Assembly: GCA_916048095.2 (NCBI GenBank)
Contig: OU696579.1
Coordinates: 9,034,163-9,098,162 of the forward strand
DNA: 64,000 nucleotides
Source: Sacculina carcini
Lineage: Eukaryota; Arthropoda; Thecostraca; Sacculinidae
Direction: 5' to 3'
The position numbers and the translations under genes are program-made. This document shows, one piece after another, positions 1 to 64,000 of this stretch; position 1 is the stretch's first letter, and each line of letters opens with the position of its first letter. The notes beneath the pieces are model-generated. The model worked only from the letters and a program-made list of their open reading frames with translations, searched no databases and had not been told where the DNA came from.

Positions 1-690
1 TCATCATAACTGTTCATCATCACTGTTCATCATCACTGTTCATCATCACTGTTCATCATAACTGTTCATCATCACTGTTCATCATCACTGTTCATCATCA
101 CTGTTCATCATAACTGTTCATCATCACTGTTCATCATCACTGTTCATCATAACTGTTCATCATCACTGTTCATGATCACTGTTCATGATCACTGTTCATC
201 ATAACTGTTCATCATCACTGTTCATCATCACTGTTCATCATAACTGTTCATCATAACTGCTCATCATCACTGCTCATCATCATTGTTCATCATCACTGTT
301 CATCATCACTGTTCATCATCATTGTTCATCATCACTGTTCATCATCACTGTTCATCATCACTGTTCATCATCACTGTTCATCATCACTGTTCATCATCAC
401 TGTTCATCATCACTGTTCATCATCACTGTTCATCATCACTGTTCATCATCACTGTTCATCATCACTGTTCATCATCACTGTTCATCATCACTGTTCATCC
501 AGTGTTCATTCACTGTTCTCCATTGTTCATTCACTGTTCATCCATTGTTCATTCACTGTTCTCCATTGTTCATTCACTGTTCATCTATTGTGCATTCATT
601 GTTCATCCATTGTTCATCCATTGTTCATCATCACTGTTCATCCATTGTTCATCTATTGTTCATTCACTGTTCTCCATCAAGTGTTAAATC
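1..690. repeat. 13-bp minisatellite
   Basis: Tandem copies of a 13-bp unit (TGTTCATCATCAC with variants) fill the first ~500 bases, then drift into shorter variants built on TTCATTCACTG and TTCATCCATTG until ~680. Three units make 39 bp, so one frame stays open for 134 codons with a 13-residue period. That is a by-product of the period, not evidence of a gene. The array runs off the left edge of the window. Confidence 0.95.
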
Positions 691-2481
691 ACCACTGGAC
701 TAGTGACACGGTGGTTTGACTCGAGACCGAGGTTCGTTATCACAGCATGACTCTATATGTCCCTGCAGCTTCGTCCGTCTGTATTCACTTAAACGAATTT
801 AATCACAGCCGCTATATATGCTAATATTCTTCTATCCACTGGTTTTCGCCTGCATATTGAACTACCGGAATACAACACAGACAGGGTAGATTACATACAA
901 CCCATACAGGCATAGGTTAGATTGGTGAATGTCCAGTGTAATGTGCTTTTTAAACAAAAATTACTGATTAAACTTGTAGCGACTAAACATGATAATTTTC
1001 TACGTATCAAGCTCATTATCAATTTCACCAAAAGTCGTTTCAAATTGTTTTTCGTCGATCGTACGGAACTTATGGACGCACACAGCAATTCTGTGAATGC
1101 TTGAGTTACGCATTTCTCGGAGGCAATGCCAATCCACTGCTCGCACACCTGGCTCAGTTTACCATCACCAAATTGTTCTCCGTATTCTCGTGCTAATGTG
1201 CTAATGTTTGTGTGTGTTTGTGTTTGTGTGTGTGTGTGCGTGTGCATGCGTGTATGTGCGTCCCGCTGATCTTACGGCACTCACAAATTGTGATGATATA
1301 GTTGTGGCTGTTGTAAAGGCGATAAATTATGGCGATGGAAAATATTAATGAATCAGTGATGAATTTGGGTAAAAAACTATACAGACTCCAACACATACAA
1401 TACAACAGGCTACAAGGGCTACAGGAGCTCTTAACATTCTGCTGGTTCCATACCCCCAATGGTTTGTCGAATATGGTCCCATACCCCCTTTACTTGACTG
1501 TTCAAATAATTATCACCCATCCTATTATTTTCCAGTATGTTTTCTAAATCCACGAGTGTTTTAATTGCTTGAATTTATTGTACTTTAGATACGGATTTCT
1601 AGTAAAACCTTACCATTGATATTTTCATTATTTTTAAGCCATACAAAATTTATGCCAGTACCCACATCCTCGCTTTTGGTTTTCATACCCCAAGGGGTAT
1701 GAATACCCCCGATTAAGAACCCCTGGGCTACAATATCGCCGTAACTCGGAAACACCAGCAACAAACATCAACACTAACACGCACCAATCCCATCAACACC
1801 CTGACCGCACCAAATCACCGCCACTACAGGCCCAAACCCTCACTATCCCCACACCACTTGGAAACACTGAGTTAGCGCCGCATACAGCTGCTCAGGGTCA
1901 AGTACGCAGACACCACACACACAGATACGCATACACATATCAATACACATAAATGATAAAGTACACGTAAACGTCACACGGCTACTCCAAACCAGTTGTT
2001 TTTTCTTTGAATTGGTGCTTTCATATTACGACTGTCGCTTGTACTCTTATGTACTCTTTCTCACATATTGACACACACACACACACACACACACATCGTC
2101 GTGTGCATATACCGCTTGTACACACACGCGTCGGACTAATGGCTTGATTATTCTCTGCACCGAAATATAGCAGAGAAAAACATGGAAAATTGCCTCAACG
2201 TAAGTTCTTCTTCAATTAGATTTTGTTTGCACCTTGATTCATCAACTGCTGGTAAGCCCCGTGCTTATCTTATGGTTAATGTAAAGAGCTTATTTTTTAT
2301 ATTTAATATTGAAAAATTGTATAATTAAATTATTACTCAAGATATATATTATTTGTTATAACAATCATTTTGTATTTGGTCTGAATTCGTAGTTTTGTTT
2401 GTATCTCTGACATTTCAACAGAAAAACGCATTTCTTTGACAAATAATAATTATTTTACGCTGACATTCGAATGCGACTCAG
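691..2481. other. non-coding stretch upstream of the first recognised exon
   Basis: I recognise no gene here. A short (TG)n tract lies near 1210-1240 and (AC)n near 2070-2092. At 1450-1500 and 1675-1720 there are short stretches containing CATACCCC, a motif also present in the dispersed repeat at 24050-24100 and 56435-56480. 1735-1990 is C/A-rich like the dispersed CA-rich element seen at 7290 and 61316. Open frames at 891-1247 (-) and 922-1104 (+) overlap each other and match no family I know. Confidence 0.5.
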
Positions 2482-2624
2482 GCGCGGCGAATTCTGGCGA
2501 ATCTGGCGCGGCAGGCGGCAACAACGGCACTGCCATGGTCGACATTCAGACCAGTCCCAGCGGCGTTTCATTGCCTGACACCAACGGTCACGCCAATGGC
2601 TCTGGAGCCTGCGAATTCGCCAAA
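2482..2624 (+). CDS. SLC4-like: SLC4-like transporter, N-terminal cytoplasmic exon (first seen)
   Basis: A GC-rich coding island follows a plausible acceptor (GACTCAG) and ends GCC-AAA|gtacta in phase 0. It encodes a Gly/Ala/Ser/Asn-rich segment ending ACEFAK. This joins in frame to the next exon to give K-RNLHFMRK, which matches the K-N-x-H-F-M-R/K-K block before the conserved PPG(A/S)E(A/S)SN region of Na+-bicarbonate cotransporters. The low-complexity part corresponds to the variable N-terminal region of the family. In-frame stops at TTTGACAAATAATAAT-type sequence upstream argue against a much earlier start. Earlier exons must exist outside the window or unrecognised. Confidence 0.6.
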
Positions 2625-4258
<1,634 letters not shown>

Positions 4259-5076
4259 GCGAGTCGTGCGATGGCTCACTAATTCATTACCTCGGGCTAG
4301 AATATCTTAATAGACGTTTGGATGCAATTTCACAACGTTGTGGAAGACTAACGCATGCTTTCTATATAACCTCGTGTATTTAACAACGCTATGCATTACG
4401 GCTTAGGAACCAATATATGTACACTCTGTAAAATATGAATTTCCCCTGTCCCTAAATGGTCGCAATCTTCGCAACATCAAGAACTTACTGTGACACCTTT
4501 CATCCAACGCTCGAAGAGTTCTGTTGTAGGTTTTGATTAATTTAATTTTACGAAAATTAACGTTCAAAAAGCGCTCGCACGGTGGCAATGTGTCTCCATT
4601 CGTGCATCATTTATCCCAGGAAATCGTTCTGTCAAATATATATCTCACCATTCAAAGTTGGTCAAATAGTCAAGTAGCTGCTGAAGTCTGCCTAGCCATC
4701 TAGCATACAGATGCTGGGCCCAATCAATCTGTTTCTCAATCACAAGTTGTGCTGGCCAGTGAGTTTTGATGCAGTAATTTTAGAAGCGGTCTCGTCCGCT
4801 TAACTCTCTCGTCGTTTGTCTAACTTGCGGACTTTGTTTTGTGTAGTGGTGTGCTTTATGCGTGTTGTCCCATGAAAGAACTTTGAATTTACACGGATCA
4901 AGAGTGCCGCATCACCCCTGACTATGATCTGCAACTAACTTCTACACGCATCATACATCTGACTGTGCACTACACAGTACTGCTAACTACACTGTTACAC
5001 ATGCGTTATTGAAGTATTGTGTGTTGACTGGCGGTTGTGTGTATGTGTGTGTGTGTGTGTGTGTGTGCTGATATAG
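4259..5076. other. intron sequence, nothing recognised; (TG)n before acceptor
   Basis: No gene or element recognised from 4259 to 5035. At 5036-5068 a (TG)n tract lies just upstream of the GATATAG acceptor of the exon at 5077. Confidence 0.6.
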
Positions 5077-5262
5077 AGAAATCTGCACTTTATGCGCAAG
5101 CTGCCCCCCGGCTCTGAGTCGTCCAACATCCTCATTGGAGAAGTGGACTTTGTCGAGCGTCCGGTGGCCGTGTTTGTCAGACTGGCTCACGCGTCCTTGC
5201 TCGGCGACCTCACCGAAGTTCCCGTGCCGACCCGTTTCATCTTCCTGCTACTGGGACCTGTT
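5077..5262 (+). CDS. SLC4-like: SLC4-like transporter exon: cytoplasmic domain core
   Basis: This exon encodes [17 protein letters not shown], then [19 protein letters not shown] and [18 protein letters not shown]. These are strongly conserved blocks of the band-3 cytoplasmic domain in Na+-coupled bicarbonate transporters (human-type [36 protein letters not shown]). The acceptor is GATATAG, with an in-frame TAG just before the junction. The donor is GTT|gtgcgt, phase 0 at both ends. I chose GTT rather than CCT as the last codon because the joined spacing ([16 protein letters not shown]) then equals the family spacing (LLLGPAGKAPQYHEIG). Confidence 0.92.
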
Positions 5263-5280
5263 GTGCGTGCATTGCTGCGC

Positions 5281-5425
5281 CCTCACACACACACACACAT
5301 ACACACACACATACACACTCACATACGTACACACTCACATACACACATACACATACACACACACATACACACTCACATACGTACACACTCACATACGCAC
5401 ATACACACTCACAAACACACCTATG
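5281..5425. repeat. CA-rich minisatellite in intron
   Basis: Starts about 18 bases after the donor. It contains (CA)n with repeated ACACTCACATACGTACACACT-like units of about 20-50 bp, present as two larger copies. Confidence 0.85.
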
Positions 5426-5534
5426 TCTGAATTTCTATTTTCACCTGATAATTGATGACTTGAAAAATTGATTGCTTATGAAAACGGAGCGTGAATTAAG
5501 GCAGGTAATTTGATGAAACGTTGTGGTTGCACAG

Positions 5535-5741
5535 GGCGGTATTTCGCGCTATCACGAGATAGGCAGGGCCATGGCCACCCTGTTATCCGACGAGGTCTTC
5601 CATATTGTCGCCTACAAGGCACGCAACCGCACACATCTGATGGCGGCCACCGACGAGTTCCTGGACGCCGTGACCGTGCTGCCCCCTGGCGAGTGGGACC
5701 CGAACATTCGAATTGAACCACCGGCAGCCGTTCCTTCTCAA
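5535..5741 (+). CDS. SLC4-like: SLC4-like transporter exon: cytoplasmic domain, YHEIG to VPSQ
   Basis: It encodes [20 protein letters not shown], then [12 protein letters not shown] and [20 protein letters not shown] followed by [11 protein letters not shown]. This is the diagnostic end of the N-terminal cytoplasmic domain of NBC-type SLC4 proteins ([32 protein letters not shown], RIEPPxxVPSQ). The acceptor is TTGCACAG, the donor CAA|gtgcgt, both phase 0. The 69 codons are all conserved in register. Confidence 0.95.
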
Positions 5742-6135
5742 GTGCGTCTCTCAAAACTCCTCAACAAACATGATTAATTGTTCGTAAAACTGCAAACGTA
5801 CTTGCAACGGCCAGGACAGGAATTAATTCCTAGTCGCTTCGTTCTTCGTGTGTATCAAGCGTAACTTATATAAGAAGCGACATATTAGAGCAATTAGACC
5901 TCGGTGCTGTGATGTCTACTGCACATTCGCATTGTTATGCAATCCGTTTTATAGCATTGCAATTTATAGCTTGAAGGTTGTGAGTATCAGCTGTCATATG
6001 ATAAGCAAATGGCAATATAAGATGCAGCGCCGTGCAATTAGCGTCCATCCTCCAACTGACCCTCTCCATGCTGTGGCACCAGAGACACAATTTGATACGC
6101 ATTGTTTACATGTGGGTCTGCTCGTGTGGGCTCAG

Positions 6136-6290
6136 GACCAACGCAAGCGGCCCAACAAGGACGATCACGACGAAACAGATGCGGAAGCGGTGTGTATCGC
6201 TGAGGAGAAATATCGCGAGGAGTCTGGTCTGGTACGCACCGGTCGTTTGTTTGGAGGCTTGGTCAACGATTTCCACCGCAAGCGGGTCTG
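6136..6290 (+). CDS. SLC4-like: SLC4-like transporter exon: linker to membrane domain
   Basis: It encodes DQRKRPNKDDHDETDAEAV..., a charged variable linker, then SGLVRTGRLFGGLVNDFHRK and RVW. This matches the family's xxRTGRxFGGLxxDxxRxxPxxxSDF block just before the first membrane helix. The acceptor is GGGCTCAG and the donor TG|gtgagtg (phase 2). The split Trp codon is completed at 7013. The intron 5742-6135 holds nothing I recognise. Confidence 0.92.
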
Positions 6291-6682
6291 GTGAGTGAGC
6301 ACACTTCCTAGCACCCGACCAGTCTATCTCTGAGCCTGTGAATCTAGCTGATTTCACTTGTCTGAACATGTTCATGAGACCTCTATGGGACCATGTTCTA
6401 CGATGTAGTGATAAGTTGAGTTGGGAGTTGTCAGTCCTTTTTTGTTGAGCGGATATTGTAATATTGTCTCTCAAATTATCCTGATATTTTGTTGTATTCC
6501 AATGATTTTGCTTCTGGTGATCATTGTGTAGGGAGTAATTTGGTTTTGCACGATAATTTGTTATGATAGCATCACGCTCGTTGCCTAGTTTACATTACCC
6601 ATTGCGCCACTGTGTTTACTCACCGCTTCCAAATGTTTCATTCACGTTGTCGTCAACTGGTTGGATTTGTACATCGCGGCTG
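6291..6682. other. intron, nothing recognised
   Basis: AT-rich intron sequence with no recognised gene or element before the minisatellite. Confidence 0.6.
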
Positions 6683-7012
6683 ATAACAGTGTCACTAATG
6701 ACAGGTAACAGTGTCACTAATGACAGGTAACAGTGTCACTAATGACAGGTAACAGTGTCACTAATGACAGGTAACAGTGTCACTAATGACAGGTAACAGT
6801 GTCACTAATGACAGGTAACAGTGTCACTAATGACAGGTAACAGTGTCACTAATGACAGGTAACAGTGTCACTAATGACAGGTAACAGTGTCACTAATGAC
6901 AGGTAACAGTGTCACTAATGACAGGTAACAGTGTCACTAATGACAAATAACAGTGTCACTAATGACAGGTAACAGTGTCACTAATGGCTGATAACAGTGT
7001 CACTAATGACAG
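6683..7012 (+). repeat. 22-bp minisatellite made of splice-acceptor-like units
   Basis: Fifteen tandem 22-bp units lead straight into the exon at 7013. Each unit contains GTGTCACTAATGACAG, meaning a branch-point-like CTAAT five bases before an ACAG acceptor. All but the last unit are followed by GTAAC, a donor-like start. The last unit supplies the real acceptor (AATGACAG|GTACTGG). The first and last units share the variant start GCTGATAACAG, and the one before last has a further AAATAACAG variant. Confidence 0.97.
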
Positions 7013-7167
7013 GTACTGGTCGGACTTCAAGGATGCCATGGCCGTGCAATCAGTGGCTGCCTTCATCTTTCTCTACTTCGCCTGTTTGACTCCGATTGTC
7101 ACGTTTGGAGGTCTGCTGAGCGACGCCACACATCACCGCATGGGCACAATCGAGTCTCTTGTATCCG
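7013..7167 (+). CDS. SLC4-like: SLC4-like transporter exon: first membrane helix
   Basis: It completes the split Trp, then encodes YWSDFKDAMAVQSVAAFIFL and YFACLTPIVTFGGLLSDAT, then HRMGTIESLVSG. This matches the family's SDFRDAxxLQCLASFLFLY, CMSPVITFGGLLGxAT, xxIESL blocks, so it includes TM1 and the start of TM2. The acceptor is the last copy of the 22-bp minisatellite and the donor is CCG|gtacgt (phase 1). The start is fixed by phase: TG from 6290 plus G here. Confidence 0.93.
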
Positions 7168-7290
7168 GTACGTTTGACTCATTCCGACGCCACAAATGTT
7201 GCTTCTATTATATTCGGGGTTTTTACTTGTAACCTGAGCGTTGTTCATGCTTATCCTAGTGTAACAAAACCATAAATATAAATTATATTA

Positions 7291-7690
7291 CAGACAGGCG
7301 CGCGTGGGCATCACTGCCCCACGCGCGCCTACAAGACGTCACACCACAATCGCACCACGAACAAGACTCTCAGCTCACACCGTGACACACGGGAGCACAC
7401 ACACACACACGCACAGTCCTCACCCGCCGCAACAACCAATCAGCGGCGAGCCGGTCAATCGCTCGCCGCCGCGGGACATGGAGAATTCACAAACGCATAC
7501 ATACACACACACCGAAACAACTGCACACACTCACCGACACAGCTATACACACTCGCTCACACACTCTCGCACGCAATATACAATTCAACCATACACGATC
7601 ACATATAGACACACTAACACGTTCACGCACACACAATCTTTCATACACACACTCTCACTGCACACGATCACACCACACCTAGCGATAAAC
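7291..7690 (+). repeat. CA-rich dispersed element with GC-rich terminal hairpin (copy 1)
   Basis: It begins with a perfect inverted repeat GGCGCGCGTGGG ... CCCACGCGCGCC around 7297-7329. Then come CTACAAGACGTCACAC, CCGTGACACACGGGAGCACA, (CA)n, CCAATCAGCGGCGAGCCGGT and several further CA-rich blocks down to CTGCACACGATCACAC. A second copy of most of these blocks lies at 61316-61830, and the hairpin recurs at 7999-8032. No ORF of note. It may be a non-autonomous relative or 5' region of the retrotransposon next door. Confidence 0.75.
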
Positions 7691-7995
7691 TTCAAGTTGA
7701 TGTTGGTCCTTGTTAGAATTTGCCCATAAATTTAGCGTGATATCTCCAGAAACGATTTGATTGTCGTTGTTTTGAAAAACATCACCAGACATCACCAGTC
7801 ATTATGTGACCAACTATCGTTATGTGTCGTATCTCATCGTATTTTACTGGAGACGCCGTATGATCTAGCAGGCCTTTAAAACACCAATACTCATCATTAT
7901 CGTATTTGCTTAATAATTTTGTATTTTTGTTGTACGGAGTGATGGTGTAAACAATACAAAACAACTTCTGCCCTACAAAATTAATGTGTATTAAG

Positions 7996-8330
7996 ACAGG
8001 CGCGCGTGGGACATCGTTGTCCCACGCGCGCCTACAAGACCACATCACTTGTAGACACGCCTCAGGAACGACTCACCATTTCCCCTAGTAACAGTGACCA
8101 ACAAAGTTCAGCACACACGCACACCAACACACGCACACACACACACTCACATGCATACACATACACACACGTGCACACCATCTGCCTGAATAACCAGTGC
8201 TGCGCATATAGACACGCACGCATTCACAAACAAACATATCTACCGCTCGCGCAAGGACCACAGCCACACAAACACGCGCACACTTTCACTCGCGCTAACA
8301 TACACACTTTCATACGGAAACATCATAGCC

Positions 8331-8388
<58 letters not shown>

Positions 8389-11300
8389 CTTGTTCAGTCC
8401 TTCACCGGAGAAGGTTGTGTCTGTGGCCCGGCTCCTCAGTTAGGTTAGGTGTGTATTTAAAAGTGCTCGCGCGATTTTGTGAGCGTGTCCGGTCGCGTGT
8501 TTACACGTTTACCGTGACACCTGTCATCATCAATCATCGCGGTGGCCGTTTCGCAGGACGACTGCGCGTGTAAATACCCCAGTGTGCCAGTGTGTTTATT
8601 GTGCCAGTGTTTCCCCTTGTAGTCATACCCACCCTTCTAGTCATCGACCACCCACATTGTGCCAGTGAAATTCGTGTATATTGAATAATGTGTGTATATA
8701 GTTTTGTGTAATTGTAGCCTGCAATGACGCAAGAGCTACATCATTTGTCGTGCGCTGTTTGTGACTCTACAAACGGAGTGCGACAGACGCAAAATGATGT
8801 GGCTCTCTGCAGAGCATGCGACGTATTCTGGCGGCGACACCAGGGCAGCGGCGTGCGGGGGAGACAGTGCGACCGTGGAGGCAGCTGCCGTCTCACTCCG
8901 CACGACAGATCGTGCGCGCCATGCCGTCTAGCCCGTTGCCAAGCTGTCGGAATTCAGGCCGAGCGGGCCCCCAGCGCAGACACGGGATCCTACCCCACGC
9001 AGCCGTGTCATCACTGCGGCACTGCCAACAGCAGAAGGCGGGTGATTTCCTGCGCGCAATGTGAGCGGTTATTCCACCTCAATTGCGTGGGAATCACCCG
9101 GGCACAAGCCGACGTCTTGCCGGTGTGGCATTGCGGTGCGTGCATGCAGAGCCGCGGTGCGGATGGCGACGTGGACCCGCCAGCCGACGTTAACACCACT
9201 ACTCCGACAGACCTGGCTGCGGCGCTTGCCGAGCTCAGACAGAAACGCCGAGTGCGTCAGCACGTCCCACGTGCGCTGCGTCATCGGGTGGCAGCCGACC
9301 TCGCACAGCACATCACGGCGGCTCTGGAACAGCGCTCCCTCTCGGCCTGGTGGAAGCTGCTGTCATACGCCTTGACGGGTCCGATCAGCTCCGACGCAGC
9401 AGCAAGGAAGAAGCGGGGCACACAAAACCGAGTGCGATCACAGCACGACGAAAACGAGGCCAGATCCCGCGGCGTCAGAGCCAAGTGCGCCGATGGAGAC
9501 ATTGGTGCAGCGCTCCGCCTGCTGACATCCAGCGACTGCTTGGCCGGGGACGACGAGGCAGTGACCGCCGAGCTCGAGCGCAAGCACCCGCCTGCAATGC
9601 CGGACGAGCAGCTGCAGATGCATGACACCGGAACACTGCCGATTTTTGAGGAGCACGAGATCCGCTCCGTCGTGCACTCGATGCCCAAAGGCTCATCGGG
9701 AGGACTGGACGGAATACGGCCGCTACATCTCCGCCAGCTCATCGCGCCACAGACGGCTGAAGCGGGTGCCCAGCTGCTGAAGGCACTGACGCAGCTGTGC
9801 AACTGTTGCGTACAGGGTCGCATCCCGGACTTCGTGCTTGGCGCATTCTACAGCGCGCGACTAATCGCATTGCGCAAGAAGTCCGGCGGGCTGCGCCCAG
9901 TAGCCGTCGGCAGTGTTTTGCGGCGCCTCGCCAGCAAACTGATAGCTGGCAAAATGACGAGCGCAGTCGCACAGCAGTTGCGCCCCGTTCAGCTCGGAGT
10001 GGGGTGCAAGCTGGGCTGCGAAGCGGCCGTGCACGCCACGCGCGCTTTCGTCAATGAGGCTAACGGTCGGCATGGTCACATTCTGCTGAAGCTGGATGTG
10101 ACCAACGCCTTCAACACCCTCAGTCGGCGCGCGCTGCTCGACGAAGTCGCCTGTCGTTTCCCCGCAGCATTGCCGCTCGTCCAGCAGGCGTACGGCCAGC
10201 CAACCCCACTGTACCACGGCACCACGCGAATCTGGTCCTGTCGCGGTGTACAGCAGGGAGACCCGCTCGGGCCCATCTTGTTCGCCCTCGCCGTCGACCC
10301 AGTGGCCCAGTCTCTCCAGTCGCCATTGAACCTGTGGTTCCTGGACGACGCCACACTGTCAGGCCCCAGGGAAGTGGTGCTTGCAGACGTCAGCCGCCTG
10401 ATCCCGGCCCTCGGCAGCATGGGCCTCGAGCTAAACGCCGGCAAATGCGAAGTTGTCAGTCTGGGTCCAGCCACTGACACACGACCAGCAGAGACCGACG
10501 ACTCGAACGAGGCCGCCACATCACTGCTTGCCTCGGCCACAGTCACGCCGCTCTCCGACCTCCATCTGCTCGGCGCACCAGTGCAGACTGGCGGCATTGC
10601 AGAGGCGCTCAACAAAATCGAGCACCAAACGTCCCTGCTGATCCAGCGCTCAGTCAACATCGGCTCGCACCCGGCGCTGTTTTTTTCTCAGCAGGTACGC
10701 ATCGGTTCCGCGGGCAATATACCTACTGAGAGCAGCGCCGGTGTACCAGGCCCGCGAACAAATGGGTGACATCGACGAGCAGCTGAGATCGGCCATCAGC
10801 GATTGCTGCAATGTCGCCATGTCAGACGCACAGTGGCTGCAGGCTTCTCTTCCGGTCCGCCACGGAGGTATCGGAGCCAGACGGCTGAGCGACGTGGCAC
10901 TACCTGCCCACATCGCCTCGCTGGAAGCTACCCGAGACTTGGTCTGTCTCATTAACCACCGCACAAGCGGTGACAGACCCTGCTCTCTGGTGGCAGCCAT
11001 CGAGGAGTTCGTGGACACCATGTGCCCGGACTTCAGCGCGAGCGAGCCACTGCAACAGCGCCACCTAGACGACCGATCTTCCTCCGTCCGCCAACAACAT
11101 CTCCTCGGAAGCGCGAACCAGCTGTGCCGAGCCCGTCTCCTGGCCGCGTCCGCTCCTCACAGTGGCGCTTGGCTGTCAGCGCTGCCTGTCGCCAGCCTCG
11201 GCTTGCTGCTGCCAGACGAAGCCGTCCGAGTCGGCGTGGCGTTGCGACTAGGTGCCGCAGTGCAAGAGCCGCACAGGTGTCGCTGCGGTGCCACAACTGA

Positions 11301-11893
11301 CAGGTGGGGCCACCATAGCCTCTCCTGCAGTCGCAATGCCGGCCGCCTGCCACGCCACACAGCGCTGAACAACATCATTCGCCGCAGTTTGGCGTCGGCA
11401 GGAATCGCCGCGGTGCTGGAGCCAAGAGGCCTGGACCGCGGCGACGGCCGCCGACCGGATGGAATCACCGTGTTCCCGGTGCGGCACGGCAAGTCGCTGC
11501 TCTGGGATGTGACCTGCGTCAACACGTTCTGTGACACACATCTGCTGGACGGCGCGGTCACTCCCGGGGCAGCAGCGCAGGCGGCGGAAGTCCGAAAGCG
11601 GCGGCGCTACTCAGAACTGTGCCAGCGGTACGATTTCGTGCCGCTGGCCATCGAGACCACCGGCGTGATGGGGGCATCCCTGGACGACTTCGTGAAGCTC
11701 CTGGGCGGCAGAATCAGCGAGCGTTCAGGGGAGCCGCGAGAGACGGCCTGGCTTCGACAACGAATAAGCCTGGCCGTCATTCGTGGCAACGCCGCCTCCA
11801 TTGTTTTATAGTAATATTGTAAATATGTGTACACGTTTGTAAATATATTTGTTTGTGTCCAAAAAAACAAAAAAAAAACAAAAAAAAAAAAAC
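7996..11893 (+). mobile_element. RLE-type non-LTR retrotransposon, near full length
   Basis: The element starts near the GC-rich hairpin (GGCGCGCGTGGGACA / TGTCCCACGCGCGCC, 7999-8032). It has a CA-rich leader of ~700 bp with a (CA)n block at 8335-8386 and a TATTTAAA box near 8453, then one long coding region (8724-11811). A very short 3' UTR ends in an A-rich tail at 11861-11892. It lies in sense orientation in the transporter intron 7168-12131. I could not find clear target-site duplications, so both ends are approximate. A single-base frameshift is the only obvious lesion. Confidence 0.8.
8724..11811 (+). pseudogene. NR-type zinc finger / PHD / reverse transcriptase / RLE polyprotein, one frameshift
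   Basis: Residues 10-77 read C-x2-C-x15-C-x2-C, FWRR, C-x5-C-x8-C-x2-C, RLARCQAVGI. This is the layout of a nuclear-receptor DNA-binding domain. Residues 95-140 form a C4HC3 PHD finger (C-x2-C-x11-C-x2-C-x4-H-x2-C-x15-C-x2-C with Trp135). The reverse transcriptase follows: GLDGIRPLHL, RPVAVGSVLRRLASKLI, LKLDVTNAFNTL (motif A, ~457), GVQQGDPLGPILF (B), FLDDATL (C, ~539) and GLELNAGKC (D). After 10686 the frame shifts. 10687-11811 continues with PRAIYLLRA, a CCHC-like CRCGATTDRWGHHSLSC, then RPDGIT, LLWDVTC, RKRRRYSELC and ETTG, as in a PD-(D/E)XK endonuclease. The shift coincides with a T7 run at 10680-10686 where both frames fit a T6. This looks like a recent mutation or an assembly error. 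Confidence 0.88.
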
Positions 11894-12131
11894 ACACACA
11901 CACACACACACACACTAATGGCTCAGCAATATACCACAGATGGCATCGAAATGGTGGCTAGCATAGATGGCTAGCTGAAAGCGAATGTTGGTTCAGACCC
12001 TAGAAGTTTTACAAATAATTGAGGCTTTCCCTTCGAAGACATTTTTATTTTAATAATTGTTAACGTCATTCCGTGTGTGTGTGTGTGTGTGTGTTTGTGC
12101 GTATGTATGTGTGTGTGTGTGTGTGTACCAG

Positions 12132-12240
12132 GCTTGATATGCGGAGTGGTATATGGCTTTTTCTCCGGGCAGCCGCTCACCATTCTAGGTTCAACCGGGC
12201 CTGTGCTAGTGTTTGAAACCATATTGTTCTCAGTCTGCAC
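12132..12240 (+). CDS. SLC4-like: SLC4-like transporter exon: [17 protein letters not shown]
   Basis: Two bases complete a Gly codon, then [20 protein letters not shown] and [15 protein letters not shown] are encoded. [17 protein letters not shown] is an SLC4 signature around TM3. The acceptor TACCAG follows a (TG)n tract (12075-12126). The donor is TGCAC|gtgagt (phase 2). At 109 bp this exon is too short to show as a long ORF, but both neighbours require it. Confidence 0.93.
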
Positions 12241-12449
12241 GTGAGTTGATGCTGATGATACTTGTTTTCTCCACCTCAATTTAGCGATTTGTAAGATTCT
12301 CGAAGGAAAATAAGAATTACGTATTTTTTTAATCAGCACTAATTCTTGTGTTTTTCATGTGACATCTGCATTGTCTCAATCACTTGATTCATTCTTGCCG
12401 CCGTTAATTTATGTTTGCGTGTATGTCTATTTTCACCTCTGTCCGTCAG

Positions 12450-12615
12450 CTCCAATGGTCTCGAGTACCTGCCATTTCGCTTGTGGGTGGGACTGTGGAT
12501 CTCAGTGATGTTGATTGTGCTGGTTGCGCTTGATGCCAGCGCCTATGTCTGCTACATCACTCGTTTCACAGAGGAGAACTTTGCCACACTGATCGCGTTC
12601 ATATTCATAGTCAAG
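12450..12615 (+). CDS. SLC4-like: SLC4-like transporter exon: [29 protein letters not shown]
   Basis: It encodes [20 protein letters not shown], then [20 protein letters not shown] and [15 protein letters not shown]. The family equivalent is [47 protein letters not shown], covering a membrane helix and its return. The acceptor is TCCGTCAG and the donor AAG|gtcagc (phase 0). All conserved charged positions (DAS, TRFTEE) are kept. Confidence 0.95.
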
Positions 12616-13124
12616 GTCAGCTCGGAACATTGCCGGATATGTTTTTTCATTCTATTTGCTCTGTGATTTCGCATGTTTGCCGGTTTTGTGTACGCGTTAC
12701 TTGAAATTATAGATTTGAAGTTAAACGCAATTAAAAACTTACTAATGCAGGGTTTCTTTGTAAAAAGTTACAATGAGTCATTATTGGTGAAGGATTTGTC
12801 GTTTTGGGTCTTGTTTTTGAAAAGTGTTCTATATTTGTGTGTGTGTGTGTGCGGTAATACATGTTCTAGCCAGTCCCGAATAACATGAGTGGACGAGTAG
12901 ACACATTATTTACTGCCAGTGGCGCTGAATGAATGGTACAGTAAAATTGACTGGCACAAAATAGACACGCAACCAGAGATTAGCGGAGAAGCAAGAAAAA
13001 CGTGTGTCACCATGTCAAACACATAGGATTTACACAATACACACAATACATGAACAATACACATAGGATTCCATTTATACTCTCACCTGAATATGGTGAG
13101 TTTTGTTGTTTGTTTTGTTGACAG

Positions 13125-13286
13125 GCGTGCGAGAAAGTCTATCACATTGGTCATTCACTGTCTGTCACTGCTCTGCTTGGAGATTGTCGGTGTGTGCCGG
13201 CGGTCAACGATCACATCGTCGAGTCCGACATATCGTCCATGTCTGCCAACTACACCAGCGCTAGCACTGCTGAACAATGCCTATTT
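13125..13286 (+). CDS. SLC4-like: SLC4-like transporter exon: extracellular loop
   Basis: It encodes ACEKVYHIGHSLSV, then a Cys/Asp-rich variable segment ending SANYTSASTAEQCLF. It corresponds to (A)LEKLFxLG and the large third extracellular loop of Na+-coupled SLC4 transporters. It carries an N-Y-T glycosylation sequon and several Cys, as expected for that loop. The acceptor is TTGACAG. I take the donor as TTT|gtcagt because it leaves phase 0 and matches the next exon. Confidence 0.85.
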
Positions 13287-13645
13287 GTCAGTTGTTGTCT
13301 CATTGCTGGCTTTCTTTTCATGCTGACCCGTTTTCACATTTTCTGCTTGCCAATCTTTATATCTGTGCAGATTATTCTCGTAGTCTATCAATTATTCAAT
13401 GTTTCCACACTCAACACACTGCTGCTCAACACAGTCGTACTATTGGTTCTGCATAAGTCAGGCGGTGCATTGCGCGCAAGATGCACACCTCAGCTCATCT
13501 GACTTCATTGCTCAATCACATTGGTGCAACAGAAATGTCCACTGTTTACATCTCACTCGGCTTGTGTGCGTGTACATATGTTTATGTCGTTGTGTGCGTA
13601 TTCAAGCTGAACGTCGTGCGTGTCTGTGCGTCTTGGAAATTGCAG

Positions 13646-13813
13646 GAAGTCAATGGAAGTCTGGCAGGTTCCGAGTGTCCGCCAACGCAGACGGTCATCA
13701 ACGGCTACCTGTCACACGAGCGCTTTCTCATGTCTCTGCTTATCTTCCTGCTGACCTTCCTCATATCCATCACGCTGAAGAACTTCAAGCTTTCATCGTT
13801 CTTTCCAACTAAG
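13646..13813 (+). CDS. SLC4-like: SLC4-like transporter exon: loop end and TM5
   Basis: It encodes EVNGSLAGSECPP, with an N-G-S sequon, then SHERFLMSLLIFLLTFLISI and TLKNFKLSSFFPTK. The family pattern is PxxxLxxxILFxxTFxLSxxLKxFKxxxFFPTKVR. The acceptor is AATTGCAG and the donor AAG|gtgagc, both phase 0. Confidence 0.93.
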
Positions 13814-14039
13814 GTGAGCACCAAATAAATCCAGCCCACACTGGTTATTAGCTGGACATTTATTTACTTGTGAAAACTTCAGGCATTCTCACAGCAATTA
13901 TGGTGGGACATTTACTGTAATCGTAATACATGCTGTGCACGTAATGACATTGTTTCCGCTTCCGTTGTTGTTGTTGTTGTTGTTGTTGCTCAGGTTGTCT
14001 GGCCGAGCAAGCTCGAGCTCCTGAGGAAAGACACGGCGC

Positions 14040-15505
14040 CGGGTTGTTCAACAGGTCCCTGATGGATGTAATTTTGTGTTGGCGTCTGAGTTGTGTGATG
14101 GTGTGTGGTGCTGAATTGCAATATGGACAGGTGTCATCGATTGAGTTATTGAACCTTTTCTGATATGACAGAAGGGCAGGATGATGACCGCATATCAACC
14201 TGGCCAGATGCACCTTGTTTTCGCGTGTTAGTGTGTTTTCTGATTTGTGTATATCACTTGATGTCTTTGTAGGAGTGTATTGTGTTGTAGTGAGTGTATG
14301 GCTTTCCGTGCGATCTCTGTGTGTATGTGTTTCTTGATTGATGTGCGTGGGGGAGCTGGTGGAAGTGATGTGAAAATTTGTCTGTGGTAAAGTGTGCTTG
14401 GTTTTGTTTTTATGCTTCTGTTTGTGTTTTCTTGTGTTGTGAGGCGATGTAGTGGATGTGCTGTGCTGGTGACTGCTGCTGCGAGTGTTTGTGTGCCTCT
14501 CATGTCTAGGTGGTGTTTCAGTTTGAGGATTTTTGTTTCGTGATGGAGGTGGTCGTGTGTGTGTGGGATGATCGTGTTGTTGATGGTGATTTGTGGTGTG
14601 TAGTTGTGTTGGGATGTCCAGTTGGTGATGAGTGTGACTGTGGATTTGGCAGGTGCAATGTTCAGCTTGTTTGTGGTGAACCATTGTTGTAGTGTGTTGA
14701 TGTAAGGTTGTAGTGCGTGCACTGCTGTGTCGGCGTGTCTGTGTGTGCTTGTGATTGCAATGTCGTCTGTATATGATGATATCTGTATGGATGGAGTGTT
14801 CGGTGCTGGCATGTCATGTAGGTATAGATTGAACCGTGTTGGTGCTAAAACGGAGTCCTGAGGGACTCCGTTTGTTATGTTGCGTGTGTGAGATGATTGT
14901 CCATTGTACCTCACATGGGCGCATCTGCCAGCGAGGTAGTTGGCCAACCATCTCTTAGTGTTATTGTGAAGTGTGGTGTTTAGTATTTTGTTTGTGAGAT
15001 TGTGTCGTGGAACTCTGTCGAAGGCTTTGCTGATGTCGAGTGTTATGAGTAGTGTTCTGTGTGGTGGTTTTGTTGTGTTTATGTTACCCATCATGGTCTG
15101 TGTGAGTTTTGTGAGCAGTGTGGTTGTAGAGTGCAGTGATCTGAAGCCGTGTTGTGATTGTGAGAGTGGGATTTGTGATGTGATGAGTTTGAGTATGAGG
15201 CGTTCTGTGATTTTTGATGGTGTGCAGAGCAGTGTGATTGGACGATGTGAAGAAGGTAGCGTGGGATATGTGCCTTGTTTGTGAAGAGTGAGGATGATGC
15301 CCGTTTTCCAGATGTGAGGTATTGTGTTGTGTGAGTAGCTGTAGTTGGATATGTTGGTGAGTGTCTGTATGCCTTGTGGTCCAAGATGTTTCAGATGGAT
15401 GTTACTTATTCCATCTGGACCACAGGCTGATGATTGTTTGATGTTGTGTATGTTGTGTCGTGTCTGCGCATGTGTGAATGGTGTGTATAGTGGATCTGTG
15501 CTCAA
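14040..15505 (-). pseudogene. reverse transcriptase of the antisense non-LTR element
   Basis: The main frame (15505 to 14228) opens with ACGPDGISNIHLKHLG, then SHRPITLLC, QHGFRSLHSTTTLLTKLTQ, LLITLDISKAFDRVP (motif A), NGVPQDSVLAPTRFNLY (motif B) and SSYTDDIAI (motif C). In motif B the usual Gly of GVPQGS is Asp, and motif C is YTDD rather than Y/FADD. A second frame continues from about 14290 to 14040 with LARLICGHHPALLSYQKR and CPYCNSAPHTITQL, the usual Cys-rich C-terminus, so a frameshift separates the two. The Asp for Gly change and the shift suggest a dead copy. Confidence 0.85.
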
Positions 15506-16038
15506 TGTGTGTTTTCGTCTGATGATTTTTCTATCTTCATGTGAAGGAGTGATGTGGCTGATGTGTGAGTCATTATTAATGAGTGTGTTTGCCTGTTGTT
15601 TATTTGATGGTACTGATGTTGTGTCGGTCGTGATGGCTGCGTGTGTGCGTGTTACATTGCTGTTTGAGAGTGTGATGCTTTTGAGTGTGTTGTATAGTTT
15701 TAAGTTGTTTGATTTGTGGTCTAGTGTTTCTATTTAGTTGTGCCAGCTTTGTGATTTTTTTCGTGTATTTTGCTGTTGATTGTTGTGTTGAGTGCGTCTA
15801 TTTGTTCTGATGTATTGTGTGAGTGTGGTGTCTGAGAGTGTTTCAGTGTGTCGCGTTGTTTGATGAGTGTGTTTATTACTTGTGTTAATTTTGGGCTTTG
15901 GTGTCTTCTGTTATCTTTTGGAATGTGTTTGTCTGCCTTGTGTATGATGTCGTTAAATGTTTGGACTGTTTTGTTTATGTCTGTGATGTCTGTTGTGTTG
16001 AGTTGTGTAAATGCTAGTTCCGTGTCGTGTGTGAATTG

Positions 16039-16780
16039 TTACCAATTGGATTTTGTGTCATTTGTGTAAGTGCGTCTGGGTGTGTTTGATACTGCTCTGA
16101 TTTTGGTGGTGATGACGATTGGAAGGTGGTCTGAGCCAAGCTCTTTGACCACCTTCCAAGTGGTTGTGTGGGTGAGATTCGGTGTGCAAAATGTGATGTC
16201 GGGTGATGTCGGATGATAGTGTGCCTGATGTGTGGTGTCAGTGTGTTGATGAGTGTTGTTGAGTATGTAGAGGTGTTCTGTTTGTTGTAGTATGTCTGTG
16301 CCTCTGTTGGTGAGTGGATTGTGTGTGTACCAGGCAGGATCTTTGGCGTTGAAGTCTCTGCCCAGTATTATGTTAGTTGTTTTTGTGATGTTGCGTATAT
16401 CTGGTGTGTAGTTGCGAGGTACTGTTAGTGAAGTTTGTGGTGGAATATATACGTTGATTATTGAATGTTTACCGGTGCGTATTTGAATCGACTGTAATTC
16501 TGTTGTGGTGTCGTTTGATGGTAGATATGCTTGTGTCTGTGTGCTGGTGTTTGTGTATTTGATTGTTCTGTGTATAAGTGTGATGAGGCCACTGCCTCGG
16601 CCGCTAGTGCGGTCTTGGCGCATGGTGGTGTAATTGTGAAAGGTGGGTGTTCTGTGGTGCTGTTGTAATTTTGTTTCCTGTATGAGTGCTATGTGAATGG
16701 AGTGTCGTGTGAGGAAGTGTGTTAGTTCATGTTTTGTTGGTACCGTCGATGTTAAGCTGGAGAATGTTGATGTTGTGTGT
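16039..16780 (-). pseudogene. APE endonuclease domain of the antisense non-LTR element
   Basis: The minus frame contains SGRGSGLITLIHR, IINVYIPPQ, ILGRDFNAKDPAW, TSPDITFCTPN and LGSDHLPIVITT. These are the catalytic and structural motifs of apurinic-like endonucleases (DFNA, SPDI, SDHLP). An upstream frame (16780-16620) supplies LQLNIDG and a QETKL-like block in another register. The frame ends SNW-stop where relatives continue with Gln, so a CAA to TAA change is likely. Confidence 0.85.
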
Positions 16781-17151
16781 GCGGTGTATGTTGGTGTTTG
16801 TGCGTGTGTGAGTGGTGTTGAGGTGTTGAGTTGTTGATGGAGGTGGTGGTGGTGGTGAATGTGTTGATGAGTGTGGTGATGATGGGAGACATGATGGTGA
16901 TGCTAATGAGGATGTAGTTGATGGTGATGATTGTGCTGGGGAGGATGAAGTTGTTGGTGAATGTGAGGATGAACGAGTTGTATGTGAAGATGGGAATGAT
17001 GGCGATGTCGGTGGTGCTTATGACCGCGATGATGTTGATGGTGATGAAACAGAGGTGACTGATCTTGGTGAATGTGCCAGTGTCGGTGTACGTGCAGGTG
17101 TTGATGAGATTGGTGCGCATAATGAGCAGATGAATGAGCTCGTGTATTGTG

Positions 17152-17330
17152 CTATGTTGTGAAGTGATGTGCATGTGGTGTGCACCAGTTCATGCAGGAG
17201 TTACACTGAACTGAGCATTTCGTGTGTCGGCGTGTTGTGAGTGGCTGTGTACATATGTGGCAGGTGTATGTGTGTCTCGGACCTGAATTTTGTTCTACGT
17301 CTCCTGCGAGTAGGAGCATACGTGAAATGA
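17152..17330 (-). pseudogene. 2A-like peptide plus zinc-binding segment at start of the antisense element
   Basis: The minus frame reads RMLLLAGDVEQNSGP (17278-17301 for DVEQNSGP), then YTCHICTQPL and CSVQCNSCMNWCTPHAH. Non-LTR elements of several invertebrates carry a 2A-like D(V/I)ExNPGP at this place, followed by a PHD-like finger. Here the critical Pro is Ser (NSGP), so ribosome skipping is probably lost. The open frame runs on to 18054 only because it overlaps the opposite strand of a transporter exon. Confidence 0.75.
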
Positions 17331-17746
17331 TCGTGAGCGGGTCATATCTCGATGCCCCCGCAGGAGACGGTGACATGAGTGGAAATGAAAATGAGCGTGT
17401 GCGTGTGAGGCGAGCGGTGTTTGTACAGTGTCTGTTGTTTTTGTATGTGTAGCGTGGCGTCACGATTTGTGCCAGCTGCACTGAGCTGAAAAAAAGAAAA
17501 AAAGATAAATAGATGACCTGTGGAACCCGGGTGACCGAAGCCGATCCCAGGAGCTCGAAAGCCCCGTCGTTCTGACGAGGCTGGAAGGGTTGTTGCTGCG
17601 GTTTGGCCTCCAGATAGGAGGGTTGTCCCACGACGTTAGACATCGCAGCTCCAGGACCAGCTTCCGTTGTTGTTGTTTTCCAGGAGCGACCTGTGTGCAT
17701 AAATGTGTGATATTTGTGTGTGTGTGTGTGTGTTTGACGACGACAG

Positions 17747-18025
17747 GTGAGAACGTTGATCAGTGACTTTGGCGTGATCATTGCCATAGCCGTGATGACC
17801 GCAGTTGACTGTGTGGCCGGCATTAACACGCCCAAGCTGCAGCTACCTGGTGCCTTCACTCCCACCTGGCATGGGCGTGGCTGGCTCATTTCACCGTTTG
17901 GCCATTCGAACCCGTGGTGGACTGCAGTTGCGGCCGCCCTCCCCGCCTTGCTCGGAGTCATTCTGATCTTCATGGACCAGCAGATAACTGCCGTTATTGT
18001 CAACCGCAAGGAGCACAAGTTGAAG
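17747..18025 (+). CDS. SLC4-like: SLC4-like transporter exon: [10 protein letters not shown] to HKLK
   Basis: It encodes [20 protein letters not shown], then [30 protein letters not shown] and [19 protein letters not shown]. [21 protein letters not shown] is one of the most conserved SLC4 stretches. The acceptor GACGACAG lies just after a (TG)n tract and the donor is AAG|gtgcat. Phase 0 both ends; 93 codons. Confidence 0.97.
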
Positions 18026-18580
18026 GTGCATCTCATACTCTCATTCTCTCTCACTCTCTCACTCTGACACTCTCACACATTTAATCATTTTTCACGTATT
18101 ATTTTTTGAGCTAAAATGATTATCTTGTGCTAAGATGGTCGTGAGGACCGCCAAGAAGAACTCAGAATTTGACGAGGGCGTCACAATTGACATAATACTC
18201 AGTGCAGCGTTTTTTCAGATTGTTTTTCCAGTGCAGAATGGCGATTAATTTAGATTGTTTGTAGATAATTTTGGTACATTGTGTTTATTTTGATCATCAT
18301 GGACCGCTTTTTCAGTAAATTTTGTTTTTTAAAGTGTAGCGATCATTTGGAGGTGTTTTCAAATTTGCCTTCATTCCGTTCTGGTGCGTTTTTATGGTGA
18401 CTCCGTGAACGTTTTTATCTCCATGCGTTTCTTTTTATGTATAAGTATGTATGTGTGTGTGTGCATGTAAATATATGTGTGTGTATGTGTGTGTGTGTGT
18501 GTGTATGCGTGTGTGCGTGTGTGTGTACGTATGTATGTGTGTGTGCATGTATGTATGTGTGTGTGTGTGCGGTTTTGCAG
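18026..18580. other. intron, (TG)n-rich 3' half
   Basis: No element recognised. 18440-18570 is TG-rich and ends at the GGTTTTGCAG acceptor. A (TC)-rich ACTCTCACTCTC run lies at 18036-18066. Confidence 0.6.
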
Positions 18581-18759
18581 AAGGGGGGCGGGTACCACCT
18601 GGACCTGTTCGTGCTGGCGTTGTTGATAGGCGTTAACTCGGTGCTGGGACTGCCGTGGTTCGTGGCTGCCACCGTGCTGGCCATCAACCACGTCAACTCG
18701 CTCAAGGTCGAGTCGGAATGCGCCGCGCCCGGCGAAAAACCACGATTCCTCGGTGTCAG
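18581..18759 (+). CDS. SLC4-like: SLC4-like transporter exon: [20 protein letters not shown]
   Basis: It encodes [20 protein letters not shown], then [20 protein letters not shown] and [20 protein letters not shown]. The family equivalents are [29 protein letters not shown] and ESECSAPGEQPKFLGIR. The acceptor is TTTTGCAG after TG-rich sequence. The donor is TCAG|gtgtgt in phase 2, with a TG minisatellite starting immediately. Confidence 0.97.
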
Positions 18760-18817
18760 GTGTGTGTTTGAATGTGCGTGTATGTGTGTGTGTGTGTGTG
18801 TGTTTGAATGTGCGTGT

Positions 18818-18913
<96 letters not shown>

Positions 18914-19243
18914 AACTGTGCGTGTACGTGTGTGTGTGTGTGTGTGTGTATGTTTGAATGTGCGTGTACGTGTGTGTGTGTGTATGTTTGAATGTGCGTG
19001 TACGTGTGTGTGTGTGTTTGAATGTGCGTGTACGTGTGTGTGTGAGTGTGTGTGTGTGAGTGTGTGTGTGTGTGTGTGTGTGTTTAACTGTGCGTGTACG
19101 TGTGTGTGTGAGTGTGTGTTTGAATGTGCGTGTACGTGTGTGTGTGTGTATGTTTGAATGTGCGTGTACGTGTGTGTGTGTGTTTGAATGTGCGTGTACG
19201 TGTGTGTGTGAGTGTGTGTGTGTGTATGTTTGAATGTGCGTGT

Positions 19244-19282
<39 letters not shown>

Positions 19283-19312
19283 AATGTGCTTGTACGTGTA
19301 CGTGTGTGTAAA
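18760..19312. repeat. TG-rich minisatellite directly after a splice donor
   Basis: (TG)n mixed with repeated TTTGAATGTGCGTGTACGTG units (about 11 copies, spaced 35-70 bp). It starts at the donor itself. Open frames here are repeat by-products. Confidence 0.93.
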
Positions 19313-19315
19313 AAG

Positions 19316-19765
19316 GTAAATTGCTTTATTGTACTCCAATACGTTGGCTTTTCATTACAAACAACATAAACACAAACATAAGCACATACTAGGAAAAAAA
19401 TACACCATACATGAATCTAGCAGCATCATAATTTAGCCGCTTTCTTCCAGCTTCAGTTCTGATTGAAGGATAAATTATATCTCCTTTGCGTGTGTTGATT
19501 GTTTTTTCACTTCGTTGAACAGTTTCAAATATTATGGATGGCTCTTGTGTAAGTAATATGGAGTTCACAAGTCGTTTTCGATTCTTGGTGACAATGTCAT
19601 TGATAGTTGGCAGGCCCAGTTGTTGGTACACTTCTGATATGTGTTCTGATTTTTTGCGATTGGACAATATTCTGGCACAGAAATTCGAAACTTTTTGTAT
19701 CTTATTTAATTGTGTTTTTCCAGCAATGCCGTATATCGAAACACAATAGGATAAGAAAGACAGGA
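19316..19765 (-). mobile_element. LINE reverse-transcriptase C-terminal fragment
   Basis: The minus strand reads SIYGIAGKTQLNKIQKVSNF, CARILSNRKKSEHISEVYQQ, LGLPTINDIVTKN and IRTEAGRKRLNYDAARF. This is the C-terminal region found in many invertebrate LINE proteins (LNKIQKVxNFCARIISxRRKxDHIS...IRTEAGRRxFxYxAA). No catalytic motif remains. The truncated 5' end (right) abuts a (TG)n minisatellite at 19766, as with the fragment at 3345-3632. Confidence 0.8.
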
Positions 19766-19800
19766 TGAATGTGTGTGTGTGTGTGTTTGAATGTGCGTGT

Positions 19801-19843
<43 letters not shown>

Positions 19844-19885
19844 AATGTGCCTGTATGTGTGTGTGTGTTTGACTGTGCGTGTGCC

Positions 19886-19923
<38 letters not shown>

Positions 19924-20165
19924 ACTGTGCGTGTACGTGTGTGTGTGTGTGTGTGTGTGTTTGACTGTGCGTGTATGTGTGTATGTGTGTGTGTGTGTGT
20001 GTGTGTCAGTGTGTGTGTGTGTGTGTTTGAATGTGCGTGTATGTGTGTGAGTGTGTTTGAATGTGCGTGTACGTGTGTGTGTGTGTGTAAATTGTAAATT
20101 GTAAATTGTAAATATATTTCCACACAAGAATACAATATGAACACATTAACATGTAACAACAGACA
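19766..20165. repeat. TG-rich minisatellite and short A/T heptamer tail
   Basis: (TG)n with TTTGAATGTGCGTG and TTTGACTGTGCGTG units, 19766-20087, like 18760-19312. It then runs into three copies of AAATTGT (20088-20110) and an AT-rich stretch that looks like another minus-strand LINE 3' tail. Confidence 0.85.
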
Positions 20166-20803
20166 TGGAAAAAGTGTGTGCGTCTACGTGTGTGTTATAT
20201 GTGTGCGTTCATGTAGGCATTGAGCTGATGTCTTGCACGTTGTCTAACAATGTGAGAGTTTAGGTTCAGCTCAGGCTGAACTAGCCAAGTAGTGAATTAT
20301 TCTTTCACAATTGAGCGAATATTATTGTATTTCATCAACCAATTATTTATTGATTGATTGTTTTATATATTTATTTATTGCCTAATTTATACGCCTTGCA
20401 TTTACAAACTGTTTAATAGATCTTATGTTTCAAAACAATGTTGGAATGACGTCTATTTGTTTATGTAGTCATAATTTTCGCAAATTGTCTATTATACATT
20501 GTAGATGTGTGTTGTGGGTGTTTTGTTGTATATTTCCTGTATGTTTTGTTCTTCCATGTTATTGCTCCTGTCTCCCTGTATTTTGATGATCGAGTTACAT
20601 CGAGATAGCAAGCATGCAATTTTCAACGCTTGCGCTTTTCCATTCCACCTTGTTCTTGTTTCACCTTGTTTATCACAGCTTGACATTTCACGTAGCGCAT
20701 CGAGTTCTGTTCGTGACATTGTTCTAGCTGATCCAGTAGAATTTGATGGCGAAATTCGCACACGCTTCTGCCTGCATTGTGCATATTTGGCCGTGTTTCT
20801 CAG
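20166..20803. other. intron, nothing recognised
   Basis: AT-rich intron. A minus-strand open frame (20492-20839) contains [18 protein letters not shown]. It matches nothing I can name and overlaps the following exon's acceptor. Confidence 0.5.
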
Positions 20804-21014
20804 AGAGAATCGTCTCACCCATGTGCTCATCTTCGCCACAATCGGTCTGTCCGTGCTGATGACTCCTTTGCTGAGGCTGATCCCGATGCCAGTGCTGTTT
20901 GGTGTGTTTCTCTACATGGGAGTCAGTGCACTGAAAGGTCTTCAGTTCTTCGACCGCATTCTCATCATGTTGATGCCGGTCAAATACCAGCCTGACTACT
21001 CGTTCTTGCGCCAG
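20804..21014 (+). CDS. SLC4-like: SLC4-like transporter exon: [20 protein letters not shown]
   Basis: One base completes the Arg codon, then [52 protein letters not shown] and QPDYSFLRQ are encoded. The family equivalents are EQRVTGLxIF, [28 protein letters not shown] and HQPDxxYLR. The acceptor is GTTTCTCAG. To join in frame to VPLKRVH at 25822 the exon must end CGC-CAG|gcgggt. That makes this a GC-AG intron unless the base is wrong. The in-frame reading runs to a TGA seven bases later. Confidence 0.9.
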
Positions 21015-21793
21015 GCGGGTTGATTACACGACTTCATGCTGATCATACACGTCTCACTCGTCCGCCAATCTATACCACTCATGAATCTCACCTCATTGTG
21101 TCACATCCAAAAACAACACTTACCGCAGCTATCACGTACACGAGCCAAGTATACAAGAATATGCCATGAGTCTGTGTCTATGACTCTAGATTCAACAAAT
21201 CAGCACATTTATAATAAATTCATGTTATTGAAATTATGTCGCACAATCGATGGGAGGCTATGCCTTCCAGCAGAAAATGATACGTCCTACTAGCATTCTA
21301 GCGTTTTTGTAGCTTCAGTTTCATGCGTGTTTGTGGCACATCGCAAAACATTCCCCCTGTGACAGAGGCAGTTATATTCGTGCTTAATTATCGTGTTTCT
21401 GTATTGTATTTGTGCGCGACCATACTTTCTTAATATCTTCGTACTAATTAGGTTAATCATACACTTAAAACATAATGCATATTCGGTGTCCGCTTTCATC
21501 CTATTTTACCATAAACATTGATATATCCACTTAAGGTTGACCACTTAAATGGAATTCCTGGGCCTGCCCTTGCGAATAATTCAATTGCATTTACAGAAAA
21601 ATGCATCACGTTTTACTCACTGGCCGCTAATATTTCCGCTAATATCCACTCTGCCGAATAATATTGAATTGTGATAAAGTGAAATTATTTGATTTTATCC
21701 AGTGTTTTATTAACAACTCAAATACTGTTGAACGGCTCGAATTACATACAAACACCAATCTACCAAATGCAAATTATTTATGTAAGATAAGGT
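21015..21793. other. intron, nothing recognised on + strand
   Basis: No coding feature recognised. The minus strand up to about 21794 lies downstream of the polyadenylation signal of the nested peptide gene. Confidence 0.5.
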
Positions 21794-21799
21794 TTTATT
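21794..21799 (-). promoter_or_regulatory. AATAAA polyadenylation signal of the nested minus-strand gene
   Basis: On the minus strand CACAAATAAAACC lies about 130 bases after the TGA of the small secreted peptide ORF, a normal 3' UTR distance. The assignment depends on that ORF being real. Confidence 0.5.
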
Positions 21800-21925
21800 T
21801 GTGAAATCAAAGGATAGGAATAGATCGTTAGCAAGTTTGTGTTGGCACTGCTTCTAATTACACACTGAACGTTCCAGCATTGAATGCCCACACAGAAATT
21901 CAAAAAGCTGAATAAGCATTTGAAA

Positions 21926-22186
21926 TCACCACCACCACCAAGACGAAGGCTTTTTTTCCGAATCGTCTATTGGCCTGTTGTCAGATTGATCGATGGGGCT
22001 GTTGTCAGATTTGTGTGCGTCGGGAGTGCGATAAATGGCCTCCAAATCAGCCTCCAGGGGCGGTGATAGTATCCCGCGGATTCTTGTTTTGCCTTGAGTT
22101 GTTCCACTTGGAGGCGCCGCACAGTCCACTCCACACCCGAGGAGAACAGTCATCAGCACTAACGCTATAAGCACCATTGAAGCCTG
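21926..22186 (-). CDS. small secreted peptide, exon nested antisense in transporter intron
   Basis: The exon begins after a strong minus-strand acceptor (GTTTTTTTGTGTTGCAG). Six bases on, an ATG (22180) opens an 84-codon frame. It starts MVLIALVLMTVLLGCGVDC, a classic signal peptide with likely cleavage near CGVDCA-APP. The predicted mature part has TRIRGILSPPLEADLEAIYR, then a short internal repeat SDNSPID/SDNRPID, a KK pair and a terminal run of four Trp encoded by (TGG)4-TGA. An AATAAA lies 130 bases downstream. I know no family with this sequence; a peptide precursor or venom/mucus-type secreted peptide is possible. Upstream non-coding exon(s) would lie to the right. An ordinary chance ORF remains possible. 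Confidence 0.55.
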   Translation of the reverse strand, partial: QASMVLIALVLMTVLLGCGVDCAAPPSGTTQGKTRIRGILSPPLEADLEAIYRTPDAHKSDNSPIDQSDNRPIDDSEKKPSSWWWW

Positions 22187-22252
22187 CAACACAAAAAAAC
22201 ACCATATAGATTGTAAGACCAGGTAATTTAGTGGCTTTTATACACCAGCGAC

Positions 22253-22509
22253 CAGAGCCGTAGCAACCCCTCCCGTACCCCCCGGCCGGGGGGGTCCCGA
22301 ATGTTGAGGGCCCCGTTGCTTCACGTATGATATTTAAATTTATCATATGTGTTATGTATAGCCTTTACCTTTTTGCTCAGATGTTTTCACCTGAGCTTGT
22401 ATTATGTGATTATGTCTAATGAATAAATTCATTATTTGGTGCTATATTTATAATGGGGCCCCAAGTGTTGCCTTCGGGGGGGGGGGCATAAGTCCTCGCA
22501 ACGATTCTG
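22253..22509. mobile_element. hAT-type MITE with perfect 8-bp TSD (copy 1)
   Basis: The ends are CAGAGCCGTAGCAAC and, inverted, CAGAATCGTTGCGAG, flanked on both sides by CCAGCGAC (22245-22252 and 22510-22517). The interior is G/C homopolymer-rich (CCCCCCGGCCGGGGGGG, later a G12 run) around an AT-rich centre. The TIR style and 8-bp TSD fit a hAT non-autonomous element. A related copy lies at 61976-62150. Confidence 0.92.
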
Positions 22510-22803
22510 CCAGCGACTAGAGATTACACTTAGTTGCTGGTGTTAGCGAGTGCGTGCGCTGTGGCGGCTGATCGTCACAGAGATGAGCCGTGAAAACGAC
22601 ATGAAAACGACACACGTCGATTGCGTATGATATAAACGGTATACATGACGCTTCGAACACACCGAACACCCTCTCGTCGGAGCGAAACTCGGCTTACCAC
22701 AGCCCACACATATGATATTTGATATTTTTCACTCTGCGAGTGAGCGAAAAGAATTGAACAATATATGCAGGGGTGAATTGTGCCCAGAGCCGATGCGAGG
22801 TCT

Positions 22804-23087
22804 TATGGTTAAAGGTTAAAAGGTTAAATGCCTAAGTGGCAACTGCTACACGGGAAGAAGCCGAAGCTTATGAACACACAGGCGTGCCCCGTGCAGCTCG
22901 CTGCCACCGCAGAACCGACCCTCTCCACGCTATGGCGCCACAAGGACGTAAGACGTATTAGAGAGGGCCACCTCCCCAGAATGCATGTCACAACTCATGA
23001 CTGATATCTGGTACCATCATTTTCTGCTGGGTGGACAGGGGCTGTAGGATTGTAGAATTCGCCCAATGAAATTCTGCTCCGCCGGGT
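22804..23087 (-). mobile_element. tRNA-derived SINE, truncated in its tRNA head
   Basis: The sequence matches the bodies of the SINEs at 49604-49947 and 58773-59117 (CGTGCAGCTCGCTGCCACCG, CTCCACGCTATGGCGCCAC, ATTTTCTGCTGGGTGGACAG). On the minus strand it ends in the (AACCTTT)n-like tail at the left. The tRNA head is cut at GGCGGAGCAG (right). Confidence 0.88.
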
Positions 23088-23261
23088 TGGCTTCCGAAGG
23101 CAATATTTAGAACCCCCATTATAAATAAAGCACCATTATAATAGAGGTCCCACTTTGGAAAATGCAGTTACGAGCAACCCCTCTGTCTCCTGGGGACTTA
23201 CGGTACTTTTGTGTGCTACTTTATGATAAATTGTAATATCATGCGTGAGAAAACGAGGTCC

Positions 23262-23618
23262 CTTCAACACTTGGGATCCCACCGACCCTTCACCCTTCAA
23301 CACTTGGGATCCCACCGACCCTTCACCCTTCAACACTCGGGATCCCACCGACCCTTCACCCTTCAACACTTGGGATCCCACCGACCCTTCACCCTTCAAC
23401 ACTCGGGATCCCACCGACCCTTCACCCTTCAACACTCGGGATCCCACCGACCCTTCACCCTTCAACACTCGGGGTCCCACCGACCCTTCACCCTTCAACA
23501 CTCGGGATCCCACCGACCCTTCACCCTTCAACACTCGGGATCCCACCGACCCTTCACCCTTCAACACTCGGGATCCCACCGACCCTCCACCCTTCAACAC
23601 TCGGGATCCCACCGACCG
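23262..23618. repeat. 33-bp minisatellite, 11 copies
   Basis: About eleven copies of a 33-bp unit containing GGGATCCCACCGACCC (a perfect GGGATCCC palindrome) and CTTCAACACTYG. Since 33 is a multiple of three, frames stay open on both strands with an 11-residue period. The right end runs into GGCGGTTGCTACGGCTCTG (~23632-23650), an inverted hAT-MITE terminus like those at 22253 and 61976, and GCAGTTACGAGCAACCCC at ~23163 resembles the partner end. The array may have expanded inside such a MITE. Confidence 0.88.
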
Positions 23619-23776
23619 GGGTGTGCGTGAGGCGGTTGCTACGGCTCTGATTTGGCCCCAAACATTGGATGTATGGACAGGTGTTAGTCAAGTACATCAA
23701 TCCAAACAAACGGAGGTAAAATTACAAATTATTTACGTATGGTGCATGTATGCAATGTTTATCAGGGCGTAGATTT

Positions 23777-24110
23777 GTGTTATTATCAGGGCGTAGATTT
23801 GTGTCGAGGCTCGGGGGAGATAGCAGCCATCATGCATTAGAGTTCAAAGTTGACTCAGCTGGCCAATTGTATGAGACCCTCAACCATTTTCGGCCTATTT
23901 AATTACAACACACATACATCAAAGAGAAGTAAATTACATATATTTTCATACAAACACATACTTGTCGTGTGTTGTTACTTTTTTGCTATGTTGATTTTGA
24001 TGAAAGCATAACCATACTGGCCTGAGCGGAATTCTCAGGCGTATAATTGTTCATACCCCCCAGCCAATTCGTCTGAGTATATATACCCCATACCACAGGA
24101 TGTATGACCG
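23777..24110. repeat. dispersed repeat, copy 1 (second at 56181-56490)
   Basis: It shares GTGTCGAGGCT, GCAGCCATCAT, GTTCAAAGTTGACTCAG, TTTTCGGCCTATTTAATTAC, AATTACAACACACATAC and CATACCCCCAGCCAATT with the later copy. I see no coding capacity and no clear ends. Confidence 0.75.
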
Positions 24111-25821
24111 TGTATGGTGCTTACCATTTTCGCTGACCAAGATGCAAACGTCTTCGTTGAGTCGGCAAGTAGAACGCTTCAAGTGTGTCGACAGCTGTGG
24201 TTCGGTTGTGGCACCCTCAGTCAAGTGACGCGCATTTTATAGCCGCAAATGCAGTGTCAAATGAGTGATGCCACGTGGACCGTGTTGTCCTGCTCGTGCA
24301 CGTCACGCCATTTCTGCAGCGTGCACGAAACTTTTTTATCCGTAATTTTGCCGTTGGCTGCGTCGACTCAACGTATCACAGGCGGAGGGCACCAAAAGTT
24401 ATGAGTCATAACTTATGGCTATAAAAGATATGTTATGCTGGTATCAAGTAATTAACCCGTATTCAACCTTATCTTTTCATTTCATTCAATGCTTCTCGAA
24501 CATTCGATTTTGTGTCGACATGTCGAGAAGTAGGTCAGTCCCTATAGGTTAGTATATCAGATGAAACTTGTAAACAAATCACTTTATTTCACGCTTGCTC
24601 GTTCTTTGCTAGCGGAACTTTACACTACCACCAGAATTATCTCAACAATATTTTGTGATCAAAATTTTACTACCGGAATCGTGAATTTGGTGTAGTGTTG
24701 GCGCAATTTGAGCAAGTGAGGGCGACTAATGTTCTGACAGAAATGAACATGGTTTCACTAGTGCTGTTCTGCTTGATCCCGGCACATCATCATCATCCAC
24801 TTAACATCATCATCTTATCCATCATCTTCATGACGATGATGATCCACTACATCATCATGTTATCATCATCCACTTTCAGCCCAGTTTTAATCTGTCAATA
24901 TCCATTTCAGACATTGATGCGATGAAATTAGTACACAGGTGCTTGATATTGCTGTTAAAATGCATACTCGCTTTTGTCAGTAAGTCACTAACTTTTGCCT
25001 ATACACATCGCCATAAAAGAGTGGGCACTTGGTCTGCAACCTTGCAATGTGCTTGTGCATGCAATTTGCATATGGTAAAAATCATTGTCTGCAGGTGTTG
25101 CACAGGAATTTTTCACTAATGGATTTCTACAGCAATGTCTCACTAATGGATTTTCCTACTGACACTGTGTGTGCGCATTGCTCACTAATGGATTTTCCTA
25201 CTGTGTGCGTGCAGGTGTTGCAGACGGCACTCCTCATGACACTCGTCAATTTCATCGTGCTTACAATTTGACAGAACGTTTTTAACATTGAAACTTCTGA
25301 TTTTCAAGGTGTAATATACACAGAACAACTTAAACAATGGACGCACGCAGCACTGTGAGGCAGGAATATGTGTGACGCCGGAAATGAGCTTGATTTTTGG
25401 TGCATTTCCTGTTTTCTGTGTGCGCTTGTTATACGGGTTTCAGAGTACGGGTACACAGAGAGTCCAAGAGATTAATCGTTGTATATGAACCGGTTGGTCG
25501 CCTCGATTAGCGAGTATTGTCATAGTTCTATCTCAGCTTGAATCAAAATCTCACAAACAAGTGTTGATGGATGGTACGAGATCGATGGTACGTGATGATC
25601 GATCTCGTAAGCTGCGAACGTCTCCAAATGTACATGTGTGTCGATGAATCAGCAGTTCTCATAGTTGTCTAGAAAAATCACCAAGTGGAGAATTTGCTAG
25701 CAGTTACACGTTACACAAATATACTCAACATGACATACGAGTACTGGTAACTTTTTCATTTTATTTTGTCAGGTCTTGGGTGTGCTTACTTCTGTGTATG
25801 TGTGTGTGTGTGTGTGTGCAG
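24111..25821. other. intron, nothing recognised
   Basis: A (CAT)n-rich patch lies at 24785-24870. Three copies of CACTAATGGATTT lie at 25116-25195. A short hydrophobic frame after GCGTGCAG at ~25212 (VLQTALLMTLVNFIVLTI then stop) was considered as an alternative exon but is unsupported. A (TG)n tract at 25797-25818 leads into the next acceptor. Confidence 0.5.
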
Positions 25822-25929
25822 GTTCCGTTGAAGCGCGTGCACTTGTTCACCCTGATACAGCTGGTGTGTTTGATAGCCCTGTGGGTCATCAAATCCATCA
25901 GTTACACATCCATACTGTTTCCTGTAATG
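25822..25929 (+). CDS. SLC4-like: SLC4-like transporter exon: late membrane helix
   Basis: It encodes VPLKRVHLFTLIQLVCLIAL, then WVIKSISYTSILFPVM. The family equivalent is VPLWKVHIFTxIQLxCLxLLWVIKxxxxxxxFPMM. The acceptor CAG directly follows (TG)n and the donor is ATG|gtcggt. 36 codons, phase 0 both ends. The next intron is about 25.9 kb. Confidence 0.95.
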
Positions 25930-25954
25930 GTCGGTTATTTTTCCACATTTTGTC

Positions 25955-25982
25955 CACACTCACACACACATGCACATTCACA

Positions 25983-26020
<38 letters not shown>

Positions 26021-26163
26021 GACACGCACACACACACACTCACACAGACATACACATTCACACACACAGACATACACATTCACACACACACACACACTCA
26101 CACACACACACACACACTCACACACACACACACACTCACACACACACACACACTCACACACAC

Positions 26164-26199
<36 letters not shown>

Positions 26200-26218
26200 C
26201 ATATATATATATATATAC
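25955..26218. repeat. (CA)n, (CT)n and (TA)n microsatellites
   Basis: CA-rich block to 26166, then (CT)n 26167-26192, then (TA)n to 26218, ending at CTAG where the first Helitron-like terminus begins. Confidence 0.93.
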
Positions 26219-26859
26219 TAGCATATAAGCCTGCCCGTCGTGCGGAACAATTAATAAAGTAAATTATATTTTCAATCCATGAAATAAACGAATACAAATT
26301 TAAAAAAAAAGGTAAACCCATAAAAATATTTACCAATATAAAAGCCTAAAACCCGCCTAGCCTTAAAACCCGCCCATTGTGTGGAACAATGAGTAAAATG
26401 AAATTCATATTTTAATATTCATAAAAATATTGCAAAAAAGGGAAAACTCATACCAATCTTAATCAATTGAAAAGTTTAAATTGAATTGTTTTTATTTTCA
26501 TTTTGACAAAATATTTTCCTTCAACCCGCCTCATATTTAAACCCGCCCGTCATGCTGAATAATTCAGAACTCGATTTGTTCTGGACCTTGAAGTCGAATC
26601 TGCCATTTTTGTATATGAATTCATTCTACACGGTGAAATTAAACGTTTTATTATCTATAGCTGCTACCCGCGGGACATTTTTATTCCATAAACATGATTC
26701 ATCGCTTCGTTTACGTTTAAAGCCCCTGATATATACCATTGAGCCCGCGCAATTATGCCACCTTGTATTCAAGCATACACACACACAGACAGATATATAT
26801 ATATATATATATATATATATTCTCTCAAACAAACGAGATTGAAATCGATTGCGCATTCG

Positions 26860-27745
26860 CAGTTGACTAGTTTTTTCCGCGTTGTTTCGATATTCCTTGC
26901 GAGTTGTTGGTCTCTTTTGTCAAGTCTGTTCAGCAATTAACCGATGTTTTGTTGGCGTAATATTTCGGAGTTAACTATCTCCATTCTCACACACTGGTAG
27001 ACATTGGTGGTATATATTTCTCGAGACGTCTTTCGGCTAACATTAGCCATCTTCAGGAGATACACTGACCAGAAATTCAAATTACAGTGCTAATATACAA
27101 TACAAAACATGAAATCGTTAAACACGTGCTTAAATATACAGGGTACCTCTCATGCAACACCAGTTGTAATCTAACAATTAAAACACAATTCAATTATTAC
27201 ATGAAAGATATATATACATATTGACACACATATACACACACATACATATACATGCATGCATATACATGCATGCATATACACACAAACATATACTTACATA
27301 CACACACATACATATACATATATATCGGCGTCGTCACGCTTGTGCTGCAGCAAGGGCACACCCAGTCAGCTCAGACCGTGGGGCTCTCTGAGTCGGTAAA
27401 ATGCCGTTTTCTTCAACTTGCACGTTCATGGCTGGTCTCAAGTTGGTGATGTAAATTGCTTCGAGCAGTTTCAGACGCCGTATGTCACGTTCTTGGTCAA
27501 TGATCTCTGTGCTTTCTACTATCTGCTCCCTATTGATCTTTTGTTTGTGCACCGAGATGTTGTGCTTTTGGATTGCACCATTGCTGAGGTGGCACGTCAG
27601 CCGTCGCGACAGCGTTGTGGTCGTCATACCGATGTATGAATGAGACCCACACTCCTCAATTGGACAGGTGTATCGGTATACGACATGGTGCTGCTGCAAT
27701 TTGCTCGTTTGTTTGAGAGAGAATATTCTGCCTGGCTACACCAAC
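26860..27745 (-). mobile_element. Penelope-like element 3' fragment with GIY-YIG domain
   Basis: The minus-strand frame 27699-27334 reads VVYRYTCPIEECGSHSYIGM, TTTTLSRRLTCHLSNG, HNISVH, REQIVESTEII and RLKLLEAIYITNLRPAMNVQ. This is the C-terminal GIY-YIG endonuclease of Penelope-like retroelements (Y-x-C-P-x3-C...SYIGxTxxxLxxR...LLEAIYIxxxxPxxN). The reverse transcriptase is absent, so the copy is 5'-truncated. (CA)/(TA) repeats occur in its 3' part, and a hammerhead-like hairpin lies at 27025-27056. Confidence 0.85.
27025..27056 (-). ncRNA. possible hammerhead-ribozyme-like core in the Penelope 3' region
   Basis: The minus strand reads CTGAAGA, then a hairpin TGGCTAATGTTAGCC, then GAAAGACGTC. 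CUGANGA...stem II...GAAA is the hammerhead core, and Penelope-like elements are known to carry such motifs. The extra U before the GGCUA stem and the unverified stems I and III make this tentative. Confidence 0.35.
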
Positions 27746-30700
27746 TTCATATATATATATCTACTAGCATTAAAACCCGCCCGTTGTGCGGAGGAATTCA
27801 TAAAATGGAATTAATATTCATAATAAGTCATATTCATAAAAATATTCCAAATTAAAACAGAAAATGAAAACTCATCAGTGTCTTACTCAATAGAAAAGTC
27901 CAAGTGTGAATATTTTTATTTTTATTTTGACATAATATTTTCCCTCAACCCGCCTCATATATAAACCAACCCATTGTGCGGAATAATTCAGAACACAAAC
28001 ACGTAACAAACAATGAAAATCCTAGCATGTAAGCCCGCCCGTCGTGCGAAACAGTTCATACTATTAAATTTGTATTCAATTCATGAGAGAAAAGGAATAT
28101 GAATTAAAAAAGAATGGAGTAAACCCATACAAAAGTCTAAATTTCTATATTTTCATATTTATTTTCACAAAATAGTTTGCCTAAACCGCCTCATATTTAT
28201 ACATGCCCGTCGTGCTGAATAATTTTGAACTCAGACACGAAACAATGAAAAATGACTACACTTTTTCATCATAATGTTTCCAAAATATTTTAATAACTTA
28301 ATATCACCGTCTAGCATTGAAACCCGCCAGTTGTGCGGAGCAATTCATAAGATGAAATTCATATTTAATTCATAAACATATTGCAAATTAAAAAAGAAAA
28401 CAGATATACTCATTAAAATCTTACTCAATTGAAAAGTCTAAATTCAATTATATTTTTTGACAACATATTTTCCTTCAGTCCGTCTCATATTTAAACCCGC
28501 CCGTCGTGCTGAACAATTTATAAAATAAAATGCATATTAAATCCATAAAATAAAATGCATATTCAATCCATAAAATAAACTGAATACAAATTAAAAAGCA
28601 AAACTTTTAACATTTTCCCTCGAACAGCCTCATATTTAAACCCGCCCGTCGTGCGGAACTACACCCCAACACCAATGGTTCTTTATATATAAACCAACTA
28701 ATGACAACTAACTAACTAATATTCAAATGGTTCTTTATTATATAATAATTGTTTTTTATTTAATGGTTCTATATGGTACAATAATTCAGTAGTTTACTTT
28801 GTTCCCAGTAGCATTTTACCCGCCCGTCGTGCGGAACAATTAAGCCCCTGATCTATACCATTGAACCCGCGCAATTATGTCACCTCATATTCAAGCATAC
28901 ATACACAGACAGACAGATAATTTCTTCTTTATGTATATATATATACCATTGAACCTGCGCAATTATGTCACCTCATATTCAAGCATACATACACATACAG
29001 ACAGATAATTTCTTCTTTATGTATATATATGGCATTAATACCCGCCCGTTGTGCGGAGCAATTCATAACATGAAATTCATATTCAATTCATAAAAAAATA
29101 TGGAAAATTAAAAATGAAATAGGGTACACTCATGAAAATATTAATCAATTGAAAATTATAAGTTTAATTATTTTTATTTCGACAAAATATTTCCCCTCAG
29201 TCCGCCTGAGTCATTTTTAAACCCGCCCGTCGTGCTGAATAATTCAGAGCTCGAACACGATCCGTTCTGGATCTTGAAGTAAAATCCATTGGTTTGTGTA
29301 TGGATTAATTCTACAGGGGAAATTGAACGTTCTATTGTCTATAGTTGCTGCCCGCGGATCATTTTTATTTTTAAAAAAAACATTTTTTTAAATGAACCAT
29401 TTGAAAAAATGAACTAAAAACACTTTTTTTTATAAACCCGCCCGTCGTGCGGAACAATTCATACGATAAAATTCATATCAAATCCATAAAATATAATGAA
29501 TACAAATTGAAAAGCAAAAAATGTAAGCTATAAATATCTTGACCAATAGAAAAGTCTAAATGTGAATATTTTTGTTTTAATTTTGACAAATATTATCCCT
29601 CAAGCCGCCTGATATATAAATCTGCCCGTCGTGTGGTATACTTCAGAACACAAACACGAAACAAACAATGAAAGATGATGAAATCTTTTCATCAGAATGT
29701 TTCCAAACTATATTTATTACTTAACATCATTCCCCAATATCATTTGCTTAAGTACTATTTCACTTTTACCGCTATAATATTTATTGTTAAAATTTATATA
29801 TTTTCCGCTATCATAAAAACCCAATATAACCTGAGTCAAACCTACCCGACCCAACCCAACCATTCAATCTTGACCGCTCTCAGCCTAGTCTGAGGTGATT
29901 TAACTTATTAGTTTGTGATCACAAAATATACTGATGCGATCATAATTTGTAATCAGAAGACTGAGATTATCTACCCCAGGGGTCCCAAACACGCGGCCCA
30001 CCAATACTTTTCTCTCAACCCGCCAATATAGTATCGGGACCAAACTGAAAGGCAGCTAAATTCACATTTGTTGCATAATGCGATATAATTATACACCATT
30101 ATCATATTATCTCATAATTCCCGGTTAATGTTTCCACTAATGCATCATATTCATACAGTTGTTATTTTTTTAATTACACCGATATTACAGCCCTTGATAT
30201 TGCAGCCGATATTATATTATGCAATCTATATTCTGCTACGTATTATTCCTAATACATATATCATCAGATCGCAAAATATATTTAAAGGCTCACATCATTC
30301 TCCAAAATCATTCGCTTAAGAGCTATTCTACTTTTATCGCTAGAATATTTACTGCTAGCAAAATATCATATACCTCGCTATCATTTAAACCCACTCTTTA
30401 TAGATACATTTAATTCGCCCGTCGTGCGGAACAGTTCATAAAATATAATTAATATTCAATTGATAAAAAAATTTGTGCAAATTGAAAAAGAAAAACAAAC
30501 CCACAGGAAATTTTTAGCTAATATAAAAGTCTAAATGTGAAATTTATGTTTCAATTTAGAAAACATGTTTTTCCACAACCCGCCTCATATTTAAAGCTGC
30601 CCGTCGTGCGGAATAATTCAGAACTCAAACACGAAACAAACACATTGATGAAAAACGACCAATAGAAAAAATCAAATTTGTAAACTCTTGTTTTAATTAT

Positions 30701-30995
30701 TGTCGAAGTTTTTTCCCTCAACACTGCTCAAATTGACACCCGTACTTCGTGTGTAGTAATTCAGAAGTGTAACACTATCAAAACAATGAAACCTTCTGTC
30801 ATCTCTATAATTCCATATTTATGCTTCCTCTAAAACAGAATATGCATATAGTTGGCATTGCATGATATTACAACCCATATCCTTATGCAACTTAAGCGTA
30901 TGCAACTTGAAGTTAAACCAAGTAAATTACACAGTAAAATTTATTAGTTTACTTTGTTCCCAGTAGCATTTTACCCGCCCGTCGGGCGGAACAAT

Positions 30996-32345
30996 TCATG
31001 TGTAAATATTGAGGACAATAAAGACTTTTTATTCAGTATAGTGTAGCATTAATTAAACTGTACGCAAAAAACACACCATCCATGCTTGGAGCTAATATGA
31101 TGCATTCTTAATTGTGATTGGGCTTCAGTGAAATTTAATCGTTGTATATTCCTGTGTAATCGCAAGTGCGCATAGTAGCTGTCAAATTGGCAATATGTCC
31201 TTTTGACTTTACACCGCCGTAACTTCCTTCAGATATACTTTGGAAAATTACAAATTATACCGTTTTGTAGAAAACAAGATTTCTAGCACGATGGTATAAT
31301 TTATTTTAATGTGTGACAAATAGTTTTTGAGAAATAGTAGAAAAATGAATTAATCTTAGTCGCCCGGTGTTCAAGTGTAATTTTGGATGTATTTGAGAAT
31401 TTTGCCAATTTTACACGTTTTTTGTACCATTTGTGGGTATAAATTATAGCTTATATTGTAGAACACAAAATTCTCTACACAGTAGTATACTCCTGTGTAA
31501 TCGCAAGTGCGTAAATTGTGATTGGACTTCAGTGAAATTAAATCAGTGTATATTCATGTGTAATCGCAAGTGCGCATAATAGCTGTCAAATTGGCAACAT
31601 GACATTTTGACTTTACATCGCCGTAACTTCCTTTAGATACACTTTGGAAAATTAAAAATTATACCGTATTGTAGAAAACAAAATTTCTAGCACGATGGTA
31701 TAATTTATTTTTATGTATATCAAATAGTTACTGAGAAATAGTAGAAAAATTAATAAATTTTAGTCGCCCGGTGTTCAAGTGTAATTTTGGTTGTATTTGA
31801 CAATTTTGCCAATTTTACACGTTTTTTGTATCATTTGTGGGAATAAATTATAATTCATCTTGTAGAACACAAAATTATCTACACAGTAGTATATTTCTGT
31901 GTAATCGCAAGTGCGCATAATATCTGTCAAATTGGCAATATGTCTTTTTGAATTTATACCGCCGTGACTTCCTTTAGGTTCACTTTGGAAAATTAAAAAT
32001 TATACCGTATTGTAGAAAACAAAATTTTTAGCACGATGGTATAATTTATTGTAATGTGTGACAAATATTTCTTGAGAAATAGGTAGAATAATGAATTATT
32101 TTAATCACCCGGTGTTCAAGTGTAATTTTGGATGTATTTGAGAATTTTGCCAATTTTACACGTTTTTTGTATCATTTGTGGGTACAAATTATAAATATTC
32201 TTATAGAACACAAAATTATCTACATAATAGTATAATTTTTATAGCTGTACCATTGCTGGTTTATGAGGAATAGATAGCGGAATATTGACCAATTTATTCA
32301 CTTTTTTTGTGTGCTAATTTTGCTTTTTTGACTTTGTCCAATCCA
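30996..32345. repeat. three tandem ~340-400-bp units, related to 50220-51400
   Basis: The phrases GTGTAATCGCAAGTGCGCAT, AGCACGATGGTATAATTTAT, TCGCCCGGTGTTCAAGTGTA and CCAATTTTACACGTTTTTTG recur at spacings of about 400 and 340 bp. A leading segment (AATATTGAGGACAATAAAGAC) directly follows a Helitron-like motif at 30973 and the same order recurs at 50211. So these belong to one long non-autonomous element body. Confidence 0.85.
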
Positions 32346-32646
32346 AAAAGTCCAATTTAATTATTGAGCTTTAATAATTTGATATAATTTGTCATATTGT
32401 ATTACGTGCATATGTTAGAAATAGGTGTTTTTCATCCCTATTAGTCCACGTCATTATAATTCTAGACATGTGGCTTTAATTATAATTCTAGACATTATTA
32501 TGATTCTAGGCAAAGAGCCTGGATGTATTTTGTGCTTTTTTTGTTGGCTTACAAGTCTAATATGACACCTATCATATATCCCCTAGCATTTAAACCCTCC
32601 CTGTATTCCATATTTCAACATTACACCTATATTTACCGATAAAATA

Positions 32647-34066
32647 CAGGGTGTTCCAATAAATTTGACGTCATTTTAAATGCCCGTATCTCGGAAACTA
32701 CTCAGTGTATAAATAATTTTGACGTCATTTTAAATGTAGTATCTTAATGAAACTACGCACACTTTATGTTGAACATCATAAGTTTTATTAGTTAACATTA
32801 CAAAGAAAAAACAAAGATTTGCAGATTATATGACAGATTTCACGATTTTCACAAATGTTCAATGTGAGCGCCGCCTGTGACTCTGCACACGTCAAGTCAT
32901 CATTCTTGGAGATGGCGGTAATCAAACTCGTGCCAAACACGCTGCAGCATGTCTTTGGTAACATTCTCCAGTGCGGCAGTGATTCTCTGCTTGAGTTCTT
33001 GAACGTTAGCCGGAAGAGGGGGGACATGGACGAGTCCTTTCAAATATCCCAAGAGGAAAAAATCACACGGTGTCAGGTCAGGTGATCGTGGTGGCCATTT
33101 CAGCAGCAAATTGTCTTCCTCACCACCACGCCCAATCCATCTCTCTGGCAGATTCTCATTGAGATAGGCCCGTACAGTGAGCCTCCAGTGAGATGGAGCC
33201 CCGTCCTGTTGAAAAATGAAGTTTTCATGTGCATTTTCAATGAGCTGATCAAATAGCCAGTTTTGAAGAATTTGCAGATAAACATCCCCGTCCACATTTC
33301 CTTCAAAGAAAAATGGTCTATGAATTTGATTCTTGGAGATGGCGCAGAACACGTTCACTATTGGTGAGTCCCTCACGTGCTCAATTGTGTCATGGTGATT
33401 TTCTTCGCCTCAAATGCGAAAATTATGCTTATTGACTTTGCCAGTCGAATGAAACGTTGCTTCATCACTGAAAATTTGACGCTCATCGAACTCGTCTTCT
33501 TCAAGTTTCTGTAGCATATCATCACAGACTTCTTTACGTTTTCGCCTCAACGAGCTGCAGCCTGTAGGGTTTCATTTGCAATCGTTTCCTCAGAACGCGC
33601 CAAACTGTTGTTCGAGGAATCTGGGTTTCCAGACTTGCTCTTCTTACAGACTTCTTGAGACTTCGCAGGAATAGTTCACGAACACGCCGACCTTCTCTTC
33701 CGCTGTTGATGGCCGGCCAGATTCTTTAGCCCTGCATAAGCAGCCTTCCTCTTTGAATTTATGGTGCCAGGTCCAAATCTGTTTACTAGTTGGTGCATTT
33801 TTGGCAAATTTTGCAAAGAAGCTGCACGCTCTTGGGTGACTGTGTTCGAGCATATTCTAACACGCAAAATGACTTTTCTATTGAAGTTAACGGCATTTCT
33901 CAACCTGAAAAGAGATAAATGTAACACATTTGTAACACAAATGTAATCATTAAATATAAAATTTTGAACTGATCCTATACAAGCTGTGAAAATTTGAGGT
34001 CATTTCAACAAAAATTGCCAAAATTGTTGGCGTGCGAAATGACGTCAAAATTATTGGGATACCCTG
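32647..34066 (-). mobile_element. mariner-like element with TIRs and TA target sites
   Basis: The left end CAGGGTGTTCCAATAAATTT and inverted right end CAGGGTATCCCAATAATTTT continue through TGACGTCATTT. Both ends are flanked by TA (32645-32646, 34067-34068). At 1420 bp the length is normal for a mariner. The transposase lies on the minus strand and is broken. A second copy of the inner TIR phrase (AATTTTGACGTCATTTTAAA) lies just inside the left end at ~32714. Confidence 0.93.
32870..33910 (-). pseudogene. mariner-type transposase, dead
   Basis: The longest frame (33376-32900) reads DSPIVNVFCAISKNQIHRPF, FIFQQDGAPSHW, LPERWIGRGG and WPPRSPDLTPCDFFLLGYLK, then VHVPPLP and MLQRVWHEFDYR. It contains the second and third catalytic Asp regions (QQDGAPSHW; SPDLTPCDFF). 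The upstream part is in other frames: KNAPTSKQIWTWHHKFKEEG and ESGRPSTAEE (HTH region, 33853-33700) and a DEATFH-type first Asp region near 33460. A stop sits where relatives have Trp (HNFRI-stop). Nonsense plus frameshifts show it is inactive. Confidence 0.88.
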
Positions 34067-34367
34067 TATATTAATGATTATGCTAGATTGAGCCCAAACA
34101 GTTCATTTTGTTGTTTAAATACTATATAAGACATGTACATACACAAATGGTATGTTTTAATGGGTATAATGAGTAATTCCAGTATTTATGTCTATATTAT
34201 ATTGTCTATGTCTGTATTTTGTCTATATGTGTGTCCGTATGCGGTGCTATGCACACGCAGGATGTCTAGCATCACACGAACACAATGTTCACCCACTTTT
34301 CAGATACATGTTTATCGAGTTTATGTTGGCAATGCAATATGAACATTTGATGCATTGTACAACTTTA
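34067..34367. repeat. left flank of the 1.66-kb array, repeated at 44712-44937
   Basis: It shares AGCCCAAACAGTTCATTTT, ATACTATATAAGACATGTAC and TGCACACGCAGGATGTCTAG with 44712-44937. This is the sequence that was interrupted by the fold-back element in that second copy. Confidence 0.8.
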
Positions 34368-37300
34368 CAACTAACAATTATTCTGGATAGTGGGAAATAA
34401 TTGTTCTAAAAGTTCAAAATTCTCCTAATTCTAAATAGTTGATCTTAAATATGAAAAAGTTGCGCTAAAACAAAAAGTTGCATTTATAACTTATATAGTA
34501 CTTTTTTCAGATCAATAAATCATTTATTTTTGGGTTCCTTATGACAAACAGATTCTATGATACAAAAGTTGCATTTGCAACAAAAGGTCAACCTAATTTT
34601 TTATATTAACTCAGCTGTGTGTGTTTATGTGTGTGAGTGTGTTTGTGTGAATACGTGTTGGTGTGTATGTGTATGCAAATGTGTGTGTATGTGTCGGTGA
34701 GTTTCTGCATGACTGGTTTATCAGACGGGCTGTGTGAGCCTCAAAGACCACAAATACTTGGGCAAATTGAGTTTTGTTCTCAGAATCACAGCACACCTCA
34801 AATGGCCAGTGTGCGCGATATAGCTGAATTTATCACTGCCATGTGGGTTTTCCAGTTGAACAGCGTATATGCATGCTTTCTACCCGAATATGACCCTGAG
34901 TAACAGTCGTAAATCGTATTTTACAACGTGATACCAGAATGATGTGTGCTGCTGAATGTAGATATATTGTTTTCTATTAGTATGAAAAACCGCCCTTTGT
35001 GCGGAGCAATTCATGTAATAAAATTCATACTTTATTCATAAAAAGTATTGCAAATTCAAAAAAGGTAAACTCATAGAAATCTGAACCAAATGAAAAGTCC
35101 AAATTTAATCATTTTTGTTCTAATTTTGACAAAATATGTTCCCGCAACCCGCCTCATATTTAAACCCACCCGTCGTGCGCAATAATTCAGAAATAAAACA
35201 CGAAACAAACAATTAAAAATGGTGAAAACTTTTCATCAGAATGTTTCCGAAACATATTTAGACAACTTAACATCATTACCCAACATCATTTGCTCAAGTA
35301 CTATTCTACTTTTACCGCTACCACAACTTTAACCGCTATCATATATTTCGGTATCATTTAAACCCAATATAACTTGACCCAAACCTAGCAAACCCAACCC
35401 AACCACCCCATCTTGACCTAACCCAGCCTAATCTGAGGTGATCCAACTTATAAGTTTGTGATCACAAAATGAACCGATTCAATCATAATTTCTAATCAGA
35501 AGTTTGAGATTATCTACACCAGGGGTCTCAAACACGCGGCCCACCAATACTTTTATTGCAGCTCGCTATTATAGTATAGAAACCGAATTGTAAGACTGAT
35601 TAAATCATATTGATTGTATAATGTGATTTTATTATACACCATTTAATTTACATTTTCATTAGTGAGTCTGGATCTTGAAGTCAAGCCCGTGAGTTTTGTA
35701 TATGAACTCATTCTACATGGTAATATTCAATATTTAAACCCGTCCGTCGTGCGGAACAATTAATAAAATAAAAGTAATACATATTTAAAAGCAAAAAGTC
35801 AGTGTAATAGAAGACTATAAATTGTAAAATCTAAACCAAAAGATAAGTTATAATTCTGAATTTGCTTATTCTTATTCTAATAACTGACGAAATTGACTTA
35901 AGCCAGCCCGTCGTCAGGAACAATTTAGAAATTAAACCCAAAAAATGGCAAATTAGAAATAGTATCTCATAAATTTCTTATCGGAATGAGCCCAATCAAG
36001 GTATAACTTTCGCCACGTACTACAAACAACTAACAATTATTCTGGATAGTGTGAAATAATTGTTCTAAAAGTTCAAAATTGTCCTAATTCTAAATAGTTG
36101 ATCTTAAATATGAAAAAGTTGCGCTAAAAACAAAAAGTTGCATTTATAACTTATATAGTACTTTTTTCAGATCAATAAATCATTTATTTTTGGGCTTCTT
36201 ATGACAAACAGATTCTATGATACAAAAGTTGCATTTGCAACAAAAGGTCAACCTAATTTTTTATATTAACTCAGCTGTGTGTGTTTATGTGTGTGAGTGT
36301 GTTTGTGTGAATACGTGTTGGTGTGTATGTGTATGCAAATGTGTGTGTATGTGTCGGAGAGTTTCTACATGACTGGTTTTTCAGACGGCCTGTGTGAGCC
36401 ACAAAGACCACAAATACTTGGGCAAATTGAGTTTTGTTCTCAGAATCACAGCGCACCTCAAATGGCCAGTGTGCGCGATATAGCTGAATTTATCACTGCC
36501 ATGTGGGTTTTCCAGTTGAACAGCGTATATGCATGCTTTCTACCCGAATATGACCCTGAGTAACAGTCGTAAATCGTATTTTACAACTTGATACCAGAAT
36601 GATGTGTGCTGCTGAATGTATATATATTGTTTTCTATCAGTATGAAAAACCGCCCTTTGTGCGGAGCAATTCATGTAATAAAATTCATACTTTATTCATA
36701 AAAAGTATTGCAAATTCAAAAAAGGTAAACTCATAGAAATCTGAACCAAATGAAAAGTCCAAATTTAATCATTCTTGTTCTAATTTTGACAAAATATGTT
36801 CCCGCAACCCTCCTCATATTCAAACCCACCCGTCGTGCGCAATAATTCAGAAATAAAACACGAAACAAACAATTAAAAATGGTGAAAACTTTTCATCAGA
36901 ATGTTTCCGAAACATATTTAGACAACTTAACATCATTACCCAACATCATTTGCTCAAGTACTATTCTACTTTTACCGCTACCACAACTTTAACCGCTATC
37001 ATATATTTCGGTATCATTTAAACCCAATATAACTTGACCCAAACCTAGCAAACCCAACCCAACCACCCCATCTTGATCTAACCCAGCCTAATCTGAGGTG
37101 ATCCAACTTATTAGTTTGTGATCACAAAATGAACCGATTCAATCATAATTTCTAATCAGAAGTTTGAGATTATCTACACCAGGGGTCTCAAACACGCGGC
37201 CCACCAATACTTTTATTGCAGCTCGCTATTATAGTATAGAAACCGAATTGTAAGACTGATTAAATCATATTTATTGTATAATGTGATTTTATTATACACC

Positions 37301-40300
37301 ATTTAATTTACATTTTCATTAGTGAGTCTGGATCTTGAAGTCAAGCCCGTGAGTTTTGTATATGAACTCATTCTACATGGTAATATTTAATATTTAAACC
37401 CGTCCGTCGTGCGGAACAATTAATAAAATAAAAGTAATACATATTTAAAAGCAAAAAGTCAGTGTAATAGAAGACTATAAATTGTAAAATCTAAAACAAA
37501 AGATAAGTTATAATTCTGAATTTGCTTATTCTTATTCTAATAACTGACGAAATTGACTTAAGCCAGCCCGTCGTCAGGAACAATTTAGAAATTAAACCCA
37601 AAAAATGGCAAATTAGAAATAGTATCTCATTAATTTCTTATCGGAATGAGCCCAATCAAGGTATAACTTTCGCCACGTACTACAAACAACTAACAATTAT
37701 TCTGGATAGTGTGAAATAATTGTTCTAAAAGTTCAAAATTGTCCTAATTCTAAATAGTTGATCTTAAATATGAAAAAGTTGCGCTAAAAACAAAAAGTTG
37801 CATTTATAACTTATATAGTACTTTTTTCAGATCAATAAATCATTTATTTTTGGGCTCCTTATGACAAACAGATTCTATGATACAAAAGTTGCATTTGCAA
37901 CAAAAGGTCAACCTAATTTTTTATATTAACTCAGCTGTGTGTGTTTATGTGTGTGAGTGTGTTTGTGTGAATACGTGTTGGTGTGTATGTGTATGCAAAT
38001 GTGTGTGTATGTGTCGGAGAGTTTCTACATGACTGGTTTTTCAGACGGCCTGTGTGAGCCACAAAGACCACAAATACTTGGGCAAATTGAGTTTTGTTCT
38101 CAGAATCACAGCGCACCTCAAATGGCCAGTGTGCGCGATATAGCTGAATTTATCACTGCCATGTGGGTTTTCCAGTTGAACAGCGTATATGCATGCTTTC
38201 TACCCGAATATGACCCTGAGTAACAGTCGTAAATCGTATTTTACAACGTGATACCAGAATGATGTGTGCTGCTGAATGTATATATATTGTTTTCTATCAG
38301 TATGAAAAACCGCCCTTTGTGCGGAGCAATTCATGTAATAAAATTCATACTTTATTCATAAAAAGTATTGCAAATTCAAAAAAGGTAAACTCATAGAAAT
38401 CTGAACCAAATGAAAAGTCCAAATTTAATCATTCTTGTTCTAATTTTGACAAAATATGTTCCCGCAACCCGCCTCATATTTAAACCCACCCGTCGTGCGC
38501 AATAATTCAGAAATAAAACACGAAACAAACAATTAAAAATGGTGAAAACTTTTCATCAGAATGTTTCCGAAACATATTTAGACAACTTAACATCATTACC
38601 CAACATCATTTGCTCAAGTACTATTCTACTTTTACCGCTACCACAACTTTAACCGCTATCATATATTTCGGTATCATTTAAACCCAATATAACTTGACCC
38701 AAACCTAGCAAACCCAACCCAACCACCCCATCTTGACCTAACCCAGCCTAATCTGAGGTGATCCAACTTATAAGTTTGTGATCACAAAATGAACCGATTC
38801 AATCATAATTTCTAATCAGAAGTTTGAGATTATCTACACCAGGGGTCTCAAACACGCGGCCCACCAATACTTTTATTGCAGCTCGCTATTATAGTATAGA
38901 AACCGAATTGTAAGACTGATTAAATCATATTGATTGTATAATGTGATTTTATTATACACCATTTAATTTACATTTTCATTAGTGAGTCTGGATCTTGAAG
39001 TCAAGCCCGTGAGTTTTGTATATGAACTCATTCTACATGGTAATATTCAATATTTAAACCCGTCCGTCGTGCGGAACAATTAATAAAATAAAAGTAATAC
39101 ATATTTAAAAGCAAAAAGTCAGTGTAATAGAAGACTATAAATTGTAAAATCTAAACCAAAAGATAAGTTATAATTCTGAATTTGCTTATTCTTATTCTAA
39201 TAACTGACGAAATTGACTTAAGCCAGCCCGTCGTCAGGAACAATTTAGAAATTAAACCCAAAAAATGGCAAATTAGAAATAGTATCTCATAAATTTCTTA
39301 TCGGAATGAGCCCAATCAAGGTATAACTTTCGCCACGTACTACAAACAACTAACAATTATTCTGGATAGTGTGAAATAATTGTTCTAAAAGTTCAAAATT
39401 GTCCTAATTCTAAATAGTTGATCTTAAATATGAAAAAGTTGCGCTAAAAACAAAAAGTTGCATTTATAACTTATATAGTACTTTTTTCAGATCAATAAAT
39501 CATTTATTTTTGGGCTTCTTATGACAAACAGATTCTATGATACAAAAGTTGCATTTGCAACAAAAGGTCAACCTAATTTTTTATATTAACTCAGCTGTGT
39601 GTGTTTATGTGTGTGAGTGTGTTTGTGTGAATACGTGTTGGTGTGTATGTGTATGCAAATGTGTGTGTATGTGTCGGAGAGTTTCTACATGACTGGTTTT
39701 TCAGACGGCCTGTGTGAGCCACAAAGACCACAAATACTTGGGCAAATTGAGTTTTGTTCTCAGAATCACAGCGCACCTCAAATGGCCAGTGTGCGCGATA
39801 TAGCTATGAATTTATCACTGCCATGTGGGTTTTCCAGTTGAACAGCGTATATGCATGCTTTCTACCCGAATATGACCCTGAGTAACAGTCGTAAATCGTA
39901 TTTTACAACGTGATACCAGAATGATGTGTGCTGCTGAATGTATATATATTGTTTTCTATCAGTATGAAAAACCGCCCTTTGTGCGGAGCAATTCATGTAA
40001 TAAAATTCATACTTTATTCATAAAAAGTATTGCAAATTCAAAAAAGGTAAACTCATAGAAATCTGAACCAAATGAAAAGTCCAAATTTAATCATTCTTGT
40101 TCTAATTTTGACAAAATATGTTCCCGCAACCCGCCTCATATTCAAACCCACCCGTCGTGCGCAATAATTCAGAAATAAAACACGAAACAAACAATTAAAA
40201 ATGGTGAAAACTTTTCATCAGAATGTTTCCGAAACATATTTAGACAACTTAACATCATTACCCAACATCATTTGCTCAAGTACTATTCTAATTTTACCGC

Positions 40301-41008
40301 TACCACAACTTTAACCGCTATCATATATTTCGGTATCATTTAAACCCAATATAACTTGACCCAAACCTAGCAAACCCAACCCAACCACCCCATCTTGATC
40401 TAACCCAGCCTAATCTGAGGTGATCCAACTTATTAGTTTGTGATCACAAAATGAACCGATTCAATCATAATTTCTAATCAGAAGTATGAGATTATCTACA
40501 CCAGGGGTCTCAAACACGCGGCCCACCAATACTTTTATTGCAGCTCGCTATTATAGTATAGAAACCGAATTGTAAGACTGATTAAATCATATTGATTGTA
40601 TAATGTGATTTTATTATACACCATTTAATTTACATTTTCATTAGTGAGTCTGGATCTTGAAGTCAAGCCCGTGAGTTTTGTATATGAACTCATTCTACAT
40701 GGTAATATTCAATATTTAAACCCGTTCGTCGTGCGGAACAATTAATAAAATAAAAGTAATACATATTTAAAAGCAAAAAGTCAGTGTAATAGAAGACTAT
40801 AAATTGTAAAATCTAAACCAAAAGATAATTTATAATTCTGAATTTGCTTATTCTTATTCTAATAACTGACGAAATTGACTTAAGCCAGCCCGTCGTCAGG
40901 AACAATTTAGAAATTAAACCCAAAAAATGGCAAATTAGAAATAGTATCTCATTAATTTCTTATCGGAATGAGCCCAATCAAGGTATAACTTTCGCCACGT
41001 ACTACAAA
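34368..41008. repeat. tandem array of four 1.66-kb units with ABAB pattern
   Basis: Unit starts are at 34368, 36027, 37687 and 39347 (periods 1659, 1660, 1660, then 1662). Each begins CAACTAACAATTATTCTGGA. Each contains a (TG)n-led 88-codon frame and four Helitron-like hairpin motifs (AACCGCCCTTTGTGCGGAG, CACCCGTCGTGCGC, CCGTCCGTCGTGCGGAAC, CAGCCCGTCGTCAGGAAC). Diagnostic variants alternate: CTTGACC/CTTGATC, TTATAAG/TTATTAG, CATAAAT/CATTAAT and ATTTAAACCC/ATTCAAACCC have one state in units 1 and 3 and the other in 2 and 4. This implies a 3.32-kb higher-order period. Confidence 0.95.
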
Positions 41009-42237
41009 CATTTCGCTTCCCAAAGGGTGTCTCCCCAACTGAATGTCGCTAAATACATGCTTAAAATGCAAATAGTCTTCAAAAGAGTGGAAAATCACAT
41101 AATTTGACAACATATTTTGCCGTTTTTTGTCACATAATATCAGCTTAAAAAACCAAAACTTATCACATAAAATTCCCAAATTTAACGATATGATATGATA
41201 TTGTGGTTGAATGGATCGTGAAGGGCTAATGGTCTGTACAACATTGCTTGTCAGTCGCTAGGCCCACACAGACAAAATACGACCAATTGGTATGCTTCGT
41301 ATGTTTTATTATTTGCAACAATTTCGTTATTTTCTGTGGCTGTCACCGGGTGATACAACGACCAACACTTGCCAACACTGGTCACGCGAGCTTTCACGGA
41401 CAAATGCGGTCAATCATGAATTTAAGGTGTGCCGAATACACTGACGCACACGGACGCATACACTGACGCATATACACTGACGCAAATGAACGCGTATTTG
41501 CATAATGTTTCAGTGGTGGATCCACTGTTAAAAGTTGATATCGAATCTAATAGTCTAAATTGAAAGTATAAACCAATAGAAAAGTCAAAAAGTGTAAATT
41601 TGTGTATCCTTGTTTAAATTATTGACTTATATAATGCTTTTCTCTAAACTCGCCTCACATTTACACCCGCAGTCGTGCGATATAATTCAGAAATCAAACA
41701 CGAAACAAAATCAATAAAAAATGATGAAAAATATTTCCTTCTTTATAATTCCTGATTAATGCTCTCACTAATGCATTATATGGCTATAACTAGTATTTTT
41801 CGGATTACATGGATATTAAACTGTTGGTAGCCATGGCAACCGGCATGAAAAACCCGCTGGACGGAGTGTTGCACAAGGGCCACCACGATTGCGCAATAAT
41901 TCACCAATTATTCGCCTTTAGCAAGGCGTAAAATTGCGGAATTTGTTGACAAAATTGGCCATTATAAAGGCGCATATGAGGTGTAATCGCTAAAGGAGTC
42001 CGCCTTTAAAAAGGCGTGAAGAGATGCTATGGGTATGTTACAATGCAGAAAAAGCAGCTAGGTTTTTACAGTGTATAGCAAGTACAGCGTAGACTTTCAA
42101 AACAGCACGGCGAAATAACATTAAACACAAGGCGAGTATTGCAGAGGAGCAGCTGGAGATGTGCTTGCAGTGTTGCTGGAGAGAGTAGCGAGTGCGCAGG
42201 AACAATGAGTTCACTCAGCATTCTGCGCCCCCTTATA
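41009..42237. repeat. flank left of the Tigger element, duplicated at 46531-47680
   Basis: Up to 42129 this matches 46531-47680 nearly base for base (e.g. CATTTCGCTTCCCAAAGGGT, TGACGCACACGGACGCATAC, GCAACCGGCATGAAAAACCC). It includes two short fold-backs built on GCCTTTA...TAAAGGC. 42130-42237 is the unique sequence just before the Tigger terminus. No gene recognised. Confidence 0.85.
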
Positions 42238-42554
42238 CAGGGGATCCTCGGTTTACGACGGTCTCGACTTGCGATGATTTGCGGATACGACGCTAGAAAT
42301 CATCTGCTCGAGTTACGTCGATTGCGTCGTAAGCACGACGCAATTTTGTTTTCTGAACTGTAAGTTGATGTGGAATTCCCGTCAGGGATAGTAGTACAAT
42401 AAAATTGTTTGGAAAAAGCACGTGTTTCGCCTTACTAGAGGTGCCATTAGCAATACCTCACGTGCGTTCGACAGTTTTGAGGCTGACACAATCGGTACAT
42501 GCAAAATGGTCCACCAGTGATATAGAATAGTAGCTGCATGCAAAACGCACCTTT

Positions 42555-43535
42555 ATGGCTTCAAAGCGTAAAGTGAACTCTTCAGATAATAGCGCATCTA
42601 AGAAAAGGAAGGTCATCACCATGTACATGAAATTAGACATTGTGAAACGAGCAGAAAAGGGAGAGAGGCCAGCGGATATCGGCCGTGCACTGCACCTAAG
42701 CCGTACGACTGTTGTAACCATCGTCAAGGATAAAAACCGCGTCATTGAACATGTGAAGGGATCCGCTACTATGCAATCAACTGTGATAACTAAACAGCGT
42801 AGCGGTCTCATTATTGATATGGAGAGACTTCTGGCGCTGTGGCTGGAGGACCAGCATCAACGGCGTATCCCGGTGAGCCTTATTTGGATTCAAGAAAACG
42901 CGAAAACATTGTTTGAGGCACTGAAGAGTGAAAAGGGAAAAGAGAGTGAAAGTGAACAGTTGTCGGCCAGCAGGGGTTGGTTCTTGCGGTTTAAGGAGCG
43001 TAATCATTATCATAACCTTAAATTGCAAGGTGAAGCTGCAAGTGGTGATGAGAAAGCAGCAAGAGCTTATCCTCGTGATTAGGATGAAATAATTCAGAAG
43101 GAAGGTTACGTCGCTGAACAGATTTTTAATGTGGACGAGACGGGTATAATTTGGAAGCGGATGCCCAGGCGTACGTACATAGCCAAGGAAGAGAAAGCAG
43201 CGCCAGGTTATAAAGCCAGCAAGGAGAGGCTAAATTTACTTCTTGGGAGCAATTCAGCTGGTGAATACAAGCTGAAGCCCTTGCTAGTGTATCGATCGGA
43301 AATTTCGAAGGATCAACTACCTGTCATCTGGAGGTCCAACAATAAAGCGTGGGTCACGCTTCATACATTCGAGGATTGGTTTACCAACCACTTTGTTCTA
43401 GAAGTTGAACGTTACTGTTCTTCCAAGGGATTGCCCTTTAAAGTGTTGCTAGTGCTGGATGATGTCCCAGGTCACCCTGCCCGCTTGGATGACTCTCATC
43501 CCAATGTCAAGGTAGTTTATGTTCCGCCTAATCCT
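42555..43535 (+). pseudogene. Tigger-type transposase, N-terminal two thirds
   Basis: MASKRKVNSSDNSASKKRKV leads to a psq-type HTH (KLDIVKRAEKGERPADIGRA, LSRTTVVTIVKDKNRV). A CENP-B-type second domain (LALWLEDQHQRRIPVSLIWI, SASRGWFLRFKERN) follows. The DDE domain then has FNVDETGIIWKRMPRRTYIA, RLNLLLGSNSAG, LKPLLVYRSE, LPVIWRSNNKAWVT, FEDWFTNHFV and LLVLDDVPGHP. An in-frame TAG at 43080-43082 interrupts it, and both sides share one frame. The end is lost at a junction with satellite sequence (CCGCCTAATCCTAA), where both partners share CCTAAT. Confidence 0.92.
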
Positions 43536-44711
43536 AATCTTAAATGTGAAAACGTTGCGCTAAAAACAAAAGGTTGCATTCATAACTTATTTAATACTTT
43601 TTTCAGATCAATAAAATATTGATTTTTGGGCTCCTTATGACAAACAGATTCTATGACACAAAAGTTGCATTTGCAACAAAAGGTCAACCTGATTTTTTAT
43701 ATTAACTGAGCTGTGTGTGTTTATGTGTGTGAGTGTGTTTGTGTGAATACGTGTTGGTGTGTATGTGTATGCAAATGTGTGTGTATGTGTCGGTGAGTTT
43801 CTACATTTTACATTCTACTGGTTTTTCAGACGGCCTGTGTGAGCCACAAAGACCACAAATACTTGGGCAAATTGAGTTTTGTTCTCAGAATCGCAGCGCA
43901 CCTCAAATGGCCAGTGTGCGCGATATAGCTGAATTTATCATGTGGGTTTTCCAGTTGAACAGCGTATATGCATGCTTTCTACCCGAATATGACCCTGAGT
44001 AACAGTCGTAAATCGTATTTTACAACGTGATACCAGAATGATGTGTGCTGCTGAATGTAGATATATCGTTTTCTATTAGCATGAAAAACCGCCCTTTGTG
44101 CGGAGCAATTCATTTAATATAATTCATACTTTATTCATAAAAAGTATTGCAAATTCAAAAAAGGTGAACTCATAAAAATCTGAACCAAATGAAAAGTCCA
44201 AATTTAATCATTTTTGTTCTAATTTTGACAAAATATGTTCCTTCAACCCGCCTCATATTTAAACCCGCCCGTCGTGCGGAATAATTCAGAAATAAAACAC
44301 GAAACAAACACAATTAAAAATGGTGAAAACTTTTCATCGGAATGTTTCCCAAACATATTTAGAACTTAACATCATTCCCCAACATCATTTGCTCAAGTAC
44401 TATTCTACTTTTACCGCTACCGCAACTTTAACCGTTATCATATATTTCGGTATCATTTAAACCCAACATAACTTGACCCAAACCTACCAAACCCAACCCA
44501 ACCACCAAATCCTGACCTAACCCAGCCTAATCTGAGGTGATCCAACATATTAGTTTGTGATCACAAAATGAACCGATTCAATCATAATTTCTAATCAGAA
44601 GTTTGAGATTATCTACGCCAGGGGTCTCAAACACGCGGCCCACCAATTCTTTTCTCGCAGCTCGCCATTATAGTATAGAAACCAAATTGTAAAACTGAGG
44701 GTGGGACAGAC
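43536..44711. repeat. diverged copy of the 1.66-kb unit
   Basis: The order of blocks matches the array units from the AAAAAGTTGCGCTAAAA phrase on, through the TG-led frame (43733-44002) and the AACCGCCCTTTGTGCGGAG and CGCCCGTCGTGCGGAAT motifs to GGCCCACCAATTCTTTTCTC. It is clearly more diverged than the four array units from each other. The 88-codon frame is kept open despite a 9-bp insertion and a 6-bp deletion. Confidence 0.88.
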
Positions 44712-44937
44712 AGACACACAGCCCAAACAGTTCATTTTTTTGTTTAAATACTATATAAGACATGTACATACACAAATGATATGTTTTATTGAGTATAATG
44801 ATTAATTCCAGTATTTATGTCTATATTTTATTGTCTATGTCTGTATTGTGTCTATATGTGTGTCCGTATGCAGTGCTATGCACACGCAGGATGTCTAGCA
44901 CCACACACGGACACAATGTTCACACGTCTTCCAGATA

Positions 44938-45866
44938 GGGAAGATAGCAACTACCACTACGAACAATTACCTCTACACCAGTCCCAGCTCTCATACTCTT
45001 TCTATGTGCCTGGGCGTAACTGCAACCGAGACGCAATGGTCTCAACACAGACAGAGCGAGGAGAAACCCTAGTTGTAACAACGCCACCTAGACTACCTAG
45101 TATCTAGGTGGCGTTGGTTGTAACCGTCATAGCTGGATTTTCCCGTACTCTGTCTCTCTCGCGTTGGTCGTCCAATAATCATAGGCGCACCTAGTGGCGA
45201 ATGGTTGTATGACGAGTGATTGTTAGTATAATGTAAAAGTAAATAATCTAGTCTAACTAACCTAACCTAACCCAACATAACCTAACAAGAAATAGTAAGA
45301 TTGCTGGGTTTAAAGCGTAGGCGTAATGGTTCGTAGGCGCAGTTGCTAGGTTCCCCACGAAAACAAGGCTACGAGAGCTGCTAGTGTTGAGCATTGCTAG
45401 TTGTTGGAACGAATGGAATGAAATTGTTTGTTATAAACTGAAATAGTGGTGATGTTGGCTCTACATTTTCAACGATTTACATTGACAGCTGCTGAGATAA
45501 GTTGATCAATTTCTCATCAAACCCCATCTTATTTGAGACTAGGCGCGCCTCTGATTATTGGACGACCAACGCGAGAGAGACAGAGTACGGGAAAATGCAG
45601 CTAGGACGGTTACAACCAACGCCACCTAGATACTAGGTAGTCTAGGTGGCGTTGTTACAACTAGGGTTTCTCCTCGCTCTGTCTGTGTTGAGACTATTGC
45701 GTCTCGGTTGCAGTTACGCCCAGGCACATAGAAAGAGTATGAGAGCTGGGACTGGTGTAGAGGTAATTGTTCGTAGTGGTAGTTGTACTAGCTCCTGTTC
45801 ATGTATTGTCAACATAAACTCGTTAAGCCTGTATCTGGAGGGAGCTAGTACAACTACCACTACAAC
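44938..45866. mobile_element. fold-back element with long inverted arms and 9-bp TSD
   Basis: The direct repeat TTCCAGATA flanks it (44929-44937, 45867-45875). Arms of about 235 bp (44950-45185 and 45553-45787) are inverted copies, sharing for example GTTGGTCGTCCAATAATC and CTGGGCGTAACTGCAACCGA with their complements. Each arm holds a small hairpin CGCCACCTAG...CTAGGTGGCG. The 360-bp spacer has no ORF. Past the right arm, 45797-45839 is an inverted copy of host sequence 45868-45910, then TIR-like GGAGCTAGTACAACTACC again. The 9-bp TSD suggests a Mutator/fold-back type. Confidence 0.88.
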
Positions 45867-46530
45867 TTCCAGATACAGGCTTAACGAGTTTATGTTGACA
45901 ATACATGAACATATGCTGCATTGTACAACTTTACAACTGACAATTATTCTGGATAGTGTGAAATAATTGTTCTAAAAGTTCAAAATTGTCCTAATTCTAG
46001 ATAGTTGATCTTAAATATGAAAACGTTGCGCTAAAAACAAAAAGTTGCATTTCTAACTTATTTATTACTTATTTCAGATAAATAAAATATTGATTTTTAG
46101 ATTTTAAATCATATTTATTGTATAATGTGATTTTATTATACACCATTTAATTCACATTTTCATTAGTGAGGCTGGATCTTGAAGTCAAGCCCGTGAGTTT
46201 TGTATATGAACTCATTCTACATGGTAATATTTAATATTTAAACCAGTCCGTCGTGCGGAACAATTAATAAAATAAAAGTAATACATACTTAAAAGCAAAA
46301 AGTCAGTGTAATAGAAGACTATAAATTGTAAAATCTAAACCAAAAGATAAGTTATAATTCTGAATTTGCTTATTCTTATTCTAATAACTGACGAAATTGA
46401 CTTAAGCCAGCCCGTCGTCAGGAACAATTTAGAAATTAAACCCAAAAAATGGCAAATTTGAAATAGTATCTCATAAATTTCTTATCGGAATGAGCCCAAT
46501 CAAGGTATAACTTTCGCCACGTACTACAAA
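45867..46530. repeat. partial 1.66-kb unit, internally deleted
   Basis: It starts with the same ACAATTATTCTGGATAGTG phrase and unit body. It then jumps near 46095 to the TAAATCATATTTATTGTATA part of the unit and continues to GCCACGTACTACAAA. The middle ~1 kb, including the TG-led frame, is missing. Confidence 0.85.
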
Positions 46531-47680
46531 CATTTCGCTTCCCAAAGGGTGTCTCCCCAACTGAATGTCGCTAAATACATGCTTAAAATGCAAATAGTCT
46601 ACAAAAGAGTGTAAAATCACATAATTTGACTTTTGGCAACATATTTTGCCGTTTTTTGTCACATAATATCAGCTTAAAAACCAAAACTTATCACATAAAA
46701 TTCCCAAATTTAACGATATGATATGATATTGTGGTTGAATGGATCGTGAAGGACTAATGGTCTGTACAACATTGCTTGTCAGTCGCTAGGCCCACACAGA
46801 CAAAATACTACCAATTGGTATGCTTCGTATGTCTTATTATTTGCAACAATTTCGTTATTTTCTGTGGCTGTCACCGGGTGATACAACGACCAACACTTGC
46901 CAACACTGGTCACGCGAGCTTTCACGGACAAATGCGGTCAATCATGAATTTAAGGTGTGCCAAATACACTGACGCACACGGACGCATACACTGACGCATA
47001 TACACTGACGCACATGAACGCGTATTTGCATAATGTTTCAGTGGTGTATCCACTGTGAAAAGTTGATATCGAATCTAATAGTCTAAATTGAAAGTATGAA
47101 CCAATAGAAAAGTCAAAAAGTGTAAATTTGTGTATCCTTGTTTAAATTATTGACTTATAAAATGCTTTTCTCTAAACTCGCCTCACATTTACACCCGCAG
47201 TCGTGCGATATAATTCAGAAATCAAACACGAAACAAAATCAATAAAAAATGATGAAAAATATTTCCTTCTTTATAATTCCTGATTAATGCTCTCACTAAT
47301 GCATTATATGGCTATAACTAGTATTTTTCGGATTACATGGATATTAAACTGTTGGTAGCCATGGCAACCGGCATGAAAAACCCGCTGGACGGAGTGTTGC
47401 ACAAGGGCCACCACGATTGCGCAATAATTCACCAATTATTCGCCTTTAGCAAGGCGTAAAATTGCGGAATTTGTTGACAAAATTGGCCTTTATAAAGGCG
47501 CATATGAGGTGTAATCGCTAAAGGAGTCCGCCTTTAAAAAGGCGTGAAGAGATGCTATGGGTATGTTACAATGCAGAAAAAGCAGCTAGGTTTCTCCAGT
47601 GTAAGCCAGTGCAGTCAGGTTTTTCCAGTGTAAGTACAGCGTAGACTTGCAAAACAGCACGGCGAAATAACATTCAACAC
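46531..47680. repeat. second copy of the 41009-42129 flank
   Basis: Near-identical to 41009-42129 at an offset of about 5522 bp, with small differences including a changed 3' part (TTTCTCCAGTGTAAGCCAGT inserted near 47592). It ends CACAAG and jumps directly into CCCTTGCTAGTG of the Tigger transposase. The omitted piece ends CTGAAG, so AAG is shared at the deletion junction. Confidence 0.88.
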
Positions 47681-48036
47681 AAGCCCTTGCTAGTGTATCG
47701 ATCAGAAATTTCGAAGGATCAACTACCTGTCATCTGGAGATCCAACAATAAAGCGTGGGTCACGCTTCATACATTCGAGGATTGGTTTACCAACCACTTT
47801 GTTCTAGAAGTTGAACGTTACTGTTCTTCCAAGGGATTGCCCTTTAAAGTGTTGCTAGTGCTGGATGATGTCCCAGGTCACCCTGCCCGCTTGGATGACT
47901 CTCATCCCAATGTCAAGGTAGTTTATCTTCCGCCTAATCCTACAGCTCGTTTACAGCCCATGGACCAAGGTGTCGTTGCTTCTTTCAAGGTTTATTATCT
48001 GAAGGTGATGATTGATCGGTGTACCTTGGCATTGTG
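47681..48036 (+). pseudogene. Tigger transposase, second DDE fragment
   Basis: It repeats LVYRSEISKDQLPVIWRSNN, AWVTLHTFEDWFTNHFVLEV and LLVLDDVPGHPARLDDSHPN of the first copy. It then adds the part lost there: VKVVYLPPNPTARLQPMDQG and VVASFKVYYLK, which carries the last catalytic Asp (MDQG). After YYLK the match stops and the frame ends at 48036. Confidence 0.9.
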
Positions 48037-48600
48037 ACGTGTGACGCCTGTGCGTGTGGCTGAAGCGAGCTATAAGTCAGTCTGGTTGTGAGTGTTGGTG
48101 GTGTTCGAGTGGTGGAAGTGAATTTGTAATGGTGATTGGTGTGAGGTGTTTGTTTATTACCAGTTTTTTAGCGTGCATATCAGTGCGTATCAGTGCTATC
48201 ATTTCATCGTCGTCCTCCTATTCATTGAATACATCTATATTTCACTACAAGCTATTCCGGCCATAATCATCGCAATGTCTATCGAAGAATCGAAAGCTTC
48301 TCTCCATGCCCAGTCGTCTTCCTACGTGAAGTTGATTTCGGAATTTCAGGGCTTTCAGACACATTATAACAATTTTATTGTGCATATTTAATGATAATTC
48401 AATTTGATAGGGTCACTAATAGCATGAATAACTCATGTCTGGATAAAAATTAATTCATTTAACATCCCAAATATATCATTTCCATAATTTGAATCCTTTG
48501 CATGACTCTTCAAAAAAAATACTTGTTTTTTTTGGTCGAGGGTTTTTTGGCAAAAAACGGTCGGTTTTTGTTTAGGTCGCATCTGTACCCACCCCTGCCA
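48037..48600. other. unassigned segment inside the Tigger element
   Basis: The transposase frame is lost here. AT-rich sequence with no domain I recognise separates the DDE fragment from the C-terminal fragment. It could be diverged Tigger sequence or another insertion. Confidence 0.5.
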
Positions 48601-49090
48601 GATACGGTAGGGTCTACCGAGGGGTCATGGATTGTCTGGCCTGTTACAAGGAGATATTGAAGGAAAAGAAGAGTAAAACCGTCCAGACTAGCCTTGATTG
48701 CTTCCTCAAGAAGGTAGAGAGGCCTGCAACAGGCCCTGCACCGTCTATATCAGCTGCTTTTTTACATTTTCCAGACTCTCCAGCTCCTTTAGTCATTTCT
48801 GACACATATGCTCCAGCATCTCCAGCACCTTCTGCAACTTCTCCAGTCTTTCAACATTAAGCGGGTGTCTCCCTCTTGCAAAACCTTTTCCAGGATGCAA
48901 GCCAACCACAGAAAGGTCTTATGTTTTAGATTATGTATTGTATACACATGTATACATACTGCATTAACATATGTGAGTGACCATTGCTTATATAGGCTTA
49001 CGTATATACATGTAATGTGTCCCGACTTACGTCAAAATTCCTGTTACGGCGGAGACGTAGAAACGGATCTCCGTCGTCGAGGACCCCCTG
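48601..49090 (+). pseudogene. Tigger transposase C-terminal tail and right end
   Basis: The frame 48627-48860 reads LACYKEILKEKKSKTVQTSL, DCFLKKVERP and a Pro/Ser/Ala-rich tail (PAPSISAAF, SPAPSATSP). It matches the usual Tigger C-terminus (ACYKEIYKEKKKKxxQTSLxxFFKK, then PxPSTSxA). Non-coding sequence follows up to the right TIR. Confidence 0.8.
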
Positions 49091-49603
49091 TATAGCCCGA
49101 TGATTCATGCCGTTGTCGGAGCGCGCCGGAAGTGTGTCCGACAACCACATAAACTCGAGCTGATAGTGGTCAAAACGGTTGTGCTTTTGCGCAAAGCATG
49201 CTGCACGCGACTAAATGCAGATAGTACCGGGGCGCAACACGTACATCCACATACACAATACATTACAGTATATCTAAATAGGCAATACACATGAATAGCA
49301 AATACACATGTACGTTGATGCACATGAACAAGCGAACATGGACGTACACAATTCAAAAACTATACAAACGTCACTTATGCATACATACAAAACATTTAAA
49401 CGCAAAACAAGATTATGTTTTAATTATGCGTGGTTCCCTAGGACATGGTTCAATACTCTACAAATGTTTGGCGCAGACAATAGTTTGGAAAAACGTGCTA
49501 CAACATTTTCATCAAATTAATACGATATTGTAACGAATAACGTAGCATGTATACACGAATATAACACATTAATATTTACAAGGAACGAATGGCGCCTTCA
49601 AAA
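49091..49603. other. unassigned intron sequence
   Basis: No gene or element recognised. It has (CA)-rich short tracts around 49240-49320. Confidence 0.5.
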
Positions 49604-49947
49604 CCCCATAAGGTTAAAGGTTAAATGCCTAAGTGGCAGCTGCTACACGGGAAGAAGCCGAAGCTTATGAACACACAGGTGTGTCCCGTGCAGCTCGCTG
49701 CCACCGCAGAACCGACCCTCTCCACGCTATGGCGCCACAAGGACGTAAGACGTATTAGAGAGGACCACCTCCCCAGAATGCATGGCACAACTCATGACTG
49801 ATATCTGGTACCATCATTTTCTGCTGGGTGGACAGGGGCTGTGGGATTGTAGAATTCGCCCAATGAAATTCTACTCCGCCTGGTTTCGAACCACGGACCT
49901 CCCGCTTGTGAGGCGGGTGTGCTAACAACTACACCACGGAGTCCACT
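49604..49947 (-). mobile_element. tRNA-Val-derived SINE, full length
   Basis: On the minus strand the head reads CTCCGTGGTGTAGTTGTTAG, CACACCCGCCTCACAAGCGG, GAGGTCCGTGGTTCGAA. The anticodon loop CTCACAA gives a Val (CAC) anticodon. The body is shared with 58773-59117, and the tail has (TTTAACC)n-like repeats. Acceptor and T stems are imperfect, so it is not a functional tRNA gene. Confidence 0.92.
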
Positions 49948-51422
49948 TTTTACCAGAATGTTTCCAAAATATATTTATAGCTTCACATTATTCCCAACAT
50001 CATTTGGAGTATTAATCTAATATTACCGCTAGAATATTTACTGCTAGAAAACTGTCGTGTATCCCGCTATTGTTCAAACCCACACTCCATGTATGCTTCA
50101 CTCCTATCTACATCACACCAATATTTACTGATACAATAAATTGATGTTTTTGCTAGATTGTGAGCATAAACAGATTATTTCATGTTTTAACTTTATAGGA
50201 AATTAGTTTACCCGCCCGTCGTGCGGAACCATTCATGTTAAATATTGAGGACAATAAAGACTTTCTATTCAGTATAATGTATCATAAATTAAACTGTACG
50301 CAATAAAACCACACCATCAATGCTTGGAACTAATTAGATGCATTTTAATTGTGATTGGACTTCAGTGAAATTAAATCAGTGTATATTCGTGTGTAATCAC
50401 AGGTGCGCATAATAGCTGTCAAATTGGCAACATGTCCTTTTTACTTTACACCGCCGTAGCTTCCTTTAGGTACCTTTTAGAAAATAAAAAATTGTATTGT
50501 ATTGTAGAGAACAAATTGTTCAGCACGATGGTATAATTTATTTTTGTGTGTGACAAATAGTTACTGAGAAATAAATATAAAAATGATTTTATTTTAGTCG
50601 CACGGTGTTCAAGTAAAATTTTGGACTTAGATTAGAATGTTGTCGATTTTACACGTTTAGTGATTAATTTTTGGGTATATTCGGGTATTTTGGGTGATTA
50701 ATTTCTGGGTAATTTTTGGGTGATTTTTGGGTATAACCTATCTTGTAGCACAAACACTTTTCTACACAGTGGTATAATTTTTATATCTGTGCCGTAGCTG
50801 GTTTATGAGGAGTAGATGGCAGAATATTGAACACAATATTCACGTTTTTCAGTGATAATTTTGCTTTTTTGACTTTGCCATTTTGACTTCACACCGCCGT
50901 AACGTTTTTTCAATACAATCTGGAAAATTACACCGTCTTGTAGATGACAAACTTTCCAGTACGATGGTATTATTTATTTTGATGTGTGATATTTAGTTGT
51001 TGAGAAATAGAGAAAAAAGTAAAGAAAATCGGACGCCCGGAGCTTATATATAATTGTGAATGTAGATTGAATTTCTTCCATTTTATATGTTTTATATTTA
51101 ATTTTTGGATATGAATTATAGCTTCTCTTGTAGAACAGATAATTACCTACACAGTGGTATAATCTGTATAGCTGTACCATTACTGACGTATGAAGAGTAT
51201 ATCCTAGAATATTGACCAAAATTTTCGTTCTTTTCAGGGTTCATTTTGTCTTTTCACTGCTATACCTTTTTTTTGTTTTATTTTTAATTTTTTTAATTTA
51301 ACCTATCGTATAGACAAGAAAATTCCCAACGTAATGGTGTAAATTGTTAGCGATTACATCAAGTGGTTACTGAGTAGCAGCTTGCAGAAAATGGACCAAG
51401 GAGGGTGGGACACACAGACACA

Positions 51423-51497
<75 letters not shown>

Positions 51498-51520
51498 GAT
51501 CTCTTTTATATATATATAGA
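49948..51520. repeat. Helitron-like motif, long element body and (CA)n
   Basis: It has TTACCCGCCCGTCGTGCGGAA at 50209, then the same body as 30996-32345 (GACAATAAAGACTTTCTATT, GTGCGCATAATAGCTGTCAA, GATTTTACACGTTTA), with a further diverged copy after 50880. It ends GGGTGGGACACACAGACACA (51403) followed by (CA)n to 51494 and a (TA)-rich patch. The same GGGTGGGACA phrase closes the unit at 44700. Confidence 0.8.
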
Positions 51521-51858
51521 TATATGCCAATTACTTACTGCTGATGTTAACAAAAATGAAACCAGCTTCCGCTAAAAATTTCCCGACGTTGTTTATATTA
51601 TTTTTAGCTGATTGAATTTACTTTGCGTTATCTCATAAAATCAGACGCGTATCCACGGCACTTGGTACATAAAAATGTCGAATTTGACCCGGATATGAAT
51701 CGTTATCATTATCTAACAAGTATATTTTTAACTCGCCTTTTTAGATCAAGTCATTTGTATTTGAGCCAAATAATGAGTATTCATTCACCAAGCATAGTCA
51801 TCGCCTACTCGGACAAAACACTTTGTATATTGATTGATTGAAATGTATGTGGTGCTAG
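51521..51858. other. intron end, nothing recognised
   Basis: AT-rich sequence before the acceptor GTGCTAG of the next transporter exon. Confidence 0.6.
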
Positions 51859-51990
51859 CTGGTGGTGATGGTGGCCATTCGCAAGTTGTTGGAGCGGGTG
51901 TTCACGGCTCGAGAACTGAACATCCTCGACGACACTATGCCCGAATTCAGCAAGAAGAAGAGTGAACACAAGCAGGACGAGAATGCAGAG
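51859..51990 (+). CDS. SLC4-like: SLC4-like transporter exon: last helix and cytoplasmic start
   Basis: It encodes LVVMVAIRKLLERVFTAREL, then NILDDTMPEFSKKKSEHKQD and ENAE. It matches VLALVFVRKLxDxxFTKRELxxLDDLMPExxKKK of the family. The spacing after FPVM is exact. The Lys-rich run marks the start of the cytoplasmic C-terminus. The acceptor is GTGCTAG and the donor GAG|gtgcgc, both phase 0. Confidence 0.95.
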
Positions 51991-52498
51991 GTGCGCCAAT
52001 TATCGTCGCTTTAATTGTGATGTGTCCGGCCATCAGATATTTTTCTCGAGTGTTCAGTTTCAAACGACATCTGCATAAAATACAAACCGATATGAAGCCA
52101 TACCTGAATATTCCAATCTTGGTCCTTGGAAAATTATCTCTCTATGATGTATAAATATTATAACGAATTAATTGCATTTACAAATTATGTTTGTATATCT
52201 CGGTGTGTGTATGTGTGTAAACGTTAAATTTCGGTTGAATGAAAATTGCGTTGTCTCATGACTTGGTGCGAGTGGAGCAAAATATACCATTAATTATTTA
52301 ACGAGTAAAATTTTTTGCTGTTAGTATATTTTATTGCCTCATAAACGTGACCTGCTATACATACTCGTATATATTGATCGACTGTATGCTGTATCTAGTT
52401 TTCTTTTGGTATTTTCTGGATTGATCAATTAAATTATTAAATTGTTGGATTGTTAAATTAGAAATGAAAAATTAAAACTGTGGAATGTATGTGGTTAG

Positions 52499-52719
52499 GA
52501 GCCGGTAGGAGGCGAGAATGTTGATCGTCTTCCCACCAATGAGTCTGGAAATATCACTATCCCACTGGCCAGTGGCAACGTGATGCGAATTCCCCGTGGC
52601 AGCATCAATATCTCCGAGGAACTCAACCGCTCCGGTATCTGGCTGGACATTCAGAGCAGCAAAGCAAAGGAAAGTCGTGGCATCTGCTCGCACGTTGGCT
52701 CCTCTCCTGATGACTCAGG
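52499..52719 (+). CDS. SLC4-like: SLC4-like transporter exon: cytoplasmic C-terminus
   Basis: It encodes EPVGGENVDRLPTNESGNIT, IPLASGNVMRIPRGS, then INISEELNRSGIWLDIQSS. The counterpart in NBC proteins is (I/L)PFEGGxxLQIPxxxLxxxxxxxxNISDEMxxTxxWKxL, so the homology continues well into the tail. The acceptor is GTGGTTAG and the donor GG|gtgagt (phase 2). Intron 51991-52498 holds nothing recognised. Confidence 0.9.
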
Positions 52720-52914
52720 GTGAGTAGCTCGTGCTCACCGCTCGTGCCTACCATTTCATGTCATCTAAGTGTTGTCCCAATTACGCGGCAGTACGAGCCG
52801 TGCACTGGACAGCACAATAAAACACAGGCGCGTATAAAACGTAGCCGAGCAGTACTTTTTTTCTGAAAATTTAGCGAATTTCCAGTACTCAGTGGCTACA
52901 TTGTGTGTCGGCAG

Positions 52915-53184
52915 CAGCCACAAGAAGCGGCGTCGCAAGAAGCCTCACTGTGGCGCTGCTGGTGGAGGTGTAATGGCTGTGGTGACCGCTTCCAGTGACG
53001 GCAGCGACACTGGCAGGTCAGCCGGGGCAGGCGGTGATATTCGACTGAGTGTGATGCATGAAGAGGAAGCCGACGAAGATGATGAGCCCGAGTGTCACCT
53101 CGGCCGAGACGTCGATAACGGCGCCATCACCATCAAAGTCAGCTGTCCGTCTGATTACAACGTCGGATCGGCTGCAAGCAGGGG
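52915..53184 (+). CDS. SLC4-like: SLC4-like transporter exon: basic/acidic C-terminal tail (end uncertain)
   Basis: One base completes Gly, then SHKKRRRKKPHCGAAGGG, a Ser/Gly-rich part, LSVMHEEEADEDDEPECH and ITIKVSCPSDYNVGSAAS are encoded. The acceptor TGTCGGCAG is the one that keeps phase with 52719. The tail has a basic cluster followed by an acidic cluster. At 53184 a donor-like GGG|gtcagt exists. Otherwise the frame runs through ACAAGTACATGC repeats to a stop at 53299, which looks non-coding. Further exons may lie downstream. Confidence 0.75.
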
Positions 53185-53299
53185 TCAGTATATAAGCAGT
53201 AAACTGGGGTCAAGTATACACACAAGTACATGCTCACAAGTACATGCAGTACATAGGCACAAGTACAGATTAACACAAGTAAATGCATGTTTCATATAA

Positions 53300-54330
53300 C
53301 CAAGAGAATACCTTCTGCCTACAAATGTATGTTTTAATATTTAATCGGTAGATAGTAATTTGCCCACGATTAATCGTTTGCCACCATTATATCCTAGCTT
53401 AACACTACATCTGTTATATTCAACGTTATATCCGAGCTTTGTACTGGAATATGATGAACGTTTCCTCCATGCATTTGGTCAGGCACATGGTTTGGGCGGC
53501 ACATGGTTTTCGACTCGCCGGTGAAGGTTGGGCTTCCAAAATTTTTTAAACATACTCAATCACTTGTTGCACACTTGAAGCTCCTGGAAACAGCGAGCGC
53601 GTGCATGTTGCCAGCACGTGCTTGCAGCTGATGGTGTTCACGCGCAACACTCGTGACTTGCACGTGGCTGTCATGTCACGTGGCACATTTTGATGCTGAA
53701 ATGAGGCGGACGCTTCTATTGTGCGCGTGTGTGTTTGTCATTATTCAGTATTGTTTGTCAATATACAATATATAGTAAAAGTTGATAAATATATAAATAG
53801 GTAAAAAGATAAAAGCTACAGAATATATGCAACATTGATCTGTATATACAACACCTGAATTAGATCAAAATTCAGATAGTATAGTCAGGAGAACGAAATA
53901 AACCACGCCGACGTACTCCGCACCACATCTATTGGCTCGGACAATTATTGGCCTCGTGTGACCACTCGCAAGCCAATTGTTGTCCAAGCCAATAATTGGC
54001 CTCATGTGATCACGGCTTAAAGGCATTTTTTCACAATACACCAAAACTACGTTAAAAATTATATACGATAACTAGTAGAAATCATGTTGCACATATTGAT
54101 ACGACTTATATGATCGATGTTACATGATGTGTTGTACGAAATGATTCGCAATTGTTTTAATGTATCTCATATTTTCTTCCTTTACTGATCATTTTGCTTC
54201 GTATTGTTTCACGGGATGAATATTTCATTTTCATATGTCGCAGTTGATTTCACTCTCTGCTTTTATACGACTGAAAATGGTGTTAGTATCTTTGAGTGTT
54301 AGTATCTGATGGTCGTCATATCCCGAGCCT
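53300..54330. other. non-coding, small fold-back only
   Basis: No gene recognised. At 53935-54015 two copies of AATTATTGGCCTC/AATAATTGGCCTC followed by GTGTGACCAC/ATGTGATCAC surround an inverted CCAATTGTTGTCC, giving a small mixed direct/inverted repeat. Confidence 0.5.
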
Positions 54331-54339
54331 GGTCAGAAA

Positions 54340-54797
54340 ACTGCACTAATAACTACACTCATGACTACACTAATGACTACACTAATAACTACACGCATGG
54401 CTACACTACTAAATTCACTCATGACTACACTAATAACTACGCTCATGGCTACACTAATAACTACACCTATGGCTACACTCATGACTACACCCATGGCTAC
54501 ACTAATAACTACATTCATGACTACACCAAAAACTACGCTCATGACTACACTAAAAACCACGCTCATGACTACACTAGTAGCTACACTTAGCCTGCACTCA
54601 TGACTACTCTCATGAATACGTTCATGACTACACTTACGGCTACACCCATGACTACACTAATGGCTACACTAGGAACTACGCTCATGACTGCACCCATGAG
54701 CACACTCATGACTACACCCATGAGTACACTAATGACTACATTCATGACTATACTCATGACTACACTAATGACTACACTCATGACTACACTCATGAAT
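54340..54797. repeat. 12/24-bp minisatellite (array 1)
   Basis: Built of 12-bp units ACTACACTCATG and ACTACACTAATA in variable order. Frames are open on both strands because the unit is a multiple of three. Same family as 56015-56170 and 56510-56762. Confidence 0.93.
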
Positions 54798-56010
54798 ATA
54801 GATCGGATGTCAGGCACTAAAAATGGCAAAATAGACAGGCAAAATGGCACGATAAAACTGCAAAATAGGAAAATATAGACATTATAAAAACCGAGACAAA
54901 CATGATATATTATTGATCAATTACGTTGCTAATACATAATAACCACTGTTTATACACACTTATAAACTATTATTTCAATGTTTTTAAGAGTCAAATTGTG
55001 TCCACGATCGTGGAACAGATACTTGAAGAGTTAAAAGTCCTTTCAACGTCTACAAACGTGATTGGAGCATATTTAAAGTGTGGAGGATTTGTTGCACCTG
55101 ATTAAGGCACATCTTCAAAGTGTCCTCATCAATGATCTTAGAATTGTTTTAGTTGCACAAAATATTCATTTACCTCAAGTGCGTTTCTGATGCTCGCCTA
55201 TACACCACGCGCATTTTCACCAGGAACTGGATTTATGCTGTATACATGTATAGTGGACTCCAACTCTGTATATGTGTCTAGAAAAATTTATTTTCTGCTA
55301 TTTATCAATTCAAGTGGAGTAATATCAAAAGATGTGCGTTTATAAACACAAAATACTGCTGCATTGATTTGATCGGAAGTGACTTCATCATTTTGGCACA
55401 TTCTGAAAGTTCTGGCCCGTTCGTTTACACTAGCTCCGCTCATATACGAACCTTACACATACAGACAAAGGCATGCAGACATACAATACACAAACCTCAC
55501 ACAGACAACCAATACTTAGTTTATATTAAGTATTTACACAACACACGCACATACGACTAGAAGATGGAATTCAGCAACAATACACGCAGGAACTCATCGA
55601 GAGTGCATTGCTATACACACAATACTCTGTCTCTGTCGACACGTGATCCATAGTTTTCCACTCAGCAGATGTAACGTTAATTGTTCTCTGAGAGCGATCA
55701 AACATACAAACCCGTCTAGAGATACATCCGAGAAGTGTACCAGAGATAAGCGTCGGTTCAGAATAGCCAATATATGCCGTATACAACCCCGTCTCAGTCA
55801 TGTGAATGCGAAATCAAGCCTAGCTCTATCACCTCTGTATACTTGTATCTATAAACTCATTTAATTGATTATTACTTTCGATATTGAGTTATATGATTTT
55901 TTGGATAAATAGGCAATATTTTTGACAAATTAGCAAAATAGGCATTTATCTGGAAAAATTCCTAAAATAGGCAAATACAGGCATTTATGACATTCAGCCT
56001 GAACGTCCGG
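54798..56010. other. non-coding, nothing recognised
   Basis: Two AAAATAGGCAAA/AAAATGGCAAAATAG-like A-rich patches flank arrays 1 and 2 (54815-54880, 55905-55985), suggesting they once formed one unit. No gene seen. Confidence 0.5.
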
Positions 56011-56014
56011 TATT

Positions 56015-56170
56015 TATTCATGACTACGCCAATAACTACACTCATGACTACCCTCATGACTACATTAATATTTACACTCATGACTACACTAATAACTACA
56101 CTCATGACAACATTCTTGACTACGCTAATAACTACACTCATGACTGAACTAATAACTACACTAATGACCA
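56015..56170. repeat. 12/24-bp minisatellite (array 2)
   Basis: The same ACTACACTCATG / ACTACACTAATA units as array 1, about thirteen 12-mers. Confidence 0.92.
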
Positions 56171-56180
56171 TCGGCATATA

Positions 56181-56490
56181 TTTGTGTCGAGGCTAGGGGG
56201 GATGACAGCCATCATACATTAGTGTTCAAAGTTGACTCAGTTGGTCAATTGTATGGGACCCTCAACTATTTTCAGCCTATTCAATTACAACACACATACC
56301 CCAATGAAAAGTGTATTGCGTAATATAATTCTTCACATATTTATAATTTCTTGCATTGTTGGCCTATTGTCATTTGCCTTCTATGCTGATTTTGATGATA
56401 ATATGTCCAGTGAACTGAACTCATAATTGCATATTCATACCCCCAGCCAATTTGTCGGGGGGTATATTACCCCAAACCCCCCAGGATTTA
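56181..56490. repeat. dispersed repeat, copy 2 (first at 23777-24110)
   Basis: It shares GTGTCGAGGCT, CAGCCATCAT, GTTCAAAGTTGACTCAG, GACCCTCAAC and CATACCCCCAGCCAATTTGT with the first copy. Confidence 0.75.
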
Positions 56491-56509
56491 CGCCCATGCA
56501 ATACGCCCA

Positions 56510-56762
56510 TGCATGACTACAATAATTACTACACTCATGACAACATTCTTGACTACGCTAATAACTACGCTAATAACTACACTAATAACTACACTCATGA
56601 CTACGCTAATAACTACACTCATGACTACACTCATGGCTACACTAATGACTATACTCATTACTACGCAAATAATTGCACTCATAACTACACTCATGGCTAC
56701 ACTCGTGACTATACTCATGACTACGCTAATAACTACACTCATGACTACACTAATCACTTCAT
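56510..56762. repeat. 12/24-bp minisatellite (array 3)
   Basis: About twenty-one 12-mers of the same family as arrays 1 and 2. The dispersed repeat at 56181-56490 lies between arrays 2 and 3, as if inserted into one array. Confidence 0.93.
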
Positions 56763-57930
56763 GGCACAATTATCGGGTAAAACCTAAAAAATATATGCAC
56801 TATAATACACATAAATGAATAATTATTCATCTATTATAATTATAACACCAATTATAATTGGAGATATACGCATAAATATGATACAGCTGTGTACTGAAAA
56901 ATAACACAAGATATTCACAAGATTCTTTCTACTCCCTTGTTGTCCTGTTGTGTTTTCAGTTGGCGAAAATCAGGTGTAACCGCAATGGAGAGCCCATGAA
57001 GTGAACATCAGTGTCTGTGTCGTGTTCACCCTGTCATCTAATGATAGAGTTTCGAAGCCTAGCTTCTAGTAGCGTATATAGATGACGACAATGGTGCTCT
57101 GGCTGTCGTATACAACCAAGTCGTCATGAACGTTACGTCGACCATGCTAATTGTGAAGCACGCCGTTCGTTTTTGCATCGTGTGCCGATATAATATGTCC
57201 GTCCTGTTGAACCTAGATGACAACCGTTGTGACAAGCTCATGTGGCAAGTAGATAAACAAGTAATTAAATCATGTTTCTGGCTTGCCTAGCTTGGTTTCT
57301 GGCTTGGCTTCTGGCTTGCTTGGCTTGTGCGCAATTTATCGGCCTTATTCAAACTAATACAAATTCAAGATAAATAACAGATCATAAGTGATCATCTCTA
57401 ATTGATCGGCAAGTTGCACTATTGCCGAGAACGCGTTGCTACTAGTACAATTTTTAAGATGAACGAAATTTAATGTTCAATGGCCATAAATTGTATTTAT
57501 AAACAAGAATTTTATTGATTACGATACTTTTTTCTTGTTTATTCGCCAGAAATTTGTTTTATATGCTGTTTAGTTGATGGAGCTCATATAAGATATGTGT
57601 GTTGTTCCGAGATGATTTTTCAATTTTGAAATTCCACTTCTATCGTTGATTTATGTCCAAGCTTGTCCCGCTTTGGCTTTCATATTTATTCCTGTATTAT
57701 GTCGGTAAGTATATATATATATATATGCGTATTTAAGTTGTAGACGATGTGAAGCTGCTGTGTATAGGCGGCAGGTAAATCTGTTGCTTTTTGTTGGACG
57801 CAGAACCGCGTAGCAGCGTGGCGTCTCACTGGCAAGATGTCTTAAAACATTGAACTGTTGTTGTTGCCGTTATGCGGGGTTTTATCAGCCATATATCCCA
57901 TGTGCTTGTGCTTATATGTGTGTGCGTTTG

Positions 57931-57979
<49 letters not shown>

Positions 57980-58480
57980 AGAGTGAGCTGTAGTTGATGT
58001 TCTCCGATGTCATTTGTGTGAGGAAAATATATTTGGTTGTGTTGGCGATGCTGATTGGCGTATTTGCTTGTTGGATGCGGCCTCGCGAGGCAGTAATCGC
58101 GCTACTGTCAAACACGCAGCTATTGATGTCAGATTGTGATATTGACGCATATATTGCCGGCAGAAGAAGTCGGTTCACTTGTAAATCAGCGCAGTTGTAC
58201 ACCTCGCTAATTGTTTTAATATACGATGAACAGCTGTTTGACGTGCCAGCTGAGAGATGGTGCATTCGTGAAGCCGTACGTTGAGCTGGTGGCACATTGA
58301 TATCAACATATTCGGCATACTCACATTGAAATCAGCACATTCTGAGTGTCTCTAGTGTCTCTCTCAACTACAGTTTCATTTGATTCGGGCTCCTTTACTA
58401 TGTGACTCCTGCTATGTACAAGTGTGTTTATATGTCTGTTTTCACCGATTTGTTGATGCGGAAGAAGAGCTTTTAGGCTC
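56763..58480. other. non-coding, (TG)n at 57917-57976
   Basis: No gene recognised. A (TG)n tract lies at 57917-57976 and a (TA)n at 57711-57726. TTCTGGCTTG and GCTTGCCTAGC repeats occur at 57270-57330. Confidence 0.5.
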
Positions 58481-58499
58481 GTACTGTCCCGTCTTGATA

Positions 58500-60330
58500 T
58501 CCACAATTCAGTTCAGCTTTGTCTTAAATGTGCAAATCTTTTCACTATCGACTACTTTTTCCCTTAATTTATTACATTTATCCACGCATCTATATGGGAA
58601 ACTAAATGTTTTCAAATTACTGCGACATCTAGTTTTTCTAGTTTTCTCTTGTGTCCTCTTCTTCCACTGGATTGTGCATAACTCTATAAAAACTGTTCCG
58701 TTTCATCCATTTCCGACATATACTTGAAGACTGCTATCAGGTCCCCTCGTTCTCGCCTTTTTTCCAATGTTTGTGGTCTCCGTGGTGTAGTTGTTAGCAC
58801 ACCCGCCTCACAAGCGGGAGGTCCGTGGTTCAAATCCCGGCGGAGCAGAAATTCATTGGGCATTTCATCTACAATCCCACAGCCCCTGTCCACCCAGCAG
58901 AAAATAATGGTACCAGATATCACTCATGAGTTGTACCATGCATTCTGGGGAGGTGGCCCTCTAATACGTCTTACGTCCTTGTGGCGCCATAGCGTGGAGA
59001 GGGTTGGATCTGCGGTGGCAGCGAGCTGCACGGGGCACACCTGTGTGTTCATGAGCTTCGGCTTCTTCTCGTGTAGCAGCTGCCACTTAGGCATTTAACC
59101 TTCAACCTTAACCAGTCCCAATGTTTTCAATCGTCCTTCATATGTCCAAATATTAGGTCTGATATTAACTTAGTTGCTATCCTCTGAACCCTCTCGAATT
59201 TTGCAACTGTTTTTTTCATATGTGGTGACCAAACAATTTCAGCGTATTCAAATTTGGGTCTTATTATTGACACTATTGTTTTTCTGAGGGTTTCTATATC
59301 CAAATAGTTAAAAGCGTGTCTTATCTGTGCTATGGTCCTGTATGCCGCACTCACAAGTTTTTATATGTGCTTCCCCGCCGACAATGTAGTTTGCACCACT
59401 ACACCTAGATCCTTCTCCTCTACCTCCGATTTTAAATCATTACCTATCAGATGTTGAAAATCGGCCTATATATGCTTTTTCCTATTTTCATCACATGACA
59501 CTTTGTTTTGTTAAACTCCATATTCCATTTTTTGTCCATATGTGAATCTTTTCTAGGTCTTGCTGTAGCTTCATGCAGTCATCAATTGCTCTCACCGGCC
59601 TCAAGAGTTTAGCATCGTCTGCAAATAAACTCATGTATGACTCGACTCCCTCAAAAATGTCGTTGACGAACACTAGGAACATTGTAGGAGCAAGTACTGA
59701 TCCCTGAGGCACTCCGCTGGTCACATTCCTCCAACTTGATTGTTTTCCTCTGACACAAGTCGACATTTTTCGATCCGTTAAGTAATCGCTCATCCATTCA
59801 TGAATTTTTTTTATATGCCACCCACAAATTTTTACTTTCATAGTAGTCTCTGCAACGGTACCTTGTCAAAAATCTTTTTCATATCCAGGTAGACACAGTC
59901 CACCCATCCTTCTCGTTCCTGTATTATATCAATTACTTTTGAATAGTAGTTCCACAGGTTTGTTTGACACGGCATTTTCTGCCTGAATCCGTATTGCCTC
60001 TCTGTCAGGATGTTATGTCGCTCTAATTACTCGACCCATCTTTTGCTGATAATTCGTTCGCACAGTTTACACAGCACACAAGTCAGTGAGACAGGTCTAT
60101 CATTTCCAGGCTCATTTCTCGCGCCACTCTTATATATTTGTGTGATCCATGCAGTCTTCCACTCCCTGGGTACTCTTCCAATGTGTAATGATGTTTTCAA
60201 TATGTTGAAAATTGGCTCCAATAGCTGCTCTTTGCATTCTATTAAAATCTTTCCGGATATTCCGTTAGGTCCGATAGATTTCCTTCCATCGAGCTCGTTT
60301 AGCAGACTTAATACTTCTCATCTAGTAACT
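58500..60330 (-). mobile_element. CR1/L2-like LINE remnant, split by a SINE
   Basis: Minus-strand fragments in order: LKTSLHIGRVPREWKTAWIT with RPVSLTCVLCKLCERII (60221-60027); IHEWMSDYLTDRKMSTCVRG, NVTSGVPQGSVLAPTMFLVF and YMSLFADDAKLLR (59841-59491). Then come RTIAQIRHAFNYLDIETLRK with IIRPKFEYAEIVWSPHMKKT (59354-59127) and, beyond the SINE, TLEKRRERGDLIAVFKYMS (~58770-58690). These are RT motifs B (GVPQGSVLAP) and C (FADD) and the typical C-terminus. Several frameshifts make it dead. Confidence 0.88.
58773..59117 (+). mobile_element. tRNA-Val-derived SINE inserted in the LINE, 9-bp TSD
   Basis: It is flanked by CCAATGTTT on both sides (58764-58772, 59118-59126). The head is CTCCGTGGTGTAGTTGTTAG with anticodon loop CTCACAA (Val CAC), A and B boxes in place. 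The body is shared with copies at 22804 and 49604, and the tail is AACCTTCAACCTTAACC. Removing it restores the LINE frame context. The 3' tail suggests mobilisation by a LINE partner I cannot identify. Confidence 0.93.
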
Positions 60331-60786
60331 TCAATGCTCTGCAATGCCGTGTTTGTCTAGTGCTGCATGTGCAAATATGGTCAGCTATGGAAGGGAAGTC
60401 TTCTACTCAATCCATTTATCTGATTCATTTGGGCGGTGCATCTTGTACAGATGGTGTCACTCGTGGTGTGAGCGTCGCGCGCTAAGGTATTTTCAAAGGT
60501 AAGGTAAGGCAGTTCAAGAATAAATATGCTCGTGGTATATGTTAATTCTTTCAATGGCGTGCACTACATGATGATCGCACGCATTATACACAACGCGGTG
60601 TCATACACTGTATGGGCGCAGCAACTATTTCACCCATTTCATAAATTGTGCCGTCAAAATGACTCCGAGGGGGCCGTATGGTCCCAGAGGTCTGTGCATC
60701 TCACGAACACAAATATTCAAATAACGAAAATTACTACGAATTTGGTGTGGCGCTGCTTTGCTTGAGGCGAAGCTGTCGCACCCGAA
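60331..60786. other. non-coding, nothing recognised
   Basis: No gene or element recognised between the LINE remnant and the CRE cluster. Confidence 0.5.
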
Positions 60787-60822
60787 TGACGTCACGATGA
60801 CGTCACACCATTGCCAGCCAAT
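60787..60822. promoter_or_regulatory. tandem CRE palindromes and CCAAT box
   Basis: Two perfect TGACGTCA sites start 11 bases apart (60787 and 60798), about one helical turn. GCCAAT follows at 60817-60822. A splice-donor-like GTGCAG|GTATTG lies ~100 bases downstream (60923). It looks like a CREB/ATF-type promoter or enhancer, but no downstream gene is recognised. Confidence 0.45.
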
Positions 60823-61106
60823 AACTGTGCGACAAATCACAGCCAGTCAAGTCAGGTCAACACGAGATGTCAGTGTCAAGTGAAGCGTGTTGGAGGCAAG
60901 AAGTGCGAGTGCTGCACTGTGTGCAGGTATTGTGCGATACAAGAGTTTACATCGTCATCGTCTAGCTTGGAGGCACGTGCTTTCCATCTTCGGAGGATGG
61001 CTATGAAAACTCAGGCGAGTAGCACACACAAATCTCGGTTTGGAAGTAGGTTGATTATAAAAGCAAAATTATCCACAGTATGTGTGTAACAGACAAAAAA
61101 CCAAAA

Positions 61107-61830
<724 letters not shown>

Positions 61831-61975
61831 AATGTGCCCAGTAGAAAAACATAGATGAAGGGGAAAGTTAAAAATCAGCCAGAGTAATAGAAGAAATACA
61901 ATGCAATATAATAACGAGATTCAAAATTTATTCACTCGAGGGAGGAGAATAAATCTGGATAAGGAGGGCTGTATG

Positions 61976-62150
61976 CAGAGTCGTAGCAACCGCCCCCCGT
62001 ACCCCCCAGCCGGGGGGCCCCGAATGTTGAGGGGCCCCTTTGCTTCACGTATTATGTGATTATGTCTAATAAATGCATTCAATATTCACAATGGGGGCCC
62101 CAAGTGATGCCTTCGGGGGGGGAGGCCCATAATTCCTCGCAACGGCTCTG
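61976..62150. mobile_element. hAT-type MITE, 7/8 TSD (copy 2)
   Basis: The ends are CAGAGTCGTAGCAAC and, inverted, CAGAGCCGTTGCGAG. The interior is G/C-run-rich as in 22253-22509 but shorter by ~80 bp. The flanks are GCTGTATG and GATGTATG, an 8-bp target duplication with one difference. Confidence 0.9.
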
Positions 62151-62159
62151 GATGTATGA

Positions 62160-64000
62160 TCCGATTTTGTTGTAGACATGAACTCATCAACGGAGGCTGG
62201 ATTATCATCGACATATATGAATCTTATTTGTTCATTTACCGAGTATTTGATTGTTTTATTTATTCATTTGACGTCTATTTACTCATAATAGATTTTCAGT
62301 CCTGCTCGGTGCATAAGCGCCCTCTTTACTAGCTACAAACAACTTTACTAACTACAGCTTTACTAGCTTACTTAGCCCTCCTTACTAGCTACAAACAGTG
62401 CTCTATTTGCCCACGTTTGAACAGCATTTACTTGCTTCTTTTATGCATTATTAATTTCATTCTTTCGAGACACAGCTGGTGCCGCTATTGTATTTTATAT
62501 CCACACCACGTGTCATATGGTCAATCAGTCCCAGTGGTTGTCAAATCTTTGTATGTCCCGCACGCGCTGTTCTTGCAGGTCACAAAGTCGCAGTGTAATT
62601 AGTGTGGTGTATGCTATGCACCACACTACAAGTGGTATTTGCGTAATCTTGGAAATAAAAACCGATAGTGCAGGTGTAAATTCTGACATAGAAACATGAA
62701 TGCAACTGGCTGTTTACAGCTTTATGAGTAAGTTTAAAATTGCTTCGAGTCGAAGATAAACGAGTCAGAGTGATTTCTGAAAACCGTTTTATTTTCCTGC
62801 TAGTATATACGAACTACAGTATCAAATTCTAAGAGGTGAATTTTTCAGTTGACGATTGAGCTCGCAAATAAATGAATGAGAAATAGTGACTGAATTTGAG
62901 CGTTCAATGTTCCAAAAATATTCAGCTCAGCTTGACGAGTGGAGTGCAGAGTCGGTTGAAGCAAAGTCGGTGGAGTGCAGAGTCGGTTATGTCTGCTGAA
63001 TTTCAGGTCGGAAAATTATGCCCCTATAACTGGTGTAATTTGGGAAATGGGCAATTAATCGGTAATTAGACCTGAAATGAACTTGGCGGATGTTATCTGC
63101 TTGATTTCATATTTAATCCAACACCTGAGCGATAATTTCGCTGTTTCGCCGCTTGATGACCGGATGTCACACACTTTCTGTATTCATCTGGGTCAAATCA
63201 GTATGGCGATTGAAATGGGATCACTGAGAAGTGGGGGCTTGTGGGATCTCGGCTTGACTAGCCACCTTATCAGCAGCTCAGTGTGCCGTGGCATTTGTGT
63301 GTCTCTTCTAACGGTGGACATTTAATTGTGAATGAGCCTGGGAACGTACGATTTCCAAATCTTACTGTGTATGTGAGTGTGTGTTTACCAGGGTGAGCCA
63401 ACTAAGTCGTGTTAATTATCCATGCACCATAAAATGCCAATTAATCCATTTTGCTCGGCATACCTTAATGCTGGCGGTCTGATCAAAGTTTTACCTGCAT
63501 GCGCGCGCACATTAGTGTATGTGTATGTGTGTGTGTTCACGTGGGGTATGCATGTGCGTATGTGTGTATGTCTATGTAAGTATGGTGTGTGTTATTATTG
63601 CTTGGAACGTAGTGACATCAGTGGCATTCCTCATCTTCGATAATTGCCATGAATCTTTGACTCGGAAAGCTTTGGCGATGCGTTGTCAAAATTGCGCGTT
63701 CACCACTAGTTAGTTGTACCAAGAGCTTAGCCAACAAATTCGAGCAATGAGCGCGATTGCAGGCGCTAATGTGCTGAAATTATAAATAAAACTATATGGT
63801 ATTTTGTCTTTAGTAGTTCAAAAGTAATTGTTTTAAATTACACATTAAAATTATATTAAAAGGATATCAAAAATCATCATAAATTATAATAAGATACATC
63901 TCGTTGTGTTTCACATGAAGATGGCCAGTTCAGCGGAGTTCATGTTTTGTGAAAACGAAAGCGAGAAATGATACATCCGCTGAAGATCTGTCGTTGTGCT
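62160..64000. other. non-coding, nothing recognised
   Basis: No gene or known element recognised. TACTAGCTACAAACA is repeated around 62327-62397. GTGGAGTGCAGAGTCGGTT is repeated at 62938-62987. A TG-rich stretch lies at 63510-63590. If the transporter gene has more 3' exons I could not find them here. Confidence 0.5.

Follow-up and report, generated by a model that had tools for sequence, protein, structure and literature searches.

The window, by which we mean the whole stretch of 64,000 nucleotides of the Sacculina carcini genome that was analysed, contains a retrotransposon copy at 8388..11892 on the forward strand. The copy runs from TCTTGTTCAGTCC... to an A-rich tail, with boundaries common to its sister copies, and its first base is uncertain by 1-2 bases. 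Its 5' end adjoins an (AC)n array at 8334..8386 (+), and the A-rich tail (11861..11892, +) passes into a second (AC)n array at 11892..11915 (+); tail and 3' array were also seen in sister copies. A 5' untranslated region (8388..8723, +), delimited from the sequence and by sister-copy comparison, is followed by a reading frame of 681 aa (8724..10769, +). This frame encodes a nuclear-receptor-type C4 DNA-binding domain (DBD; residues 9-78, 8748..8957, +), a C4HC3 PHD finger (residues 95-140, 9006..9143, +), and a reverse transcriptase (RT) of the RVT_1 family (residues 384-579, 9873..10460, +; Pfam E 2.8e-16). A second part of the ORF, 356 aa in a different frame (10741..11811, +), carries an R2-like pre-nuclease region, a CCHC knuckle recognised by its invariant columns (residues 180-196 of this part, 11278..11328, +), and a restriction-like endonuclease (RLE) with the pattern PDG ... 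WDxT ... K, which is conserved in 27 rows (11344..11670, +, ends approximate). The earlier note, which was made from the letters of this DNA, had placed the RT and the nuclease in one reading unit. We found this in many sister copies, where the frame is about 1028 aa long, but in the window copy the 681-aa frame stops at 10769 and the nuclease lies in the other frame.

The element seems, as judged by eye, to be intronic in a bicarbonate transporter gene and to run in the same direction; an exon of this gene was found at 20505-21023 (+) (HCO3_cotransp, E 4.6e-31). A second retrotransposon, at 14228-16623 (-), has RVT_1 (E 2.3e-31) and Exo_endo_phos_2 (E 3.8e-16) domains and is therefore of the APE type. 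An ORF at 17152-18054 (-), which had no Pfam match, ends in Cys/His-rich, PHD-like finger sequence with GDVEQNSGP ahead of it. We take this motif to resemble a degenerate 2A-type sequence, and the ORF is perhaps part of a CR1-like element. Pogo/Tigger-like transposase pieces (CENP-B_N, HTH_Tnp_Tc5, DDE_1) were found at 42555-43622 (+), and a DDE_3-like transposase piece, below the Pfam cut-off, at 32900-33376 (-).

The protein had been proposed to start with two C4 fingers whose spacing matches that of nuclear receptors. In the 140-residue translation of 8724-9145, the eight cysteines are arranged as described (C10-x2-C13-x15-C29-x2-C32 and C49-x5-C55-x8-C64-x2-C67). The spacing is close to that of nuclear receptors but not identical, with x15 and x8 in place of the x13 and x9 that are the norm for nuclear-receptor fingers and can likewise be seen in the androgen receptor chain of the alignment; in a relative, P0006, it is x14 and x9. 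The Pfam zf-C4 profile (PF00105), whose cut-off is 21.1 bits, matched the 140-residue piece with 27.6 bits (E 4.2e-6), was above the cut-off in the 681-aa frame as well (23.6 bits), and exceeded the curated cut-off in all eight relatives tested (34-56 bits). A phmmer comparison of the 140-residue piece with solved structures gave nuclear-receptor DBDs from E 3.6e-4 upward; the best hits, at E 3.6e-4 to 5.2e-4, were to a nuclear receptor DBD, to the vitamin D receptor, and to an ERR. The predicted fold was the double treble-clef of a nuclear-receptor DBD. All eight cysteines were kept in 9/9 nearer relatives, which were rows selected for matching, but the pattern was absent in 16 PHD-only relatives outside the clade. 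A Pfam scan of either frame gave no ligand-binding domain family, so the element protein taken as a whole does not qualify as a nuclear receptor. Nor did the 681-aa frame give a Pfam match to the CCHH fingers or Myb domain of R2, the head being zf-C4 plus PHD. The domain thus resembles the C4 DNA-binding domain of animal nuclear receptors (GR, AR, ERR, VDR, RAR) in sequence and fold, whereas the element differs from these receptors in lacking a ligand-binding domain, in not keeping the P-box lysine, and in being fused to PHD-RT-RLE.

The earlier note had offered both a captured host domain and convergence on C4 fingers as the origin of this head. Taken by itself, the window copy gives some ground for convergence, with a weak match (E 4e-6) and with one loop two residues longer and another one residue shorter than the receptor norm. 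However, residues 11-84 of P0006 match the androgen receptor at E 1.5e-14, its Pfam zf-C4 match (E 4.4e-15) includes the C-terminal CRLQKCxxxGM, and the predicted folds match nuclear-receptor DBDs. Convergent C4 fingers were rejected on the P0006 matches and the fold; we regard such an origin as barely credible and favour capture.

The PHD finger was confirmed as a canonical C4HC3 finger by Pfam (PF00628, cut-off 24 bits): the 140-residue piece scored 31.7 bits (E 1.6e-7) and the 681-aa frame 28.3 bits, again above the cut-off. Its fold matched 5yc3 and 5y20, and its eight ligands and W135 were invariant in 14/14 rows. It was below the Pfam cut-off in the relative P0014, and no PHD was listed for P0006. 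The RT domain is related to that of R2, since R2 chains were among the solved-structure matches. In the C-terminal half, conserved columns and a fold match to R2 show the CCHC knuckle and a nuclease of the PD-(D/E)XK type; phmmer gave no credible match of this part to solved structures (best E 1.4), but the fold search did match R2. The element is like R2 (Bombyx, Taeniopygia, and Platysternon structures) in its RT, its CCHC-RLE fold, the single ORF of intact copies, 5' truncation, and target-specific insertion. It differs from R2 in having a receptor-type C4 and PHD head instead of CCHH/Myb and in targeting (AC)n instead of one site of the 28S rDNA, and it therefore has neither of the two marks of the R2 clade proper, insertion into 28S rDNA and an N-terminal CCHH plus Myb. 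A relative, P0040, is auto-named as a SLACS protein, which we record only as a lead to a possible place near the CRE, R4, NeSL, HERO, or Togen clades.

Purifying selection acts on the receptor-type domain. In a set of 18 copies whose ORF is exactly 1028 aa long, pN/pS was 0.35 in the receptor domain, 0.19 in the PHD finger, 0.57 in the RT, and 0.27 in the C-terminal part. It was 0.85 for residues 141-300, and 5.2 for the 16-residue linker between receptor domain and PHD finger, a figure based on few changes. Between subfamilies, pN was about 0.32-0.47 in the receptor domain, 0.23-0.39 in the PHD finger, and 0.49-0.77 in the linker, with high pS values that were at least 0.56 for the receptor domain. 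Pairwise identity of the ORF among the 18 copies was at least 96.8%, with a median of 98.5% and a maximum of 99.8%, which indicates recent activity.

Insertions of family A, to which the window copy belongs, lie mostly in (AC)n arrays, and nearly all share one orientation relative to the repeat. Flanks were compared for 41 family-A copies (the window copy and 40 others), drawn from the upper part of 153 matches and thus best-matching, not random. On the sense strand, 37 of the 41 5' flanks were AC-rich and none was GT-rich (threshold, at least 20% of 60 bases in AC or GT runs), and the sign test for this orientation, 37 versus 0, gave 1.5e-11. The 3' flanks were AC-rich in 34/41 and GT-rich in 0/41 (at least 15% of 110 bases). 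Random stretches of the window were AC-rich in 4.1% and GT-rich in 4.2% at 60 bases, and in 4.8% and 5.0% at 110 bases. Among stretches located 400-1000 bases from the copies, 114/698 were AC-rich and 22/698 GT-rich, so the arrays lie in AC-rich surroundings. The 5' misses were L044 (a TTG repeat), L054 (reads N), L056, and L059. Some of the seven 3' misses had an AC array by eye that was uncaught or shortened in the measured stretch (e.g., L046 and L047), and L051 had no clear AC array by eye. Genome-wide, 25 exact 5' ends were identified, and ACACAC lay no more than 8 bases upstream in 22 of them; the others, L034, L045, and L052, had 5' flanks that were AC-rich by the 60-base measure.

AC flanks could also come from element-derived tails or from an AC-rich genome instead of a target, given that AC/GT-rich sequence is common in the window (about 4% of 60-base stretches per strand) and that the 3' tail is A/C-rich. 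However, AC sequence was present on both sides in a single orientation, and copies truncated at many different 5' points mostly adjoined AC-rich sequence as well. AC beside most of the 5'-truncated copies, together with the fixed orientation, led us to reject an element-derived tail. Moreover, at least five non-AC 12-mers were common to both flanks in 15/41 copies, one of which (L034) has another copy just upstream, against 120/1640 mismatched pairs, as expected if one array had been split. We consider it very improbable that the AC flanks are something other than the target. The earlier note had also suggested target-site or hormone-response-element-like DNA recognition by the receptor-type finger, and a search of insertion sites for a shared target sequence. 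A shared target was found, but it consists of (AC)n arrays; canonical hormone-response-element targeting was unsupported.

For other subfamilies (41-52% N-terminal identity), 16 stretches were available, from the 3' side only, of which two read N and 14 were readable. An A-tail running into an AC-rich array was observed in eight of the 14 (L062, L063, L066-L069, L071, and L072), and an AC-rich array with no A-tail in view in four (L073-L076). The exceptions were L064, a GT array, and L061, with neither kind of array. Judged from 3' flanks only, the choice of AC targets seems to be common to the receptor-bearing subfamilies of the Sacculina carcini genome. Copies also occur in clusters (C31:5934245-5958784, C22:6176935-6184722, and C8:7416241-7429597), in which two copies lie 3.8 kb apart and one set repeats every 6539 bases. 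At L034, one copy directly follows another, with AC-rich sequence between them.

The history of the head was examined on a tree of the RT region (55 rows, quick method, midpoint root). All five receptor-bearing rows, two of which are near-identical sequences of the Sacculina carcini genome, fell in one group of 16 (SH-aLRT 99), and 16/16 PHD-only rows fell outside it. The group also contains eight rows that were set apart as possible remnants (P0005 and P0007-P0013), whose records hold no complete receptor domain; seven of them have the PHD pattern. The P0007 record starts within the end of the receptor domain (MRRCLDAGM), P0009-P0013 start at a methionine that aligns by eye with the end of this domain, and P0005 starts inside the PHD finger. 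P0008 has 68 residues ahead of the PHD finger that are not receptor-like in appearance. The remaining rows, P0015, P0016, and P0040, start downstream of the PHD finger. Taken alone, the label 'receptor plus PHD' required three changes, since the remnant rows were scored on the tree as lacking it; a single origin follows when the remnants are read as cut records. Only 3/16 PHD-only rows (P0019, P0024, and P0026) extend for at least about 85 residues ahead of the PHD finger and show no receptor pattern there. In the other 13, the upstream part is so short that a head may have been lost, so one capture is the simplest reading, not a demonstration. These results suggest that a PHD-RT-RLE ancestor took up an animal nuclear-receptor DNA-binding domain, probably a single time.

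A close parallel is P0014 from the crab Petrolisthes cinctipes, a 604-aa database record auto-named 'Nuclear receptor domain-conta...', which has a receptor domain, a PHD-like finger (below the cut-off), and an RT in one protein and belongs to the same RT clade. When proteins were searched with the first 150 residues of the window protein, 59 candidates came up, none at E <= 0.001, and a search with residues 1-240 of P0006 gave 3/1461 candidates, namely P0006, P0010, and P0013. In viral contigs, 229 pattern stretches contained no relative. In prokaryote genome contigs, one of 22 stretches was a relative, a distant RT with 33% identity (L086, 3258-4889), in a contig labelled Tolypothrix sp. FACHB-123; it is either contamination or a real bacterial RT. 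Four relatives outside the receptor clade or unplaced (P0026, P0039, P0045, and P0065) have a 2A-like motif, GD[IV]E.NPGP, upstream of a PHD-type finger, and this motif may split off an N-terminal peptide. In P0053, P0056 (a barnacle by name), P0060, and P0096, a ubiquitin-specific protease domain (UCH) lies C-terminal, after the RT, possibly as another domain capture or as a gene-prediction fusion.

From these data, we think it probable that the window copy is a broken member of an R2-like (RLE) non-LTR retrotransposon family that is target-specific and was recently active, with a nuclear-receptor-type C4 domain, PHD finger, RT, CCHC knuckle, and RLE in one protein, (AC)n as its target, and a head taken up by a PHD-RT-RLE ancestor. 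In R2, N-terminal fingers bind the target DNA, and the RLE nicks one strand, whose free 3' end then serves as the primer for reverse transcription of the element RNA. In the present element, the protein would nick an (AC)n array on its GT strand, and reverse transcription of the A-tailed element RNA would be primed from the (GT)n 3' end. The fixed orientation of insertion implies that the GT strand would act as primer, and an RNA end made up of A and AC could pair with it. As the least certain steps, the receptor-type domain may act as the N-terminal nucleic-acid-binding module instead of the CCHH/Myb head of R2 and hold the protein on the target DNA, and the PHD finger may contact chromatin or a protein partner.

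The N-terminal position, fold, and constraint of the receptor domain speak for nucleic-acid binding. In receptors, the P-box lysine after the fourth cysteine reads canonical half-sites. This lysine is not kept in the element: residue 33, in its place, is D in the window copy and reads D, K, R, Q, L, N, Q, R, and L in nine rows, with K in only 1/9. The first six of these rows are subfamilies of the Sacculina carcini genome, with 3' flanks mostly AC-rich. Since the residue differs among subfamilies although the AC target looks shared, canonical target reading by the P-box helix is argued against. The site might instead be picked by the RLE, the CCHC knuckle, and priming of A/AC-rich RNA on (GT)n, with the receptor finger binding element RNA, the 5' junction, or a host protein. 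The variable P-box fits such a division of labour, as do the A-rich tails that pass straight into AC and an RLE part that is as constrained as the receptor domain (0.27 versus 0.35). However, the target binding by the N-terminal fingers of R2, the retained receptor fold, and the conservation of R38 in 8/9 rows weigh against it, and we give it somewhat less than an even chance. That the receptor domain helps to hold the target DNA is close to evenly balanced; that it is the main target reader is possible but rather doubtful.

Elements of the R1 clade, such as Mino, use an APE endonuclease, in contrast to the RLE of the present element, and CR1 and L2 elements also have an APE endonuclease. Microsatellite-targeting RLE elements, an AC-repeat target in a LINE, and PHD fingers in LINEs are already known. 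In passages of one report, the fish element Togen, related to NeSL, is described as targeting (TG)n, the same dinucleotide repeat, and some HERO families as targeting microsatellites; these passages do not mention a receptor domain, and PHD does not occur in the text (PMC4640811). Mino likewise targets AC repeats, according to the passage describing it (PMC3124438). PHD fingers, often N-terminal, are reported in many CR1 and L2 subgroups, which belong to the Jockey superfamily and usually have the finger in ORF1; a targeting role was suggested in 2014 by authors who knew of no functional study, and the term 'nuclear receptor' does not occur in that text (PMC4120745). BLAG elements differ in having CCHH fingers, as their description states (PMC7650587). 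A keyword search of open-licence PMC full text gave no description of a retrotransposon with a nuclear-receptor domain. We thus found no earlier description of a receptor C4 head and (AC)n targeting in one retrotransposon, and the insertion of family A into (AC)n is new here.

DNA-binding domains of the nuclear-receptor type are seen as a hallmark of transcription factors in animals, and a receptor domain kept under selection as a retrotransposon head represents recruitment for gene mobility. How the heads of R2-type enzymes set their target is a live question. Proteins encoded by R2 are in use for inserting transgenes into cultured human cells (PMC11331408). Because the present element combines a well-understood fold, a simple target, and subfamilies with variable contact residues, the role of its head is directly testable. 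We tentatively suggest that a nuclear-receptor DNA-binding domain, captured once, may have evolved from a reader of hormone-response elements into the head that directs insertion machinery specific for (AC)n, with the PHD finger adding a choice of chromatin. If the receptor domain is the targeting head, the element would be an example from nature of modular retargeting, in which an R2-type enzyme gains its target through a domain with a well-studied DNA code.
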